From: an uncultured Planctomycetota bacterium
GTDB taxonomy: Bacteria; Planctomycetota; UBA1135; GCA-002686595
NCBI GenBank assembly: GCA_903928115.1
Contig: CAIYPP010000013.1
Location: forward strand, 1 to 64,000
Direction: 5' to 3'
DNA: 64,000 nucleotides
Every line of letters starts with the position of its first letter. Within the stretch, counting starts at the first letter, position 1. Position numbers and translations under genes: made by a program. Below, piece by piece: positions 1 through 64,000 of this stretch. The notes below the pieces were generated by a model, which had not been told where the DNA came from, ran no database searches, and worked only from the letters and a program-made list of their open reading frames with translations.

Positions 1-3000
1 ACACAGATCGTTGCAGTTCGCCGTGCCGTCGCCGTCGCTGTCCGTGTCCGCCACGCCACAGCCGCAGATGCCCGCGGCGAGCTTGAGCGGATCCTGCGGG
101 CAACCGTCGTTGCAGTCCGCGACCGTGTCGCCGTCGGAGTCGACGTCACTGATACCGCAACCGCAGATGCCCGGCGCCGTCTTCGCCGCGTCGTTGGGGC
201 ACAGGTCGTTGCAGTTCGCCGTGCCGTCACCGTCGCTGTCCGTGTCCGCGACGCCGCAGCCGCAGATTCCCGCGGCGAGCTTGAGCGGATCCTGCGGACA
301 ACCGTCGTTGCAGTCCGGAGTGCCGTCGAGATCCGAGTCCGTGGTCGACCAGCTGAGCACGAAGGAAGCGCCCGTCATCGCTCCATCGCGTCCCGCGACT
401 CGAATCCAGCAGCCCTCACCCGCCGCGAGCGGCACGAGCAAGCGCGAGCCCGGACCGCAGGGAGCGGGCGCATCGTCGCTGCAGAGCCCGGAGAGGAGCG
501 GCGCAGCGCTGAGGGTCGGACACGCAGAGTACGCCGTCAGCACCGTGTCGGCTGCGCCGCAGGTCGAGACCGTCAATGTGGTCGCGCAGGGCGCGTCGAA
601 GCGATACCAGACATCGAAAGCCGTGAACTCGCCCCCACACGGAGCGAGGGAGAGCGCTCCGAGGCTCGACGGCTCGGCCGTGGCGCCCTCGAGCGAACCC
701 GACAACGATCCACCCGCGACCGACAGCGAGCGCGCGTCGGAACAGTCATCGTTCGGCTCGCTCAAGGCGAGGAAACACTCGAGGTCGAACGCCCCACTCG
801 CGCTGGTCTCGGAGTGCACGAGCACCGAGTAGGTCCGCCCGGGCAGCGTGCGCAGCACCACCTTCGCACGTCCCGCTGCATCGATGTCGTCGTTCGACGT
901 CACCGGAATCAGGCCGCCGCAGCTGCCCCAGAAGACGCTGATGCGCGGATCGAAGGCGGAGCTGCTCACGCGCAGCGCGACGGAGGCGTCATCGAGCCCC
1001 GCACCGACAGGGACCGTGAACGAGTACCAAACCCCGGGCCCTTGGGTGCCCATGAACGGCTGGCCGAGCGGAGCAGCGCCCGGCGTCAGACTCGCATCGA
1101 CGCCTGCGTACTGCGTCGAACCTGTGACCGTGGAAGGCAGTGCGAGCGGCACTGCACCCCCGCACACGTCGTTCGCAGGCGTGAAGCGCGCGGTGAGCTG
1201 GAACGAACCCGTGTTTCCGCGGTCCGATACGCGGACGAGGTAGCTGCCCGCAGCAGGCGCGACGTAGCTCAGACAGGCATTCGCCGCGCCGCAGGGACTT
1301 CCGCTGCAGCCTGCGTTGCACGCGAGCTCCGCTCCGCCGCAGGTCGAGTACAACGCGAGGTTCATCCCCGTCGAGGAGCCGCAGGTGTCGAGCGCGAGCG
1401 TTCCCGCGGCGGGCGCGTCGACCCGATACCACGCGTCGCGTCCGAGTGGCGCGCAGCTCGGGCTCCCTTCGCGGCTCGTGAAGAAGTTGATCGCGCCCTG
1501 CTGGGGCACCCCCAAGCTGAGCGGCTGGGCGTTGGCGCACAGGTCGTTGGGAACGGGCGTGCCGCGGCGCAGCTCGAGTCCGTACGAAGAGCCTGAAGCG
1601 CTGGGCGCGAATCCGCCAGTCGACGGAGCGAGCGCGCCGGCCAACTCGCGGTTTGTAGGCACGATCCTCAGGGCGTACCACGAACCTGCGGTCACCGGCG
1701 CCATAAGCTGAGTGGATGCGCAAGGCTCGGAGATCGGCGACTGTGCGAGCAGGTTGTTGGTGTCGCAGGCACCGCTGCTCCCGAGCGCGCGCAGCTCGAG
1801 CCGCCCGGGAAACTGAGCGGTCAACGTCGCCATCACGTACTCGCTGTTCTGCGCGAGAAAGCGATACCAATCGTGGTCGCGGCGATCCCCGAAGGAACGC
1901 GCGGTGCCGTTCCAGCGCTCGATCGGAGCGCTGAAGGCCACATCGATGAAGCGCGCGGCTGCGGCATCGCAGCCATCGTCGAGCGCGGGGCCGAAGAGCG
2001 GCTCGGGCTCGGAGCTCCCCTGCGCGCTCGGCGGGCAGACGCTGCTCGAGATCGGCGCACTGCAGGGCCCTAGGTCGCGCACGGTCGCGACGTAGGAGAA
2101 GGTCTGCGGCCCGACGGCGAAGGGCGAGATCCACACGAAGTACTCGTCGCCGGGAGCCGAGCAGAAGCTCACCGACGAGCGGCGCTCGATCCCCGTTCCC
2201 GCGCCGCACAATGTCGGCGCGTCGTCGTTGGAAGCCACGAGGGCGAGCGCGTCGCAGGTGCCCGAGAACACGAGCACGACCGTGTCCGGAATCGTCGAAC
2301 CACCGACGAGCGGCGATGCGCACGTGTCGATTCCGAGCACTCCGCCTGTGCCCGTGACGTTGATCCACACGCCGCGCCGCGAGAGCATCGTCCCAGGATT
2401 GTCGGACGAGCTCGACTGGAACGAGTTGTACTCCGCGTTGGCTCCCGCGAAGCTGCCCGCCACCTGCACCGGCGGCGTGAAGGGCCCCGCGAGCACGAGC
2501 GCCGAGGCGCAGTTGTCGCTGTCGGGCACGATCGGCGCTTGGATGTGGAGCCCCACGTAACCGGCGCCGAAGCGCGGGCCGTCGGAACACGCGACCGGAA
2601 GGTGCACGATGCCCTGCAGCTGCCCCGGTGGAACTTGCACCTCAAGCGAGTAGAGCCCGTCCCCCGCGTGCTCGTCACCCGACACACCATTGTCGTTGAG
2701 CGGCGCTCCCACCGGTCCACCGATCCGGGCGAGGTCGACCACGACAACGAGAGACGCGGGAAGCGGCGGCACTCCGCAGGCCTGCGGCTCGCAGACGATT
2801 CGTACCGAGCTACTGGGCTTCGCGAACCAAGGCTGCACCATCCCAGGAATCGAGAGTCCCGTCGATGGAGGCGTCCCTAGGTTGCGCGGCTGGGGCAGCA
2901 CCACGGACCAATCGCTGGCGTTGAGCCCGCTGTCCTGCGCACCGCAGCCAAGGCGCGCGATCGCGGTGGTGTTCGAAGGTGACGGAGCGCTCTGCGCCGC

Positions 3001-3486
3001 GGAGAACGGAGCGCCGGGCTCGTTCCAGCTCGCGCCGGGCCCGTAGCCGACGAAGTCGACGAGGAAGGGACTCGAAGGCGCGCTGCCCGCGAGCGGTGTC
3101 GTGCTCGAACAGAGCGCGACCTTGCCGTCGGAGGACGACAGGAAGGTCGTGCCAACGACATCGGCCGCGGGGAGTGCGAGCGACTGCGGAGCGGGTAGCG
3201 AGCTTCCGGAACCCTGTCGGATCAGGAGGTAGCGACCTGTGTCGAGCACGAGCGCGGGCAGCGGCGTCACCTGCCAAGACGAACCGGAGGCGGACGCGTA
3301 CTGCACGGACCAGCCGTCGAGCGACTGGGGCGGACCCGCGTTGTAGAGCTCGACGAAATCGGACGCCCAAATGGCGCCGACGTTGCCTCCGCCACCGTAG
3401 ATCTGGGAGAGGCGGACCTGCGCGGAGGCACCGCTCGCAATCGCGCAGAGGAACATCGCGCACGCCGCCATGACCCGGAGCCGCAC
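1..3486 (-). CDS. Large secreted protein: lamin-tail domain, PPC-like repeats, Cys/Asp calcium-type repeats (partial)
   Basis: The reading frame is open from the left edge to about 3552, so the C-terminus is missing. The GTG at 3486 gives a good signal peptide (MRLRVMAACAMFLCAI, then an ASA cleavage site). ATG 3471 lacks the basic n-region, and ATG 3552 would add a Pro/Arg-rich stretch. The mature protein opens with an LTD-like region (VRLSQIYGGGGN, then DFVELYN). Many modules follow of the type DVWYRF, TLTVSTCG, DTVLTAYSACP, resembling pre-peptidase C-terminal beta modules. The part nearest the left edge has tandem Cys-rich repeats (GICGCG, then DTDSDGDG and CNDLCP) like thrombospondin type 3 calcium loops. 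It is probably a cell-surface or secreted structural or adhesive protein. No catalytic motif was seen, and the specific role is unknown. Confidence 0.88.
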   Translation of the reverse strand, partial: MRLRVMAACAMFLCAIASGASAQVRLSQIYGGGGNVGAIWASDFVELYNAGPPQSLDGWSVQYASASGSSWQVTPLPALVLDTGRYLLIRQGSGSSLPAPQSLALPAADVVGTTFLSSSDGKVALCSSTTPLAGSAPSSPFLVDFVGYGPGASWNEPGAPFSAAQSAPSPSNTTAIARLGCGAQDSGLNASDWSVVLPQPRNLGTPPSTGLSIPGMVQPWFAKPSSSVRIVCEPQACGVPPLPASLVVVVDLARIGGPVGAPLNDNGVSGDEHAGDGLYSLEVQVPPGQLQGIVHLPVACSDGPRFGAGYVGLHIQAPIVPDSDNCASALVLAGPFTPPVQVAGSFAGANAEYNSFQSSSSDNPGTMLSRRGVWINVTGTGGVLGIDTCASPLVGGSTIPDTVVLVFSGTCDALALVASNDDAPTLCGAGTGIERRSSVSFCSAPGDEYFVWISPFAVGPQTFSYVATVRDLGPCSAPISSSVCPPSAQGSSEPEPLFGPALDDGCDAAAARFIDVAFSAPIERWNGTARSFGDRRDHDWYRFLAQNSEYVMATLTAQFPGRLELRALGSSGACDTNNLLAQSPISEPCASTQLMAPVTAGSWYALRIVPTNRELAGALAPSTGGFAPSASGSSYGLELRRGTPVPNDLCANAQPLSLGVPQQGAINFFTSREGSPSCAPLGRDAWYRVDAPAAGTLALDTCGSSTGMNLALYSTCGGAELACNAGCSGSPCGAANACLSYVAPAAGSYLVRVSDRGNTGSFQLTARFTPANDVCGGAVPLALPSTVTGSTQYAGVDASLTPGAAPLGQPFMGTQGPGVWYSFTVPVGAGLDDASVALRVSSSAFDPRISVFWGSCGGLIPVTSNDDIDAAGRAKVVLRTLPGRTYSVLVHSETSASGAFDLECFLALSEPNDDCSDARSLSVAGGSLSGSLEGATAEPSSLGALSLAPCGGEFTAFDVWYRFDAPCATTLTVSTCGAADTVLTAYSACPTLSAAPLLSGLCSDDAPAPCGPGSRLLVPLAAGEGCWIRVAGRDGAMTGASFVLSWSTTDSDLDGTPDCNDGCPQDPLKLAAGICGCGVADTDSDGDGTANCNDLCPNDAAKTAPGICGCGISDVDSDGDTVADCNDGCPQDPLKLAAGICGCGVADTDSDGDGTANCNDLC
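8..330 (-). repeat. Tandem coding repeat, about 33 residues per unit in alternating pairs
   Basis: Near-identical DNA recurs with a 198-base period: the block beginning at 8 is repeated at 206. It corresponds to two alternating units of about 33 residues. Each unit has CND, CPxDPLK, GICGCG and DxDSDGDG signatures, an Asp-rich calcium-loop pattern. The array continues past the left edge, so its copy number is unknown. Confidence 0.85.
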
Positions 3487-3658
3487 GCGCCCGAAGAAGG
3501 CACGGGCACCCCTGACCCGCGGCGCGGGTGGTCGAGGCGTCGGGTAGTTCATGGACAGCAAGCGAAGCCCAGGAGAGGACTCATCCCATTGCAAGCGGGA
3601 ATCCCCATTCCGACAAGTCAACGCACAAGACGCTGCTCTTCCACGCCGTGGAAGGCGG

Positions 3659-3700
3659 AAAAAAACTCGTGGCCGCACACCCTCGGGGATGCGCGGCCAC
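3659..3700 (-). terminator. Rho-independent terminator after the choice-of-anchor B gene
   Basis: The arms GTGGCCGC (3669-3676) and GCGGCCAC (3693-3700) are perfectly complementary, with additional inner pairing. On the minus strand the hairpin is followed by seven T residues (A-run at 3659-3665 on the plus strand). It lies 30 bases after the stop of the 3730-6267 gene and separates that gene from the next one on the same strand. Confidence 0.9.
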
Positions 3701-3729
3701 GGGGCCCGAGTGCGTCGCGGACGACCTCG

Positions 3730-6267
3730 TCAGGGGCCGACGACGAAGTGCAGCGCGTTCGAGAGGCTCGTTGTTCCCGGGCTCGACGGGTCGCGGTACC
3801 ACGCCTGCGACCAGATCGGCGTGCCGGGCGTGAAGGGCGTTCCGAGCGCAAAGGGCCGAGCCGCGCGGAAGGCGTTCCAGTCGAGCTGGTAGCTGCCGTC
3901 ACAGCCGCCCGGAGTACCGCCGGAGAGCTGGGACCCCGTGCGCTGAGTCGGCGACTTCACGCACAGGAAGCTCGAGCTGCCCGGAGCCCACACGGCCGAA
4001 TGCGGACCGTTGGTGCTGTAGAAGAAGAGCCCGAGGCGCTCCGCATCGACGCCGCTCGCCGTCAGCACGAAACCCGACGGCGCGCTGCCGCTCGGCGAAC
4101 CGGCGTACGAGAGCGTGGCGGAGCAGCCCGCGGCACTCGTGCCCGCCGTGCAGTAGATCGAGGGCGCCGTGCAGTCGACGTCGCGGATGCGGAAGTCGTC
4201 GATGGCCGCTTCGACGATCGAGCCCTGGCCGAGATCCGAGGCCTTGAAACGCAGCTGGATGCCGGGCCCCGGCGGGAAGAAGTCCGAGACACGGAACTCG
4301 TGGTAGTACCAGCCACCGCTCGCCTCGATGCCCGTGGGGCCGACGGTCTCGACCACCTGCCAGCCCGAGCCGTTCGTGATGTCGACGCGGAAGGTGTCGT
4401 CGACCACGCCCTGATTGTTCGAGTACCAGCGCCAGTAGCTCACGACCGGGTCCATCATGCCCGTGAGGTCGTAGACAGCGGTCTTCAGCGTCGTCGTGCC
4501 GCCATCGACATCGGCGGTGCCCACCGAGGCGTTCACGATCGCTTGCCCGGTAACCCAGCAGAAGGTGCCGTTCGGCGAGTGGTCGTCCTCGGGCTGCGCC
4601 GCGGTGCCGTTGGGATTGCAGCGGAACCACAGGCCCGACGTGGCGTTGTCACCCGTATCGCCCACCGACCAGCCGGCGATGTTCTCCATGTCGAGCAGCG
4701 CGGCGGTGCTCACGCCGTAGGCGACGAGGCTGCGCAAGGGCTGGCTCGCGCCCTCCGGCGGGTACTTCCACGAGACGCCGTTGGTCGAGTCTGCCGAGAT
4801 GTACCAGCTGACATCGCTGCCGCAGGGAAGCGCGGGGAACTGGACCGAGTAGTTGCCGTTCCCCTGCGCGACGAGCGGCACGCTCACGGTGCCCGCGCCC
4901 ACGTCGTAGTAGAGCCGCTCCGAGCCCGGCACGAGCAGCGAGCTCGGCGAGGCTTGGATCGTCGCGGCGAAGCTCTGGCCGCCGGGGTTGATGAGCGCGG
5001 GCACAGCTTGTGCGAGCGCCACGTCGACGAGCGGCTGCCCCACCCACCACACGAAGAACCCGCTCTCCAAGTCGCTCCCGATCACCACGCCGCTCTGGAA
5101 ATACGGGTAGACGCTCCACAGTCCGTTGAACTGCGCCCCATCGTCGAGCGGGAAGGTGTCGTAGAAAGCCACCTCGGTGCAGTTCAGCGGATCGGTGCGG
5201 TCGAACACACGCAGACCGCTGCGATAGTTCGCTTCGAAGATCCGGTTGCCCTTCACATAGAGGTTGTGCGTGATCGCCGCATTGCCGTTGGTGAAGCTGC
5301 CGAGCAGCGTCGCGTTGGCAGGATTCGAGATATTCACGACATACGTCGTCGACGGAACGTTCGGCTCGTCGAGTTCGTCGTCGATGTAGCAGTACTGGCG
5401 ATCCTCGGAGATCCAGCACTGGTGAGAGTACGCGCCGCCAGGCCAGTACACCTCGCGGAGCGTCGTGATCGAAGACTTGTTGGTCACATCCAGAATCGAG
5501 AGGCGGGTGGCGCCCGATCCGTTCCCGGTTCCCGCGCACGCGTACGCGATCTGACGACCTGCATACGGACCGCTCGTGTAGGTCACGATCTGCGCGTCGT
5601 GCACATACAGCGTGTTCCACTGACCAACGAACGGAGGGTTGGTGGGGTTCGCATTGAGGTTGTAGATGCGCAGCCCCACGTTGCTGCCTCCGCCGCAGCG
5701 ATAGAGAAAGCCGCTCTGGGTGTCGATCGCGACGTTGTGCGTGGTCGCGACTCCACCCGTCGAGATCGTGTTGGCGAGCGTGATCACTCCGCTGTCTGCA
5801 TTCGCCATGTTGTAGACCTGGATGCCCCCGCCGCCCTCGCTCACCACGTAGGCGTACGTGCCGAAGACCTTGACGTCACGCCACAGGCTCTGCGGACCCG
5901 CGCCGTTCAGCAGCACCACGGGATCGCTGGGATCGGTGATGTCGATGAACGCCGCGCCATGGCTGTGGCAGAAGATGGCGATCTCCCGGCCGCTCGGTGT
6001 GGTGTAGCCCCAACAATCGTTGCCACTGTTCGCGCCGAAGGTCGTCAGCGGGAGCTGCGAGAGGAGTGAGATGCCGTTCGAGGCCATCGCGCGCGGAGTG
6101 CCGCCGCTCGCCATCGGCTGACCGGGCTGCACGCGCGTGCGGACGGGACGACCGTGGTACGGCGGCCGCAGGCTCCACAGCTTCGGGTCGTCCTCGTGGA
6201 GCGCGACCGCAGCGGAGGCCAAGAGGAGCGAGGCGAAGGCAGCGTAGGTGGTCTGGACGATGCTCAT
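3730..6267 (-). CDS. Choice-of-anchor B family secreted protein (LVIVD-type beta-propeller)
   Basis: Encodes 845 aa. The ATG at 6267 begins a signal peptide (MSIVQTTYAAFASLLLASA); the open frame continues upstream but lacks coding character. The N-terminal half matches the choice-of-anchor B pattern: CWGYTTPSGREIAIFCHSHG, FIDITDPSDPVVL, SLWRDVKVFGTYAYVVSE and later LRVFDRTDPLNC, that is, propeller blades with repeated D-P turns. A middle beta-sandwich region follows. The last 130 residues form a Cys-containing domain starting YCTAGTSAAGCSATL and ending in WYRDPSSPGTTSLSNALHF, a type I recall from secreted proteins of the same clade. Export to the surface or medium is likely; the ligand is unknown. 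An intrinsic terminator follows the stop. Confidence 0.85.
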   Translation of the reverse strand: MSIVQTTYAAFASLLLASAAVALHEDDPKLWSLRPPYHGRPVRTRVQPGQPMASGGTPRAMASNGISLLSQLPLTTFGANSGNDCWGYTTPSGREIAIFCHSHGAAFIDITDPSDPVVLLNGAGPQSLWRDVKVFGTYAYVVSEGGGGIQVYNMANADSGVITLANTISTGGVATTHNVAIDTQSGFLYRCGGGSNVGLRIYNLNANPTNPPFVGQWNTLYVHDAQIVTYTSGPYAGRQIAYACAGTGNGSGATRLSILDVTNKSSITTLREVYWPGGAYSHQCWISEDRQYCYIDDELDEPNVPSTTYVVNISNPANATLLGSFTNGNAAITHNLYVKGNRIFEANYRSGLRVFDRTDPLNCTEVAFYDTFPLDDGAQFNGLWSVYPYFQSGVVIGSDLESGFFVWWVGQPLVDVALAQAVPALINPGGQSFAATIQASPSSLLVPGSERLYYDVGAGTVSVPLVAQGNGNYSVQFPALPCGSDVSWYISADSTNGVSWKYPPEGASQPLRSLVAYGVSTAALLDMENIAGWSVGDTGDNATSGLWFRCNPNGTAAQPEDDHSPNGTFCWVTGQAIVNASVGTADVDGGTTTLKTAVYDLTGMMDPVVSYWRWYSNNQGVVDDTFRVDITNGSGWQVVETVGPTGIEASGGWYYHEFRVSDFFPPGPGIQLRFKASDLGQGSIVEAAIDDFRIRDVDCTAPSIYCTAGTSAAGCSATLSYAGSPSGSAPSGFVLTASGVDAERLGLFFYSTNGPHSAVWAPGSSSFLCVKSPTQRTGSQLSGGTPGGCDGSYQLDWNAFRAARPFALGTPFTPGTPIWSQAWYRDPSSPGTTSLSNALHFVVGP

Positions 6268-6455
6268 GCCGAATTCGGAGCGGATGGGACGGAGGACGGC
6301 CTCGAGAGCCTTAGGAAGTGTCCCATGCGGGCGCCCGCCAGGGGAGTACTCGGACCGAATCGAGGGACTTTTCGTGGCTCTTGCAGCGAGCCGCGCTGCA
6401 GGGACTAGCGTCGGCGGTCCGCGCGCGGGATCCTCCCTGCCCACCACCTGCCGAC

Positions 6456-6461
6456 TAGGAC
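6456..6461 (+). promoter_or_regulatory. Putative -10 box (TAGGAC) of the prolyl oligopeptidase gene
   Basis: TAGGAC ends 9 bases before the ATG at 6471. It is one of several TAG-type hexamers placed just upstream of start codons in this window. No convincing -35 element is seen. Confidence 0.4.
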
Positions 6462-6470
6462 TCCCCCACC

Positions 6471-8618
6471 ATGAAGTTCCGCCTGACCATCGCGCTCGCG
6501 ACCTCCGCCTTCCTCGCCTCCCAGTGCGCGACGCCGTCCACGCCCGCGGCCATCGAGCGCGGTCCGTGGAGCTCGCCGCAATACCCCGCGACGCGACGCG
6601 AGGCGCACGTCGACACGTACCACGGCGAGCAGGTCGCCGATCCGTACAAGTGGCTCGAGGATCCGGACTCGGCGGAATCGCGCGCGTGGATCGACGCGCA
6701 GAACGAGCTCGTGCGGGCGCACCTCGAACCGCTGCCGATGCGCGCGAAGATGCAAGCGCGGCTGCGCGAGCTTTGGAACTACGAGCGCTTCGGACTGCCG
6801 ACCGAGCGCGGCGGACGCTGGTTCAGCTCGCGCAACGACGGCCTGCAAAACCAGAGCGTGCTGTACGTGAGCGAAGCGCTCGACGGACGCGGCGAGCGCG
6901 TCCTGCTCGATCCGAACACGCTCTCGAAGGACGGCACCGTCGCGCTCAACGGCAGCGCGCTGTCCGACGACGGCCGCTACCTCGCCTACGGCGTATCGGA
7001 CGGCGGCTCGGACTGGACCGTTTGGCGCGTCCGCGACGTCGCGAACGGCGCGGACCTCGCGGACGAGCTGCGCTGGGTGAAGTTCAGCGGCGCGTCGTGG
7101 ACCAAGGACGGCAAGGGCTTCTTCTACTCGCGCTACGACGCACCGGCGCCGGGCGCGGAGCTCCAGGCGGTGAACCGCAACCAGAAGCTCTGGTTCCACG
7201 CGGTCGGAACGCCGCAGTCGCAAGACGTGCTCGTCTACGAGCGCCCCGACCACCCCGAGTGGAGTTTCGGTGGCACGGTGAGCGACGACGGGCGCTGGCT
7301 CGTCATCTCCGTCGGGGAAGGCACCGACCCGCGCAACCGCCTGTTCGTCGACGATCTCGTGCAGCCGGGCTGGAGCGTCGTCGAGCTCATCCCCGAGTTC
7401 GACGCGAGCTTCGATCTCGTCGACTCCGACGGCGAAGTCCTGTGGCTGATGACGGACTACCTCGCGCCGCGCGGGCGCGTCATCGCCGTCGACACGCGCA
7501 CCCCGGCGCGCGCAGCCTGGCGCGAGGTGATCGCGCAGCGCGAGGAAAAGCTCGAGGGCGTCGCGTTCGTCGGCGGCCAATTCCTCGCGCGCTACCTGAA
7601 GGACGCGCGCTCGCTCGTGACGGCGCACCGCAAGGACGGCTCGCTTCTGCGCGAGGTGAAGCTGCCTGGGCTCGGCACCGCGAGCGGCTTCGGCGGACGC
7701 GCGAGCGACACCCAGACCTTCTACTCGTTCGCGAGCTTCACCGCGCCCGGCGCGCTGTGGCGCTACGACCTTGCGACCGGAGAGAGCCAGCCCCACCGCA
7801 CGCCCAAGCTGACCTTCGACCCGTCGCTGTACGTCACCGAGCAGGTCTTCTACACGTCGAAGGACGGCACCCGCGTGCCGATGTTCGTCTCGCACCGCAA
7901 GGATCTCGTGCGCAACGGCTCGAATCCGACGCTGCTCTACGGCTATGGCGGTTTCAACGTCTCGCTCACGCCGAGCTTCTCACCCGCGCGACTCGCGTGG
8001 ATGGAGCAAGGCGGCGTGTACGCCGTGGCGAACCTGCGCGGCGGCGGCGAGTACGGCGTCGAGTGGCACAAGGCAGGCACCAAGCTGCGCAAGCAAAACG
8101 TCTTCGACGACTTCATCGCGGCGGCGGAGTACCTGATCTCGGAGCGCTTCACGCGCGCCGAGCGCCTTGCGATCAATGGCGGTTCCAACGGCGGCTTGCT
8201 GGTCGGAGCGGTGCTCAACCAGCGCCCGGAGCTCTTTGGCGCCGCGATCCCCGCCGTCGGTGTGATGGACATGCTGCGCTTCGAGAGCTGGACCATCGGT
8301 TGGGCGTGGGCGAGCGACTACGGCTCGGTGAAGAATGCCGATGAGTACCGCGCGCTGCGCGCGTACTCGCCGTACCACAACGCACGCGTCGGAGCTCGCT
8401 ATCCGGCCGTGATGGTCGTCACGGCGGACCACGATGACCGCGTCGTGCCCGCGCACAGCTTCAAGTATGCGGCGGCGATGCAGCACGCGCAGGCGGGCGA
8501 TGCGCCGATTCTGATCCGCATCGACGTGCGCGCGGGCCACGGCGCGGGCAAGCCCACGGGCAAGCAGATCGAGCAATCCGCCGACGAGCTCGCGTTCCTC
8601 GACCGCGCGCTCGACTGA
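6471..8618 (+). CDS. Prolyl oligopeptidase family serine peptidase (S9A), exported
   Basis: Encodes 715 aa, about the usual length of the S9A family. The protein begins with an export signal and a lipobox-like Cys (LASQC), so it may be a lipoprotein in the periplasm. The N-terminal marker DTYHGEQVADPYKWLED is typical of prolyl oligopeptidases, and a beta-propeller region follows. The catalytic hydrolase domain carries the nucleophile in NGGSNGG (Ser572), the acid in HDDRVVP (Asp655/656) and His690 in RAGHGAGK. It is expected to cleave short peptides after proline. The gene is divergent from the anchor-B gene. It ends 9 bases from the stop of the convergent 17-haem cytochrome gene, with no terminator visible between them. 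Confidence 0.95.
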   Translation: MKFRLTIALATSAFLASQCATPSTPAAIERGPWSSPQYPATRREAHVDTYHGEQVADPYKWLEDPDSAESRAWIDAQNELVRAHLEPLPMRAKMQARLRELWNYERFGLPTERGGRWFSSRNDGLQNQSVLYVSEALDGRGERVLLDPNTLSKDGTVALNGSALSDDGRYLAYGVSDGGSDWTVWRVRDVANGADLADELRWVKFSGASWTKDGKGFFYSRYDAPAPGAELQAVNRNQKLWFHAVGTPQSQDVLVYERPDHPEWSFGGTVSDDGRWLVISVGEGTDPRNRLFVDDLVQPGWSVVELIPEFDASFDLVDSDGEVLWLMTDYLAPRGRVIAVDTRTPARAAWREVIAQREEKLEGVAFVGGQFLARYLKDARSLVTAHRKDGSLLREVKLPGLGTASGFGGRASDTQTFYSFASFTAPGALWRYDLATGESQPHRTPKLTFDPSLYVTEQVFYTSKDGTRVPMFVSHRKDLVRNGSNPTLLYGYGGFNVSLTPSFSPARLAWMEQGGVYAVANLRGGGEYGVEWHKAGTKLRKQNVFDDFIAAAEYLISERFTRAERLAINGGSNGGLLVGAVLNQRPELFGAAIPAVGVMDMLRFESWTIGWAWASDYGSVKNADEYRALRAYSPYHNARVGARYPAVMVVTADHDDRVVPAHSFKYAAAMQHAQAGDAPILIRIDVRAGHGAGKPTGKQIEQSADELAFLDRALD

Positions 8619-8627
8619 GACTGAAAC

Positions 8628-10022
8628 TCATTCGTTGCCATTGGGGTGGCACTGGTAGCAGGTCTGCGGCCCGAACGTGTAGCCGCCGACGTCCTCGTGC
8701 TCGCCGTTCATCTCCGACTGCCGGTGCGCGTGGCAGTTGGTGCAGTTGAAGAAGGAGTAATTCGACGGCTGCGTGTGGCACGTCGCACAGGCGATGCCGG
8801 CGTGCCGCCCCGACTGGATCGGGAAGTCGGGGTGACTCCAGTTGTCCTGCGACCAGTTGCTCGTGCTTGTGTGGCACGACTCACAGCTCGTGCTGAAGCC
8901 CGCTTGCGCATGGTTGGGGTTCGTCGTCGCCTGATAGTCCGGCAGGTGGCACGAGCTGCAGCCGCTGGAGATGCCCGCGTGGTTGAAGTTGGCCACGCTC
9001 CAACTCGACGTACTGTGACACTGCTGGCACGAGAGCGGGAAGCCCGCCTGCGCGTGGTTGGGGCTCGTGGTCGCTTGGTAGTCGGACTGGTGGCAGGTCG
9101 CGCAGCTCGACGTGATGCCCGCGTGGGAGAAGTTCGCGCCGAGCCACGTGCTCGTCGAGTGGCACTGCGCACAGTTCGTCGGGAAGGTGTACGCGGCCGT
9201 GGTGTGATCGGGATCGGCGGCGGTGTCGTACTCCGCTTGGTGACAGTCAATGCACTGGCTCGAAGTGCCCGTGAAGACGTTGTTGGCATGGCACTCGGCG
9301 CAGCTCGCCGCGCGGTGCGCGCCCGAGAGCGGCCAGAAGCCGTGCGTGAAAGCGGCGCCATCCCACGCGACAGGCACGTGGCAGCGCTGACAGTCGCTGG
9401 TCCAGCCCTGAGCGGCATGATCGGGAGTCGTCGCGCGAGCGAGGTCCTGAGCGTGGCAGGATTCGCAGCTGGTGTCGGCGCGCGCGAAGTTGCCGGTCTG
9501 CGCGCCAGGGTGACATTGCCAGCACGCGGCGGCCGCGTGGGCGCCGACGAGCGGAAAGCGCGTCCGCGCGTGCGTCGCGATCAACTCGCCCGGCCGCCAC
9601 GTCGCCTGATCGTGGCAGCTCTCGCACGCGGGCCCCATTTGCGAGCGGTGCGGATCTTCGTGACAGCCACCGCAGCCGCGCGCGGCAAACATCTCCACCG
9701 GGCCGCGATCGTTGTGGCAGCGCAAGCACTCCGCCGCGCGGTGCGCGCCTTCGAGCGCGACCCCCGTCTCCTTCTCGTGTTCGAAAACGAAGTCGGCGCG
9801 GATCCGATCCCAACCCTGCCCCTCGTGGCACAGCGAGCAGTCGGCGGGAAACTTCTCGTGCGGGATGACCGGCCCACGCTCGTCCCACCACCCCTGCACC
9901 GGAGTCCCGTCGCGCACCGCCGTCGCGCAGGCGACCGTGAGGGCGACGAGCAGCGCGAAGCCAAGCGAGCCGCGGAAGATCCAAGCGCCCAGCCGCGCCC
10001 CAGCATGCGAATCGTGGCCCAT
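8628..10022 (-). CDS. 17-haem c-type cytochrome, putative lipoprotein
   Basis: Encodes 464 aa. Seventeen CxxCH haem-binding motifs can be counted, beginning CSLCH, CLRCH, CGGCH and ending CATCH, CTNCH, CYQCH, with many extra His for distal ligation. The N-terminus has one hydrophobic segment and a possible lipobox (LTVAC). The C-terminal half contains near-identical 48-residue modules (SPNHAQAGF with SWSVANFNHAGI). This is the last gene of a four-gene operon; its ATG is 2 bases after the stop of the beta-barrel gene. By analogy with porin-cytochrome conduits it is the best candidate for the outer-surface haem protein. That placement is inference; a periplasmic role is also possible. Confidence 0.9.
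   Translation of the reverse strand: MGHDSHAGARLGAWIFRGSLGFALLVALTVACATAVRDGTPVQGWWDERGPVIPHEKFPADCSLCHEGQGWDRIRADFVFEHEKETGVALEGAHRAAECLRCHNDRGPVEMFAARGCGGCHEDPHRSQMGPACESCHDQATWRPGELIATHARTRFPLVGAHAAAACWQCHPGAQTGNFARADTSCESCHAQDLARATTPDHAAQGWTSDCQRCHVPVAWDGAAFTHGFWPLSGAHRAASCAECHANNVFTGTSSQCIDCHQAEYDTAADPDHTTAAYTFPTNCAQCHSTSTWLGANFSHAGITSSCATCHQSDYQATTSPNHAQAGFPLSCQQCHSTSSWSVANFNHAGISSGCSSCHLPDYQATTNPNHAQAGFSTSCESCHTSTSNWSQDNWSHPDFPIQSGRHAGIACATCHTQPSNYSFFNCTNCHAHRQSEMNGEHEDVGGYTFGPQTCYQCHPNGNE
8900..9180 (-). repeat. Tandem 144-base coding repeat inside the 17-haem cytochrome
   Basis: The segments around 8902 and 9046 repeat with a 144-base (48-codon) period and are very similar in DNA. 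Each unit contributes CxxCH motifs within the pattern HAGIxSxCxxCHxxDYQATTxPNHAQAGF. This points to recent internal duplication extending the haem chain. A third, degraded unit lies further upstream in the gene. Confidence 0.75.
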
Positions 10023-10024
10023 CC

Positions 10025-11641
10025 CTAGAACCTCCTCTGCAGCCAGACGCCCGCGCTCGTGGCGTCCTGCTCGTCACCGAAATAGAAGTCTGCGCGCAGC
10101 GCACACGACCAATCCGCGCCCAGCGCGAAGTCCCAGTTCGTGCGCAGGTTGTGCTGGCTCAAGGTGGCGAAGTCACCGCCGGCGTTGTCCGGCTCATGTT
10201 GCGCGAACTCATAGGCGAGCGAGAGCGTGCCGGCGTCCGTCCAGCGGCTCGCGCCCAAGCGCAGTCCGGCGACGGAGTCGCTCGCGCCGTCGAGCGCGAA
10301 CAGCGAACTCCACACCTCTCCCTGCTCCCACAGCCAGTCGCGCTTGGAGAGCCGCAGCTCCCAACCCAACCCGCTGTCGTCTTGGTCGCTCCACAGATCC
10401 GTGCGGGCCGACAAGCGCGTCCCCTTGGTCAGCTCGCGCCAACCGGAGAAGTTCACGCGCTGCACCTCCCCTTCCGAGAGCGTCGTCGCCGTCGCCGGAG
10501 GCAGGTCGTCGCGCAGCATCCACGGCCAGCGAACCTGCGAGAACGCCGCAGCGAGTCCCCAAGCGCCAGAGACCTGATAGCGACCATTCAAGTGCAGCTC
10601 GGTGAGCTCGAATCCCTCCTGCTTGCCGCTGTCGTCGGCCGTGTACCAATCCACCCACGCCGAGCCCGCGAGCCACAACCGCTCGCTCGCGCGCCACGCA
10701 AAATCGGCGAGCGCGGTGTCGCGGTCCTCATCGCCCTCGTGCCACGTCTTCTGCAGCGCCGCGCCGAGCGAGAGCTCCCCGTCCGTGCCGCCCACGTGTC
10801 GATAGAACACGCTCGTCTGCACGTCGTCGCCCGTGTCGAGACTGGCATTCCACGCGGGCAAGAGTCCCGCGCTCACGCCCCAGCGATCGCCCCCAGAGGT
10901 GCGCTGCACGTACTCCGCGCCGTCGATCACCCCAAGCTGCGGCAGCTCCGAGTGAAGGAAGCGGCCGAGCTCGATACGGCGCGGATTTTCGCGCCAATCG
11001 CCGAGACGCCACGAGGCGCGGTCGACGCGCAGGCGATCGAGCGTCTCCGTCCCGTCGTCGGTGTCGCTCGAGCGATGAAAGAACTCACCATCGAAGCGCA
11101 CGACGTCCCCGCGACCCGTCGCATTCTCCCATTCGCCGTCGAAGCCCGTTCGCGCGAGCAGGTACTCACGACTGCCGCCGCTCGAGTCGAAGGTGCCATC
11201 GATGCCCGTGTACCACCGACCACGGAAGCGCGACTCCCGCTCGGCGGGTGTCGGAGCCTTGGTCGGTGCGAGCAACGGCGCCGCTGGGTCCCACGCTTCC
11301 TTGGGGTGCGTCCACGCGGGCGCAATGGGCGCGCCCAGCCGTTCCGCCGGAAGCAAGACCTCTGCCTGCTCGCCGACACCGACGAGCGCATCGGGCGAGA
11401 GCGCCTCGCAGCGAGCGCTTTGGCGCGAAACGCTGCGCACGATGAACTCGACGGTCTGCCCAGCGGCCGCGAAGACGCGACCGCGGTCGCCGGGCTCGAT
11501 GTGCACGTCGGAGCCTTGGTCGATGTAGAAGGCCGTGCCTGAGAGCGCAGTGACACGAACCTCGATGCGCCGGCCAGCAGGCTCCTGAGCCGCAGCGAGC
11601 GCACACAGCGTCGGGATGAAAGCGACGTGCAGGAGCCTCAT
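10025..11641 (-). CDS. Outer-membrane beta-barrel protein of the cytochrome operon
   Basis: Encodes 538 aa from the ATG at 11641, which overlaps the stop of the 26-haem gene (ATGA). A signal peptide (MRLLHVAFIPTLCALAAA) is followed by a small domain of about 100 residues (VTALSGTAFYIDQGSDVHIEPGD) that resembles SH3-like modules seen before barrels. The rest is a long series of alternating amphipathic strands rich in Trp, Tyr and Asp turns. It ends in WLQRRF, the terminal-Phe signature of outer-membrane barrels. It lacks an N-terminal CxxC, so it is not an obvious MtrB. Lying between two multihaem cytochrome genes, it probably forms the porin sheath of an electron conduit. That role is inferred from context. 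Confidence 0.8.
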   Translation of the reverse strand: MRLLHVAFIPTLCALAAAQEPAGRRIEVRVTALSGTAFYIDQGSDVHIEPGDRGRVFAAAGQTVEFIVRSVSRQSARCEALSPDALVGVGEQAEVLLPAERLGAPIAPAWTHPKEAWDPAAPLLAPTKAPTPAERESRFRGRWYTGIDGTFDSSGGSREYLLARTGFDGEWENATGRGDVVRFDGEFFHRSSDTDDGTETLDRLRVDRASWRLGDWRENPRRIELGRFLHSELPQLGVIDGAEYVQRTSGGDRWGVSAGLLPAWNASLDTGDDVQTSVFYRHVGGTDGELSLGAALQKTWHEGDEDRDTALADFAWRASERLWLAGSAWVDWYTADDSGKQEGFELTELHLNGRYQVSGAWGLAAAFSQVRWPWMLRDDLPPATATTLSEGEVQRVNFSGWRELTKGTRLSARTDLWSDQDDSGLGWELRLSKRDWLWEQGEVWSSLFALDGASDSVAGLRLGASRWTDAGTLSLAYEFAQHEPDNAGGDFATLSQHNLRTNWDFALGADWSCALRADFYFGDEQDATSAGVWLQRRF

Positions 11642-13977
11642 TGTTTGCCCCTCTCGAAGCCGTGGCATTCGACGCAGGTCCTCCCGAGGGGACGGTAGCG
11701 TACGGCCGTACCGCCGGACGCGAGCGACGACGGCTTGTGGCAAGCGATACACGCGAGCTTGGCGTGATTCGCGTCGAGTGCAAAGCGCGAGTCGCGCGCA
11801 TGATCGAACGAAAGCGCTGTCCATGACTCGGCCGAGGCGTGGCAGGCCGTGCAGTCCCGCTCAGCGAACTGCCCCACGTGCGGGTCCGTGTGACAATCCG
11901 AGCAGCGCTGGCCGCTGGCGCGCCCGAAGCGGCGCCCGCGCGCATCCGGCGTGGCCCGCGGCACGTGGCAGGCCTCGCACGCCGCGCGCGCGTGAGCTCC
12001 GTCGAGCGAGAATCCGGTGGCCGCTCCATGCTCGAACGAATCCCGCGCGTGCGACGTGAACGACTGAGTCCCGTGACAACGAGCACAACCGGACTTGCCG
12101 TCGATCACCGACAGAAGCGCATCGAAATGCCCCTCGTGCGCGTCGGAGTGGCAGCCCGTGCAGGCCTGTGCCAGCGGCCCCGTGGCGAGCATCGTCACCG
12201 CGCGCAGCCGACGCGTGGAAACGACGCGGCGGTCATCACCCGGAAGCTCGAATGCAACCTTGTGGCACGCGTCGCAGTCCGTGCTCGTGTGTGCGCCATC
12301 GAGCGGGAAGCCCGTCCAAGCGCCATGGTCGAAGGCTCGCGAGAGTTCGCGGAAGCTCTCGACCCCGTGACAACGATCGCAGGTGTCGTGATTGGGATCG
12401 AGTGCGGCCAGTGCAGCACCATCGAAGGCTCCAGCATGCGCGTCTGCGTGGCACGTCGCGCACGCATCGACGGGAGCCCCAAAGACGTGCGCTACGCGAC
12501 CGAAGCGGCGGCCGAGCGCATCGGGCTGCGGGCTGCGCACATGGCAACGCTCGCAATCCGCGCGGAGGTGGGCGCCCGCGAGCTCGAAGCCGGTGCGCTG
12601 CGCGTGCACCTCTGCGTTGAATCCGCGTTCCGCCGCGAAGTCGGTGCTCTCATGACAGGTCGCGCAGTCGCGCGCTGTGCCTGCAACCGCCGAGTAGAAC
12701 GCATCCCCGTGCACGTCCGCGTGACACTGTGCGCACTCGCGAGCCGTGCCGCGGAACCGGCGCGGCGCATCGCCGACGCGCTCGTGACACGCATCGCAGC
12801 GCACCTTCGCGTGGGAGCCATCGAGCGGAAACGCCGTCGACGCGTGACGCGCAAGGTCGAATCCATGCGCCGAGAAAGTCTGGGATCCATGACACTCGAC
12901 GCACGCCTGCGGCGTGCCGCCCGCCGTCACAAACTGACCGCCATGGGGATCTGAGTGGCACGCGGCGCAGTCCTGCGCCTTGCGGCCGGGATAGCGCTCC
13001 GAGAACGCGCGATCCGTCCCGTACCCGGCGTGACACTGTTCGCAGTGCACAGCAGCGTGCGGCTTGTCGAGGGCAAACCCCGAGGCGGCGTGGAGCTCCC
13101 GACGCAACGCTCCCTCCGGAACCCGAAAGCTCGCCCGATCGAGCGGGTGACACTCGATACAACCTGCTTGGGGCTGCAAGGACACGAGCGCGCTCACGGC
13201 CGTCGCAAAGCTCTCCGAGTGCGGCGACGCGTGGCAGTCCTGACACCGACGTGCCTCCGGACGAGGTCCGCGTCCACCGACGGACTCGACGGAGTGCTCC
13301 GTTCCCTTCGCATGGCACTCGCTGCAGGCGTGTCCCGAATGGACTCCGCGGAGCGGGAACGACTCGGTGTGCACGAACCCATCGAGCGCTTGGAACGGCT
13401 TCTCCTGTCCGTGGCATTCCGCGCACGACTGGGCAAAGCGCCCCTCGTGCGGGTCCTCGTGGCACGAATCGCAACGTTGCGAGAGCCCGAGGAAGCGTGC
13501 CGCACCGTTGGGCAGCACCTCGACGTCCGCGTTGCGGTGGCAGGCGCTGCAGTCGAGCTTGGCGTGGGCGCCGACGAGCTCGAACTTCACGAAATCGTGC
13601 CGAAAGGCCGCGCGATCCTCCACGCCGGCGAGAGCGAACACCCGCGCATCGACGGGCGCGAGCGCGGCTCCGTGGTGCTCGACGTGGCACCTTCCGCAGC
13701 GACTCGCGGCTCCCGGCTCCATCGCGCCGTGGAAGCCCGCGCGCGACACGAGTTGCTCGCGGATCGGCTCGTGGCACTCGCCACAAGCCTGCGACAGCTC
13801 GGCTGGAGAGTCCCCGTGGCAGCGCTCGCAGCTCCCTCTCTCGGAGAGTTCCGGCACCGCGGCATGCACGGCCGTGAGCGGCCCCGGCGACACCTCCTCG
13901 GACTCGTGGAACACGATGGCGAGCACCAAGAGCAGCGATAGGAGCGCGAGCGCCGTCTTCGGCTGCAGCCACTTCAT
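11638..13977 (-). CDS. 26-haem c-type cytochrome, membrane-anchored
   Basis: Encodes 779 aa from the ATG at 13977, which overlaps the upstream stop by 4 bases. The N-terminus is a single membrane anchor or signal (MKWLQPKTALALLSLLLVL). Twenty-six CxxCH motifs follow, from CERCH and CGECH through CIACH and CVECH. They are arranged in repeated modules of the form FxLxGAHxxxxCxACH with a second CxxCH and CHxDxH about 30-60 residues later. This resembles the doubled-CxxCH and cytochrome c7-like wire families. It is expected to sit in the periplasm and take electrons from the membrane oxidoreductase encoded directly upstream. The haem count is read from sequence; the wire function is inference. 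Confidence 0.92.
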   Translation of the reverse strand: MKWLQPKTALALLSLLLVLAIVFHESEEVSPGPLTAVHAAVPELSERGSCERCHGDSPAELSQACGECHEPIREQLVSRAGFHGAMEPGAASRCGRCHVEHHGAALAPVDARVFALAGVEDRAAFRHDFVKFELVGAHAKLDCSACHRNADVEVLPNGAARFLGLSQRCDSCHEDPHEGRFAQSCAECHGQEKPFQALDGFVHTESFPLRGVHSGHACSECHAKGTEHSVESVGGRGPRPEARRCQDCHASPHSESFATAVSALVSLQPQAGCIECHPLDRASFRVPEGALRRELHAASGFALDKPHAAVHCEQCHAGYGTDRAFSERYPGRKAQDCAACHSDPHGGQFVTAGGTPQACVECHGSQTFSAHGFDLARHASTAFPLDGSHAKVRCDACHERVGDAPRRFRGTARECAQCHADVHGDAFYSAVAGTARDCATCHESTDFAAERGFNAEVHAQRTGFELAGAHLRADCERCHVRSPQPDALGRRFGRVAHVFGAPVDACATCHADAHAGAFDGAALAALDPNHDTCDRCHGVESFRELSRAFDHGAWTGFPLDGAHTSTDCDACHKVAFELPGDDRRVVSTRRLRAVTMLATGPLAQACTGCHSDAHEGHFDALLSVIDGKSGCARCHGTQSFTSHARDSFEHGAATGFSLDGAHARAACEACHVPRATPDARGRRFGRASGQRCSDCHTDPHVGQFAERDCTACHASAESWTALSFDHARDSRFALDANHAKLACIACHKPSSLASGGTAVRYRPLGRTCVECHGFERGKQ

Positions 13978-16196
13978 GGCATCCACTCCCCAAGCGATGC
14001 GTAGCGGAGCGCAGCGACAATGTGAAGGACGACGATGAGCACCATGTAGAGCGCGACCCAGCGGTGAAGGTAGCGCCATGAGCCCATCAATGCGCGCAGG
14101 TCCTCGAAGTGCGCCGCAGCGAGCGCGGCGCGGTGGGCCTTGCGTGCGAGCTGGAGCGTCTCGTGCAGTTGCACCTGCGGGATCCCCTCGTCACGTCCGG
14201 TCGCGGCAAGCTCCGCCAGCGCCCGACGCAGATCGCGCTGGCTCGTGAACAGGGCCCGAAGACGCTGACCCAACGAACCCCGCCAGTGACCGGCGAGCAC
14301 CAGTGCCTGAACGCGCTGGCGCACGCGCTCACCAAAGGCGCGGTTCTCCTTGTCCCACTCCCCCGAGAGTTGTGCGAGCCGCGCCTGCACTTCCTCCAAC
14401 TCGAGTTCTCGGCCGTTCGCGGCGCGCGGAACGAAGGCATAGAAATAGCGACCGATCGCACCGGTGACGACCAAGACCGCGAGCGCCGCGAGCGCGTGCC
14501 CGCCGACCGTCGCGCGAGGAGCCATGCCGGCGTGGACGAGCGCGAACAGCAGCGCGAGCACCCCGGTTACGACGTGCGAAGTCATCCAGCGTTGCAGGCT
14601 GAAGAAGCGCACCGCGAGGTACTCGCCGCGCCGCAGCAGGTACGCGAGGTTGACGAGAATGAGCGCGGTCGCCGCGACGCCGCACAGGAGCCCGAGTCCT
14701 GCCGCCGGGCGCAGCCATTCATGACCCGGCGCCAGCGAACGCTCGTGCAGCGGAAGCCCGTAGTAGCCGCGCTCCCACAGCACCCACGCGAGCACCGCGA
14801 GCGCGCAGCCGAGCGCGACGAGCAGCGCCCGCGCCAGTCCGCTCCCGCTCTCGGCAAGCGGCTCGAGCTTGGGGCGCAAGGAAGGATCGAAGGACACGCC
14901 CGACTGCTCCAAGAGCTCGAAGGGAGGCTTGCCCCCCGCCAGCACGAAGACCTCGTCGTTCTCCAGCGTCACGCGGCGCTCGCCGTTCGAGCTGCGCACG
15001 CGCAAGTGCACCTCGCGTTCCTCGATCGATTCCACGTCGCTGTCGAGCAGCACATCCAGCCGACCATCCGCCTGCGCCTGCACGAGCTGCGCCTCGTTGC
15101 GCGGCTTGATCCTCGAGAACGCTGAGCGGCGATACGACAGCGTGACGTGGTTGCCCTGCTGCTCCGAGAGACCGATCGCGGCCTCGACCGCGCTATCGCC
15201 GCCGCCGACGACGAGGATGCGACGCTCGCGATACGAGTGCGCGTCGAGGAGCGCGTACGCGACCTTGGAGCGCTCCTCGCCCGGCACTCCGAGCCGGTTG
15301 GGCGTTCCGCGCCGGCCGAGCGCGAGACACACATGCTGTGCGCGAACCGAGCCCTGCGCCGTTCGCACGGTGAACGTCCCGTCGAGCTCGCGCCGCACGC
15401 CCTCGAACACCTGACCCGTGCGGATCGGCAGCTCCATCGCCTGTGCGATGTGCTGCCAGAGTTCGATGAGCTCTTCCTTCGTGTAGATCTCGCGATCGAG
15501 CGTCCCGAAGCCCGGCAGCTCGACAGGTTGCGTCATCACGAGCTTGCGGCGCGGGTACTTTGCGACGGTGCCGCCGAGTTCCTCTTGCTCGAGCACGAGA
15601 AAGTCGAGTCCCGCGAGCCGCGCCTGCAGCGCGCACGCGAGCCCCGCAGGTCCGGCGCCGACCACGACCAACTCCCGAACGTCGGCGCTCCGCGCCGGAA
15701 GTGCGCGCGCTCGGCGCGCCACCTCAGTCCCAACCGCGGTGCCGTGCGAGATCGCGGTGCGCACGAGCGCGTAGCCCGTGACCTCCCCTGCAAGGAACAG
15801 CCCTGGCTGCGTCGCGCTCTCCAGCGTCTCGGTGAGCGCCGGGATGTCACGGCGCTCCTTCAGGTCCCCGAGGGTGAGCGCGATCGCGCCGACGGGGCAT
15901 TCCACAGCGCAGCGTCCGTGGCCCACGCAGCGCGCGCCGTGGACGACGAGTGCCTGACCGTGAACGATCTCGAGCACTCCCTCCTCGGGGCACGCATCGA
16001 CGCAGACTCCGCAGCCAATGCAGCGCGTCAGATCGACGTGGGGATACTGAAGGCGCGCCTTGTCGCTGCCGCGCACGCGCGCAAGTCCGCGCTCATCGAC
16101 CGCGCGGGCCATCGACGCGAGCTCGCGGCGGCGAGACACGACGGCCAGCGCCAGCACGACCACGACCGCGAACAACAAGACCCAGCTCACGCGCAC
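13974..16196 (-). CDS. Membrane oxidoreductase: 2x[4Fe-4S]-FAD/NAD(P)-dihaem b fusion
   Basis: Encodes about 740 aa. In order it has an N-terminal membrane helix (5-21) and a two-cluster ferredoxin domain (C59, C62, C65, C69 and C90, H93, C96, C100). A thioredoxin-reductase-like FAD/NAD(P) domain follows, with GAGPAGL at 180-186 and GGGDSAVEAA at 331-340. The C-terminal membrane region has helices near 455-475, 497-520, 540-560, 565-585 and 710-730. Two helices carry His pairs exactly 14 positions apart (H541/H555 and H711/H725), the spacing of dihaem ligands in NOX/ferric-reductase-like proteins. It likely passes electrons from NAD(P)H or ferredoxin through two b haems to the cytochromes encoded downstream. 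The start is GTG 16196 or, in frame, GTG 16190; a TAGCTT box just upstream would make the latter nearly leaderless. Confidence 0.88.
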   Translation of the reverse strand: MRVSWVLLFAVVVVLALAVVSRRRELASMARAVDERGLARVRGSDKARLQYPHVDLTRCIGCGVCVDACPEEGVLEIVHGQALVVHGARCVGHGRCAVECPVGAIALTLGDLKERRDIPALTETLESATQPGLFLAGEVTGYALVRTAISHGTAVGTEVARRARALPARSADVRELVVVGAGPAGLACALQARLAGLDFLVLEQEELGGTVAKYPRRKLVMTQPVELPGFGTLDREIYTKEELIELWQHIAQAMELPIRTGQVFEGVRRELDGTFTVRTAQGSVRAQHVCLALGRRGTPNRLGVPGEERSKVAYALLDAHSYRERRILVVGGGDSAVEAAIGLSEQQGNHVTLSYRRSAFSRIKPRNEAQLVQAQADGRLDVLLDSDVESIEEREVHLRVRSSNGERRVTLENDEVFVLAGGKPPFELLEQSGVSFDPSLRPKLEPLAESGSGLARALLVALGCALAVLAWVLWERGYYGLPLHERSLAPGHEWLRPAAGLGLLCGVAATALILVNLAYLLRRGEYLAVRFFSLQRWMTSHVVTGVLALLFALVHAGMAPRATVGGHALAALAVLVVTGAIGRYFYAFVPRAANGRELELEEVQARLAQLSGEWDKENRAFGERVRQRVQALVLAGHWRGSLGQRLRALFTSQRDLRRALAELAATGRDEGIPQVQLHETLQLARKAHRAALAAAHFEDLRALMGSWRYLHRWVALYMVLIVVLHIVAALRYASLGEWMP

Positions 16197-16202
16197 AAGC
16201 TA
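16197..16202 (-). promoter_or_regulatory. Putative -10 box (TAGCTT) of the electron-conduit operon
   Basis: On the minus strand TAGCTT lies 6 bases before GTG 16190, the usual -10 to +1 distance. Transcription could therefore start at or next to that codon. No clear -35 element was found, so this is tentative. Confidence 0.4.
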
Positions 16203-16311
16203 GCGAACGCGTGCGACGGAATCCCGTCCTCTCCGCGCGCGGCGCAGCCCTCTCTCCTCCGCGCGTAGTTTCGTCTTCGACGTCGCCGAGACTGAAGCGA
16301 CCACTCGCCGC

Positions 16312-17397
16312 TCAGCAGAGGCGACGAACGAGGCTCCACCAAGCTCGCAGCGCGCCATCGAGCGCTCCCAACAAGGTCTTCCGGAGCGACGATCCGCCGA
16401 GCTGGGGCGCCACCGTGAGCGGCCCGCCGACCAAGAGATCACGATCCCGTCGAGAGCGCGCGCGCTGAGCCTTCTCACGCTCGCGGAAGATGTTCCGCAT
16501 CCAGCGCGCGAGCGCGAACTTTCCCTCGCAGTATCCGCCGAACGTGCCCGAGGCGAGCGTGAACGCCACCCAGACGACTTCGTAGGCGAGCAATGCGGGC
16601 GCCGTCAGCACGAGCGTGCGCCACTGGTGGTTCTTGAGCAGGTGGATCCAGCGGTTGCGCGAGTGCAGGAACGCGCGGCGCTTGGGGTAGTCGATCGCGC
16701 CACGGTAGCTGATCCCCTGCGTACCCCCGCGGTGGCGGCACAGCGCATCCTCCACGGACAGGATCGCGTGTCCCGCCATGCGCAGACGCATCGAGAGGTC
16801 GAGGTCCTCGAACAGCACGAAGTAAGCCGGATCGAAGCCGCCGAGCTCGCGGAGCACCGAGCGACGGACGAGCAACGCCACGGCGATTGCGCCGTCGACC
16901 TCAACGGTGCCCGCACCCTGAGCGCGCGCGAGCGGCACGAAGAAGTTCCGCAAGCTGAAGAGCCCGCAGTAGTGCAGCGCCCCGCCGTCGTAGTGCACGG
17001 TCGCAGGATCCGCATCCACGACGCTGCGCGGCTGCACCACGACGGCGTCGGCTCGAGCGAGCGCCGCCCGCTCGAGTTTTTCGACCGCATCCGGCGCGAG
17101 CACCGCATCATTGTCGACGAGGAGGACCCACTCGTCTTCGACGAGCTCGAGACCGCGATTGCGCGCCGGGCACGGGCCTTCGTTCGTCGCGAGAGCTTCG
17201 ACTCGTACGTCGGGCTGCTCGCGCGCGAGCCACTCACGACTGCCGTCCTCCGAGGCGTTGTCGACGACGAGGATTTCTGCGAGTGGACGCGTCTGCGCGC
17301 GCAGCGCCGCCAAGCACGGCGGTAGGTGCTCACGCCCGTTGTAGTTGCAGACAACCGCGCGGATCGGCCCCAGCGATGTGCGCGTCGTCGCGGTCAT
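16312..17397 (-). CDS. Family 2 glycosyltransferase
   Basis: Encodes 361 aa. The GT-A fold signatures of GT2 enzymes are visible: VVCNYNGREHLPPCLAALRAQ at the N-terminus, ILVVDNASEDGS for nucleotide-sugar binding, LLVDNDAVL as the DxD-like metal motif, and GGFDPAYFVLFEDLDLSMRLRMAG, typical of rhamnosyltransferase-like GT2 proteins. A C-terminal region near residues 265-290 may contact the membrane (LVLTAPALLAYEVVWVAFTL). The ATG overlaps the stop of the upstream glycosyltransferase by 4 bases, so the two probably act in the same polysaccharide or glycolipid pathway. The acceptor is unknown. Confidence 0.92.
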   Translation of the reverse strand: MTATTRTSLGPIRAVVCNYNGREHLPPCLAALRAQTRPLAEILVVDNASEDGSREWLAREQPDVRVEALATNEGPCPARNRGLELVEDEWVLLVDNDAVLAPDAVEKLERAALARADAVVVQPRSVVDADPATVHYDGGALHYCGLFSLRNFFVPLARAQGAGTVEVDGAIAVALLVRRSVLRELGGFDPAYFVLFEDLDLSMRLRMAGHAILSVEDALCRHRGGTQGISYRGAIDYPKRRAFLHSRNRWIHLLKNHQWRTLVLTAPALLAYEVVWVAFTLASGTFGGYCEGKFALARWMRNIFREREKAQRARSRRDRDLLVGGPLTVAPQLGGSSLRKTLLGALDGALRAWWSLVRRLC

Positions 17398-18707
17398 TTC
17401 AGCGGCAGCTCGAAGTCCGCCGCGCGGCAGGGTGCGCGGTGCTTCCAGCAGTAGGGAAGGTTCGCCAAGACGCTCGCGCTAGCCTTCGCGAGCACCCAGA
17501 CAGCGCCCGGCGTCTGCCGCACCGACTTGCCGATGCCGATCGTGCCCGTCGCGTCGCTGACCTCGCCCGTGCGCTCGCGCCGCTCGCCGCGCAAAAGCAC
17601 CTTCGTGAACACGAGCCAAGGCAGCCGGAGAAGCTCCCCGAGCGGCGCATACTTGAGCTGCGTCAGCCACGCATTGCGTGCATGGTAGTACAGCGAACGC
17701 TTGCCCATCTTGATGCCGAAGGGCGTCTTGTGGAACGCGCGCGCCGACGGGAACTGCAGCACGCGGAAACCGAGGTTGAGCAGGCGACAGGTCAAGTCGC
17801 GCTCATTGCCGTAGATGAAGAGGCGCTCGTCGTAGTAACCGGCGCGCCGGATCGCTTCCGAGCGCGCGAGGCTCGCGCAGCCGCGGAAGGTCGACATGTA
17901 GCGCTCGCGCCGCAGGTGGTCCTGCTCGAGGTAGCCCGCGGGCATGCCCGGCTCCTCGACTTCACTCGACACGATCGCGGTCGTCGCCGGCTCGCGCTCG
18001 AGACGCGCGGCGGTCTTCTCCAGCCAGTCCGCGGGCAGCACGACGTCGTCGTCGAGGATCGCCGTCAGCTCGGTCACAGCGGAGGCGAAGCCGATGTTGA
18101 ACGTCTCGCAGGCGCCGTAGGCCGAGTGCGGCATGACGACCAGCCGGACTTCGGGGTAGCGCTCGCGGATCGTGCGCGCCGTGGCGTCGTTCGAGCCGTT
18201 GTCGACCACCACGATGTCGGTGAACGGGCGCAGCTGCGCGCGCAGCGCGTCGAGGTTCGCGCACACGTCCGACGCCTTGTTCCAAGTCGAGATCACGGCC
18301 GTCGCCGCGAGCGGCGCTCCGTGCGGGAGCACGCCGAGCGCACCGCGCGAGCGCGCGTACGCCGCAGGCCCGTCGAGTTCCGCGAGCGGTTGCGCCCCGT
18401 GGGCAACGATGACCTGCACCCCCGGGCGCCACGCGAGTGCGGCGGCGCACGCGACGGCGACCACCCGCTCATCGCCCGCGGTCGAAGCGACGTCCGGCAC
18501 GATGACGCGGCACGGCGCGAGACGGTCGAGGGCGGCCGCGATGCGCGCGACGACGTCGAAGCGACTCCCGAGGCCCTGCTCGCCGAGCACGAGCTCCTCG
18601 ACGGGCCCCTGCGCAAGCCGCGCTGCGAGCGCAGCATGCGTCCCCGCCTGCGCACTGATGCACAGCGTGGCTCGGGACTCGGCGGCGATCGTGGGAGTTG
18701 CTTGCAC
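17394..18707 (-). CDS. Family 2 glycosyltransferase with N-terminal extension
   Basis: Encodes 437 aa from GTG 18707 (V-Q-A-T-P-T-I). A longer TTG start at 18779 is possible, but that stretch has poor third-position GC and contains a TAGGAT box on the minus strand. Residues 1-130 form an unassigned alpha/beta region (IVPDVAS, then ACAAALAWRPGVQVIVAHG) that may be a degenerate nucleotide-sugar domain. The GT2 domain follows, with AVISTWNKASDVCANLDAL, DIVVVDNGSNDATARTI, LTAILDDDVVLP and a FIYGNERDLTCRLLNLG motif. It overlaps the next glycosyltransferase gene (ATGA). The likely role is surface glycan synthesis. Confidence 0.88.
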   Translation of the reverse strand: MQATPTIAAESRATLCISAQAGTHAALAARLAQGPVEELVLGEQGLGSRFDVVARIAAALDRLAPCRVIVPDVASTAGDERVVAVACAAALAWRPGVQVIVAHGAQPLAELDGPAAYARSRGALGVLPHGAPLAATAVISTWNKASDVCANLDALRAQLRPFTDIVVVDNGSNDATARTIRERYPEVRLVVMPHSAYGACETFNIGFASAVTELTAILDDDVVLPADWLEKTAARLEREPATTAIVSSEVEEPGMPAGYLEQDHLRRERYMSTFRGCASLARSEAIRRAGYYDERLFIYGNERDLTCRLLNLGFRVLQFPSARAFHKTPFGIKMGKRSLYYHARNAWLTQLKYAPLGELLRLPWLVFTKVLLRGERRERTGEVSDATGTIGIGKSVRQTPGAVWVLAKASASVLANLPYCWKHRAPCRAADFELPLK

Positions 18708-18736
18708 GAGAAAACTCGCTGGAAGCGGAGCGCTCG

Positions 18737-18742
18737 ATCCTA
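18737..18742 (-). promoter_or_regulatory. Putative -10 box (TAGGAT) upstream of the glycosyltransferase pair
   Basis: The minus-strand TAGGAT lies 29 bases before GTG 18707. It supports that start over the upstream TTG, because the box would otherwise lie inside the coding region. Confidence 0.4.
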
Positions 18743-18852
18743 GGCTCGACGCTCCGGGCCTCGCTCCGTCGGCTCCCAAGGCGACCGTTCCCCAACTCGG
18801 GGCGGCGCCGAGCGCGGGGCGCGGAAAAAAGTTCCGGCCACGACGCGCGGGC

Positions 18853-19329
18853 TCACTTGCCGGGAATGAACGGCGCCGGACCGACCTCGATCTGCTCGCC
18901 GAGTCGGCCCTTGATGCGCTGAACCAAGATCGCCATCGAGGTGGCGTCGTCCGCCTGCGCCTCCCACTCCGCGTAGGCCGGATCGAGCGGCCGCGAGAGG
19001 TTCATGTTGCGCTCGCTCTCGACGCGCACCTCGACCTTGAAGCGGCGGTCGCCGAGCGCCTCGAAGCGCACTTCCGCACGCTCGCGGTGACCCTTGCCGC
19101 GGAACGGCGCGAGCGAGTTTCGCCAGCCCGAGAGCAGCTTGCGTGTCGCGGGATCGAGGTCCCCGCCGACGGGAAAGTCGAGGCGCTGCAGCTCCTGCCC
19201 GCACACGGCCCACAGGACGTTCTCGCTCGGCGCTTCGATCTCGAAGGTCTGGCGCGGCGCCTTGTCGGCGGTCGACGCGCACGCCCCGAGGAGCGGGGCC
19301 ACAACACACAGGGCGGCGAGGAGCTTCAT
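18853..19329 (-). CDS. Small lipoprotein of unknown function downstream of der
   Basis: Encodes 158 aa. The N-terminus is a lipoprotein signal (MKLLAALCVVAPLLGAC) with the lipid-modified Cys at 17. The mature part is a compact alpha/beta domain (NVLWAVCGQELQRLDFPVG, RRFKVEVRVESERN, SMAILVQRIKGRLGEQIE) with no catalytic motif that I recognise. Its ATG overlaps the der stop codon by 4 bases, so it is co-translated with der. A minus-strand T-run after the stop (18827-18832), next to weak hairpin potential, may end the operon. I cannot assign a function. Confidence 0.85.
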   Translation of the reverse strand: MKLLAALCVVAPLLGACASTADKAPRQTFEIEAPSENVLWAVCGQELQRLDFPVGGDLDPATRKLLSGWRNSLAPFRGKGHRERAEVRFEALGDRRFKVEVRVESERNMNLSRPLDPAYAEWEAQADDATSMAILVQRIKGRLGEQIEVGPAPFIPGK

Positions 19330-20699
19330 TCTTCGCGGTTCTCCAGCTTGTCGCGCAGCTCGAGCCGAATCGGGACCTCCCCGAGGTCGAGCTCGTCGCG
19401 CAGTCGCTTGGTCAGATAGCGCACGTAGTGCTTGTTCAAGAAGCGCTTGTCGTTCACGAACACCGTGAACGTCGGCGGCGCGCTCGTGGTCTGCGTCGCG
19501 TAGTAGATCCTGACGTTCGCGCCGGTGCGCGTCGGGCTGCGCTCCTCGTTGGCGCGCTTGAGCGCCTTGTTCAGCGCCCCCGTCGAGACCTTGACGTGGT
19601 TCTTTTCGTGCAGCTCCTCGGCGAGCTTCAAGATCGCTTCGACGCCCTGCCCCTCGCGCGCGGCGAGGAAGCGGATCGGCGCGTAGTCGAGCTGCGGCAG
19701 CTCGTCGCGGATGTAGTCGACGAACTCCTGACGCTCCATGTCGCTGACGAGGTCCCACTTGTTCGCGCACAGGATCAGCGGCTTGTAGTGGTCGATCACG
19801 TAGCGCGAGAGCGCCTTGTCGAGGTTCGAGAGCTCTTGGCTCACGTCGAACATGTGCAGGACCACGTCCGCCCGGCGGATCGTGCGGTGCGAGCGCGCGT
19901 CGCTGAAGAACTCGATCGCGTCCGCCATCTTCTGCTTCTTGCGCACGCCGGCGGTGTCGATCACGACGAACGTCTTGCCGTCGCGCTCGAAGCGCACGTC
20001 GACCGAGTCGCGCGTCGTGCCGGGGATCTCGCTCGTGATCATGCGCTGCTCTTGGCACAGCGCATTCACGAAGGTCGACTTGCCCGCGTTGCGGCAGCCG
20101 ACGACGGCGAGCTTCATGTGCGGCGTCGCGGGCACCTCGAGCTCGGGCTCGGCGAGCGGCGGCAGGATCGCGCCGATCGTGTCGTACAGGTCGCGCAAGC
20201 CTTCGCCGTTCTGACCGCTGATGCCGAGCACCTGCTGTCCCACGCCGAGGCGACGGAACTCGTCGATCCCCCACGCCGAGCCGCGGCCCTCGCACTTGTT
20301 GACGCACAAGAGCACCGGCGTCGCGACGCCGCGCAAGCGCTTGGCGACCTCCATGTCGAGCGGCGTGACGCCGTCCTTCACATCGACAAGGAACAGGATC
20401 AAGTCCGCGGAGCGCACCGCCGCGTCCACTTGCGCCTCGACTTCCATGCCGAGGTCGTCGCGATCGACGACGCCGATGCCGCCGGTGTCGACGATCTCGA
20501 ACCAGCGGTCGCCCTCCGACGTCGGGAGCCGCCCGGGCACGGCGACACGGTCGCGCGTGACGCCCGCCGTGGGCTCGACGATGGCGACGCGGCTGCCGAC
20601 CATGCGGTTGAGCAGGGTCGACTTGCCGACGTTCGGCCGCCCGACGATGGCGATGCGGCGCAGTGTGATGTCGTCGGGCTCTGTGGCGTGGGATCTCAC
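19326..20699 (-). CDS. der: Ribosome-associated GTPase Der (EngA)
   Basis: Encodes 457 aa from GTG 20699, which overlaps the queE stop (GTGA). The duplicated G-domain architecture of Der is clear. Domain 1 has GRPNVGKST, DTGGIG and NKCE; domain 2 has GCRNAGKST, DTAGVRKK and NKWD. The C-terminal KH-like domain ends with TRTGANVRIYYATQTTSAPPTFTVFVN and KHYVRYLTKRLRDE, which is diagnostic. Der acts in late 50S ribosomal subunit assembly. The second P-loop has RNAGKS in place of the usual RPNVGKS, and the first G4 motif ends in Glu rather than Asp. Both are small variants. Length is normal for the family. Confidence 0.97.
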   Translation of the reverse strand: MRSHATEPDDITLRRIAIVGRPNVGKSTLLNRMVGSRVAIVEPTAGVTRDRVAVPGRLPTSEGDRWFEIVDTGGIGVVDRDDLGMEVEAQVDAAVRSADLILFLVDVKDGVTPLDMEVAKRLRGVATPVLLCVNKCEGRGSAWGIDEFRRLGVGQQVLGISGQNGEGLRDLYDTIGAILPPLAEPELEVPATPHMKLAVVGCRNAGKSTFVNALCQEQRMITSEIPGTTRDSVDVRFERDGKTFVVIDTAGVRKKQKMADAIEFFSDARSHRTIRRADVVLHMFDVSQELSNLDKALSRYVIDHYKPLILCANKWDLVSDMERQEFVDYIRDELPQLDYAPIRFLAAREGQGVEAILKLAEELHEKNHVKVSTGALNKALKRANEERSPTRTGANVRIYYATQTTSAPPTFTVFVNDKRFLNKHYVRYLTKRLRDELDLGEVPIRLELRDKLENREE

Positions 20700-21502
20700 G
20701 GGATTCCGAGCAGTCGATGGATCTGGGGAACGACGCGGACGCGCAGATCGAGCGCGCGCGCGCGCTCCGCAACGGCGGTGACGAGCTCGATGCCGGGGGC
20801 CTCGACGCTTCCCACCGCCGTGGCGGGCTGGATGAACAAGGGGAGCTCCGGCGCGTGCTCGGCCACGCCCTCGAAGAGCTCGTCGAAGAGCGCCGGAGCA
20901 CGCGATCCCGAGACGATGACCTTGGCGGCGGCGTCGCGCCCGCGCACGAGCGCGAGGCACTCCGCGCGCACCTCGGCCCACTCGGCGCGCGTGCGCGGCG
21001 CGGGCTCGAGCGGCGTGGCCTCGATCTCGACGGGCTCGTCCATGTCCTCGAAGAGCTTCAGGTCGAGGCTCACGTGCGACACGACGTCGAGCACGCGTTC
21101 GAGCGAGCGCGGATGCGCGCCACCGGTCTCGAGGTGGATCCGGCGCGGCGAGGCGAACGACGCGAGCGCGCGCACGAACTCCGGCCACAGGAGCGGCTCG
21201 CCTCCGGTCACCGAGACTGTGCGCGGCGAGCCCGGCTCACACTCGGCGATCCAGCACGCGGCCTGAAACGGAGTCGACCAGGAAGGCTCGCGACGCACTC
21301 CGCGCCGCGCGTCGACGCGCACCTCGCGCGCGCCATCGACCTTCCACGAACCCGGCGTGTCGCACCAGCGGCAGCGCAGCGGACAGCCTCGCAGGCGCAC
21401 GAACACCTGCGGCTCGCCCACGTAGAGGCCCTCGCCCTGGATCGAGGCGAAGACCTCGAGCAGCGGCGCCGCGAGCGATGTCTCGACGGCCGTGGGGCTC
21501 AC
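20696..21502 (-). CDS. queE: 7-carboxy-7-deazaguanine synthase QueE (radical SAM)
   Basis: Encodes 268 aa from GTG 21502. QueE converts 6-carboxytetrahydropterin to 7-carboxy-7-deazaguanine, on the route to queuosine and other deazaguanines. The N-terminal FASIQGEGLYVGEPQVFVRLRGC is the family hallmark. C40, C44 and C47 form a CxxxCxxC [4Fe-4S] motif, and SVTGGEPLLWPEF and HLETGG contribute to SAM binding. queC and queD are not in this window. The stop overlaps the GTG of der. Confidence 0.93.
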   Translation of the reverse strand: MSPTAVETSLAAPLLEVFASIQGEGLYVGEPQVFVRLRGCPLRCRWCDTPGSWKVDGAREVRVDARRGVRREPSWSTPFQAACWIAECEPGSPRTVSVTGGEPLLWPEFVRALASFASPRRIHLETGGAHPRSLERVLDVVSHVSLDLKLFEDMDEPVEIEATPLEPAPRTRAEWAEVRAECLALVRGRDAAAKVIVSGSRAPALFDELFEGVAEHAPELPLFIQPATAVGSVEAPGIELVTAVAERARALDLRVRVVPQIHRLLGIP

Positions 21503-21552
21503 GCTGCGCTCCGAATGACTCCGCCGCGCGACGAACTACGCCGCGCGTGGAA

Positions 21553-21798
21553 CTACTTCTTGGCGGGCGCCGCGGCCGCGGGCTTGGCAGCGGCCTTGTC
21601 GTCGGCCTTCGGAGCGGCCGCCTTCTTCGCGCCCGCGACCTTGAAGCGCGTGCGCACCTTCGGGAGGCCGAACACCGAGCGCTCACCTTCCTTGAACTTG
21701 CCGGCCTTGGCGAGGATCTCGAGGCGCTCGCGGCGCGAGAACACGCTGCGATCGCCGACGAGGGTGGAGACGCCGCGGAGACTGGAGTGGATCGACAT
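21553..21798 (-). CDS. Small basic protein (PVC-superphylum type)
   Basis: Encodes 81 aa beginning MSIHSSLRGVSTLVGDRSVF and continuing SRRERLEILAKAGKF, then FGLPKVRTRFKVAG and a Lys/Ala tail. The pattern matches the short conserved 'small basic protein' found in Planctomycetes, Verrucomicrobia and Chlamydiae, which is suspected of binding rRNA or ribosomes but is not characterised as far as I know. The ATG at 21798 is preceded by an AGGAAA-like purine stretch on the minus strand. The Ala/Lys/Pro-rich C-terminus is low complexity. This gene is one of the strongest taxonomic clues in the window. Confidence 0.9.
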   Translation of the reverse strand: MSIHSSLRGVSTLVGDRSVFSRRERLEILAKAGKFKEGERSVFGLPKVRTRFKVAGAKKAAAPKADDKAAAKPAAAAPAKK

Positions 21799-21857
21799 AG
21801 CTCTGTTTTCCTGTTCGAGTCGGAGTGGGTTGGAGCCCGCGCGCGCGCGGGCTTGGT

Positions 21858-22547
21858 TCATTTGCGCTGGAACACCTTGTCGATCTTCTCGACATAGGCG
21901 TCGTGGAATTCTCTGGGACGGTTGATCGGCGGCGGGCCGCTCAGCACGCGCACGGTGCGGCCGAGCTCGTCGAGGTCGACTTGCTTGGGCGCAGCGCCGA
22001 CGAGCAGGTACACGCGCGTCCCCTTTTGAACGAGGCACGCGGGCAAACCGGAGTTTTTGAGGTAGCGCGCCGCGTCCTGCGCGAGGCGCACGCTCGACTC
22101 GTTGTAGACGTAGTCGGCGACCTTCAGCGTGTAGATGTTGCGCGGATCGCGCAGCGCTTGCTCCTCCGCGCTCACCGGAGTCGGCTCCGCGCGCACGGGC
22201 AGCGTGGTGCCGGGCGCATTCGGGGTCGCGGCGGGTGTCCCGCCCGAAGCCGGAGCGCCGCTCGCCGCGGGCGCATTCGGCTCGACGGCGGGCGCGAACT
22301 GCGGACCGCGCGACGCGTCGACGCGGGCCTCCGAGGCAGCGGTCTCCTGCACGCTCGCGCGACCGACGAGGAACGCGCAGAGGAGCAGCACGACCTGTGC
22401 GAGCACCAGCCACTGCCACTGCGACGGTCGCAGCGCGAAGCCCCCGCCGCCAGCGCCGCTGCCCGACGACACTCCCCCCACGCCCGTGGGCGCGGCGCCG
22501 CCCTTGCGGGAGAGCGCTTCGAGGAGGTGCTTGCCTTGGTTGGACAC
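21858..22547 (-). CDS. Membrane protein with C-terminal SPOR-like domain
   Basis: Encodes 229 aa from GTG 22547. After a Gly/Ser-rich start there is one membrane helix near 44-64 (WQWLVLAQVVLLLCAFLVG) and an Ala/Pro-rich linker to about residue 135. A compact domain follows (YTLKVADYVYNESSVRLAQD, then YLKNSGLPACLVQKGTRVYLLVG) whose beta-alpha-beta pattern looks like SPOR, a septal peptidoglycan-binding fold. If so, the domain would be outside the cytoplasm. It lies 59 bases upstream of the small basic protein gene on the same strand. The SPOR assignment is by pattern only. Confidence 0.75.
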   Translation of the reverse strand: MSNQGKHLLEALSRKGGAAPTGVGGVSSGSGAGGGGFALRPSQWQWLVLAQVVLLLCAFLVGRASVQETAASEARVDASRGPQFAPAVEPNAPAASGAPASGGTPAATPNAPGTTLPVRAEPTPVSAEEQALRDPRNIYTLKVADYVYNESSVRLAQDAARYLKNSGLPACLVQKGTRVYLLVGAAPKQVDLDELGRTVRVLSGPPPINRPREFHDAYVEKIDKVFQRK

Positions 22548-22727
22548 GACGGTCGGGACGGATGCGGGGAACGGAAACGGGCGCGGAGCACCCGCGGGTG
22601 GGCTCCGGCAGTGGAACCGACCTGTGGGCGCAGGGAAAGGGGGAAAAGGTTACGGAACGCCCGCCGGAGCGTCAATCCGAGGCGCCCTCGGGGGCCGTGG
22701 CGAGGGGCGGGGCCGCGGGCGGGCTGC

Positions 22728-22733
22728 TAGGCT
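22728..22733 (+). promoter_or_regulatory. Putative -10 box (TAGGCT) of the CRTAC1 operon
   Basis: TAGGCT ends 14 bases before the first ATG (22748). It matches the recurring box seen before other genes here. No -35 element is recognised in the surrounding G-rich sequence. Confidence 0.35.
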
Positions 22734-22747
22734 CGGTGTCGCCTCGA

Positions 22748-24568
22748 ATGATGCCCCGCGCACTCCAGCTTGCCTCGGCGCTCGGCGCCCTCGCTTTGGC
22801 GGCCTGCGGCCCCGATTCGGCCACCGCCGTGAGCCCGGGAGCCGCGGGAGACCTCATGGACGAGGCCGAGGCGCGGGGAGTCGCCCACAGAAACCGCAGC
22901 GGCGAGGCCGTCAAGGCAACGGTCCTCGAAGCCAACGGTCCCGGGGTGGCGCTACTGGACCTCGGACGCGACGGAGACCTCGATCTGGCCTTCAGCGACG
23001 GCGTCGAGGACCTCGCGGCGCTGCTCCAAGGCCCTGGGGCCGACCTCGTGCTCTATGAAAACGACGGGAACGGCAAGTTCCGCCGCCTACCGGGGCCGGG
23101 CCTCGCCGGTTGGTGGACCGGGCTCGCGAGCGGCGACGTCGACGGCGACGGGGATGCAGACCTCGTCGCGGCGGGCTACGGCGGGCTGCGCGTGCTCCTC
23201 CAAGACGACGCGGGCGTGCTGCGCCCTGCGCAGGACCTGCTCGCGGCGGAGCCCGCAGCGGCGCTCGTTCCGGGCACGGCGCGCGGCGCGAATCTGCCAC
23301 CGCTGTGGGCCACCTCGCTTGCCCTCTTCGACGCGGACCGCGATGGCGCACTCGACTTGTACGTCGGCTGCTACCTCGACCTCGACCCCGTGGCGCCACC
23401 TCGGCACGAGCTCGGCTCGGGCGCGCTCGCGGTGCCGTGCACCTGGCGCGGCTACGGTGTCTTCTGCGGACCTCACGGCATGGTGCCCCAGCCCGACCGC
23501 TTCTATCGCGGGCTCGGCGACGGCAGTTTTCGCGACGACAGCGCGCGCGCGCTGCCTGAGCACGTCGCAGGCTACGCGCTCGCGGTCGCGAACTTCGACT
23601 TCGAGGGCGACGGCGACGAAGACCTGTACGTCGCAAACGACAGCGTGGCAAACCTGCTGCTCGTGAACGACGGTCGCGGCGTGTTCACCGACGTCGCGTA
23701 CTCCGCGGGCGTCGCGCTCTCGATGGATGGGCGCGGCGAGGCTGGGATGGGCGTGGCGTTCGGCGACGTCGATCGCGACGGAGACCTCGACCTCGCCCTG
23801 ACGAACTTCTCGGGCGAGCCGACCGCGCTGTACTTCAACGGCCCGCGCGGCTTCTCCAACGAGACGTTTCGCTTCGGACTGCAGCGCGAGACCGCACCGC
23901 TGCTGTCGTGGAGCGTGCATCTCGCCGACTTCGACGGCGACACGCGGCTCGAACTGTTCACCGCAAACGGACACGTCTATCCGCAGGCCGACAATCCCGA
24001 CACGGGCACGCGCTACCTTCAGGCGGACACGCTGTGGAGGCTCTACGCCGCGGGGAACGAGCGCAAGCTCGAGCGCATCGCGGCGAGCGGCCCGACCTCG
24101 GTGCTCGCCTCCCCCACCGGCTCGCGCGGCTCGGCTCTCGGCGACCTAGATGGCGACGGCGCTCCGGACCTCGTGATCGCGCGCATCGATGCTCCGCCCG
24201 CGCTCGGCATGAACCGATTTCCAAAGCAAAACAGGCTGGTCGTGCGCTGCGTCGGACCGCTGGCGAGCGAGCGCATCGAAAGCGCCGCGCGGCAGCGCAC
24301 GCCCACCGACGGCAGCGGCGCGCGGATCGAGCTCGTGCTCGCGGGGAGTGACGCGCGGCCGCTCGTTCGTTCGATCAGCACGGCGCAGGGATATCAGTCT
24401 TCGTCGGCACCGGAGGCGTACTTCGGGCTCGGCACGGCGAGCGAGTACACGGAGATCGTCGTGCGCTGGCCGTCGGGGCGCGTCGAGTCGCTCGGGGCCG
24501 GACGCGCGGGGCGTAGGCTCACGCTGCGCGAAGGCATGGGCATCGTGAAAGACGAGACGTTGCGATGA
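22748..24568 (+). CDS. CRTAC1-type FG-GAP / ASPIC-UnbV lipoprotein
   Basis: Encodes 606 aa. The signal sequence ends in a lipobox (LALAAC). At least seven calcium-binding FG-GAP-like loops are visible, for example DLGRDGDLDLAF, DVDGDGDADLVAAG, DADRDGALDLYVG, DVDRDGDLDLALTN and DLDGDGAPDLVIARI. This implies an integrin-alpha-like beta-propeller. The C-terminal 80 residues are an ASPIC/UnbV domain (GARIELVLAG, QGYQSSSAPEAYFGLG, VRWPSGRVE). The family is common in planctomycetes and lacks a defined function; extracellular ligand or polysaccharide contact is a reasonable guess. The gene overlaps the following TPR gene by 4 bases, a pairing typical of this family. Confidence 0.92.
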   Translation: MMPRALQLASALGALALAACGPDSATAVSPGAAGDLMDEAEARGVAHRNRSGEAVKATVLEANGPGVALLDLGRDGDLDLAFSDGVEDLAALLQGPGADLVLYENDGNGKFRRLPGPGLAGWWTGLASGDVDGDGDADLVAAGYGGLRVLLQDDAGVLRPAQDLLAAEPAAALVPGTARGANLPPLWATSLALFDADRDGALDLYVGCYLDLDPVAPPRHELGSGALAVPCTWRGYGVFCGPHGMVPQPDRFYRGLGDGSFRDDSARALPEHVAGYALAVANFDFEGDGDEDLYVANDSVANLLLVNDGRGVFTDVAYSAGVALSMDGRGEAGMGVAFGDVDRDGDLDLALTNFSGEPTALYFNGPRGFSNETFRFGLQRETAPLLSWSVHLADFDGDTRLELFTANGHVYPQADNPDTGTRYLQADTLWRLYAAGNERKLERIAASGPTSVLASPTGSRGSALGDLDGDGAPDLVIARIDAPPALGMNRFPKQNRLVVRCVGPLASERIESAARQRTPTDGSGARIELVLAGSDARPLVRSISTAQGYQSSSAPEAYFGLGTASEYTEIVVRWPSGRVESLGAGRAGRRLTLREGMGIVKDETLR

Positions 24569-25683
24569 ACTCCGCACTCCGAGCCTTCGCCGCCGTGTTC
24601 GCACTGTGCGCGCTCATGGCGAGCGCAGAGCCGCAGGCGCTGGACACCGCCAAAGTGAAGCGCCGCTGGCGTGAGTCGCTCGCGCTCGACTTGCCGCGCG
24701 AGGTTCTGAGCGAAGGAGAAGCGCTGGTTCGCCTCGGCGAGGAGCTCGCGCGCGATGGCGAAGCGTTGGCTTTGGTGAGCCGCGCGGTCGCTGCGACGCG
24801 CGAGCCGGCGTTCGAGAGTGCTTGGAAGCTGCTCGAAAGCCGCGAAGTCGAGGCCACGACGCGCGCGGACCTCGAGCTCGAGCGCGCGCGGCTCCTCTTG
24901 GAGAGCGACCAGCTCTCGCGCGCGCTGATCGCACTCTTGGAGAAGCCCGAATCGAACGCGCCGCGCTTCGCGGAGCGCGCTGAGAGCTGGCTTTTCACGG
25001 GCCGCGCGTGGTTCCGCTCCGGCGATGCTTCGCGCGGCGCGCCGTTCCTCGCCCGCTTCATCGAACTCGCGCCGCGCGACCGCGAAGCTCCCGCGGCGTT
25101 GCACCTGCTCGCGCAGGAGGCACTGTCGCGCGGCGACGGCGCTACGGCGCAAGCGTGCGTTCGGCGCGCCGAGGAGCTCTCACGCTGGCACGCGCTGTGG
25201 AAGGTGCGCGCGCTGCAGGCACGCGAACGACCGCGCGAAGCGCTGCCGCGCATCGGGCTCGCGCAGCTGTGGCTCCAAGCGGGCGACGTCGCGGAGGCAA
25301 AAGCCCAGCTCACGCTGCTGCTCACGCTGCACCCGAACAACGCGCAGGGTTGGTTCCTTCTCGGCGAAGCACAGCGCATGGAGCGCGACTTCGAGGCTGC
25401 GAGCGAGAGCTACGGCAAAGCGCTCGAGTTCGAGCCCGACCACGTGCTCGCGCGCAACAATCGAGGCACGATCCACCGACTCGCAGGCCGCATGGACGCA
25501 GCGCGCACGGACTTCGAGCGCATCGTCGACGGGCCGCGCACGAACGAGCCGACGGCGCTGCCTGCGCACCTCGCGCTGGCCCGTCTCTTGGTCGCCGTCG
25601 GAGAGCCGCAGGCGGCGCAGCAGCGCTACGCGCGCTACGTCGAGCTCGGCGGACGCGAGCCGCTGGCAGAGCCGAGGCGCTGA
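24565..25683 (+). CDS. Exported TPR protein paired with the CRTAC1 protein
   Basis: Encodes 372 aa. A signal peptide (MNSALRAFAAVFALCALMASA) precedes an all-helical protein. The C-terminal part has recognisable tetratricopeptide repeats: LGLAQLWLQAGDVAEAKAQL-type, AQGWFLLGEAQRMERDFEAASESYGKALEFEPDHVLARNN, and LAGRMDAARTDFERIVD. It is probably a periplasmic scaffold working with the FG-GAP protein, since their coding regions overlap (ATGA). No enzymatic motif was seen. Confidence 0.85.
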   Translation: MNSALRAFAAVFALCALMASAEPQALDTAKVKRRWRESLALDLPREVLSEGEALVRLGEELARDGEALALVSRAVAATREPAFESAWKLLESREVEATTRADLELERARLLLESDQLSRALIALLEKPESNAPRFAERAESWLFTGRAWFRSGDASRGAPFLARFIELAPRDREAPAALHLLAQEALSRGDGATAQACVRRAEELSRWHALWKVRALQARERPREALPRIGLAQLWLQAGDVAEAKAQLTLLLTLHPNNAQGWFLLGEAQRMERDFEAASESYGKALEFEPDHVLARNNRGTIHRLAGRMDAARTDFERIVDGPRTNEPTALPAHLALARLLVAVGEPQAAQQRYARYVELGGREPLAEPRR

Positions 25684-25754
25684 GCATTCCGCCGCGTTTT
25701 CAGGCTCGCTCCGAGCTTGACCGTTCCCCGCGCACTGCGAATGATCCCGCGCCC

Positions 25755-27143
25755 ATGAAACGCGCCGTCGCAGCAGGTCTGCTCGTCGCTCACGCGCTCG
25801 CCTCGTGTGCGGGACTGCAAGGTCGAGCGGAACGGGAGCTGCAAACGCCCCCCGTCGAGGTTCGAGTCGAGCATCGCGTCGGCGCACTCCTCGGCCCCAT
25901 CGCGGCCGGGGGCAGTGCCGACGCGCTCAAGGCGGACGATGCGCTCGCGATCGACGCGCGTGCGCTGTGGCTCGAGAGCGCTCCGAGTGGCGGCGTGCCG
26001 CTCGCATCGCGCGCGAAGCTCGTGTCTGCCGAGCGGGGCGGCGAAGCGATCGAGTCGCGCAGTCGCTTGGCCGGCGGGGCGCGGCTCTTGCGCGGCATGG
26101 AGGCACAGGCCGCGCTCGCTCGGCCCGGCCGAACCCGCGAGGTCGCGCACGAGGAGCTCGCGCTGCCCGCGGGAGTCACGGCGACGCTCGCGCTGCTCGA
26201 AGAGCACACCGTGCGAGGCGAGGACGGGGACTTGCTGCGCCGAGAGCTGCGCGCGGAGATCGCTCGCGGCACCAACGGCGAGCTCGCGGTCGCGTTGGTG
26301 CTCGAGGATCTGCTCGCGGAGGAACTCGAGCTCGACGAGGACGCCGCGGAAGATCCGCAGTTCGCCACTCGCCGCGAGAGCCTGCTCCTCGACGATGTCC
26401 CCGCGGTTGGCGAGCCGCCGCTCGTGATCTTGGTGCCGCAGGAAGCACCCTACGCGGGGCTCGTGCTCGGGATCGTGCTTCGCGCGGACGGGCCAGCAGA
26501 TCGTCCCGCGGTCGAGCGCGCGATCGAGCAGGCTCGTGCCGCCGAGCGCGCCGCGCACGCGCGCGCCGCGTGGCTCGGAACGAAGGAGGCACGCCAGAAG
26601 CAGATCGAGACCGCCCTCGGTGCTCTCGACAACGCAGAGCGCCGCCGCGCGGCGCTGCTGTTCCTTTCGGCGGAGTCGGGCGCCGAGCTCTGCTCCGATG
26701 TTGCGCTCGATGCGGACGACGCCTTGCTCGCCGCTTGCGCGCGCGCGATCGCCGCGCAACTGCCGGACGCAGCGCGCCTCGCGGCCGACGGCGGCACGCT
26801 CGGCTGGGCGCTCGAGCGCGGGTGCGCACGTTTCCTTGGGGAACGCGCCGCGGAGCAGCCACTGCCGCTCGAGCTGCACGCCGCCGTGCTGCGGCGCACG
26901 GGCGAACTCGGACGTTCGCCCGCGTCTCTGATCGACGTGGTTCTGAAGGCGAAGTCGCTCGACGAGTTCCACGCGGCGATCGCCGCCGAAAATCGCATCC
27001 TCCTCGAGGACTCGCACCCAGCGACGCGCGTGCGCGCGTTCGACTGGCTCGCGGCGCGCGGCCTCGCACCGGCGAGCTACGACCCGCTCGCCAGCGATGA
27101 CGAGCGCGACGCGGCGCTCGAGGCAGCCGGGAGCGGCGGATGA
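25755..27143 (+). CDS. Lipoprotein of unknown function
   Basis: Encodes 462 aa from the ATG at 25755. The N-terminus has a lipoprotein-like signal (MKRAVAAGLLVAHALASC). The body is Ala/Glu/Leu-rich, with an N-terminal beta-rich part and a C-terminal helical part containing EQARAAERAAHARAAWL. It lacks motifs that I recognise. Third-position GC is as high as in its neighbours, which supports real coding. It overlaps the AsmA-like gene by 4 bases, so the two are probably coexpressed and may both concern the outer membrane. Confidence 0.72.
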   Translation: MKRAVAAGLLVAHALASCAGLQGRAERELQTPPVEVRVEHRVGALLGPIAAGGSADALKADDALAIDARALWLESAPSGGVPLASRAKLVSAERGGEAIESRSRLAGGARLLRGMEAQAALARPGRTREVAHEELALPAGVTATLALLEEHTVRGEDGDLLRRELRAEIARGTNGELAVALVLEDLLAEELELDEDAAEDPQFATRRESLLLDDVPAVGEPPLVILVPQEAPYAGLVLGIVLRADGPADRPAVERAIEQARAAERAAHARAAWLGTKEARQKQIETALGALDNAERRRAALLFLSAESGAELCSDVALDADDALLAACARAIAAQLPDAARLAADGGTLGWALERGCARFLGERAAEQPLPLELHAAVLRRTGELGRSPASLIDVVLKAKSLDEFHAAIAAENRILLEDSHPATRVRAFDWLAARGLAPASYDPLASDDERDAALEAAGSGG

Positions 27144-30100
27144 GCAGGCTCGCACGCTGGGGTTCGTTGGTCTCCGCGCGCCCAACTCGCTGGGCGCTGC
27201 GAGCGCTCGTGGTCGTTCTCTTCGCGCGCGTCGGGTTCGTCTGCCTGCAACCGCTGGCGCTCGGCAAGGTCGCCGAGCTCGTCGGGCTCGAGTGCGACTA
27301 CGACGAACTCAACGTGTCGTTCCTCCGCGGCGAGGTCGAGCTGCGCGGCCTGCAGCTTCGCGACGGGTCGACCGACCTGCCCGCCGCGAAGATCGGCTAC
27401 GCACTCGTCGACCTCGGCCTGATCGCGAGCCTGCGCGAGGGGCTCACTCTCGAGCGCGTCGAGATCGACGAACTCGCGCTCCACGTGCGAATGGACCCCG
27501 ACGGGCGCGTGGACTGGCTCGAACGCATCGGGCCGATCGCGCCAGCGCCGACCCCCGATGCGCCGCCGTCCGAGCCGCGTCCGCTCGACCTCGGGCTGCC
27601 GCTTCTCGTGCGCGAGCTCCGCGCGACGCGCGTGGCGCTGCACGCCGAAGACCGCAGCGTGTCTCCGCCGCTCGCCGTGGAAATCAACTTCGACGCGAGC
27701 GCCTCGGACATCGGCCGCGACGCACGCTTCGAGGCATGGGCGACGAGCCCGCAGTTCCTCGATGCGCTGCGCCTCGAGGGTACCGCACGCGGCGGGCTGC
27801 GCAGCGCGGCGCTGGCGGTGAACTGGAGGCTCGACGGACTGCGTCCGCGAGCACTCGCGGCGGAGCTGGCGCGCGTCGGTATGCTCCCGACCGCCGAGCG
27901 CATCGACGCGAGCGGCAGCCTTCGACTCGGACTCGAGCCCCACCCGACGGAGGAGCTCGCCTGCGCGGGCGGCCTCTCGCTCGCCGACTTGCGACTCGAC
28001 GCCGACGGCCAGTCGATCGCGTCCCTCGACGAGCTCGCCCTCGCGCTGCGCTCGAGCTCGCCCACGGCGCTCGAACTCGCTTCGGTCCGCGTGCTCGACC
28101 CTGTGCTCCATACCCTGCGCACGCCTGAGGGGCGCTGGGGCGTGCCGGGCTTCGAGTGGCGCGGCGTCGAGTCCGCGCCTGCGGCCCCTGCAAGCCCGAG
28201 CGCTCCCGCCACGGGAACCGCGCTCGCCGCGGCCTCACCCGCGTCGCCCCGCCTCGCGCTCGATCTCTTCGAAGTGCAGCGCGCGCGGCTCTCCCTCGAT
28301 GATCGCGGTGCCTCCGACGCCGACCTCGAGTTCGAGCTCTCGGGGTTGGAGCTCGCGGGGCTCGCCCACCCGCCGACGAGCGAGCAGCCCGCGAGTTTCA
28401 AGGCGTGGGCCAAGAGCACCGGCGTGTTCGAGAGCGCGACCTTCACCGGCACGTTCTCCGCGCATTCGACTCCGCAGATCCTCGAAGTGAGCGCCGACGT
28501 CGGCGGAGTGACGCTCGAGAAGCTCGGTCCCTGGCTCGCGCCTCTCGGCGTGGCGCCGGAGCTGCGCGACGGAGCGGTCGAGCTCGCCGCGCGCGTGGCG
28601 CTCGACACGACGAGCACGCCACCCACAATCGAACTCCAGGTTGAGACCGCGCGCATCTCCGACGGTGAAGTCCTCGCCGAGGTCGCATCCGCGGCGGTGC
28701 GTGGGCTACGGCTCGACGCGACGAGCGGAGCGCTCTCGATCGAAGCGGTCGAGGTCGCGGCGCCGCGCGCGCAACTGCGGATCGACGCGGACAGCGAAGC
28801 TCATTTCGCAGGCTTGCGAACGATTCCGCGCGCGAGCGCGGAGCAGCCGGCGGAAGCGGTGCCCTCCGCGACACCGAACTCCGGCGCGTCTGCGGCCCCC
28901 GTGTTGCCGTCGATTCGCATTGCCAAGCTCGACGTCCACGGAGGCGGACTGCGCCTGCTCGACGAGGTCGGCGGAACCTCCCGCGAGCTCGTCGTGCGCG
29001 ATGCCGCCTTCCATCTCGCAAATCTCGACACAACGGGTGCGTCGCAAGAAGCCGCACAATTTTCTGCGGCCGTCGCGGTCGACGGAGTCCTCGAAGAGGG
29101 TTCGCTCGGCGGAATGCTGCGCGTCAAGCCGCAGCCCGCGGAGCTCGAGCTCCAAGCGTCGCTGCGCGCGCGCGGAGTCTCGCTCGACCCGCTGGCGCAC
29201 CGCCTGCGCGCGCTCGGGCTCGAGCCGCGCCTCAACGCCGGGAATGCTGCGGCGGACATGCGCGTGCGTGCCACCGGCGACGGCGCTCGACTGAGTCGCA
29301 TGGATGCCGCGCTCGAGCGAGTCGAGCTCCGCGACGGCGAGCGATCGCTCGCGGGCGTCGAAGCTCTGCTCGTGAGTGGCGTCGATCTCGCTTCTGCGAA
29401 GCCTGAGGTCGCCTCGATCGTCGTGCGCGGAGCGCACGCCGCGCTCGGCCGCAGCGCCGCAGGCGAGCTGCTGCTCCCCGCGCTGGCCGTACCCGCGCGC
29501 GCGCCGAACGCGGCGACGGAGGGCACGCCGACGACCGAACCCTCGAAGCCGCTCACCTTCGCGCTGCCGTCGTTCGAGATCGGCGAGCTCGTCGTCGAAG
29601 GCTCGCGCATCGACTGGCGCGACGAACTCGTCTCCCCCACCGTGGAGACGGCGCTCACCGCAGACGCGCGCTTGCTCGGCCTCGGCGACAGCGGCCAACC
29701 CGCAAAGCTGGAGGCACGCGCGAGCGTGGCGGGTTCCGTGGGCAGCGCGAGCGCGACGGGTGAACTGCGCCTGCGCGCTGCGGCGGCGGGAGACACGAAC
29801 GCAAGCGCGAGCGCCGCGCTCGCCCTCGAAGCTCGCGAACTCCGCGCTGGCCCGCTCGCCGCGTACATGCCTGCGGGCATGTCGTGCACGCTGAAGGATG
29901 GTTCGTTTTCCGCCCTGCTGGACACGGAAGTGGCGGCACACGCCGCAGGCGGCATCGCCGCCGCTGCGTCGGTGCGCGAGCTGAAGCTCCGCGACGGCGA
30001 CGTGACGCTGCTCGAACTCCCGCGGGCCGCCATCCGCGCGACTCGCGTCGATCCGAGCGCGCGGACGTACGAGCTCGGCGAGCTCGCCGTCGAAGGACTC

Positions 30101-32347
30101 GCGCTCGCCGCACGCCGTGACGTTCAGGGAGCGCTCGAAGCGTTGGGGCTCCGCATCGAGGGCGCCTCGCAGGCGCCGGCTGCAGCTCCGACCGCGGAGA
30201 GCGCGCCCCGCCCGCTGCGCACTCTGCCCTCCTACGTCGGCCCAACGCCGAGGCTCTCGCTCGAACGCCTCGAGCTCTCCCTCGCACGCTTGGAATGGCG
30301 CGATGAGCAACTCGGCTCCGGCGCGACGCCGCTCACGCTGAGCGCACAGCTGCGCTCACCGGAGCCGCTCGTGCTGCTCGCACCCGACACCCGTTCGCCC
30401 GCGCCGCTGCGACTCGAAGCCCGCGCGGCGATCGGCGAGCTCTGCGACGCGCTGGAGTGCGATCTCGAACTGGAGCCTTGGGCCGCGCAGCCTGAGCTCG
30501 ACCTGTCGCTGCGAGTGCGCGGTCTTCACGGCGAGCCTCTGCCCCGCTTCGTTCCTGCGCTCGCCGGCCGCGTCGACGGAAGCGAACTGCGCGCGGGCGA
30601 GCTCGACCTCCACCTCTCCGGACACCTCTCGGTGACGCGCCGCGGTCCGCTCGGCTTCGACTGGGCGCAGCCCATCTCGGGCGAGGTGCTGCTCGATCGC
30701 TGCGAGTTCCGCGCGGAGCCCGGCGGCGAAGTCCTCGCGGGCGTCGGCGCGGTACGCGCGGAGATCGGCTCGATTCACGCGCTCTCCGGCGACGTCAAGC
30801 TGCGCTCGCTGCAAGTGTCGACGCCGCGGCTGCGCGCGCGGCGCGACGCGCGCGGGATCCACGTGTTGGGCCTGACACTGACGCTGCCCCCGAATGCTCA
30901 ACCGGACGCCACAGCAAAGGCCCCCGATCCGCAGGCGGCGGTCGTCGCAGCGCCCGTGCCGCGCCCCGACTTCACGATCGAGCGCATCGACATCGACGGC
31001 ATCGACGTCGAGGTGCTCGACACCACGGGGCCCGAGCCCGTGCGGCTCCCGCTCACCAAGCTCGACGTCGAAGTGAAGAAGCTCTCGACGCGCGCGCTCG
31101 CCGCCGGAGGCTCCGTCCAGTTCGACGCCGTGCTCGAAGCGGGCGCCGTGGACCTGCCCAAGCGGGTGCGCAGCTCGTCGCTCGTCGCGGGGATCGCCAC
31201 GGCGACCGCCGCGGCGCTGCGAGGCGCGAAGGAGAGCGCAGAACGTGAGCCGCGCCCGCTCTTCGGCTCGATCACGCTCGCCGGCCGCGTCGCGCCGTTC
31301 CCCGCGCCCTCGGGGTGGGTCACGCTCGACATCTCCGAGTTCGAGCTGACGGGCCTGCGCGGAATCGCGTCGGGGCACGGCGTCGAGTTGGGCGACGGCC
31401 TGCTCGACCTTTCCGCTCGCGCGCGGCTCCTCGGCGCCGACGGCGCGTCACTCAGCGCCCGCGCGAGCCTGTCGCAGATGAAGCTCAGCGAGCCGGCCAA
31501 CGGTCCGATCTCGCGCTACCTCGCGCTGCCGGTGCCGCTCGATGCCGCGCTGTTTCTGCTCGAAGACGCCGAGGGGCGCCAGAGCATCCCGATCTCGATC
31601 CGCATCGGTCCGCAAGGCCTGCAGCCCGCGTCGGTCATCGCCGCCGCGAGCACCGCCGCGACCGTCGTGATCGCACGCGCGATCGCGAGCTCGCCGCTGC
31701 GCCTCCTCGGCACGTTCACCGACGCGCTCGGGCTCACGGGGCGCGATGGCCCCAAGCCTGGCGAGTTCGCGCGCAGCTTCGACTTCGAGGCGGGCGCCGC
31801 AGACGAGCCCAGCGACGAGGACGCGCTGGAATCGCTGCGCCGCCGGCTCGCGGCGGACACTGCGCTGCAGGTCACGCTGGTGCACGAGTTCGGCGCTTTG
31901 GACCTCGCTCGTGCCGAGCGGCTCGCCAACCCCGCCATCGAGGACTGCCAACGGCTCGCCGAGCGCCTGCGTCAGCGCAAGGCCGAGCTCGCGCGGCGAC
32001 GCGAAGAGCTCGCTGCGCAGGCGCGCATCGAGATCGCGCTCGGGCGGTCACAGGACGCCGAGGACTTGCTCACACGTGTGCGTGCGCTCGACCGCGAGCT
32101 CGGCTTCGCGGAAGGATCGCTCGACCGACTGCTCGAACTCCTGCGCCCCGGCGCCGAACGACGAATGTCGCAGCGCACCCGCGCCGCCGCGCTGCTGCTC
32201 GCTCGGGAGCGCATCGAGCGCGTTCGACAGGCGCTGATCGCGCGCGGCATCGCGCCGGAGCGCATCGAGCCGCGCCCCGCGCGCTCGCTCGAAGCGACCC
32301 GCGAGTCTGGCGGCCGTGTCACGGCCATCCCACGCCGCAAGAGCTAG
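27140..32347 (+). CDS. Giant AsmA / DUF748-like envelope protein
   Basis: Encodes 1735 aa. One N-terminal membrane helix (about 20-37) is followed by an AsmA-type start: a segment pattern CDYDELNVSFLRGEVELRGLQLRDG and YALVDLGLIASLREGLTLERVEIDELAL. Long repeated beta segments alternate with Ala/Pro-rich linkers (repeated LPSFEIGELVVEGSRIDWRDE and LERLELSLARLEWRDEQL motifs). The C-terminal 200 residues contain GRDGPKPGEFARSFDFEAG and a helical section ending in RVRQALIARGIAPERIE, as in DUF748 proteins. Such proteins are related to TamB/YhdP bridge proteins that move lipids between membranes. Twin assignments (AsmA or DUF748) are possible, and a lipid-transport role is inference. Confidence 0.85.
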   Translation: MSRLARWGSLVSARPTRWALRALVVVLFARVGFVCLQPLALGKVAELVGLECDYDELNVSFLRGEVELRGLQLRDGSTDLPAAKIGYALVDLGLIASLREGLTLERVEIDELALHVRMDPDGRVDWLERIGPIAPAPTPDAPPSEPRPLDLGLPLLVRELRATRVALHAEDRSVSPPLAVEINFDASASDIGRDARFEAWATSPQFLDALRLEGTARGGLRSAALAVNWRLDGLRPRALAAELARVGMLPTAERIDASGSLRLGLEPHPTEELACAGGLSLADLRLDADGQSIASLDELALALRSSSPTALELASVRVLDPVLHTLRTPEGRWGVPGFEWRGVESAPAAPASPSAPATGTALAAASPASPRLALDLFEVQRARLSLDDRGASDADLEFELSGLELAGLAHPPTSEQPASFKAWAKSTGVFESATFTGTFSAHSTPQILEVSADVGGVTLEKLGPWLAPLGVAPELRDGAVELAARVALDTTSTPPTIELQVETARISDGEVLAEVASAAVRGLRLDATSGALSIEAVEVAAPRAQLRIDADSEAHFAGLRTIPRASAEQPAEAVPSATPNSGASAAPVLPSIRIAKLDVHGGGLRLLDEVGGTSRELVVRDAAFHLANLDTTGASQEAAQFSAAVAVDGVLEEGSLGGMLRVKPQPAELELQASLRARGVSLDPLAHRLRALGLEPRLNAGNAAADMRVRATGDGARLSRMDAALERVELRDGERSLAGVEALLVSGVDLASAKPEVASIVVRGAHAALGRSAAGELLLPALAVPARAPNAATEGTPTTEPSKPLTFALPSFEIGELVVEGSRIDWRDELVSPTVETALTADARLLGLGDSGQPAKLEARASVAGSVGSASATGELRLRAAAAGDTNASASAALALEARELRAGPLAAYMPAGMSCTLKDGSFSALLDTEVAAHAAGGIAAAASVRELKLRDGDVTLLELPRAAIRATRVDPSARTYELGELAVEGLALAARRDVQGALEALGLRIEGASQAPAAAPTAESAPRPLRTLPSYVGPTPRLSLERLELSLARLEWRDEQLGSGATPLTLSAQLRSPEPLVLLAPDTRSPAPLRLEARAAIGELCDALECDLELEPWAAQPELDLSLRVRGLHGEPLPRFVPALAGRVDGSELRAGELDLHLSGHLSVTRRGPLGFDWAQPISGEVLLDRCEFRAEPGGEVLAGVGAVRAEIGSIHALSGDVKLRSLQVSTPRLRARRDARGIHVLGLTLTLPPNAQPDATAKAPDPQAAVVAAPVPRPDFTIERIDIDGIDVEVLDTTGPEPVRLPLTKLDVEVKKLSTRALAAGGSVQFDAVLEAGAVDLPKRVRSSSLVAGIATATAAALRGAKESAEREPRPLFGSITLAGRVAPFPAPSGWVTLDISEFELTGLRGIASGHGVELGDGLLDLSARARLLGADGASLSARASLSQMKLSEPANGPISRYLALPVPLDAALFLLEDAEGRQSIPISIRIGPQGLQPASVIAAASTAATVVIARAIASSPLRLLGTFTDALGLTGRDGPKPGEFARSFDFEAGAADEPSDEDALESLRRRLAADTALQVTLVHEFGALDLARAERLANPAIEDCQRLAERLRQRKAELARRREELAAQARIEIALGRSQDAEDLLTRVRALDRELGFAEGSLDRLLELLRPGAERRMSQRTRAAALLLARERIERVRQALIARGIAPERIEPRPARSLEATRESGGRVTAIPRRKS

Positions 32348-32378
32348 GCGTTCGAGGGCGCGTCCGGCCTGCTGCGGA

Positions 32379-33737
32379 TCAACGCTCGAGCTGCGCCAGC
32401 TGCTCGCGCGTCGAGGCAGCGAACTCGCCCTCGGGCCACTGCGTCAGGTACGAGACGAGCACATCCCGCGCGCGCTCGCGCTGCCCGCGCTGCAGGTGCA
32501 GCCGCGCAAGGTGCAGGTGCACGGGCTCCACGGTCGCCTCGCCGCTCGCGCTCGCGAGCTCGAACGCTCGCTGCCAACTCGCGGCCGCGCCTTCGAGATC
32601 CCCCGACTGGTACTTCACGACGCCGAGCATGTGGAGCGCCTCCAGCGACTGCGGCGCGAAGCGCAACGCCTTCTCCAATGCCGACTGCGCCGCGGCGAGG
32701 TCCTTCTTGCGCGCTGCGGCGACAGCGGCGTCGATTGCGTCGTTCGCAGCCTTCTGCAGCGCGCTCATGCCGAAGCCGAGCTCCTCGTCCGTGGCGCCGA
32801 GCTCGCGCGCCCGCACCCAGCGTTCGAGCGCTCGCTCCTTGCGCGTGGCGAGCAAGTCCGCGGTCGCCGCGCGTGCATACAGCGACGCGAGCGCGACGCG
32901 CACCTCGACGCCACGCTTCGCGAGCTGTTCGTAGGCGTCCAGCGCCGCATCGAACTCTCCCAGCGCCGCGAGCGCGTCCGCGAGGAGCCGCTCGGCCTCC
33001 AGTTCCCCAGGCAGCGCGAGCAGCGCAGCCTTCGCGTGCCCCGCCGCCTCCGGGGCGTTCTCGGCTGCGAGCGCGGCGTTGCCGAGCAAGAGGTGCGCCT
33101 GCGAGAGCGGGCGACGCGTGAACTCGAGGTCGGGCACCTGATCGAGCGCCTCGAGGAGGTGCTCGAGCCCCTTCGGAGCGCCGCCTTGACGGCAGAGAGC
33201 GAGCACGCCGCGCGCGCGCGTCAGATCCGCTGTCGGTCCGGCGAGCGCGAGCCCTTCGCGGATCTCGTCCTCGGCGGAGGTGAGCCGACCGGCGGCCGCA
33301 TGGATCTCCGCGGCGGTCGCGAACACACGCCCCTCGCCGGGAAAGCGCCCGCGCAGGGACTCGATCGCGCGCACGGCGGCGATGTCGTCGCCCTGCGCGG
33401 CGGAGAGGCGCGCGCCGAGCAACTCGACGTCGAGGCCTTCCGCCATTGCGAGCTCTTGGGCGCGGGCGCGCTCGAACTCCCCGCGCTCGAAGCTCGCGAC
33501 AGCCGCGCGGAACGCGGGGTCGGCGAGCCGCGGCGCCTGCGGCGACAGCAGCGGGCTGGCTGCGCGCTCGGACGAAGGACTCGGGGATGCGGTTCCCCCA
33601 TCCACGGCGCCCGAGCTCGCAGACTTCACGGGAGCGGTGGGCGAGACGGGCACGATCGGTGCACTCGCGCCGGAGTCGCACGCCGTACTGAGCAGGGCCA
33701 CCGACGCGGCCTGCAGCACTCGCCCAGAGATCGTCAT
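32379..33737 (-). CDS. TPR lipoprotein
   Basis: Encodes 452 aa. A lipoprotein signal (MTISGRVLQAASVALLSTAC) is followed by a Ser/Pro/Ala-rich spacer to about residue 75. Helical repeats then run to the end, with several TPR units, for example LEALHMLGVVKYQSGDLEGAAASWQRAFELA and LHLARLHLQRGQRERARDVLVSYLTQWPEGEF. It may scaffold envelope complexes; no partner is evident. It converges on the AsmA-like gene with 31 bases between stops. It starts divergently from the uracil-DNA glycosylase, and a minus-strand TAGGAT lies 9 bases before its ATG. Confidence 0.85.
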   Translation of the reverse strand: MTISGRVLQAASVALLSTACDSGASAPIVPVSPTAPVKSASSGAVDGGTASPSPSSERAASPLLSPQAPRLADPAFRAAVASFERGEFERARAQELAMAEGLDVELLGARLSAAQGDDIAAVRAIESLRGRFPGEGRVFATAAEIHAAAGRLTSAEDEIREGLALAGPTADLTRARGVLALCRQGGAPKGLEHLLEALDQVPDLEFTRRPLSQAHLLLGNAALAAENAPEAAGHAKAALLALPGELEAERLLADALAALGEFDAALDAYEQLAKRGVEVRVALASLYARAATADLLATRKERALERWVRARELGATDEELGFGMSALQKAANDAIDAAVAAARKKDLAAAQSALEKALRFAPQSLEALHMLGVVKYQSGDLEGAAASWQRAFELASASGEATVEPVHLHLARLHLQRGQRERARDVLVSYLTQWPEGEFAASTREQLAQLER

Positions 33738-33746
33738 GGAGCGCGG

Positions 33747-33752
33747 ATCCTA
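33747..33752 (-). promoter_or_regulatory. Putative -10 box (TAGGAT) of the TPR lipoprotein gene
   Basis: The minus-strand TAGGAT is 9 bases before the ATG at 33737, so the leader would be only a few bases long. It occupies the 61-base divergent gap to the uracil-DNA glycosylase gene. Confidence 0.45.
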
Positions 33753-33798
33753 TCCTGTGAGCCAGCGGCTACCATGCGAGCCCCGAGCGACGGCACCC

Positions 33799-34830
33799 GT
33801 GAGCGACACGCACGCACAGACGCCTGAGAGCGAAGCCGAGCCCGCGAGCGAGTTGGCGCAGCTTCTGTCTGCGGCGCGCGCACACCTGCGGCGTCGACGC
33901 GCGCTCGGGGAGCGCGCGCTGCACCTCGCAGGGCCTGCGAACTCGTCTCCGACTTCGTCGGCCGCCGGCGCATCGTCGATGGCAGCCCCGTCGCCGATCG
34001 CGCGCCCCGCCGCAGCCGCGAGTCCGGGTCCCAGCGCTCCGCCCCCCGCTCCCCCGCGCGTTCCCCCGCCTCCGCGCACCGCACCGAGCCCCGCGCCGAT
34101 CAGCGCTCCACCGCCGCCCCCGAGGCAAGCGCCGCCGCCCGTCACCGCGCCGTCCGCCAAGCCTGCCGTCGCCGCCTCGACCTCCCCCGCCTCGACCCCG
34201 GCCGACACCCTCCGAACCGCCGAAGAGGTGCGCCGGACGGCCGCAGCCTGCGGCGACCTCGCGAGCCTCCGCGCCGCGGTCGCGCGCTGCCATGCCTGCC
34301 CCTTGGCCGCGACGCGAACCCAGACGGTCTTCTCCGATGGCCCCGACCGCGCCCGCATCCTCTTCGTGGGCGAGGCCCCGGGCGAAAACGAGGACCGGAG
34401 CGGCGTTCCTTTTGTGGGTGAAGCCGGAGCGCTGCTCACCGACATCATTGAAAAAGGCATGGGGCTGCGCCGCAGCGAGGTCGCGATCGCGAACGTGCTC
34501 AAGTGCCGTCCGCCGGAGAACCGCGACCCGTCGGCCGAGGAGACACGCACCTGCACGCCGTGGCTCGACCGTCAGATCGAGCTGCTCGGTCCCGAGGTCA
34601 TCGTCCCGCTCGGCAAGCACGCCTCGAATCACCTCTTGGGTGTCTCCGGACCGGAGCTGCGGAGCATGGGTTCCCTGCGCGAGCGGGTGCACGAGCGCGG
34701 GGGCCGCAAGGTCGTCCCGACCTACCACCCGGCCTACCTGCTGCGCACCCCAGACGCCAAGAAGGACTGCTGGAAGGACATCCAGCTCGCCATGGGCCTG
34801 CTCGGACTCCAGCCCCGACGCAAGGGCTGA
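33799..34830 (+). CDS. Family 4 uracil-DNA glycosylase ([4Fe-4S])
   Basis: Encodes 343 aa from GTG 33799. An ATG at 33736 is possible but overlaps the divergent gene start. The enzyme removes uracil from deaminated or misincorporated DNA. Motifs are GEAPGENEDRSGVPFVGEAG (water activation and uracil binding), NVLKCRPPENRDP and HPAYLL. Four cysteines, C164, C167, C236 and C252, fit the family 4 iron-sulfur pattern. Residues 1-30 form a helix (ELAQLLSAARAHLRRRRAL), followed by a long Pro/Ala/Ser-rich linker of about 100 residues before the catalytic domain. That linker makes it longer than typical 200-aa family members. Confidence 0.93.
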   Translation: MSDTHAQTPESEAEPASELAQLLSAARAHLRRRRALGERALHLAGPANSSPTSSAAGASSMAAPSPIARPAAAASPGPSAPPPAPPRVPPPPRTAPSPAPISAPPPPPRQAPPPVTAPSAKPAVAASTSPASTPADTLRTAEEVRRTAAACGDLASLRAAVARCHACPLAATRTQTVFSDGPDRARILFVGEAPGENEDRSGVPFVGEAGALLTDIIEKGMGLRRSEVAIANVLKCRPPENRDPSAEETRTCTPWLDRQIELLGPEVIVPLGKHASNHLLGVSGPELRSMGSLRERVHERGGRKVVPTYHPAYLLRTPDAKKDCWKDIQLAMGLLGLQPRRKG

Positions 34831-35274
34831 GAACGTTGCTCCTCGGGGACGCGTGGGAGCCGGCAGGACGCGTAACTCGCGTCGCTTCGCGGGGTACCCG
34901 AGCACACGCCGGCGGAGCGACTTCGCGACCGTCGGCGCGCCGTTGACCCCTCGTTCCACCACCGCTATGCTCCCGCCCCTCTCACGCCCCGACCTCGGCC
35001 CGCGCGGCTCTGTTCGGAGCGAGACCCGCGAGACCTTGGTGTCCTCGCTCCCCCGCATCCCGCGCGGATCGCAGGGAGCTCGGCCCCAAGCCTGCTCGCT
35101 GGCCTTGGCGCGAGTCGAGCGCATCGCGCGTCGGTGAGCTCGAACGGTCTCCAGAAGCATCGCATCGCAGTCTCTGTCCCACGACCGCCCCCGCGGCCGA
35201 ACCCCATCACCCAGATCCTTCGCGGACGTCGCTCCACACCGGACGTCGATCCCCGAGTCGAGGCCCCCACTTCC
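34831..35274. other. 444-base intergenic region with promoter and long leader
   Basis: No coding sequence is supported here. The region holds a promoter-like pair (34943-34971) driving the secretin gene, and then about 300 bases of presumed 5' leader. The leader has no obvious riboswitch core by eye, but it is GC-rich and could fold. Confidence 0.6.
34943..34971 (+). promoter_or_regulatory. Sigma70-type promoter of the first secretin gene
   Basis: TTGACC (34943-34948) and TATGCT (34966-34971) are separated by exactly 17 bases. This is the best -35/-10 pair in the window. Initiation near 34978 would leave a leader of about 297 bases before ATG 35275. Confidence 0.6.
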
Positions 35275-37842
35275 ATGCGCTTGCGCTTCCTCTTCTTGCC
35301 GGCCTTCGCCCTCTCCTTTGCCCCCGCGTGCCGGACCTCCGAGACCAAGCTCGCGCCCGCGCCGAGCGAAGCGGCTCCGGCCGTGGTCGCCGCCCAGCCC
35401 GAGCCCGCCGCCGTCGCCGCTCAGGACGAGCGCGCCGAGATCGAGCTGCGCCGCGACCGCGCGCAGTTCCTCGCCGCCGAATACCTGAAGGTCGGCGACA
35501 TGAAGCGCGACGAAGGCGACATCTCGGGCGCGCTCGCCCAGTACGCCAACGCCCTCGAAGTCGACCCCTCCAGCGTCGCCGCCCGCGAGCGCCTCGGCCG
35601 CATGAAGGCCCTGCTCGGCGACAAGTACATGGACATGTGCGAGCAGTTCCTCGACGCCAAGGAGCGCCAGATCGTCCAGCGCGCCCAGGCCCAGATGGCT
35701 GCGGAAGAAGCCGTCAAGCGCGCGGAATCCGCGATGGCCCAAGGCCAGTACGAGGCCGCCGTCGGCGCCTTCCGCGAAGCCCAGTCGATCCTGACGTGGC
35801 ACCCGCTGATCGCGCAGAACTCCCTCGACCAGCGCATCATCGACGGTCGCATCAACGACGCCCTCGATCAGCTCGCTGCTTCGCGCACCGCCGAGGCCGA
35901 GGCCAAGAAGGCCGCCGCCGCCGCCGAGGCCGCGCGCAAGGAAGAGGACGTCCGCAACTACCGCGCGAACAAGCTGCGCACGATGTTCGAGGACGCCAAC
36001 ACGGCGTTCATGGCGGACCAGTACTCGCAGGCCGAGGCCCTGTGCGAGCAGATCCTCCTCGAAGACCCCAAGAACAGCGCCGCGACCCAGCTGCGCGACG
36101 CGGCCGCCAACGCGCGCCACAACAAGACCGAGCGCGACACCCTGCAGCGCTACCGCGAGCAGTGGGTCCGCACCTTCGAGGAAGTCGACACCATGGACGT
36201 GCCGCAGAGCACGCCGCTCGTGTTCGACGACCTGCGCCGCTGGGCCGAGGTCAACCGCCGCCAGCCGCTGGAGTTCACCGCCAAGGCCGAGTCGACGAGC
36301 GCCGACAGCGCCGCGGTGCTCGAGCGTCTCGACTCGGTGCGCTTCGCCCCGCGCTTCCGCACCTCCGATGGCGAGGGCGTGCCCCTCTCCGAGGTCGCGA
36401 GCTTCCTCCAGAACCTCACCGGCGTGAACTTCATGGTCTCCGCCAAGGTTCTCGAAGAGCTCGACGAAGAGGCCCAGCAGGTCGACATGGACCTGCCCGA
36501 GCGCAGCGTCCGCAACGTCCTCGCGATCATCGTCGAGACCCACGAAAACCTGCGCTGGAAGGTGCAGGACGGCGTGGTGAAGTTCGTCACGAAGGAAGAG
36601 ACCTTCGGCGGACAGATCCTCAAGATGTACGAGGTCCGCGACATCATCCACCCCGTGCCGTCGTTCCCCGGCCGCGAGATCAACATCGCTCCGTCGGGCG
36701 GCCTCGAGCAGCCGGAGGAAGAAGTCGAAGAGCGCGAGGGCCTCGTGGTCACCTCCGACGCCCTCGAAGCCCTCGTGCGCGACAACGTGGCCCCGGAGAG
36801 CTGGAACGAAGACCCGCTGAACTCGGTGCGCATCACCGAGGCCGGCACGATGGTCGTCAACCAGACGCCGGAGGTTCAGGAGCAGGTCAAGAAGCTCCTC
36901 GACGACCTGCGCGAAGCCACCGGCATCATGGTCGACATCCAAGCGCGCTTCCTGCGCGTCGAGGACAACTTCCTCGAGGACATCGGCATCGACTTCCGCG
37001 GCCTCGGCCAGCCCGGCCTCGGCACCAACACGTTCATCAACGACTTCGGTGACGCCTCGACGCAGGCCGACCTCGGCAAGGAGATCGGTCAGGGCAACGA
37101 CCTCGGCGCCTTCTACGACGACGGTCAGGACGGCGACCTCCGCACGCGCGTCGAAAACCTCTACGACGTGAGCCTCGGCAACGCCGATGTGCTGCAGGCG
37201 ACGGGCGGTCTGTCGTTCTCGTGGACCTACCTGAACGACCTGCAGATGCAGATGGTCCTGCGCGCGGTCTCCAAGTCGGAGCGCCGCGAGATCGTGACCA
37301 ACCCCAAGCTGCTCGTCTTCAACACGGCCCGCGCGAACATCTCGGTGATGAACCAAGTGGCCTACGTGCAGGACTTCGACGTCGAGATCGCGCAGGCGGC
37401 CTCGATCGCCGACCCGATCATCGAGACCGTGCAGGACGGCGTCGTGCTCGACGTGCGCCCGGTCGTCTCGGCGGACCGCCGCTTCATCATGATGGAGCTG
37501 CGCCCGACGGTCGCGACGCTCAAGCGCCCGATCCGCGAAGTGGCGACGACCCTCGGCAGCCAGAACGCGGTGACGATCCAGCTGCCGGAGATCGACATCC
37601 AGCGCGTCCGCACCACCGTGCCGATGCCCGATGGCGGAACCGTCATGCTCGGCGGCCTCAAGGTCAGCGAGAAGCAGGACCTGCGCTCGGGCATCCCGGT
37701 CATCAACAAGATCCCGCTCGTGCGCTTCCTGTTCGACCGCCAAGGCAACTACGCGGCGAACCAGAAGCTCCTGATCCTCGTCACGGCGAACATCGTGATC
37801 CCTGAGGAACTCGAGCCGCTGCCGTCGCAGCTCGGCGAGTGA
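35275..37842 (+). CDS. Secretin-family lipoprotein with TPR N-terminus (paralogue 1)
   Basis: Encodes 855 aa from the ATG at 35275. The signal (MRLRFLFLPAFALSFAPAC) suggests a lipoprotein with Cys19. Residues about 50-330 are helical, with TPR-like units and an Ala/Glu/Lys-rich coiled stretch (AEAEAKKAAAAAEAARKEE). A secretin N/STN-like domain lies near 360-450 (VPLSEVASFLQNLTGVNFMVS, VRNVLAIIVET). The C-terminal secretin core has VMNQVAYVQDFDVEI, VQDGVVLDVRPVV, VPMPDGGTVMLGG and INKIPLVRFLFD, then LLILVTANIVIPEE. Secretins form large outer-membrane gated rings. No pilus or type II secretion ATPase genes are nearby. It heads a cluster with TolQR-type motor genes. Confidence 0.88.
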   Translation: MRLRFLFLPAFALSFAPACRTSETKLAPAPSEAAPAVVAAQPEPAAVAAQDERAEIELRRDRAQFLAAEYLKVGDMKRDEGDISGALAQYANALEVDPSSVAARERLGRMKALLGDKYMDMCEQFLDAKERQIVQRAQAQMAAEEAVKRAESAMAQGQYEAAVGAFREAQSILTWHPLIAQNSLDQRIIDGRINDALDQLAASRTAEAEAKKAAAAAEAARKEEDVRNYRANKLRTMFEDANTAFMADQYSQAEALCEQILLEDPKNSAATQLRDAAANARHNKTERDTLQRYREQWVRTFEEVDTMDVPQSTPLVFDDLRRWAEVNRRQPLEFTAKAESTSADSAAVLERLDSVRFAPRFRTSDGEGVPLSEVASFLQNLTGVNFMVSAKVLEELDEEAQQVDMDLPERSVRNVLAIIVETHENLRWKVQDGVVKFVTKEETFGGQILKMYEVRDIIHPVPSFPGREINIAPSGGLEQPEEEVEEREGLVVTSDALEALVRDNVAPESWNEDPLNSVRITEAGTMVVNQTPEVQEQVKKLLDDLREATGIMVDIQARFLRVEDNFLEDIGIDFRGLGQPGLGTNTFINDFGDASTQADLGKEIGQGNDLGAFYDDGQDGDLRTRVENLYDVSLGNADVLQATGGLSFSWTYLNDLQMQMVLRAVSKSERREIVTNPKLLVFNTARANISVMNQVAYVQDFDVEIAQAASIADPIIETVQDGVVLDVRPVVSADRRFIMMELRPTVATLKRPIREVATTLGSQNAVTIQLPEIDIQRVRTTVPMPDGGTVMLGGLKVSEKQDLRSGIPVINKIPLVRFLFDRQGNYAANQKLLILVTANIVIPEELEPLPSQLGE

Positions 37843-37848
37843 GTGCCA

Positions 37849-37866
37849 CGGGGTGAGCTCACCCCG
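37849..37866. promoter_or_regulatory. Perfect 18-base palindrome (CGGGGTGAGCTCACCCCG)
   Basis: It begins 7 bases after the secretin stop codon. It could be a protein-binding site or the first of two tandem terminator hairpins. The lack of a following T-run makes it a poor terminator by itself. Confidence 0.5.
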
Positions 37867-37879
37867 CCCGCCCCACCTT

Positions 37880-37923
37880 CCCGCGGGCCCGTCGCGATCG
37901 TCGCGGCGGGCCCGCGGGTATTT
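37880..37923 (+). terminator. Terminator hairpin after secretin 1
   Basis: The arms CCCGCGGGCCCG (37880-37891) and CGGGCCCGCGGG (37907-37918) pair perfectly over 12 bases, with a further partly paired loop. TATTTC follows. The T-run is short, but the stem is very stable. Confidence 0.7.
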
Positions 37924-38103
37924 CAGGGCCGCGATACTGCCGGGCCTCAGCGAGTGTTTTCCGCGCATTTTTCGCGCCGCTGGCCGCTTCCTCCGGCGGA
38001 GGAGTTTCGTAACATCCGCCCCCCCACGTCGCTCCGCGCACGCCCCCAGCGGACGCGAGGCGACGACGGTCGGCCTCCTCCCTCCCGCGCGGAGTCGAGG
38101 GGT

Positions 38104-38130
38104 CTGACCCGAGCAGAAACTGCGTAGCCT
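38104..38130 (+). promoter_or_regulatory. Possible promoter of the TPR/ExbBD unit
   Basis: CTGACC (38104-38109) and TAGCCT (38125-38130) are separated by 15 bases, shorter than the 17-base optimum. The -10-like box matches the TAG-type boxes elsewhere in the window. The ATG lies 146 bases downstream. Confidence 0.35.
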
Positions 38131-38276
38131 GCCCCCGGGCTGTGCGGTACTCGTGCGCAAGGTGCAGTCTGTCCGCGGCGCGTCCGCGAGCCACGGCGAC
38201 ACCCAAAGTGGCGCGAGCTCCGCGACGTCCCGGTGCGCAGCGCTCGAGCCCGACCCCACCCCAGCTGATCCCGCCC

Positions 38277-41171
38277 ATGCGTCGTTCCCTGTCGTTCGGA
38301 CTGGTCTTCGCTTTTTCCACGGCCACGCTCTTCGGGCAGAAGAGCGAAGCCGAGCAGCGCGCGGACATCGCCTTCGCCAAGGGCCTTGCCGAGCTCGGCT
38401 TCATCGACCTCTCGGAGAAGGTCCTGCGCTCGGTCGAGTCGGGTGGCATCTCCGCGAAGCTCGGTGAGGAAGTGGCGCTGCTCCGCTGCGACGCGCTGTA
38501 CGACGCGGCCAAGGCGGACCAGACCAAGCGCGAGGAACTGCTCAAGAAGGCGGTCGACGCGTACCAAGCCTTCCTCGACAAGTACAAGGCCTTCGGCGAT
38601 GCAGAGATCGTCGCGCGCGCGCAGGCGCGCACGGTGGAAGTCGACAGCGTCTACGCGCGCGTCCTCTCGAGTTCGCTCGCCGACATGGTCGGCGAAGAAC
38701 TGACCGCCAAGAAGAACGCGATGCGCACCTTCCTCGAAGGCGCCGTCGGCCGCGTCAACGACCTGATCCGCGAACAAGAGGAGTTGCTCAAGGAGAGCGA
38801 AGGGAACTCCGCGGCCGAGCGTCGGCTCTTCGAACTCCTGATCAACGGGGCCGACCTCAACCTGCAGCTCGCACAGGTTCAGGACGTCGCGACCTCCTTC
38901 TCGCTCGCCGAGAAGATGTACACCAAGCTCAGCGACACCGCCGGCGAGGGCACGCCTTGGAGCCTGCGCGCCTACATCGGCATCGGCGACGTCTACGCCG
39001 CACAGGCCGCGCGCGAGGATGACTTCAAGTCGGCTGCGAAGCTCTACCAAGAAGCCGCGAGCTTCTACGAGTTCGCCGTCAACTTCTCGATTCCGCGCGA
39101 CCTCGCCGCATGGAAAGAGGCCTCGGCTCAGATGCAGCAGCCGGAGAAGCAGAGCCGCTTCCTCTTCCTGCAGCTCGGCACGCCGGGACTGGTCAAGGCG
39201 AGCATCGCCTCGGGCGACACCGAAGAGGCTCTCGCGTGGGCGCTGCACTTCGTCAACACGTGGAAGCGTGAAGGTCTCGAGCTCACGCCGCCGCAGGGCT
39301 ACCTCGCGCTGCTCGATGTGACGCAGGCACTCGTCACCTCGGGTGGATTCCTCGGCGGCAACCCGGCCGCGGGCGACCTGCGCTGGTTCGAGAGCCAAGA
39401 GGCGCTCACCGCCGCGGGCCTGCCGAAGAAGAGCCAGCGCAGCGCGCTCGACTTCGCGCTCTCGCTCGCGCAGGAAGTTTCGTCGGAGAACAAGGGCAAC
39501 AACTTGCAGGTCCGCGCCCAGCGCGCGATCGGCGAGATCATCTCCCGCCCCGGCGTGAAGGTCGACCCGAGCGTGCTCATGGACGCCGCCAAGGGCGAGT
39601 TCAACGCGCAGAACTGGGGCGGCTCGATCGACGGCTTCAAGCGCGTGGTCGCGGCCCTCGACGCGCAGGACATGGCGACGCGCCAAGAGCGCATGCCCGA
39701 GGTTCTTTGGCACATCGCGCGCTCCTACCAGCGCATGGATCGCACGCTCGAAGCCGCTGCGGTCTACGAGCACGCGCTCGAGTCGTGGAGCGGCGACCCG
39801 AAGTTCGACACCGAAAGCGCCAAGGGCTTCTACGACTGCGCGCAGCTCCTGAAGCGCACGATCAAGGGCGACAGCGCGATCGACGCGCTCGCCGTCCGCG
39901 CCGACGCCGCGCTCAAGCGCGCCGCGAGCGGCACCGGCCAAGGCGAGGACATCAAGTTCCGCGACGCGGAGAAGCTCTTCGCCGACGGCGAGTTCGACAA
40001 GGCGCGCGGCGCCTACGCGGGCGTCGGCTCGGGTGCGGAGAATTACGAGAAGGCTAAGGTCAACGCGGGCGTGTGCGACTTCAAGCTGAAGCGCTACCCC
40101 GAGGCGATCGCGGCCTTCGAAGGCTACCTCAATACGTATCTGAAGAGCGCCGACTCGGCGACCAACGACGCGCGCCGCCTCGCGCGCCGCAAGGAAGCGA
40201 CCGCCAACGCGCGTTTCTACTGGGGCCTGTCGGAGTTCGAGCTCGCGCTCGCCGGCAAGGGCGAGTGGCAAAAGGTCGTCAACGTGCTCGGCACGTTCCA
40301 GAACGACTTCCCCGAGCAAAACCAGCTCGCGCCCGCGGCCATGTACCGCGTGCTGATCTCCTACGGCCGCCTCAACCAGCAGGACAAGGTCAAGTCGCTG
40401 CTCGGCCTGATGCTGACGAGCTTCCCCGACAACAAGTGGACCGGCCTCGGGGCATCGGAGTCCTACAAGATGCTCAAGACGGCCTTCGACGCGGAGAAGG
40501 ACAGCGCGAAGAAGGCGCTCCTCGAGCGCGAGATGGCCGAGAACCTGCAGGTGCTGAACCGCACGAGCTCGAAGCCGAACTTCGACAACATGCGCGCCGA
40601 GTCGCGCCACTGGATGAACCTCTCCGAGTGGTCGTCCGCCGAGGACCTGCTCAAGCGCATGCAGGCGCAGTTCAGCGCCGACGCGAGCCGCGAAGAGGAC
40701 ATGAAGAAGCGCGTGCTGCCCGACCTCGGCGAGGCCCAGCTGCGTCAGAAGAAGGTCGCCGACGCGTTCGCGACGCTCAAGCCGCTCGTCTCGGACGAGA
40801 AGGTCCGCGCCGCCAAGGGCACGGCCTTCGACTTCGCGCAGGCCGCTGCGGGCTGGCTCGAAGTCCAGGGCAGCAAGGTGATCGAGAACGCCGGCGCCGC
40901 GACGACCGCCGCCGACTTCGAGCTCGCGGTCAAGGCCATCAACCAGCTCACCGACGCCTCCGAGAAGTGGGCGGCGGAGTGGTACGGCTTCAAGAGCCAG
41001 CAGATCTACACGTACCTCCGCTTCGCGGCGGTCGACGGCAAGCGCATGGACACCGCACGCTCGCTGATGGGCCCGATGGTCACCCAGCTCGGCGGGACCC
41101 AGTTCAAGGCCGACGGCATGGCCGAGGACAACCGGCAGCGCTACCTCTGGCTGGCGCAGAAGGTGAAGTGA
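38277..41171 (+). CDS. Large exported TPR/helical-repeat protein
   Basis: Encodes 964 aa from the ATG at 38277. A signal peptide (MRRSLSFGLVFAFSTATLFG) precedes an almost wholly helical protein with many TPR-like repeats. Examples are ADIAFAKGLAELGFIDLSEKVLRS, EVLWHIARSYQRMDRTLEAAAVYEHALESW and NAGVCDFKLKRYPEAIAAFEGYLNTYL. It is probably a periplasmic scaffold. It sits between a secretin gene and the motor genes and is followed after 72 bases by another exported TPR-type gene, so I infer that it links the outer-membrane channel with the inner-membrane motor. It has no enzymatic motif. Confidence 0.85.
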   Translation: MRRSLSFGLVFAFSTATLFGQKSEAEQRADIAFAKGLAELGFIDLSEKVLRSVESGGISAKLGEEVALLRCDALYDAAKADQTKREELLKKAVDAYQAFLDKYKAFGDAEIVARAQARTVEVDSVYARVLSSSLADMVGEELTAKKNAMRTFLEGAVGRVNDLIREQEELLKESEGNSAAERRLFELLINGADLNLQLAQVQDVATSFSLAEKMYTKLSDTAGEGTPWSLRAYIGIGDVYAAQAAREDDFKSAAKLYQEAASFYEFAVNFSIPRDLAAWKEASAQMQQPEKQSRFLFLQLGTPGLVKASIASGDTEEALAWALHFVNTWKREGLELTPPQGYLALLDVTQALVTSGGFLGGNPAAGDLRWFESQEALTAAGLPKKSQRSALDFALSLAQEVSSENKGNNLQVRAQRAIGEIISRPGVKVDPSVLMDAAKGEFNAQNWGGSIDGFKRVVAALDAQDMATRQERMPEVLWHIARSYQRMDRTLEAAAVYEHALESWSGDPKFDTESAKGFYDCAQLLKRTIKGDSAIDALAVRADAALKRAASGTGQGEDIKFRDAEKLFADGEFDKARGAYAGVGSGAENYEKAKVNAGVCDFKLKRYPEAIAAFEGYLNTYLKSADSATNDARRLARRKEATANARFYWGLSEFELALAGKGEWQKVVNVLGTFQNDFPEQNQLAPAAMYRVLISYGRLNQQDKVKSLLGLMLTSFPDNKWTGLGASESYKMLKTAFDAEKDSAKKALLEREMAENLQVLNRTSSKPNFDNMRAESRHWMNLSEWSSAEDLLKRMQAQFSADASREEDMKKRVLPDLGEAQLRQKKVADAFATLKPLVSDEKVRAAKGTAFDFAQAAAGWLEVQGSKVIENAGAATTAADFELAVKAINQLTDASEKWAAEWYGFKSQQIYTYLRFAAVDGKRMDTARSLMGPMVTQLGGTQFKADGMAEDNRQRYLWLAQKVK

Positions 41172-41202
41172 GCGAGCGTCCGCTCGTTCGATTGCCTCCC
41201 CG

Positions 41203-41230
41203 TTGTGAGCCCCATCACCCCCGCTAGAAT
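41203..41230 (+). promoter_or_regulatory. Putative promoter (TTGTGA, 16 bases, TAGAAT)
   Basis: TTGTGA (41203-41208) and TAGAAT (41225-41230) have a 16-base spacer. The -10 box ends 13 bases before ATG 41244, so the leader would be only about 6-8 bases. Confidence 0.5.
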
Positions 41231-41243
41231 CCTCGCCTCACCC

Positions 41244-42398
41244 ATGCGCCGCACTGCCGTCCTCCTCGCGCTGTCTCTCCTCGCCTCGCTCCCCACGGCC
41301 GCTGCCCAAGGCGGTGGCCGCCCGGATCAGGTCTACGTGAAGAGCAAGCGCGACGGCTCGGTCAGCGCCGTCACGGGCGTGGTCCAGCGCTACGAGCTCG
41401 GCAAGGTCACCGTCGCCGTCGGCTCGAAGGAAAACAACTACGACGCGCTGCAGGTGCAGAGCGTCCAGTGGGGCGACGTCCCGCCGTCCTTCCGCGAGGG
41501 CCACATCTACGCCGAGCGCGGGGCGTGGACCGACGCCGCGAAGAGCTTCCGAGTCGCCGCCGGCGATGCTGGCGCGCGCGACGTCGTGAAGGCTGCCGCC
41601 AAGCGGCATCTGGTCGAGGCCCTGCTCCGCAGCGGCGGCGAAGACGCCGCTCGCTTCACCGAGGCGGCTAACGAGGCTCAGGCCTACCTCGCGGCCTTCG
41701 CGCAGAACGTCGAGGTGCCCGAGGTGCGCATGCTGCACGCGCGCGCACTGTGGCTCGCGGGCAAGCCCGCCGAGGCCGGCGCCGCGTACCGCGGGCTGTA
41801 CGGCGAGTTCAAGGCGGATGGCTCGGCGGCGGGCTACGATCCGGTGATCTGCCTCGAAGCCGGTGTCCAAGCGGCGCGCGCGCTGCTCGATGGCAAGGAC
41901 ACGCTCGGCGCTCGCGAGATCTACACGACGCTCGAAGGCCAAGCGGGCCCGCTGCTCGTCGCGGCGGCCGAAGGCCCCCAGAAGTCCGCACTGCAAGCCA
42001 TCGTCGACGAGGCGGGGCTCGGTCAGGGCTTCGTGGACCTCGCGGGCGGTCAGGCCAAGCAGGCGCTCAACTTCTTCCAGAGCCGCGTCGGCGCCCTCAA
42101 GCCCGACTCGACGCCGGCCGCGCGCTTCGCGGCTCAGCTCGGGCTCGGCGAGGCCCTGCTCGCCGAGAGCAAGCCGCGCGAGGCCACACTGGCCCTCTCC
42201 AAGGTCGTCGGGCTCGAGTGCGGCGACCGCGACCGCGCGCTGCGTGCCACGGTCAAGCTGGCCGAGGCCTACTCGAAGCTGCCCGATCCCGACGCGCGCC
42301 AGCAGGCCTGCTCCCGAGTCAAGGAAGTGCTCCAGAAGGGCGCGGACGCCCCCGCGGCCCTCCGCGCTCGCCAACTCGCCAAGGACTTGGGCTGCTAG
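41244..42398 (+). CDS. Exported TPR-like protein of the secretin/motor cluster
   Basis: Encodes 384 aa from the ATG at 41244. The signal peptide is MRRTAVLLALSLLASLPTAA. A short beta segment (DQVYVKSKRDGSVSAVTGVV, then KVTVAVGSKENNYDALQV) resembles the small beta domain that precedes helical repeats in some envelope proteins. The rest is helical with TPR-type periodicity (ARALWLAGKPAEAGAAYRGLY, LGLGEALLAESKPREATLAL). It lies directly upstream of exbB and probably belongs to the same complex. Confidence 0.82.
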   Translation: MRRTAVLLALSLLASLPTAAAQGGGRPDQVYVKSKRDGSVSAVTGVVQRYELGKVTVAVGSKENNYDALQVQSVQWGDVPPSFREGHIYAERGAWTDAAKSFRVAAGDAGARDVVKAAAKRHLVEALLRSGGEDAARFTEAANEAQAYLAAFAQNVEVPEVRMLHARALWLAGKPAEAGAAYRGLYGEFKADGSAAGYDPVICLEAGVQAARALLDGKDTLGAREIYTTLEGQAGPLLVAAAEGPQKSALQAIVDEAGLGQGFVDLAGGQAKQALNFFQSRVGALKPDSTPAARFAAQLGLGEALLAESKPREATLALSKVVGLECGDRDRALRATVKLAEAYSKLPDPDARQQACSRVKEVLQKGADAPAALRARQLAKDLGC

Positions 42399-42502
42399 AC
42401 TCTCGCCCCCTCAGGTCCCCACCTCCGCCAATCCCCCCTTTCGCACATCTCGGTCGACAAGGGTCCCACCTACTTCTCTTCTCTCTCCCCCACCCTCTCT
42501 CT

Positions 42503-42507
42503 AGGAG
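42503..42507 (+). promoter_or_regulatory. Ribosome binding site (AGGAG) of exbB
   Basis: AGGAG lies 10 bases before ATG 42518 and fixes that start. Clear Shine-Dalgarno sequences are rare in this window, so its presence suggests strong expression of the motor genes. Confidence 0.7.
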
Positions 42508-42517
42508 TCCCCGGGTC

Positions 42518-43282
42518 ATGACGTTCCGTTCCGTTCGCTCCCGCGCCGCGGCCTTCGCCCGCCGCGCCCTGCCCGCGCTGGCCGTGATGCTCTTTGCCGC
42601 TCTCCCGCTGCTCGCGCAGGACGGCTCCGAAGGTGCGGCGCCCGCGGCCGCCGAAGACACCTCGCTGTCGCTCTGGAACCTGATCGTGCTCTCGGGCTTC
42701 ATCGGCTGGGTGATCATCTTCCTGTCGATCGTGACCCTCGCCGTCATCATCGAGAACTACGTCACGCTCGCGCGCGAGAAGCTCGCGCCGCCGGAGATCG
42801 TCGACGAGATCCAGAGCCTGTTCGAAGAAGGCCAATTCCAAGAGGCGATGGAGCTCTGCGAGAACGAGCCCAGCTTCTTCACCAAGGTCTGCGCCGCCGG
42901 GATCTCCAAGATCGGCCAGCCTTTCGAGGTCATCCAGACCGCGCTGCAGGAGATGGGTAGCGAGGAGTCGATCCGCCTCAACCAGAAGATCGGCTGGATC
43001 TCGGTGCTCGCCGCCGTGTCCCCGATGCTCGGCCTGTTCGGCACGGTGCAGGGCATGATCGCGTCCTTCCACGTCATCGCGAACACCGCCAACCCGACGC
43101 CGGCCCAGCTCGCGAGCGGTATTTACGTGGCGCTCCTCACGACCTTCGAAGGTCTGATGGTCGCCATCCCCGCGACGGCCGCCTTCGCCTACCTCCGCAA
43201 CCGCCTCGTGCGCAACATCATCGAGGTCGGCGCGATCGTGGAAGACCTGTTCGAGCGCTTCCGCCCGACGAACAACCAGTGA
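42518..43282 (+). CDS. MotA/TolQ/ExbB proton channel family protein
   Basis: Encodes 254 aa. An N-terminal signal-like helix (about 16-33) ends in LAQDGSEG. It is followed by the three membrane helices of ExbB/TolQ proteins: about 52-76 (WNLIVLSGFIGWVIIFLSIV), 145-170 and 190-212. The family core is AAVSPMLGLFGTVQGMIASF and ALLTTFEGLMVAIPATAAFAYLRNRL, including the conserved Thr/Pro/Gly positions. ExbB pentamers with ExbD form a proton-motive-force-driven rotary motor in the inner membrane. Two ExbD genes follow. No tonB or tolA is seen nearby. Confidence 0.93.
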   Translation: MTFRSVRSRAAAFARRALPALAVMLFAALPLLAQDGSEGAAPAAAEDTSLSLWNLIVLSGFIGWVIIFLSIVTLAVIIENYVTLAREKLAPPEIVDEIQSLFEEGQFQEAMELCENEPSFFTKVCAAGISKIGQPFEVIQTALQEMGSEESIRLNQKIGWISVLAAVSPMLGLFGTVQGMIASFHVIANTANPTPAQLASGIYVALLTTFEGLMVAIPATAAFAYLRNRLVRNIIEVGAIVEDLFERFRPTNNQ

Positions 43283-43364
43283 TTTCCCTCCCCGCCGGCG
43301 TCCGGCGATCGACGGCTCCTCGACGGAACCGTAGGTCGTCGGCCCAGCGGGGGTAGAGGCTCCC

Positions 43365-43369
43365 GGAGG
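43365..43369 (+). promoter_or_regulatory. Ribosome binding site (GGAGG) of the first exbD
   Basis: GGAGG lies only 4 bases before ATG 43374, a strong core at slightly short spacing. Confidence 0.6.
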
Positions 43370-43373
43370 CCCT

Positions 43374-43886
43374 ATGAATCTCGCCAAGAGCCAGTCCAAC
43401 GATGAGATCCTGATGGACATGACGCCGATGATCGACGTCACGTTTCAGCTCATCATTTTCTTCATGCTCCTGATGGACATGAGCCAGAAGGACCTCGAGA
43501 CGTTGGTGCTTCCCAAGGCCCTCTCGGCCGTGGAGGACAAGCCCAACCCCCTCGATCCGCGCCCGGTGATCAACATCACCGCCGACGGGCAGATCCTGGT
43601 GAAGCGCGAAGTCTACTACGACCCCAAGCGCGACGACGGCTACAAGAAGCTGAAGGAGTACCTCCTGATGCGGGCCCGCGCGATGCCCAAGGCCCCGGTC
43701 GAGCCGGGTTCGAAGGTGATCGCTCCCGACAAGCCGATCCTCGTGCGCGCCGACCAGTCCACCCCCTTCAAGCACATCCAAAAGGTGATGGAGATCTGCG
43801 GCGTCCAAGACATCAAGATCTGGAAGATCGAGCTCGCCGCCGGTCAGGAAAAGCCCGAAGAGGGCGCTGCCGCAGGAGGCAACTAG
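43374..43886 (+). CDS. ExbD/TolR family protein 1
   Basis: Encodes 170 aa. One N-terminal membrane helix carries the essential Asp of the family in DMTPMIDVTFQLIIFFML (Asp21). A periplasmic ExbD/TolR domain follows (VINITADGQILVKRE, ILVRADQSTPFKHIQKVMEICGVQDIKIWKIEL). It would work with the upstream ExbB as stator or rotor of a proton-driven motor. Its stop is immediately followed by the ATG of a second ExbD gene, so they are co-translated. Confidence 0.92.
   Translation: MNLAKSQSNDEILMDMTPMIDVTFQLIIFFMLLMDMSQKDLETLVLPKALSAVEDKPNPLDPRPVINITADGQILVKREVYYDPKRDDGYKKLKEYLLMRARAMPKAPVEPGSKVIAPDKPILVRADQSTPFKHIQKVMEICGVQDIKIWKIELAAGQEKPEEGAAAGGN
43874..43879 (+). promoter_or_regulatory. Ribosome binding site (AGGAGG) of the second exbD
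   Basis: A perfect AGGAGG lies 7 bases before ATG 43887, inside the last codons of the first exbD. Confidence 0.75.
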
Positions 43887-44408
43887 ATGGCCATCGGAGT
43901 CAGCGACTCGCAAGAGTCCACCGAAATGAAGGGCGACATGACGCCGATGATCGACGTCGTGTTCCAGCTCCTCATTTTCTTCATGCTCACGATCAAGTTC
44001 AAACTGCTCGAGGGCAAGCTCTCGGCCTACCTGCCGAAGGACGTCGGCGTCAACCAGACGCAGGCGGAGCCCAAGGAGAAGGTCGAGATCAAGCTCAAGG
44101 TCGAGCGCGAAGGATCGAAGCTCAAGCCCGATGGCTCCGGCCCGTGGGACGGGGAGGGCGCCTACAAGTACGGCCCCGACCGCGTGATCCGCTTCTCGGT
44201 GGGCCCCAAGAGCAGCCTCGAGCTCAAGGAAATCGTGGCCCGCGTGAAGGAGCTCTACAAGATCGACCCCAAGGGCTCGGTCACGATCGACCCGCTGCCG
44301 GGCACGTGCTACTCGGACGTGATCCGCGTGCTCGATGAGGTGATCCTCATCGGCTACTCGGACGTCTCGTTCATCGGCGACAAGTCGGCGCTGTACGAGA
44401 AGAAGTGA
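43887..44408 (+). CDS. ExbD/TolR family protein 2
   Basis: Encodes 173 aa. DMTPMIDVVFQLLIFFMLT shows the membrane helix with the proton-carrying Asp. The periplasmic part is longer and more charged than in the first copy (EPKEKVEIKLKVEREGSKL, GPKSSLELKEIVARVKELY, SDVIRVLDEVILIGYSDVSFIG). Two unlike ExbD proteins suggest a heterodimer around one ExbB pentamer, as proposed for some Tol/Agl-type motors. A hairpin after the stop probably reduces read-through into the second secretin gene. Confidence 0.92.
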   Translation: MAIGVSDSQESTEMKGDMTPMIDVVFQLLIFFMLTIKFKLLEGKLSAYLPKDVGVNQTQAEPKEKVEIKLKVEREGSKLKPDGSGPWDGEGAYKYGPDRVIRFSVGPKSSLELKEIVARVKELYKIDPKGSVTIDPLPGTCYSDVIRVLDEVILIGYSDVSFIGDKSALYEKK

Positions 44409-44798
44409 TCTCACGCGGGGGGTGCGCCGCCGCAAGGCGCATCCCCCGCTGCTCTTTGTCCCTCCGCCGTCGGCGACCTCCGCCGAGACTCGCTCCCCGC
44501 CCCGCGCCTTCGGCGCGACTCGGCCGGTGCCCCGGGCCTCGCAACGGCTGCCGAAAGTGCCCCGCCCTCGCAGCGCCGCCTAGGCGCTCCGGCGGACACT
44601 TTCCAAGCTCCCCGCCCGACGCTAACCTTCCCCCCTCTTCGTCCATCGAAGGCCGCTGACCGCGCGTCGGACGGCGCCTTCGGGATCTCCAAAGTCTCTC
44701 CCCCATCTCTCCCTCCCGCGGCCGCGGCCACCCTGGCCAGAGCCTCGGGGTCTCTCGGGTCCCCACCCCCCACCGTCGAAGTTCGACAGTCCCACGCG
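44409..44798. other. 390-base intergenic region before secretin 2
   Basis: It holds the hairpin listed at 44418-44448 and pyrimidine-rich stretches. A TAACCT box at 44623-44628, with only a poor -35 candidate (TTCCAA, 16 bases upstream), is a possible promoter for the second secretin. No coding frame is supported. Confidence 0.5.
44418..44448 (+). terminator. Hairpin after the second exbD, possible terminator or attenuator
   Basis: GGGGGTGCGCC pairs with GGCGCATCCCC over 11 pairs including one G-T. A weak CTCTTTG tract follows after a few bases. The stem is strong but the T-run is poor, so partial read-through is likely. Confidence 0.5.
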
Positions 44799-47405
44799 AT
44801 GAGCAAGGTCGGCAACGCACTCCCGTTCTGCATGCTCCTGACTGCGGCCTGCGCCACGGCGCCCAACTACGCCGTCGAGCCGGTCGAGCCCAGCTCGCCC
44901 GAAGCCGCGCTCGCCCCGGCGCAGCCCGAGCCTGCCCAAGAAGGCACGCAGGAGATGCTCGACAAGCAGAAGGAGCAGCTCCAGCTCAACCAGCAGCGCT
45001 CCGTGCTGCTCGTCGAGCGCCACATGAAGAACGCCAAGGCGCGCATGGAAGACCTGCGCTTCGCCGAGGCGGAAACCGAGCTCCTCGCCGCGCTCGAGCT
45101 GCAGCCGGACAACGCTGCGGCGAAGCAGATGCTCGCCGAAGTGACCGTCCTCATGGGCAAGGTCCCCGGCCCGCAGGGCGTCGACGCGACCGACATGGCC
45201 GCGCGCTGGCAGATCAAGGTCCAGCAGATGCAGGCGCAGGCCCGCGAGAGCCTGAACCAAGGCCGCGCCTTCGCTGAGAAGGGCGAGTGGGAGCGCGCGA
45301 TCGGCGAGTTCTCGGTCGCCAAGAACCTCATCCGCTGGGCCCCGTACTCGTCGATCGACTGGAACGGCGTCGACAGCGAGATCGAAGCCGAGCTCGCGAA
45401 GGCCACTGCCGGTCGCATCGCCGCGGATCAGGCTCGCCGCGACTCGGAGGCGGCCAAGGCCGTCGAGGCCCTGCGCGCCGAGGGCAAGGCCGAGTCGATG
45501 CGCCGCGACGCGCTGATCAACAACATGCTCGATCAGGCGATCGACGCCTTCGAGAAGCGCAACTACGACGAGGCGATGGACTTCTGCGATCAGGCCCTCC
45601 ACGAGGACCCGCGCAACGACCGCGCCATGGAGCTCCGCGACGCCGCCTTCCGCGCCGGTCGCGAGACCGTGCGCGCCGACTACATCGAGAAGAAGCGCGA
45701 GCAGTTCCTGCGCTGGCGCGAAGAGCTCGACAAGCTGCGCATCCCCGAGTCCGACATCTACACGCTGCCCGATCAGGACTTCTGGGCCGACATCAGCGAG
45801 AAGCGAGCCAAGCGCCGCGGCATCGACCTCTCGCAGCGCGAGACGGCCGAAGACCGCGCCCTCAAGGCCAGCCTGCGCGAGACGCGCATCCCCGGCCTCA
45901 AGGTCGCGGACGAGAGCTCGCTCAGCGCGGTGATCGAGGTGCTGCGCACGTTCACGGGCCTCCCGCTCGTGGTCGACCCGGCCGCCGAGACCGCGGCCAC
46001 CGACGCCGGTGCGGCCTACAACCTGAACCTCACCTCGTCGCTGACCGTCGAGCAGGCGCTCAACCTGATCGTCGGCATGTCGGGCGAGGACGTCGCCTGG
46101 GCCGTGCGCAACGACGCGGTCATGGTCACGACCAAGGCCAAGGCCCGCGGCGTGCCGGTGATCTACAACCACGACGTCCAAGACCTCGTGTTCAGCCTGA
46201 CGGACTTCTACGGTCCGCGCATCGAGCGCCTGCGTCTCCTCGACGACATGGAGGACGACGACGGTGGCGGTCCCTTCGGCGGCATCGGTGAGAAGCCGAA
46301 GCTGATCGAGATCTCGAACCTCTCGACCCTGATCCAAGAGAACGTCGCCCCCGGCACCTGGGAAGGCGAGGGCGTCTCGATCGCCGAGGGCGAGGGTTTC
46401 ATCGTCATCGTCCACACGCCGGACGTTCAGGAGCAGGTCAAGAAGTTCCTCAACGACCTGCGCCGCTTCGGCTCGTCGCTCGTCACGATCGAGTCGAAGT
46501 TCATGACGGTCTCGTCGAACTGGCTGCAGGAGATCGGCGTCGACTTCCGCGGTCTCGACAACCCCGTGTTCCCCTTCAAGGACATGGACGACCTGACCAA
46601 CGGCCTCGAGGACGGCGCTTCGCGCGGCCTCGACAACAACGGCCTTGGCGCGGCGTCGGGCATCCCCTCGTCGGGCTTCTTCTACAACGACGGCGCGGAC
46701 GGCGACTTCAAGGGCCGCACCGAGAACTTCTTCGAGAACCCGCTCGGCTCGGCGGTGTCGAACATCGGCGGCATCACGACCCAGCTGACGTTCTTGAACG
46801 ACCTCGAAGTGTCGATGATCCTGCGCGCGGTCGAGAAGTCGACCGACTACCAGCTGATCAACAACCAGATGCTCTCGGTGCACAACACCCAGCGCGCCTA
46901 CGTTGCCGTGATCAACCAGCAGGCCTACATCCAGGACTTCGACGTCGAAGTGGCCCAGTTCCAGGCCGTCGCCGACCCGCAGATCAACGTGCTGCACGAA
47001 GGCGTGGTCCTCGACGTGCGCCCGACAATCCACCACAACCGCAAGTACCTGACGCTGGAGATCCAGCCGACGGTCGCCAAGGTCGTGGCGCTGCGCACCT
47101 TCAGCTCGACCCTCGGTGGCAACACCGCACCGGTCGAGTTCCAGCTGCCGGAGCTCGAAGTGCAGAGCGTCTTCACGACGGCGGTGATCCCCGACGGCGG
47201 CTCGATCCTCCTCGGCGGTCTCTCGAACGTGCGCAACATCGAGCGCCGTGCCGAAGTACCCTGGATCGCCCAGCTCCCGATCGTCGGCTTCCTCCTCAAG
47301 AACGAAGGCTTCAACGAGGAGTCCAAGAGCCTGATGATCGTGATCCGCGCGAGCATCATGGACGTGCACGACGAAGTCGAGAAGCTCGAGCAGCGCATCC
47401 GCTAG
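44799..47405 (+). CDS. Secretin-family lipoprotein with TPR N-terminus (paralogue 2)
   Basis: Encodes 868 aa with the same architecture as the gene at 35275. A lipobox-like signal (MSKVGNALPFCMLLTAAC) precedes helical/TPR segments (about 50-320). An STN-like domain lies near 365-450 (LSAVIEVLRTFTGLPLVVDP, LTVEQALNLIVGMSGEDVAW). The secretin core contains HTPDVQEQVKKFLNDLRRFGSS, VINQQAYIQDFDVEVAQ, LHEGVVLDVRPTIHHN, VIPDGGSILLGGL and IAQLPIVGFLLKNEG. The shared QAYIQDFDVE and VVLDVRP strings show that it is a paralogue of secretin 1. The two may form one mixed ring or two alternative channels served by the same ExbBD motor. A strong hairpin follows the stop. Confidence 0.88.
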   Translation: MSKVGNALPFCMLLTAACATAPNYAVEPVEPSSPEAALAPAQPEPAQEGTQEMLDKQKEQLQLNQQRSVLLVERHMKNAKARMEDLRFAEAETELLAALELQPDNAAAKQMLAEVTVLMGKVPGPQGVDATDMAARWQIKVQQMQAQARESLNQGRAFAEKGEWERAIGEFSVAKNLIRWAPYSSIDWNGVDSEIEAELAKATAGRIAADQARRDSEAAKAVEALRAEGKAESMRRDALINNMLDQAIDAFEKRNYDEAMDFCDQALHEDPRNDRAMELRDAAFRAGRETVRADYIEKKREQFLRWREELDKLRIPESDIYTLPDQDFWADISEKRAKRRGIDLSQRETAEDRALKASLRETRIPGLKVADESSLSAVIEVLRTFTGLPLVVDPAAETAATDAGAAYNLNLTSSLTVEQALNLIVGMSGEDVAWAVRNDAVMVTTKAKARGVPVIYNHDVQDLVFSLTDFYGPRIERLRLLDDMEDDDGGGPFGGIGEKPKLIEISNLSTLIQENVAPGTWEGEGVSIAEGEGFIVIVHTPDVQEQVKKFLNDLRRFGSSLVTIESKFMTVSSNWLQEIGVDFRGLDNPVFPFKDMDDLTNGLEDGASRGLDNNGLGAASGIPSSGFFYNDGADGDFKGRTENFFENPLGSAVSNIGGITTQLTFLNDLEVSMILRAVEKSTDYQLINNQMLSVHNTQRAYVAVINQQAYIQDFDVEVAQFQAVADPQINVLHEGVVLDVRPTIHHNRKYLTLEIQPTVAKVVALRTFSSTLGGNTAPVEFQLPELEVQSVFTTAVIPDGGSILLGGLSNVRNIERRAEVPWIAQLPIVGFLLKNEGFNEESKSLMIVIRASIMDVHDEVEKLEQRIR

Positions 47406-47431
47406 TCTCGGACTCGCTCGAACGGCAACCA

Positions 47432-47467
47432 CGGACGCCGTCCTTCCTGCGGGAAGGGCGGCGTCCG
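47432..47467 (+). terminator. Terminator hairpin after secretin 2
   Basis: The arms CGGACGCC (47432-47439) and GGCGTCCG (47460-47467) pair perfectly, and the inner CCTTCC and GGAAGG extend the stem. Only a short CTTT follows. It separates the secretin cluster from the HAD gene. Confidence 0.6.
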
Positions 47468-47530
47468 ACGCTTTGGTGAGAAGCTGCGCGACGACGTGAT
47501 CGCGATTGGACGCGCGACGCCCGCGACCGC

Positions 47531-47536
47531 TAGCCT
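47531..47536 (+). promoter_or_regulatory. Putative -10 box (TAGCCT) of the HAD hydrolase gene
   Basis: TAGCCT ends 19 bases before ATG 47556. A TTGGAC about 19 bases upstream could serve as a -35, at long spacing. Confidence 0.4.
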
Positions 47537-47555
47537 TCTCATCCCCCCCCCACCC

Positions 47556-48278
47556 ATGGCACGACTCGACGCGATCTTCTTCGACATCGACGACACCCTG
47601 TGCGCGACGACGGCCTTCGCACAGCGCGCCCGCCGCAACGCGGTGCGCGCCATGCTCTCCGCCGGCCTCCACGGCGACGAAGAGTCGATCTTTCGCGAGC
47701 TCGAAGAGGTGATCGCCGAGTTCTCGTCCAACTACGAGCACCACTTCGACAAGCTCCTCCTACGGCTGCCGGAGTCGGCGCTCGCGGGCCACAACCCGGC
47801 GCTGGTCGTCGCCGCGGGGGTGGCCGCCTACCACGACACCAAGTTCCGCGAACTCTCGCCGTTCCCCGGCGTCGCGGAGCTCTTCGCCGACCTGCGGCGC
47901 GCGGGCGTCAAGGTCGGGATCATCACCCACGGACTGACGGTGAAGCAGGCGGAGAAGCTCGTGCGGCTCGGTCTCGTCCCCCACCTCGACCCCAGCGCGA
48001 TCTTCATCTCGGACCAGATCGGGGTCGCCAAGCCCAACCCGAAGCTCTACCAGACGGCGCTGGAGAAGGTCGGCGTACCCGCGGGTCGCTCGCTGTACGT
48101 CGGCGACAACCCGCGCAACGACGTCGCCCCGCCGCGCAAGCTCGGCATGCTGACCTGCTGGGCCCGCATGGTGAGGCGCCACGAGCTCGGAGACGCCCCA
48201 GCGCCCGATTTCGAGGTCGCGAGCTTCGCGGAGCTGCGCACACTCCTGCGCGAGCGCCTCGACGTGCCGCTGCCTTGA
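47556..48278 (+). CDS. HAD-superfamily hydrolase
   Basis: Encodes 240 aa from the ATG at 47556. Motif I is FFDIDDTL, with nucleophile Asp10 and general acid Asp12. Motif II lies in GIITHG, a Lys of motif III in AKPNPKLY, and motif IV in GDNPRNDV. The cap is an all-helical C1 type, with an N-terminal stretch AQRARRNAVRAML. The pattern fits phosphatases of the 'haloacid dehalogenase, variant 3' group, close to the TIGR02253-like proteins. The substrate cannot be told from sequence. Confidence 0.92.
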   Translation: MARLDAIFFDIDDTLCATTAFAQRARRNAVRAMLSAGLHGDEESIFRELEEVIAEFSSNYEHHFDKLLLRLPESALAGHNPALVVAAGVAAYHDTKFRELSPFPGVAELFADLRRAGVKVGIITHGLTVKQAEKLVRLGLVPHLDPSAIFISDQIGVAKPNPKLYQTALEKVGVPAGRSLYVGDNPRNDVAPPRKLGMLTCWARMVRRHELGDAPAPDFEVASFAELRTLLRERLDVPLP

Positions 48279-48285
48279 GCGCGCC

Positions 48286-49860
48286 CTATCGCGCGAGCGA
48301 CGCGTAGGCCGCTACGAGCGCCGCCGTATGCGGGTGCTGCGGCCGGGCGAGCAGCTCATCGACGGGGCCGTGCTCGACACAGCGCCCCTCGTGCAGCACG
48401 GCCATCCGGCCGCCGAGAGCCCGCGCGACCGCGAGATCGTGGGTCACCATGCAGAGCGCCGTCCCACGACGGCGCACCGCCTCCTCCAGGATGCGCAGCA
48501 TCGCCGCGGCGGTGTCGGGGTCGAGGCTGGAGAGGACCTCGTCGCACAGGAGCAGGGCAGGCGAACCACACAGAGCGCGCGCCAGTGCCACGCGCTGGCG
48601 CTCCCCACCGGAGAGTTCGTGGGGCCACGCCCGCAGGTGCACCTCCCCCAGCCCGACACGGGCCAAGGCAGAGCGCACCTCGTCGAAGTTCGCCTCCTGC
48701 CGCCGTCGCACCTCCAGAGCCTCTAGGAGCGCGTCCTCGACACGCAGACGCGGGTTGAGGCTCGATCCCGGATCCTGCAGAACGAGCCCTACGCGGCGGC
48801 GCAGCGCGCTCAGGCGCCCGCGGGACGTGCGAGCCGGATCGATGGGCTCCTCGTTGGCTTCGAGCGAGAGCTCGACGGAACCGCCCGCGCGTGGGACCAG
48901 CCCGAGCAGCGCGGCAAGCAGGGTCGACTTCCCGCTCCCCGATGCGCCGACCACGCTCAGGACCTCGCCGTGCCCGAGCTCGAAGCTCACGTCGGTGAGC
49001 GCCTCGACCCCGGCGTGCTCGCGACCGCCCCAGCGCGACCGCGCTCCGCGCCGAACCGTCAGACCCGCGACCGAGAGGAGCGGCCGAGACCCACCCTGTC
49101 GCGCAGCCGGCGGCTCGCCCCAGCGCTCCCCTTCGTGGGCGAGCTCCGCCGCCGCGCCCCGCGCCACGATCCGACCCTCGCGAAGCACGAGACACTCGTC
49201 CGCCAGCGCGCGCGCGGCGCGCAAGTCGTGCGTGATCCAAAGCACCGCCGTGCCTTCTTCGAGCGCGAGTCGGCGCAGCAGCGCGAGCAGCTCGATCGTG
49301 CGCGGCAGGTCGAGTGCGCTCGTCGGCTCGTCCAGCACGAGAACGTCCGGACTGCGTGCGAGCGCCGTCGCGAGTAAGACGCGCTGGCGTTGACCTCCCG
49401 AGAGTGCGTGCGGCGCGCGCGCGCCGAGCTCGGCCGCAGGCTCGAGCCCGAGCCGCTCGAGCCAAGCCAACGCCCGCTCCCGCGCAGCTCCAGCTGCAAG
49501 CCCGTCGCAGACGCGCAGCGCCTCGGCGACCTGCTCGAGAGCCGCGTAGCAGGGATCGAGCGCCGCCAGCGGATCCTGAGGCACCCAGCCGATCGCGCGC
49601 CCGCGCAGCGCCGAGAGTCCCTCGGCCTGCGACGCGTCGAATGCTCGCTCGCGATGGACGATCGAGCCGCTCACGCGCGCCGTTCCCGGCAGCAGCCCGA
49701 GCAACGCGAGCGCGAGGCTCGACTTCCCCGAGCCAGACGGGCCCACCAGCGCCACGATGCGCCCGGGGGCAAGGTCCAAGCTCACGTCGCGTGCCGCGAT
49801 GCTGCCGCGCGCGTAAGTCACGCACAGCTCGCGCACCGAAAGGACCGGCGCGCTAGTCAC
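48286..49860 (-). CDS. Fused double ATPase of a peptide/nickel-type ABC transporter (DppD-DppF fusion)
   Basis: Encodes 524 aa from GTG 49860. A GGAGG lies 4 bases upstream on the minus strand, and the GTGA overlaps the upstream stop. Two complete nucleotide-binding domains are present. The first has GPSGSGKSS, LSGGQRQRV and VLVLDEPTSALD. The second has GASGSGKST, LSGGERQRV and ALLLCDEVLSSLD, preceded by an Arg/Gly linker near residue 260. The fused form replaces the two separate ATPase genes of the divergent operon at 58611-60595. It ends the minus-strand transporter operon. The predicted role is to energise uptake of oligopeptides or similar solutes. Confidence 0.92.
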   Translation of the reverse strand: MTSAPVLSVRELCVTYARGSIAARDVSLDLAPGRIVALVGPSGSGKSSLALALLGLLPGTARVSGSIVHRERAFDASQAEGLSALRGRAIGWVPQDPLAALDPCYAALEQVAEALRVCDGLAAGAARERALAWLERLGLEPAAELGARAPHALSGGQRQRVLLATALARSPDVLVLDEPTSALDLPRTIELLALLRRLALEEGTAVLWITHDLRAARALADECLVLREGRIVARGAAAELAHEGERWGEPPAARQGGSRPLLSVAGLTVRRGARSRWGGREHAGVEALTDVSFELGHGEVLSVVGASGSGKSTLLAALLGLVPRAGGSVELSLEANEEPIDPARTSRGRLSALRRRVGLVLQDPGSSLNPRLRVEDALLEALEVRRRQEANFDEVRSALARVGLGEVHLRAWPHELSGGERQRVALARALCGSPALLLCDEVLSSLDPDTAAAMLRILEEAVRRRGTALCMVTHDLAVARALGGRMAVLHEGRCVEHGPVDELLARPQHPHTAALVAAYASLAR

Positions 49861-51497
49861 GTTTCCTCCCGAGGATCGAGCGCGTCGCGAGCAGCGTCTC
49901 CGAGCCACGAAAGCGCGATGCATGTAGCGAAGATCAAGCAGCCCGGCGCAACGACGAGCCACGCGAGCGAGAGCCCGCGCGCCTCCTGCATCAGCGCACC
50001 CCACGAAGGGACGGGAGCCTGCACGCCAAATCCGAGGAACGAGACCGACGACTCCGCCAGCAAGGCGGAGAGCGCCACGAACGACGCCGAGGCGAGCGCG
50101 GGCGCGAGCACGTTCGGGAGCACGTGCCGGAACAGCAAACGCGGGACCGAGTAGCCGAGCGCACGAGCGGCCACGACGTAGTCGAGCTCGCGCACACGGA
50201 GCGCTTCGGCGCGCACCAACCGCGCGACACCGGTCCAGCCGACGACCACGAGCACGCCCACCACCCAACCGAGCGGAGACACTCGCGAGAGAGACGCGCG
50301 CTCGGAGCCGATCGCGACGGCCGTGACGACGAGGAAGAAGGGCGGGAACGACTGCAGCACAGCGATCAGCGCTCGCACGAGCGCGTCCAGCGGCCCGCGC
50401 GCGTACCCCGCGAGTGCGCCGAGCAGCGTGCCGAGCGTGAGGATCCCCAGTGCGGCTAGCGCGCCGGCGGTGAGGCTCGTGCGCCCCCCCCAGAGCAAGC
50501 GAGCGAGCACGTCTCGACCCAGCGAGTCGGTTCCGAGCAGGTGACGCCAGCGCGAATCCGCCGCAGGTTCGCCCGGCAGCGCGTCGAGGCGCGCAGCGGA
50601 TCCTGGGCGCTCCGCGCGCGAAGCCTCGAGCCACGTCGGAGGGCGCGCGGCCTCTGCGAGTCGGGTCTCGTCGCGTCCGAACGCGATCGGCGGAAACCAC
50701 GCAGAACTCGCCTCGAGTGCGCCAGAGGCGAGGCCCTGCTTCACCTCGCGCGTCGCGAAGCCGCTGGGGGCGCGGAACGCGATGTCGCAGATCCAAGCGA
50801 AGAGGAGCGAGGCGGCGAGCCACGCGAGCACGCGACGGGCGGGCGCCCCGAGGAGCGCGAGCACGAGGACGCCGAGCCACGCGAAGGCGGCGAACCAGTC
50901 GACGCGCTCGAGATCCGCGAGCAGCGGATAGGTGCGCTGTTCGCGCAGCGCCACGCCGTCCCCTTGCGCCCCGCGCGGTCGGTGCGTCTCGCGCAGCCGC
51001 GCAGCGTCGCGCGCCAGCTCCGCTGCCGGTCCGAGGTCGTCGAGCTTCCCCTCGTGCACCTTCTCCGTCCAGCCGCGCGCACGGAGCTCCAGCGCGTCGA
51101 GCGGAACCTGCACCTCGCGCTCCGCACTCGCGAAGCGCCGCACGGTCGCGATGCGAAGCTCCAACGCGCGCAGCTCGCGCGCCACGGCCTGCTGCGCGAT
51201 GAACACCGCGTGGATGGTCGCGGGCTCGTCCTCTCGGAGCGCCTGCCGTGCCGCGGCGGCCTCGATCAAGCGCGTGTTCCAGCTCGCGGCGAGCGGCTCC
51301 AACTCCGCGAGGCTCGTCTCGTAGGCGCCGCGATCGACGGCGACGAGCACGTAGGGCCTCGATGAGGCGAGGAACGGCGCGAAGACCGCGCTCGAGATCA
51401 CCAGCGCGAGCACGACGAGCGCGAAACGCACGCCCGGCCGCGCGCGCCAACGCTGCACCCAACCGGGACTGCGAACGCAGGACTCAGCGCCAGCCAT
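49857..51497 (-). CDS. ABC transporter permease (DppC-type) with a large periplasmic/membrane insertion
   Basis: Encodes 546 aa, against about 300 in normal DppC/OppC proteins. TM1 is at about 24-44. The standard permease core begins near 318 with HLLGTDSLGRDVLARLLWGGRTS and contains an EAA-type loop (EALRVRELDYVVAARALGYS, then HVLPNVLAPALAS). Between them lie about 270 extra residues: a helical, probably coiled-coil section rich in Ala/Glu/Arg (about 55-190), two additional hydrophobic segments (WFAAFAWLGVLVLALLG and VLAWLAASLLFAWIC), and a connecting loop. The ATG overlaps the upstream permease stop by 14 bases. It is expected to pair with that DppB-type protein. Confidence 0.9.
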   Translation of the reverse strand: MAGAESCVRSPGWVQRWRARPGVRFALVVLALVISSAVFAPFLASSRPYVLVAVDRGAYETSLAELEPLAASWNTRLIEAAAARQALREDEPATIHAVFIAQQAVARELRALELRIATVRRFASAEREVQVPLDALELRARGWTEKVHEGKLDDLGPAAELARDAARLRETHRPRGAQGDGVALREQRTYPLLADLERVDWFAAFAWLGVLVLALLGAPARRVLAWLAASLLFAWICDIAFRAPSGFATREVKQGLASGALEASSAWFPPIAFGRDETRLAEAARPPTWLEASRAERPGSAARLDALPGEPAADSRWRHLLGTDSLGRDVLARLLWGGRTSLTAGALAALGILTLGTLLGALAGYARGPLDALVRALIAVLQSFPPFFLVVTAVAIGSERASLSRVSPLGWVVGVLVVVGWTGVARLVRAEALRVRELDYVVAARALGYSVPRLLFRHVLPNVLAPALASASFVALSALLAESSVSFLGFGVQAPVPSWGALMQEARGLSLAWLVVAPGCLIFATCIALSWLGDAARDALDPREET

Positions 51498-52530
51498 CGC
51501 GCACCCTCGGGTCGAACCGCGCCTGCAGGAAATCGCTGAACCACAGTCCCGCGAGCGTCAACACACCCGACACGAGCACGCACGCCGCGACCGCGTCGTA
51601 CTCGCGCCGCTGCAGCGAATCGAAGGCGTACTTGCCCATGCCCGGAAGCTCGAACACCGTCTCGACGAGCAGCGAACCGCCGACGAGCCACGGCAGGACC
51701 TGCCCCGCGAGCGTGGTCGCCGGGGCGAGGGAGTTGCGGACGACGTGGCGCAGGATCACGGCGCTCTCGGGCAGTCCGCGCGCACGCGCCGCGCGCACGA
51801 ACTCCGACCGCAACGTCTCGAGCACCGCGCTGCGCACCTGCCGCGACAGGAACGCAATTCCACCGCAGCTCATGCAGAGGAGCGGCAAGACGGCATGCGC
51901 TGCGATGTCCGCCGAGGAACCTGCGCCCGCCCCCCGCGAGCGCAGCCCGAGGATCGGAAGCCAATCGAGCCCCGCCGGACCCAACGTCTCCTGCGCCAGC
52001 AGCGCGAGCCAGAACACTGGTGCGGAGTACAACGCGAGGGAGATCGCGCGCGTCCATCCGTCGAAGAGTCCTCCGCGCCTCAGTGCCTGAGCGATTCCGA
52101 GGGGAATACCGACCGCGAAGACGAGGAGGGCCGATCCCAGCGCGAGCGGGACCGTGACCGACAACCGCGCACCGAGCTCGTGCGCGATGCTCACCGAGGG
52201 ACGCAGGTACTCGTGACCGAGATCGCCCGCGAGCAAGCCATGCCACGGATGCGCGCCGCTGCCACCGAACCATGCGTGCCCCGTCGGCCCGAGGTCGAAC
52301 GGTCCGAGATAGTGCGCGAACTGGACGAGGAGCGAGCGATCGAGCAAGTGTTCCGCGCGAAAGCGGGCGAGTGCCTCGATCGCCGCAGCGCTCACCGCGT
52401 CCTCGCTGCTGGAGAAGCGCAGCAACGCCGGATCGCCGGGCGCGAGTCGCAGCAGCAGGAAGGTGACCGCGACGAGCCCGAGCAGCGTCCCCGCTGCGCG
52501 CAAAACTCCAAGGCCGAGCTTCGATGCCAC
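51484..52530 (-). CDS. ABC transporter permease (DppB-type)
   Basis: Encodes 348 aa. An N-terminal helix (GVLRAAGTLLGLVAVTFLLLRLAPGDP) is typical of DppB/OppB. The usual first loop is followed by about five further membrane segments. The EAA loop is LRSEFVRAARARGLPESAVILRHVVRNSLAP. The C-terminal VETVFELPGMGKYAFDSLQRREYDAV is another family signature. It lies 10 bases after the frameshifted binding-protein gene. Substrate specificity cannot be inferred. Confidence 0.95.
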   Translation of the reverse strand: MASKLGLGVLRAAGTLLGLVAVTFLLLRLAPGDPALLRFSSSEDAVSAAAIEALARFRAEHLLDRSLLVQFAHYLGPFDLGPTGHAWFGGSGAHPWHGLLAGDLGHEYLRPSVSIAHELGARLSVTVPLALGSALLVFAVGIPLGIAQALRRGGLFDGWTRAISLALYSAPVFWLALLAQETLGPAGLDWLPILGLRSRGAGAGSSADIAAHAVLPLLCMSCGGIAFLSRQVRSAVLETLRSEFVRAARARGLPESAVILRHVVRNSLAPATTLAGQVLPWLVGGSLLVETVFELPGMGKYAFDSLQRREYDAVAACVLVSGVLTLAGLWFSDFLQARFDPRVRDGWR

Positions 52531-52540
52531 GCCCGCGTCC

Positions 52541-54467
52541 CTACTCCGCGAAGTACCAGTCGCGGATGCGATAGCCCGGGTCGATCGGCCCGACGCGCAC
52601 GTTGCGCAGCCGCAGCGAGGCGCCGAACTTGTGCGGCACCTTGACGCCGTACAGATACGCCTGCTCGGCGTAGAGCCGCCGCTGGAGCTCGCGCGAGAGC
52701 GCGCCGCGCCGCTCGTCGTCGAGCTCGGCGCCGTAGCTCTCGATCACTCGATCGACCTTGGGATCGGAGAACGACGTCTCGTTGGCCGTGTCGGTGCCGA
52801 CCTGATCGGAGTGCCAGCGCTGGTGCGGGTCGCTCTCGATCGGCACGACCCACACCTTGAATACGCCGTCGAAGTCGCGCGCGCGCACGCGCTCGAGCAA
52901 CGCGGGCCACGCGAGGTAGCGCGGCTCGAGCTTCACCCCCGCCTGCGCGAGCGTCTCCTGATAGCGCTGCAGGAACAACTCGCCCGAGCGACTGCCTGCT
53001 TGAGTGAGGATCTCGACGCGCAGCGCTTCGCCGTCGCGATCCGCGAAGCCGTCGCCGTCTCGGTCGTACCAACCGGCCTCGGTCAGCAGCGCGCGCGCGC
53101 GCGACATCGAAGGGCAGCGGCGCGAGCTCGCGGTCGTAGTCGCGCCCACCGTCGAACCACTCGGCGGTCACGCGCTCTGCGAGCCCGCGGTAGAAGCCGT
53201 CGATGTAGCCCTCGAAATCGCACGCGAGCGCGAGCGCGGTGCGGACACGAACATCCGCGAGCTGCGGCCGCTTCAGGTTCCACGCCACGTAGCTCGCACG
53301 CGGCGTGTAGAAGTGGCCGGTGTAGGCGCGAGCGCGGAACGACGGGTCCTCGGCGGCCTTGAAGTAGTCATCGGAGAGCAGGCGCGACGTGAAGTCGATC
53401 TCTCCCGCGCACATGGCGCGGTACGCGAGTGCGTCGTCCGTGATCAAGCGCCATCGGATCGCGTCGAACCAGCCGGAATCGTCCGCGGGCCAGCCGTTCT
53501 CCGCGCGCACCGCCTCGATGAACTCGTCGTTGAACTCGACGAGCCGATAGGGGCCGATCCCGATCCAGCGACGATTCGCCGCGTGCTCGTTGACGTGGCG
53601 CGCGAGCTCCTCGTCGCTCGCCTCGGGCCGCGGCGCAGGGTGCAGCGGATCGCGCAGGTCGTAGACGTGCGCGGGCAGCGGCACGAGCGACTCGAACACC
53701 GCCGCGGCGCCAAAGTACTGGCGGTCGTAGAAGAAGCGCAACGTGCGCTCGTCGAGCTTCTCCGCGTGGACGAGGTGGTCGAACTCGAAGCGCTTCTCGT
53801 CGCACTGCACCTGCGGGATCTTCGAAAGCCGCCACGTGAGCAGGAAGTCCTCGGGACGCAGCGGTCGGCCGTCGTGCCAGCGCAGGCCCTCGCGCAGCCG
53901 GAAAGTGAACACCGTCCCGCGCTCGACGCGCCCGATGTCCGCCGAGGCGACCGAGACGCTGGACGCGAGCGCGTGCCTTGGCGTCGAGCGAGGCACGACG
54001 CGCCAGCCAGCCTCCTCGGATACGAGCTCGCCATAGAGACGCCGTCCGTCGAGGCGCACGAGCGTGTCCTCGACGACCCAGCTCTCCGCGAGCTGCGGAC
54101 GATGCTCGCCCGTGAACAGGTCCCGCGCGATCAGGGTGCCGTGCAATTCCTGCAGGATCCGGCGCGTCACGCCGGAGTTGTCGGTCAGGTAGTTGAGGTG
54201 CCGCGGAAGCGCCTCGACGTGCACGACCACCGTCCCTCCACGCCGCGGCGCTGCGGCGGCCGAGCCCGCGGGCAGGAAGCGATCCGGAGAGGTGTCGGGG
54301 AGCGCGCGAAGCTCGTCGCGCGGTGCGGTCTCGGTCGACGCGCTCGGTGTCGGCTTCGAAGCGGTCGGCTCGGGCTCCCCACCGCACGAGACGAGCCCCC
54401 AAGCCACGCAGGCGAGCAGGGCGCCGACGGCATGGCGCGCGACGGTTCGGGGCGGGAGGGTCGACAT
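52541..54467 (-). pseudogene. Family 5 solute-binding lipoprotein gene with a frameshift in a GC tract
   Basis: The ATG at 54467 begins a lipoprotein signal (RHAVGALLACVAWGLVSC). The first frame is normal SBP_bac_5 through YRLVEFNDEFIEAVRAENGW, SYVAWNLKRPQLADVRVRTALALACD and ELAPLPFDVARARA, then shifts into an Arg-rich nonsense tail near 53090. The expected continuation (LLTEAGWYDRDGDGFADRDG to the end RDWYFAE) lies in the next frame and ends at 52541. The break falls in an alternating GC tract at 53089-53103. Two added bases, or one removed, would restore a full-length protein of about 640 aa. It may be a true broken gene, a phase-variable switch or a sequencing error. The rest of the operon is intact, which favours the last two. 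Confidence 0.85.
53089..53103. repeat. Alternating GC tract (15 bases) at the frameshift
   Basis: Seven and a half GC repeats sit exactly where the binding-protein frame is lost. Such dinucleotide tracts are prone to slippage in replication and to miscalls in sequencing. Confidence 0.85.
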
Positions 54468-54791
54468 GCGAGGGGCGACGAGCAGCGCGCGGCCGAGCGC
54501 CGGAGGCCGAGGAGACCCGCGCTGCGAACGCAGAGATACACCAGCGCAGGGCCGATGGCTACAAGGACGGGCGGCGCGCGCCCCCGGTGCTCGGGCTGTC
54601 TTCGTCGGACGGTTCGCGAAGACGAGACCGCGAGCGGTTCTGCGGCTCGAAACCGAAGACCTTCGGAAGCCCGAAGCGCGCACGACCCGAGCCGCTCGTC
54701 ACTCCCCGAGAAACGCCTTTCTGCAGGGTTCCAAGCGCCCGAGAGACGCCGCGTGACTTTCGCGGTCGGCTGCTAGGATGCGCCCGCGACG
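54468..54791. other. 324-base divergent region between two transporter operons
   Basis: No coding frame is supported. It holds the plus-strand promoter-like pair at 54753-54779 and should also contain the minus-strand promoter, which I cannot place. It is a natural site for shared regulation of both operons. Confidence 0.55.
54753..54779 (+). promoter_or_regulatory. Possible promoter of the plus-strand transporter operon
   Basis: GTGACT (54753-54758) and TAGGAT (54774-54779) have a 15-base spacer. The -10 is preceded by TGC, an extended -10-like context. ATG 54792 follows after 12 bases. Confidence 0.4.
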
Positions 54792-56561
54792 ATGCCCTCC
54801 CTGCCCTCCACGAGCGGCGCCCGACTTGCGCTCGCGACCACGCTGCTCGCGCTGCTCGGCCTGTGCCTCGCCGCCTTCGCGCTGCGCTCCGCCCGCCGGC
54901 GGGCGGACTTCGCCTTCACCGGCGGCGGCGAGCTGCGCAGCCTCGACCCGCACGCCGTCACCGGAGTGCCCGAGGGCCGCGTCATGCGCCTGCTCTACGA
55001 GGGCCTCGTCGGGCGCAACCCCAAGACGCTCGCGGTGGAGCCGGGCGTCGCGGAGAGCTGGAAGTTCTCACCCGACGGCAAGACCCTGACCTTCACGCTG
55101 CGCGCGGATGCGCGCTGGTCCAATGGCGACCCGCTGACCGCGCACGACTTCGAGTGGAGCTTTCGCCGCATCCTCGAGCCCGCGACGGCCTGCGAGTACG
55201 CCTCGTCCCTGTGGGTGATCGACGGCGCGCGCGAGTTCACGACCGGCCAGCGCGCCGACGGCTCGTCCTGCGAACGCGATGGGTCCAAGGTCGGCATCAA
55301 GGCGCGTGACGAGCGCACGCTGGAGCTGCGCCTCGCGCAACCCACACCACACTTCTTCGCGCTGCTCTCCCTGCACGTCTTCGTGCCCGTCCACCGCGCG
55401 AGCCTCGAAGCGCTGATGGCGGAGCATCCGCAGACGTGGGCCACGCGCTGGACGCGACCGGGCGCACTCGTCAGCAATGGCCCGTTCCGCCTCTCGGAGC
55501 GGCGCATCGGCGAGGTGCTGCGCTTCGAGCGCAACGAGCAGTACTGGGACGCGCGCAACGTCGCGATGCGCACCGTCGACGTGCTCTCCGTCGAGAGCTG
55601 GACGAGCGCGCTCAACCTGTACCTCGCGGGCGAGCTCGACTGGGTCGACGGAGCGATCCCGACGAGCCTCGTGCCCGAGCTCCTCGGCCGCGAGGACTTC
55701 GAGCCGCGCCCGTACCTCGGCGTGTACTTCTATCGCGTCAACGTGACGCGCGCTCCGCTCGACCGCCGCGAGGTGCGCGCGGCGCTGGCGACGAGCCTGC
55801 AGCGCAAAGAGCTCTGCCAGCTCGTGCTCAAGGCCGGCCAGCAACCCGCGCTGAGCTTCGTGCCGCCGCTCACCGGCGACTATCGCCCACCGAAGACCTT
55901 TGGCGAGAGCCCGGAGTACGCGCGCAAGCTGCTCGCAGACGCGGGGCTGGCGGGCGCAAAGGCGACGGGAAAGCTGCGCCCGCTGGAGCTGCACTTCAAC
56001 ACCAGCGAAGTCCACCGCGACATCGCCGAGGTCGCGGCCGAGCAGTGGCGCAAGGCGCTCGACCTCGACGTGCGCCTCCGCAACCAAGAGTGGAAGTCGT
56101 TCCTCGACGCGCAGGGCAAGCTCGACTACGACCTCTCGCGCTCGAGCTGGATCGCCGACTACGCCGACCCTTCGAGCTTCCTCGAGATCTGGACCACCGG
56201 CCACGAAAACAACCGCACGGGCTGGTCCAATCGCCAGTACGACGACCTGATCGCCGCCGCGCGGATCGAGCGCGACCCCGCGCGCCGCCGCGACCTCTAC
56301 GCCAACGCCGAGCGCATCTTGATGCACGAGCTGCCGTGCATCCCCGTGTACCACTACGTGAGCCAGAACCTCGTCGATCCGGGCGTCGGCGGGTTCGGCC
56401 AGAACGCGCTCAACGAGCAATCGCCGAAGTACTGGTATTGGCGCTCGGACGCGGAGCTCGCGGAGGTGCGCTCGAAGTCGACGCGCGCCGCCCGCAAGGT
56501 CGAGTCGCACGGTCCCGCCGCGGGCCTCTACTCCCCAGCGCGTACGGGGGCGGCCCAATGA
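54792..56561 (+). CDS. Family 5 extracellular solute-binding protein (OppA-type)
   Basis: Encodes 589 aa. An N-terminal hydrophobic segment (about 12-30) has no lipobox Cys, so it is either cleaved or acts as an anchor. The family pattern is clear: GGGELRSLDPHAVTGVPEGRVMRLLYEGLVG, VAESWKFSPDGKTLTFTLR, ARWSNGDPLTAHDFEWSFRRIL and ISNGPFRL-like. The C-terminal part contains WIADYADPSSFLEIW and PCIPVYHYVSQNLVDP. These strings are close to oligopeptide-binding OppA/MppA proteins. It heads a five-gene operon (SBP, two permeases, two ATPases) and overlaps the first permease by 4 bases. Confidence 0.94.
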   Translation: MPSLPSTSGARLALATTLLALLGLCLAAFALRSARRRADFAFTGGGELRSLDPHAVTGVPEGRVMRLLYEGLVGRNPKTLAVEPGVAESWKFSPDGKTLTFTLRADARWSNGDPLTAHDFEWSFRRILEPATACEYASSLWVIDGAREFTTGQRADGSSCERDGSKVGIKARDERTLELRLAQPTPHFFALLSLHVFVPVHRASLEALMAEHPQTWATRWTRPGALVSNGPFRLSERRIGEVLRFERNEQYWDARNVAMRTVDVLSVESWTSALNLYLAGELDWVDGAIPTSLVPELLGREDFEPRPYLGVYFYRVNVTRAPLDRREVRAALATSLQRKELCQLVLKAGQQPALSFVPPLTGDYRPPKTFGESPEYARKLLADAGLAGAKATGKLRPLELHFNTSEVHRDIAEVAAEQWRKALDLDVRLRNQEWKSFLDAQGKLDYDLSRSSWIADYADPSSFLEIWTTGHENNRTGWSNRQYDDLIAAARIERDPARRRDLYANAERILMHELPCIPVYHYVSQNLVDPGVGGFGQNALNEQSPKYWYWRSDAELAEVRSKSTRAARKVESHGPAAGLYSPARTGAAQ

Positions 56562-57538
56562 GGCGCTTCCTCTTGCGCCGCGCGCTGTGGTTCGCGCTCA
56601 CGGTCTGGGCCGTGGTGACGATCTCGTTCGTCCTCATGCGCAACGTGCCCGGCGGCCCTTTCTCCGCCGAGCGCAAGCTCCACCCCACCGTCGAAGCGGC
56701 CGTCAACGCCCGCTACCACCTCGACTGGCCCGCGTGGCGGCAGTACCTGCAGACGCTCGGTCCCCTGAACTTGGACGAGCACGGCGTCTTCGGCGATCGC
56801 AGCGACGTGTTCGGCGGAATCCTCGCGCTCGACCTCGGACCCTCGCTCCAGCACCGCGACGTCAGCGTGAACGAGCTCGTCGCGCAGTCGCTGCCGGTCT
56901 CCGCCGCGCTCGGCGCGGCCGCGCTCTTTTGGGCGCTGCTCCTCGGCATCGGCGGCGGCCTCGTCTCGGCGCTGCGTCCGGGCACGGCGCTCGACACTCT
57001 GGCGCGCGTCCTCTCGACGCTCGGGCTCTCGCTCCCCAACTTCATCGTCGCTTCGCTGCTCGTCTTGGCGCTCGCGGTCGCCGTGCCGCTGTTCCCCGTC
57101 GCGGGCTGGGGCTCCTTCTCGCACCTCGTGCTGCCGAGCTTCGCGCTCGGTGCACCTTTCGGCGCCTACGTCGCGCGCCTCTTCCGCGCAGGCCTTCTCG
57201 AGACGCTCTCGCAGGACTACGTGCGCACCGCGCGCGCCAAGGGCGTCCCTGCGCACCAAGTCGTGCTGCGCCACGCGCTGCCGGGCGCACTCGTCCCCGT
57301 GATCTCGTTCCTCGGCACCGCCGCCGCCGGAATCCTGACCGGCAGCCTCGTGATCGAGCGCATCTTCACGATCCCCGGCACCGGCTCGCACTTCGTCGCG
57401 GGCGCGCTCAATCGCGACTACGCGCTCGCCATGGGAGTGACGCTCGTCTACACCGTCGCGGTCTATGGGCTCAACCTGCTGGTCGACCTCGCCTACGCCG
57501 TGATCGACCCGCGCGTCGACTTGGAGAAGGAAGCGTGA
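56558..57538 (+). CDS. Oligopeptide ABC transporter permease (OppB-type)
   Basis: Encodes 326 aa. It starts MRRFLLRRALWFALTVWAVV with the usual TM1 and the SFVLMRNVPGGPF motif. The EAA loop reads LSQDYVRTARAKGVPAHQVVLRHALPGALVP. The C-terminal IERIFTIPGTGSHFVAGALNRDYALAMG and AYAVIDPRVDL are classic OppB endings. Overlaps on both sides (ATGA, GTGA) show an operon. Confidence 0.95.
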   Translation: MRRFLLRRALWFALTVWAVVTISFVLMRNVPGGPFSAERKLHPTVEAAVNARYHLDWPAWRQYLQTLGPLNLDEHGVFGDRSDVFGGILALDLGPSLQHRDVSVNELVAQSLPVSAALGAAALFWALLLGIGGGLVSALRPGTALDTLARVLSTLGLSLPNFIVASLLVLALAVAVPLFPVAGWGSFSHLVLPSFALGAPFGAYVARLFRAGLLETLSQDYVRTARAKGVPAHQVVLRHALPGALVPVISFLGTAAAGILTGSLVIERIFTIPGTGSHFVAGALNRDYALAMGVTLVYTVAVYGLNLLVDLAYAVIDPRVDLEKEA

Positions 57539-58614
57539 GCGAGCCCGCCCGCAAGAGCGAGTGGTTCGGCGACGCGACCTTCGAGCGGGTCGCGGCGCAG
57601 CTCGGCGAGCCGTCCCAGAGCGGCCTGTGGGCCGACGTGCGCCGTCGCCTGCGCTCGAACGCGGCCGCGCGCTGGAGCCTGCGCTGGCTCTTCGCGCTCG
57701 TCTTGGTGAGCTTGCTCGTACCCCTGCTGCCGCTGCCCTCGCCCGCCGCGATGGCGCTCGACAAGCAACCCAAGCCTCCCGTCGCGCCGTGGGTCGAGCC
57801 GTACAACGAGCGCTACGAGCCCTACTACGGCGAGCTCAACGCGGTCGACACCGCGCTCGTCGGTCTGCGACGGAAAGCGTTTGGCAAGAAGCAGACGGGA
57901 CCCTGGCTCGGCACCGACGCCAAGGGTCGCGACACTCTCTCCCGCATCCTCTGGGGCAGCCGCACGTCGCTCTTGGTCGCACTCTTCGCGGCGCTGACGA
58001 GCCTGACCGTCGGCGTCGCGTGGGGCTCAGTCGCGGGGCTCGCGAGCGCGCGCGTGGACAACCTGATGATGCGCACGGTCGACGTGCTTCAGTCGATCCC
58101 GACGATCTTTCTCGTGATCTTTCTGCTGTCGTTCCTGAACGCGCCGAGGCCCGACGGCTCGCCGAGCTTCGTCTCGCGCGAGACCGTGTTCTTCCTCGTG
58201 ATCGGCGCCGTGAGCTGGCTCTCGATGGCGCGTGTCGTGCGCGGACAGGTGCTCTCGCTGCGCAGCGCCGCCTTCGTCGAGGCCGCGCGGTCGCAGGGCG
58301 CGAGCACCGGCTGGATCGTCCGGGCCCACATCTTCCCCAACGTCCTGCCGATCGTGCTCGTGTATCTCGCGCTCACTCTGCCGAGCGTGATTCTGTACGA
58401 AGCGTTCCTCTCGTTCCTCGGTCTCGGCGTCGAGTCGCCCAAGGTGAGCTGGGGCGTGCTCGCCGCGGACGGTGCGGAGGCGATCAACCCGCTCGCCACG
58501 TTCTGGTGGCTGCCGCTCGGCCCCGCGCTCGCGATGGGCGCAACGCTGCTCGCACTCGGGTTGCTCGGAGACGCCCTGCGCGACGCGCTCGACTTGCGGC
58601 GAGGTGAGCGGTGA
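57535..58614 (+). CDS. Oligopeptide ABC transporter permease (OppC-type)
   Basis: Encodes 359 aa from GTG 57535, which overlaps the OppB stop (GTGA). TM1 lies near 51-70, then a periplasmic loop rich in Pro/Tyr (APWVEPYNERYEPYYGELN) leads to WLGTDAKGRDTLSRILWGSRTSL. The EAA loop is LRSAAFVEAARSQGASTGWIVRAHIFPNVLP. The final FLSFLGLGVESPKVSWGVL and LGDALRDALDLR fit OppC/DppC. Unlike the paralogue at 49857-51497 it has no large insertion. Confidence 0.95.
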   Translation: MSEPARKSEWFGDATFERVAAQLGEPSQSGLWADVRRRLRSNAAARWSLRWLFALVLVSLLVPLLPLPSPAAMALDKQPKPPVAPWVEPYNERYEPYYGELNAVDTALVGLRRKAFGKKQTGPWLGTDAKGRDTLSRILWGSRTSLLVALFAALTSLTVGVAWGSVAGLASARVDNLMMRTVDVLQSIPTIFLVIFLLSFLNAPRPDGSPSFVSRETVFFLVIGAVSWLSMARVVRGQVLSLRSAAFVEAARSQGASTGWIVRAHIFPNVLPIVLVYLALTLPSVILYEAFLSFLGLGVESPKVSWGVLAADGAEAINPLATFWWLPLGPALAMGATLLALGLLGDALRDALDLRRGER

Positions 58615-59636
58615 GCCTGCTCGAGGTACGCAACCTGCGCGTGGGCTTCGCCACGGCGCGCGGCTGGGCACAAGCGGTCGAGAGCTTCTCGGTCTCGGTC
58701 GACGAAGGCGAGGCTGTCGCGATCGTCGGCGAGTCGGGCTCGGGCAAGTCCGTGAGCGCGCTCGCGATCGCGGGCCTGCTGCCGCGACCGCCCGCGCGCA
58801 TCGAGACGGGCGAAGTCCTCTTCGGCGGTCGCGACCTCCTGCGCATGCCAGAGCGCGAGCTGCGCATGCTGCGCGGACGCGAGCTCGGCTTCGTCTTCCA
58901 AGACCCGTCGACGTCGCTGCACCCGCTGATGTCCGTCGGCGAGCAGCTCGAAGAGGCCCTGCTCGTCCACGAACGCCTCTCGCGCGCCGAGGCCCGCGCC
59001 CGCGCGCTCGCGGCCCTCGCCGAGGTCGGCATCGCGGAGCCCGACGAGCGCCTCGCGGCCTTCCCCCACCAACTCTCGGGCGGCATGCGCCAGCGGGTGA
59101 TGATCGCGATGGCGCTGATCTGTCGTCCGAAGCTCCTGATCGCCGATGAGCCGACGACCGCACTCGACGTCACTGTTCAGGCGCAGTTGATCGAGCTCTT
59201 GCGCAAGCTCCAGCGCGAGCGCGGCATGGCGATCCTCATCGTCACCCACGACCTCGCGCTCGTCTCGGGCTTCGCGAGCCGCACGCAGGTCATGTACGCC
59301 GGCTCCGTGGTCGAGAGCGGCTTCACGAGCGAACTCATCGCGCACCCCGCGCATCCCTACACCGCGGCGCTCCTGCGCAGCGTGCCCGCACTCGACGATG
59401 CACTCGATGCGCGCTTCGGCGGAATCGCAGGGACGCCCCCGGACCCGACGCAGCCGCTTCCGGGCTGCGCGTTTGCACCACGCTGCGCGCACGCGGTCGC
59501 AGCTTGCCGCGAACGACGCCCCAAACTCTCGCCCCTCGCACTGCAACCCTCGCAGAGCGGCGCGCTCGCGATCTCCAGCCGTCGCGTCGCGTGCGGAGAA
59601 GCCACGCGCCTCCTGTCGGAGGCGACCTCCGCATGA
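58611..59636 (+). CDS. Oligopeptide ABC transporter ATPase (OppD-type)
   Basis: Encodes 341 aa from GTG 58611 (GTGA overlap). Walker A is GESGSGKS, the Q-loop is FVFQDPSTSLHPLM, the signature is LSGGMRQRV, Walker B is LLIADEPTTALD, and the H-loop is in IVTHDLAL. The C-terminal oligopeptide-transporter extension has PGCAFAPRCAHAVAAC, a Cys cluster that in some family members binds an iron-sulfur cluster. Confidence 0.95.
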   Translation: MSLLEVRNLRVGFATARGWAQAVESFSVSVDEGEAVAIVGESGSGKSVSALAIAGLLPRPPARIETGEVLFGGRDLLRMPERELRMLRGRELGFVFQDPSTSLHPLMSVGEQLEEALLVHERLSRAEARARALAALAEVGIAEPDERLAAFPHQLSGGMRQRVMIAMALICRPKLLIADEPTTALDVTVQAQLIELLRKLQRERGMAILIVTHDLALVSGFASRTQVMYAGSVVESGFTSELIAHPAHPYTAALLRSVPALDDALDARFGGIAGTPPDPTQPLPGCAFAPRCAHAVAACRERRPKLSPLALQPSQSGALAISSRRVACGEATRLLSEATSA

Positions 59637-60595
59637 GCGCGCCGCTGCTCTCGGTCTCGGAGCTCACCGTGCGCTTCCCCGCGCGCGGCGGCCGCACCGT
59701 GCATGCCGTCGAGAGCGTTTCGCTCACGATCGCGCAGGGCGGCACACTCGGTCTCGTCGGAGAGTCTGGATCCGGCAAGTCGACCACCGCGCGCGCCATC
59801 GCGGGGCTGCAAGCTCCGACGGCCGGCGAGGTCCGCGTCGATGGCGAGCCGTTCGGCCCGCGCTCCGCGCCCGCACTGCGCCGCCGCGTGCAGATGGTCT
59901 TCCAAGACCCCTACAGCTCGCTCGATCCGCGCCGCCCCGTCGGCTGGTCGGTCGAAGAGCCGCTGATGCTGCACGGAGTTGGCACGGCAGCGGTCCGTCG
60001 CGCGCGCGCGCTCGCCGCGCTCGATGCGTGCGGCCTCGATCCCAGACTCTCGCTCCGCTATCCGCACGAGCTCTCCGGCGGTCAGCGCCAGCGCGTCGCG
60101 ATCGCTCGCGCCCTCGTCGTCGAGCCGGAGCTCGTCGTGCTCGACGAACCGACGAGCGCGCTCGACGTGTCCGTGCGCGCGCAAGTGATCGAGCTGCTCG
60201 GCGACCTGCGTCGCCGCTTCTCGATTGCCTACCTGTTCGTGTCCCACGACCTCGCTGTCGTGCGCCGCGTCTGCGAGCAGGTCGCCGTCATGTACCTCGG
60301 CCGCATCGTCGAGCACGGCCCGCGCGAGCAGCTCTTCAAGGCGCCGCAGCACCCCTACACGCGCGCCCTACTCGCTTCCGTTCCGACGCTCGGCCGCGAG
60401 CTCGCACCACCGCCCCTCAGCGGCGATCCAGCGAGCCCGCTCGCCCCGCCCCCCGGCTGCGCCTTCCACCCTCGCTGCCCGCACCGCCACGAAGTGGCCG
60501 ACGAACGCTGCTCGCTCGAAGTTCCGTTCCTGCGCGAGCACGGCACATCGCGCGTGGCCTGCCACCTGCAGGCTACGCCGCTCACACCCCGCTGA
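59633..60595 (+). CDS. Oligopeptide ABC transporter ATPase (OppF-type)
   Basis: Encodes 320 aa from the ATG at 59633, which overlaps the OppD stop. Walker A is GESGSGKST, the Q-loop is MVFQDPYSSLDPR, the signature is LSGGQRQRV, Walker B is LVVLDEPTSALD, and the H-loop is in FVSHDLAVV. The C-terminus carries PGCAFHPRCPHRHEVADERC. The last 14 bases overlap, tail to tail, the 3' end of the yjbQ-like gene on the other strand, so no terminator fits between them. Confidence 0.95.
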   Translation: MSAPLLSVSELTVRFPARGGRTVHAVESVSLTIAQGGTLGLVGESGSGKSTTARAIAGLQAPTAGEVRVDGEPFGPRSAPALRRRVQMVFQDPYSSLDPRRPVGWSVEEPLMLHGVGTAAVRRARALAALDACGLDPRLSLRYPHELSGGQRQRVAIARALVVEPELVVLDEPTSALDVSVRAQVIELLGDLRRRFSIAYLFVSHDLAVVRRVCEQVAVMYLGRIVEHGPREQLFKAPQHPYTRALLASVPTLGRELAPPPLSGDPASPLAPPPGCAFHPRCPHRHEVADERCSLEVPFLREHGTSRVACHLQATPLTPR

Positions 60596-61001
60596 TCTGC
60601 ACCACCAGCTCACGTCGGTGCGCCGTGGTGCGGTGCTCCACGAGGTACAGCGCTTGCCACGTGCCGAGTGCGAGCTCGCCTTCCGAGATCGGAATGGACT
60701 CGCTCGTGCGGACGAGTGTCGTGCGCAAGTGCGCGGCCATGTCATCCGGGCCCTCGTCATCGTGTTCGTAACGAGGATCGCCATCGGGCGCGATTCGCGC
60801 CCACCACGCGAGCAAGTCACGACGCACGCGGACGTCGGCGTTCTCCTGAATCAGCAGGCCGCAGGACGTGTGACGGCAGAACACCACGCACGAGCCCGTG
60901 CGGATCCCGGATCGCTCGACGACGGACTGGACGCGGCGCGTCACGTCGACGAACCCCCGCCCTTCCGTCCAAATCTCCAAGCGCTCGAGGTGCTGCCTCA
61001 T
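60582..61001 (-). CDS. YjbQ / UPF0047 family protein
   Basis: Encodes 139 aa, the full length of the family. The core pattern is GFVDVTRRVQSVVERSGIRTGSCVVFCRHTSCGLLIQENADVRVRRDL, with the conserved His of HTS. It continues YEHDDEGPDDMAAHLRTTLV, ELALGTWQALYLVEHR. YjbQ proteins have weak thiamine-phosphate synthase activity in vitro; their true role is uncertain. The ATG overlaps the stop of the MOT1 gene by 4 bases, so it is the third gene of the molybdate operon. Confidence 0.93.
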   Translation of the reverse strand: MRQHLERLEIWTEGRGFVDVTRRVQSVVERSGIRTGSCVVFCRHTSCGLLIQENADVRVRRDLLAWWARIAPDGDPRYEHDDEGPDDMAAHLRTTLVRTSESIPISEGELALGTWQALYLVEHRTTAHRRELVVQISGV

Positions 61002-62149
61002 GAAGCCTCCCCGCGCGTCGCGAACCGAAGCGCAAGCTCGAGGCCGAGACCGATCAGGAAGCCGAGGGCGAAGTCATCGAGTGCGAGACAAGCCGCAACC
61101 GTGAGCAACGCGACAGCGTGCGCCCGCGGCGCTCCGACGTCTCGAGCCGCGTGCCCCAGCTCCAAGCCGCTCGCGATGAGCATCACCCCAAGGATGCTCG
61201 CAGGGAACACGCTGCACGCCGCCACCAAGCTCGCGCCGAACAGCACCGCCAAGGCCATTTTTGCGAGGCCCAGCATCAGGATCGAGCCGCCGGTGCGGGC
61301 GCCGAATCGATACTGACCCGCGAGTCCGCCCGCGCCATGGCACATCGGCAGCGCACCGAAGGGTCCGGCGACGAGGTTCATGATGCCGACCGAGAGCGCG
61401 ACCTTGCGCGGCGGCGCAGGGTGCTCCGGGAAGAGATCGACCGAGAGCGCGCACACTGCGACCACGGAGTTCAGCAGAGTGAGAGGAAGCTGAGGGAGTG
61501 CCGCGGACCACAGCGCACGGTCGAAGTCCGCGAGCGAAGGTACTGCCAGCGTGGGCCACCACGGCGAGAGCTCGACGGCGCAGAAGGCCTGTGGATCGCG
61601 CCACGCGACGAGGCCGAGTCCCGCGAGGAACAGCACCAGTGCCGCCGGAACGCGGCGCGACTCGCGCAGCGCGACCACGCAGAGTCCTGCCGCAAGCGCC
61701 AGCGCCACGCCGTGCGAAGCATCCCACGGGCCGTCGTTCGAGATTCCACGCAGCCCGCGCATCGCCAACGTGAGCGCCAGCGCGAGCTGGAGTCCGCGCA
61801 CGACCGCGGTGGGAATGTTTCGCTGAATCCAGCCGAGCGCGCCGGAGAGCCCGAGGAGCGCGACCGCACCGCTCACCCACATTCCCGCAGCGACGATCTC
61901 CGAAGCGCCCAGTCCCTCGGCCAGCGCGATCGCGGCGATCGCCTTCATGGGCTGAACCGCCATCGGGATTCCGAAGCCGAGCGCGGTCACGACATTGAAG
62001 AGTCCCGCGAAGAACAGCGCGGCAGGGAAGGACAGGCCGCACTGCGCGGAGAGCGCGACCACGAGGGGCAGGAATGTCCCGAGATCCCCGAGGGAACCCG
62101 CGAGCTCTCCGCGGTCGAAGCGCATGCGTGAGACGAAGGGGAGCTTCAC
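60998..62149 (-). CDS. MOT1-type molybdate (sulfate) transporter
   Basis: Encodes 383 aa from GTG 62149. About ten hydrophobic segments are visible. The hallmarks are GELAGSLGDLGTFLPLVVAL near the start and IPMAVQPMKAIAAIALAEG. The later GPFGALPMCHGAGGLAGQYRFGARTGGS is the second MOT1/SulP-like signature. MOT1 proteins import molybdate with high affinity. The GTG overlaps the stop of an XRE-Mop regulator (GTGA), which strengthens the molybdate assignment. Confidence 0.92.
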   Translation of the reverse strand: MKLPFVSRMRFDRGELAGSLGDLGTFLPLVVALSAQCGLSFPAALFFAGLFNVVTALGFGIPMAVQPMKAIAAIALAEGLGASEIVAAGMWVSGAVALLGLSGALGWIQRNIPTAVVRGLQLALALTLAMRGLRGISNDGPWDASHGVALALAAGLCVVALRESRRVPAALVLFLAGLGLVAWRDPQAFCAVELSPWWPTLAVPSLADFDRALWSAALPQLPLTLLNSVVAVCALSVDLFPEHPAPPRKVALSVGIMNLVAGPFGALPMCHGAGGLAGQYRFGARTGGSILMLGLAKMALAVLFGASLVAACSVFPASILGVMLIASGLELGHAARDVGAPRAHAVALLTVAACLALDDFALGFLIGLGLELALRFATRGEAS

Positions 62150-62616
62150 GCGCGCGCGACGATGACTTCGGTCGCCTTGACGATCGCGATGGCGCGTGCG
62201 CCGACCGCAAGCCCGAGCCGTTCGACCGAATCCGTCGTGATGACGGAGCCCATGCGGACGCCCGGAGCGATCTCGATGGTGAGCTTGCTCATGACGTCAC
62301 CGCGCTTGAGCTCGACGATGCGGCCGGGGAAGCGGTTGGTCGCGCTGAGAGCGCCCAGGTCGAGCTCGGCCTCTCGGTAGGCGGCCTCGAAGGCGTCGGC
62401 GAGGGCGCGAGCGGGGTCGCGCTTCACTGCGTCGTCTTCCGCGGACCAGCCGCGCTCGACGGCCCGAAGGAGAGCGCGCAGCGTGCGTTCCTGCGGGCCG
62501 GCAGGGCGCGCGACCTTGCGCTCCCACTTCGAGATGGTCATCGCGTGCGTGCCGACGAGCACGGCGAGACCTGCTTGGGAGACACCGATGCGCTGGCGGA
62601 GCCTGCGGACGTCCAT
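62146..62616 (-). CDS. XRE-type HTH fused to a Mop molybdate-binding domain (regulator)
   Basis: Encodes 156 aa. Residues 1-55 form an XRE/Cro helix-turn-helix (LRQRIGVSQAGLAVLVGTHAMTISKWERKV). Residues about 90-156 are a TOBE/Mop molbindin domain (LSATNRFPGRIVELKRGDVMSKLTIEI, then SVITTDSVERLGLAVGARAIAIVKATEVIVA). Conventional ModE has a winged helix plus Mop domains; here a Cro-type HTH takes its place. It is predicted to sense molybdate and repress its own operon (MOT1, yjbQ). Nested palindromes overlap the presumed -10 box just upstream of its ATG. Confidence 0.92.
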   Translation of the reverse strand: MDVRRLRQRIGVSQAGLAVLVGTHAMTISKWERKVARPAGPQERTLRALLRAVERGWSAEDDAVKRDPARALADAFEAAYREAELDLGALSATNRFPGRIVELKRGDVMSKLTIEIAPGVRMGSVITTDSVERLGLAVGARAIAIVKATEVIVARA

Positions 62617-62625
62617 GGCCGAGAG

Positions 62626-62650
62626 CTTACCAAGGTAAGCCTTGGCTTAC
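62626..62650 (-). promoter_or_regulatory. Nested palindromic operator at the molybdate operon promoter
   Basis: Two overlapping inverted repeats are present: CTTACC-AA-GGTAAG (62626-62639) and GTAAGCC-TT-GGCTTAC (62635-62650). They also create a third, CCAAGG-TAAG-CCTTGG. The minus-strand TAAGCT (62624-62629) would be the -10 box and lies 7 bases before ATG 62616. A regulator bound here would block RNA polymerase directly. The XRE-Mop protein is the obvious candidate. Confidence 0.75.
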
Positions 62651-62691
62651 AGGCGCCATCGACCGCGCAAGCGGCGGGAAGTCGGTGCCCC

Positions 62692-63555
62692 TCAGACGCA
62701 GAGCAGCATCGAGAGGCGACGCTGGAACTCAAGCACGAGCGGATCGGACTGACCGAGGAGGTTGAAGACCTCGATCATCGCCTTGCGCGGAGCGCCGTCT
62801 TCGAAGCGCAGATCGAGCTTGGCTGCCGTGAGCAGCTCTTCGAGGCCTGCCTCGTAGCGACCGGCGGCCACGAGGGCCTTGCCATACGCGATGCGCGCGG
62901 CGACGTCCTTGGGGGCCGCCGCGACGGCGGCCTCGAAGCTGGCGAGCTCCCCCGCCTTCTCGGCCGCAGTGAACTGCGCGGCGATGGCCTGCGCCTCCGG
63001 CGACTCGAGCGCCTCGCCGCTCACGCCCGCAAAGATCTGCTTCGCGTCGTCGAGACGCCCCGTGGCGACGAGCATGCGCGCGAGCGCGATACGGATCGGC
63101 GCCGAGCCGCTCTCGCGGTGCAGGGCGCGTGCGAGCAGCGTGATCGCCTCCTCGCGCTTGCCCGCGCTCTCGAGCTTGCCCGCCTCGGCCAGCGGATCGG
63201 GGGCCGCGCCGGGGATGTGCTTCTCGAGGAGCTTGCGGACCGCGGCCTCCGGCTGCGCCCCCATGAAGGCATCGACCGGTCGACCCTGCTTCATCAGGAT
63301 CACCGTCGGAACGCTCTGAATCTGGAAGAGCTCGGCGATCTCCGGGTTCTTGTCGATGTCGATCTTGGCGAGCACGAGCTTCCCCGCGAGCTCGCGAGCG
63401 ACCTTCTCCAAGATCGGCACGAGCGTCTTGCAGGGACCGCACCACGTCGCCCAGAAGTCGACAAGCACGGGCACCGTCATCGAGCGGCGCACGACCTCGG
63501 TCTCGAAGTTCTCGACGGTGACGTCGATGATCGGCGGCAGCTGGGCTTGGGTCAT
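62692..63555 (-). CDS. Thioredoxin-TPR protein (CnoX/YbbN-like)
   Basis: Encodes 287 aa from the ATG at 63555. An N-terminal thioredoxin domain has WATWCGPCK (C39, C42) and the cis-Pro region IQSVPTVILMKQG. The C-terminal half (about 120-287) is helical with TPR-like repeats (GKREEAITLLARALH, AGRYEAGLEELLTAAKLD). This is the CnoX architecture: chaperedoxins that hold client proteins and hand them to GroEL or DnaK. Enterobacterial CnoX lacks a full CxxC; this one keeps it, so it may be redox-active. It is 32 bases downstream of ychF on the same strand. Confidence 0.93.
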   Translation of the reverse strand: MTQAQLPPIIDVTVENFETEVVRRSMTVPVLVDFWATWCGPCKTLVPILEKVARELAGKLVLAKIDIDKNPEIAELFQIQSVPTVILMKQGRPVDAFMGAQPEAAVRKLLEKHIPGAAPDPLAEAGKLESAGKREEAITLLARALHRESGSAPIRIALARMLVATGRLDDAKQIFAGVSGEALESPEAQAIAAQFTAAEKAGELASFEAAVAAAPKDVAARIAYGKALVAAGRYEAGLEELLTAAKLDLRFEDGAPRKAMIEVFNLLGQSDPLVLEFQRRLSMLLCV

Positions 63556-63587
63556 GGCGTTCTCGTAGAAGGCGGGTCGTTCCGCGC

Positions 63588-64000
63588 TCACTTCCCGATC
63601 AGGAAGTGGCAGATGTCGTTGGGGCGCATCACGTATTCGCGACCTTCGCTGCGCAGCTTGCCCGCGGCCTTGATCGCCGACTCGGACTTGTACTGCACGA
63701 GCTCGTCGACGGAGTAGATCTCCGCGCGGATGAAGCCCTTCTCGAAGTCCGTGTGAATCACGCCGGCGGCCTTGGGGGCCGTGTCGCCCTTGTGGATCGT
63801 CCAAGCGCGAATCTCCTTGGGGCCCGCGGTGTAGTACACCTGCAGGCCGAGAAGGTGGTACGCCGAGCGGATCAGGCGGTGCAGGCCGGGCTCGGTGAGT
63901 CCCATGTCCGCGAGGAACGCGCTGCGATCCGCCGGATCGAGGCCCATGATCTCGCCCTCGATGGCGCCCGAGAGGGCGACTACTTCCGCCCCGGTCGCCG
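63588..64000 (-). CDS. ychF: Redox-regulated ATPase YchF (C-terminal part, runs off the right edge)
   Basis: The frame is open to the right edge, giving about 137 C-terminal residues. They match the end of YchF/OLA1: [51 protein letters not shown], and the TGS domain [26 protein letters not shown] ending DICHFLIGK. YchF is an Obg-family, ATP-preferring P-loop protein that binds ribosomes. The G-domain is outside the window. Confidence 0.95.

Follow-up and report, generated by a model that had tools for sequence, protein, structure and literature searches.

A four-gene planctomycete operon for a candidate trans-envelope electron conduit with its own predicted NAD(P)H input

The window analyzed here, a stretch of 64,000 nucleotides from an uncultured planctomycete, contains a four-gene operon whose position (8628-16196) and orientation (minus strand) were confirmed. 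In 5'->3' direction of this strand, it encodes a membrane oxidoreductase (OR, 740 aa, 13974..16196), a multihaem cytochrome (cyt1, 779 aa, 11638..13977), an outer-membrane barrel protein (538 aa, 10025..11641) and a second multihaem cytochrome (cyt2, 464 aa, 8628..10022). The OR/cyt1 and cyt1/barrel junctions are ATGA overlaps, while barrel and cyt2 genes are separated by a 2-bp gap (TAG-GG-ATG). CxxCH motifs occur 26 times in cyt1 and 17 times in cyt2, such that both the haem counts and the junctions given in an earlier note on this DNA were reproduced exactly. Chance occurrence of the motifs was ruled out by protein shuffles, which yielded maxima of 3 and 2 for cyt1 and cyt2, respectively. 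An assembly artefact or contaminant was likewise ruled out, since the operon is also present in the congeners G001 and G002, where the upstream genes too agree in size and order. In the window, the genes upstream of OR (17397-16312 and 18779-17394) encode glycosyltransferases and lie outside the operon unit. The source genome also codes for a cytochrome c assembly protein.

OR, identified by profile matches and by homologues in relatives, probably starts at GTG 16190, because related sequences align from residue 3. It consists of an N-terminal transmembrane helix, two Fe-S sites, an FAD/NAD(P) domain and a C-terminal predicted haem-b membrane domain, in this order. The Fe-S domain (15876..16043, minus strand as for all features), which is matched by Fer4-type 4Fe-4S profiles, features a four-cysteine site (C59-x2-C62-x2-C65-x3-C69) and a three-cysteine site (C90-x5-C96-x3-C100) in which position 93 is histidine in 29 of 37 sequences; all seven cysteines are invariant across these 37. 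A profile search returned no Rieske match in OR. The two-dinucleotide-binding FAD/NAD(P) domain (14877..15683; Pyr_redox_3, E 4.2e-50) resembles that of thioredoxin reductase and YpdA (E 1.6e-23 against TrxR/YpdA structures) and contains invariant GGGDSAxE and SYR motifs. It differs from thioredoxin reductase in that the redox-active CxxC disulphide is absent, the only conserved cysteines being C188 and C290. Scores against TIGR04018 (160.1 vs. 339.9) and TIGR01292 (86.7 vs. 343.5) stayed below the curated cut-offs.

The C-terminal membrane domain (OR-C, 13974..14834), to which we assign two predicted b haems on the basis of hydropathy and histidine conservation, exhibits hydropathy peaks at residues 463, 512, 551, 573 and 723. 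The predicted haem ligands reside on two helices, H541-x13-H555 (14532..14576) and H711-x13-H725 (14022..14066), and all four are invariant (37/37). As far as can be judged from sequence, this arrangement is that of a transmembrane path over two b haems; H492 and H567 are also conserved. OR-C fits no curated family at cut-off. The Ferric_reduct profile scored 24.0 against a gathering score of 28 bits, with matches at E <=0.01 in four of seven relatives, and weak similarity was seen to DUF4405 (below curated cut-off) and to Ni_hydr_CYTB. Comparison of the OR-C model (pLDDT 69) with solved structures was uninformative. Input alignments for the structure models comprised 6-7 rows. A missing MtrB or haem-b enzyme in the fold-search listings carries no weight either way. 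With Pfam scores below cut-off and an uninformative fold search, the predicted haem b rests on histidine conservation. Of the cofactors proposed in the earlier note, Fe-S clusters and FAD/NAD(P) are backed by profiles and haem b by the invariant histidine pairs, while no database match to a haem-b protein was obtained at cut-off.

Cyt1 carries a hydrophobic N-terminal segment (13912..13956) followed by a conserved SPGPLxxxHA motif, as judged from its sequence and the N-termini of more than 60 orthologues. No signal-peptidase I site is evident, and cyt1 is probably anchored in the inner membrane via this segment. Its haems are spaced with a period of three, well beyond shuffled sequences, and form eight three-haem modules of 75-99 aa each (11752..13830) followed by a C-terminal two-haem cap (11641..11751). 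Among 67 cyt1 proteins, haem numbers of 17, 20, 23, 26 and 29 are the only ones that occur. Among solved structures, the cyt1 profile comes closest to the 12-haem wire GSU1996 (3ov0, E 3e-6), which like GSU2210 of Geobacter is a chain of three-haem c7-like domains (PMC10138318); cyt1 differs from GSU1996 in being longer, probably N-terminally anchored, capped by a two-haem unit and co-encoded with a conduit. Weak matches to DmsE-type decahaem proteins were found repeatedly, but the score against TIGR03508 (MtrA/DmsE decahaem; 63.9 bits) was below the cut-off of 192.2. Cyt2 is a predicted outer-membrane lipoprotein: its N-terminus is lipobox-like, as in 46 of 61 orthologues, with a putative lipidated Cys32 (LTVAC, 9927..9929), and it looks like a lipoprotein on these grounds.

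For the barrel protein, AlphaFold2 predicts a small N-terminal beta domain (11336..11572) of lower confidence (pLDDT about 54-71) and a barrel of 22 beta strands (10028..11230), with a mean pLDDT of 73 from a six-sequence alignment. The model matched PirA (VIA Z 16.4) and FimD (15.8), and its width appears comparable to that of TonB-dependent receptors and pilus ushers. The earlier note had made its proposal dependent on a pore able to host a cytochrome, and the model indeed shows a wide barrel like those that are plugged or serve as ushers. By sequence, the protein matched neither Pfam nor NCBIfam nor any PDB entry, and Pfam porin families gave no match for six barrel members up to E 1. Two features of porin-cytochrome conduits were found, namely a barrel gene co-encoded with multihaem cytochromes and a large barrel in the model.

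Of 61 relatives at order level, 40 have both a full-length OR and the barrel and 19 have neither, while one genome each contained OR only or barrel only; the count took full-length OR matches only. Partner genes were adjacent, or the contig was too short to tell, at 76 of 77 inspected OR loci, and at one locus (L151 of G013) OR occurs without any partner nearby. The order OR-cyt1-barrel-cyt2 is kept in most loci fetched, and 100 of 202 gene junctions are overlaps of 1-4 bp, a further 73 being gaps of 0-60 bp. Genes were called with a simple codon-usage script and missed genes checked by tblastn. No accessory subunit or further gene family was found consistently beside the operon, whose neighbors were annotated in part. 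The arrangement is thus strongly conserved and the genes co-occur in relatives, as the earlier note had required, and its proposal that a cytoplasmic electron input is co-encoded with the conduit gains strong support from synteny, presence/absence and the OR cofactor motifs.

OR is carried by 33 of 294 sampled Planctomycetota and by 28 of 296 genomes of an Ignavibacteria-containing phylum. In distant members, it is split into an Fe-S/FAD protein (OR-N) and a haem-b protein (OR-C) encoded in the same cluster, and clusters with this split version plus the cyt1, cyt2 and barrel genes were seen both in such Planctomycetota and in an Ignavibacteria MAG, the other phylum being represented by Ignavibacteria-type Bacteroidota. 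The OR tree places operon types A and B on two sides of one branch with 100/100 support, with one label change as compared to 15.7 for shuffled labels. Going by these sequence relationships, the system is a family with two paralogous types and a split version in another phylum, rather than a peculiarity of a single planctomycete.

Outer-membrane barrels co-encoded with periplasmic (in Mtr also surface) multihaem cytochromes are equally found in MtrCAB, MtoAB and PioAB. These systems, however, use two decahaem cytochromes instead of 26- and 17-haem proteins, MtrB has 26 strands (PMC7198977) as opposed to 22 and is unrelated by sequence to the barrel described here, and the planctomycete operon in addition encodes a predicted input enzyme of the NAD(P)H type. 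The earlier note's view that the input is normally encoded elsewhere holds only in part. Several bacteria, among them Rhodoferax, Sideroxydans and Dechloromonas, have the quinol dehydrogenase genes cymA/mtrH/mtoC within their mtrAB/mtoAB clusters (PMC6295460). The conserved Geobacter cluster extHIJKLMNOPQS combines porin, multihaem cytochromes, cytochrome b and an Fe-S (Rieske) protein (PMC5877670). Inner-membrane electron input beside conduit genes is therefore already known, while we found no description of an enzyme of the NAD(P)H/FAD/Fe-S/haem-b kind in such a position. OR differs from CymA, MtrH and MtoC by its predicted cytoplasm-facing FAD, NAD(P) and Fe-S sites, and the ext Fe-S/cytochrome b pair is Rieske/complex-III-like and lacks an NAD(P)/FAD protein; the ExtP profile matched OR-C with E 0.3 at best. 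In the openly accessible journal papers covered, we found no earlier description of a four-gene NAD(P)H-fed conduit.

Very large cytochromes, one of them with 26 haems, with or without a barrel, are encoded by OetABI of syntrophic sulfate reducers (PMC10553843) and by 16+26-haem operons (PMC5539420), but no NAD(P)H enzyme is reported for them, and the 26-haem protein of sulfate reducers is accompanied by a propeller protein and a PPIase. Porin and multihaem cytochrome genes also occur together elsewhere in the PVC superphylum, in Verrucomicrobia, where the sections of the report considered here describe an 8-haem periplasmic cytochrome and do not mention an inner-membrane NAD(P)H enzyme (PMC5615132). 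NADPH oxidases (NOX), ferric reductases and STEAP pass electrons from NADPH via FAD and b haem(s) across one membrane, as predicted for OR, and share with it the His-x13-His pairs on two helices. NOX and ferric reductases, however, possess a C-terminal FNR-type FAD/NADPH domain instead of an N-terminal YpdA/TrxR-like dehydrogenase with Fe-S sites, and the acceptor of OR, unlike theirs and that of STEAP, appears to be a multihaem cytochrome. A dedicated NADH dehydrogenase is encoded with extracellular electron-transfer genes in the FLEET locus of Listeria and lactic acid bacteria (PMC8837199), a Gram-positive system that is based on quinone and flavin and contains neither multihaem cytochromes nor a barrel.

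We consider it likely that the operon encodes a full trans-envelope electron conduit that brings its own NAD(P)H input. The genes present, their conservation and co-occurrence, the sequence motifs, the modular build of cyt1 and the barrel model were observed; how the proteins are oriented, whether they form a complex, what donates and accepts the electrons, which way these flow and whether quinone is bypassed we infer as follows. OR would be an inner-membrane protein whose Fe-S/FAD/NAD(P) part faces the cytoplasm, because an Arg-rich segment follows the first transmembrane helix. Electrons would come from NAD(P)H (probably NADPH), with ferredoxin as a possible additional donor via the Fe-S sites. 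Two b haems on the His-x13-His helices would pass electrons to the periplasmic face, from where cyt1, tethered by its N-terminal helix, may carry them across the periplasm to the 22-strand barrel. Cyt2, as a surface lipoprotein of variable length, could then deliver them to an extracellular acceptor, candidates being a metal oxide, a humic quinone, a partner cell or an electrode. Outward flow is more likely, because the external couples to be expected are less reducing than NAD(P)H and because the inside-negative potential favors exit along a path without obvious proton coupling. We only tentatively extend this to a quinone-independent single-operon wire from NADPH/ferredoxin to the surface, in which a lone cyt1 spans the periplasm and docks in the barrel, its length being set in three-haem steps by periplasm width. 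The conduit need not be the main respiration, because the genome also carries haem-copper oxidase genes.

A conduit linked to quinones is conceivable but rather doubtful. The haem-b domain would trade electrons with menaquinone and OR would act as a branch point or as an NAD(P)H:quinone:cytochrome enzyme, in line with known conduits that are quinol-fed via CymA, CbcL/MtrH or ImcH, some of them encoded beside conduit genes (PMC6295460). H492 and H567 could belong to another site, and the weak similarities of OR-C to DUF4405 and Ni_hydr_CYTB point in the same direction. Nevertheless, no recognizable quinone-site motif was found in OR, and the FAD/NAD(P) and haem-b domains form one protein or, when split, are encoded in the same cluster, which suggests that cytoplasmic electrons are the main input. 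Import of electrons from external Fe(II), Mn(II) or a partner cell for NAD(P)H formation appears improbable: such donors would have to reduce NAD(P) uphill and against the membrane potential, by bioenergetic reasoning, along a path without evident proton coupling, and no accessory subunit is consistently part of the operon. On the other hand, MtoAB/PioAB-type conduits have been linked to Fe(II) oxidation (PMC6344600), and relatives stem from lakes including Pavin and Erken.

Somewhat less improbable, though still unlikely, is a non-respiratory function as surface reductase for iron acquisition or metal/metalloid detoxification, or as an electron store. A capacitor role has been proposed for three-haem wires of the GSU1996 type (PMC10138318), and the porin of the ext cluster influences selenite and tellurite reduction (PMC5877670), but 43 haems would be expensive for assimilation and the partly annotated neighborhood lacks a consistent additional gene family. 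We regard it as very unlikely that no electrons cross the outer membrane, with the barrel being a transporter of unrelated function and the cytochromes working for a reductase in the periplasm. While the barrel has no sequence relation to known conduit porins, barrel and cytochrome genes are adjacent and co-occur across two phyla, 22 strands are elsewhere a size enclosing folded plugs, and cyt2 is of the lipoprotein type.

Known Gram-negative conduits are fed by the quinol pool and depend on separate carriers in the periplasm for the next step. If the operon functions in the way suggested here, reducing power from NAD(P)H or ferredoxin could be dumped outside the cell, bypassing the quinone pool, and planctomycetes could balance redox using metals, humics or partner cells as sinks. 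About one tenth of the sampled Planctomycetota and about one tenth of the sampled Ignavibacteria-containing phylum would become new candidates for extracellular electron transfer, with OR as a diagnostic gene for locating them, and the three-haem step in cyt1 haem counts would offer a testable idea on the required length of a biological wire.

All four genes that the earlier note had assigned to a trans-envelope electron wire are present in the window gene calls as described, on the minus strand. They encode a 740-aa membrane oxidoreductase (OR, 16196-13974), a cytochrome with 26 CxxCH motifs (cyt1, 13977-11638), a predicted outer-membrane protein of 538 aa (barrel, 11641-10025) and a second cytochrome with 17 CxxCH motifs (cyt2, 10022-8628). 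The claimed junctions are right, the OR/cyt1 and cyt1/barrel borders being ATGA overlaps and the barrel/cyt2 gap amounting to 2 bp, and both motif counts are exact; 2000 shuffles each of cyt1 and cyt2 yielded at most 3 and 2 CxxCH motifs, respectively. The contig comprises 101.8 kb and is part of a 4.3-Mb planctomycete MAG (87.8% complete, 5.0% contaminated). Also in the window, a gene for a secreted choice-of-anchor B/LVIVD-repeat protein (3730-6267) sits just past a converging gene of the prolyl-oligopeptidase family (6471-8618).

OR consists of a transmembrane helix, arginines, Fe-S motifs, an FAD/NAD(P) domain and a membrane domain, in this order. Among 37 aligned full-length homologs C59, C62, C65, C69, C90, C96 and C100 are invariant. 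The second Fe-S site (residues 90-100, window ~15897-15929) thus offers only three cysteines, all of them invariant, while the position of the fourth ligand is occupied by His in 29 of the 37 sequences and otherwise by Val, Thr, Ile or Ala; the cluster could be either 4Fe-4S with a His ligand or 3Fe-4S. The FAD/NAD(P) domain (Pyr_redox_3, E 4.2e-50) matches thioredoxin reductase/YpdA structures (E 1.6e-23), but contains no CxxC disulphide. GGGDSAxE and SYR are invariant, with R or K following SYR in 33 of 37, a pattern resembling the NADPH loop of thioredoxin reductases. In the membrane domain, which remains below the Pfam cut-off for Ferric_reduct (24.0 vs. 28) and is weakly modeled (pLDDT 69), H541-x13-H555 and H711-x13-H725 are invariant and coincide with maxima of hydrophobicity at 551 and 723. 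If TM1 runs out-to-in, both His helices would point the same way and, therefore, H541/H711 and H555/H725 could hold one b haem each, one near either membrane face. Such topology and haem binding, predicted from sequence, would correspond to the His pairing across two helices in NOX and ferric reductases.

The hydrophobic N-terminus of cyt1 lacks a clear signal-peptidase I site and is followed by a conserved motif, which reads SPGPLxxxHA in Planctomycetota and SPGDLxxxHA in a phylum that includes an Ignavibacteria MAG. Haem spacing has a period of three (mean intervals 24.4, 36.9 and 23.0 residues; between-phase sum 57,886 vs. a shuffle maximum of 989), and the window protein consists of eight three-haem modules and a two-haem cap. 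Across the family haem number rises by threes (e.g., window 11641-13830), with only 17, 20, 23, 26 and 29 occurring, each 2 modulo 3 (67/67 proteins counted). The nearest solved relative of the cyt1 profile is the 12-haem wire GSU1996 (3ov0, E 3e-6), which is built from four three-haem domains (PMC10138318). By arithmetic from the spacing in MtrA, 10 haems across 80 Å (PMC7198977), a straight chain of 26 haems would extend over ~220 Å, about the scale of a Gram-negative periplasm. In cyt2 haem number varies far more, from 7 to 37 (coefficient of variation 0.29 for counts above 7 only vs. 0.08 for cyt1). Its counts are 1 modulo 3 in 47/61 proteins, the rest being exceptions, and 46/61 possess a lipobox-like N-terminus.

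The window barrel found no match in Pfam or NCBIfam searches. Its AlphaFold2 model, based on six sequences, has 22 strands in addition to a small beta domain (mean pLDDT 73) and aligns best with PirA among TonB-dependent receptors (Z 16.4, 355 residues, rmsd 4.7) and, among ushers, with FimD (Z 15.8, 346 residues, rmsd 5.5). Barrels of these two kinds surround a plug or let folded subunits through, and because they are the best structural matches, a pore wide enough for a cytochrome, the lack of which the earlier note had named as a refutation, appears plausible on the model.

Co-occurrence in relatives, suggested earlier as a check, is borne out: among 61 order-level relatives, OR and barrel are found together in 40 and both are missing in 19, with OR alone in one (G013) and barrel alone in one (G047), when OR presence is defined by full-length hits and six genomes with partial OR only (E 1e-43 to 1e-54) are scored as lacking it. 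At 59 loci with a called OR, cyt1, barrel and cyt2 were all gene-called; at the others, partners were recovered by tblastn or contigs ended shortly, except for a lone OR (L151, G013:C26, 8786-11050) with neither cytochromes nor barrel within about 9 kb, which could have another partner or reflect decay. Neighboring genes overlap by 1-4 bp at half of 202 junctions. The operon is real, conserved and more widespread than could be known from the window, OR occurring in 33/294 sampled Planctomycetota (E<=1e-100) and its N-terminal half in 28/296 genomes of the Ignavibacteria MAG's phylum (E<=1e-80), where a barrel-like gene or a (truncated) 18-haem cytochrome adjoins in about half of the 4-kb loci around the hits. 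In distant Planctomycetota and in the latter phylum OR is split into separate Fe-S/FAD (~435 aa) and haem-b (~290 aa) proteins, in clusters that keep cyt1, cyt2 and barrel in sometimes altered order. That the halves are fused here and encoded by neighboring genes elsewhere argues strongly for a joint function.

Two operon types can be distinguished, both present in several genomes. Type A, including the window, mostly has 23-26 haems in cyt1 and 10-37 in cyt2, while type B has 23 and 7, respectively, plus a separate ~910-aa protein with 10-11 haems. The gene for the latter comes after the 7-haem cyt2 (L130, L142, L205 and others), and homologs also adjoin some split-OR clusters (L197, L200). 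In a tree of 56 OR sequences a single branch with 100/100 support parts A from B (one label change vs. 15.7 with shuffled labels), so OR seems to be inherited jointly with the downstream cytochromes.

Conduit clusters containing an inner-membrane quinol enzyme are already known (PMC6295460), the Geobacter ext cluster pairs a Rieske protein with a cytochrome b (PMC5877670) and the Gram-positive FLEET locus encodes its own NADH dehydrogenase (PMC8837199). Porin-cytochrome genes have been reported for Planctomycetota via models of known systems (PMC10732223) and for Ignavibacteria from known porin families (PMC7399161), and novel 8-haem porin clusters are known from Verrucomicrobia (PMC5615132). 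In the literature searched, no conduit operon was described as including an NAD(P)H/FAD/Fe-S/haem-b enzyme, an absence that is weak evidence of novelty. Judged by its parts, the operon represents a porin-cytochrome variant whose input module could be matched to no described conduit.

The window's genome contains further redox genes. A cluster on contig C93 (L258:4718-12081, minus strand) encodes a Rieske protein with a DAHP-synthase ferredoxin-like domain, a cytochrome b (PF00033, E 9e-35), a small protein and cytochromes with 9, 17 (NapC/NirT N-terminus) and 13 haems, and resembles a cytochrome bc/Geobacter ext-like complex. Two places on contig C138 (L259:6598-10500, 15849-18199) feature a 1300-aa protein that combines 10 CxxCH motifs with EF-hand and LVIVD repeats, as well as a porin-like gene adjoining that for a 13-haem cytochrome, possibly a further porin-cytochrome pair.

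The operon's products most likely provide a route from NAD(P)H or ferredoxin to the cell surface. Electrons would enter the FAD/Fe-S centers of OR, pass via its two b haems to cyt1 and via haems enclosed in the barrel to cyt2, and finally reach an extracellular acceptor. A quinone site in OR is possible; a direct wire would need none. On bioenergetic grounds, outward flow is favored by the strongly reducing donor and by the inside-negative potential, which assists an electron-only exit path. Since the genome encodes haem-copper oxidases as well as a cytochrome c assembly protein, the conduit may serve as a facultative electron sink.
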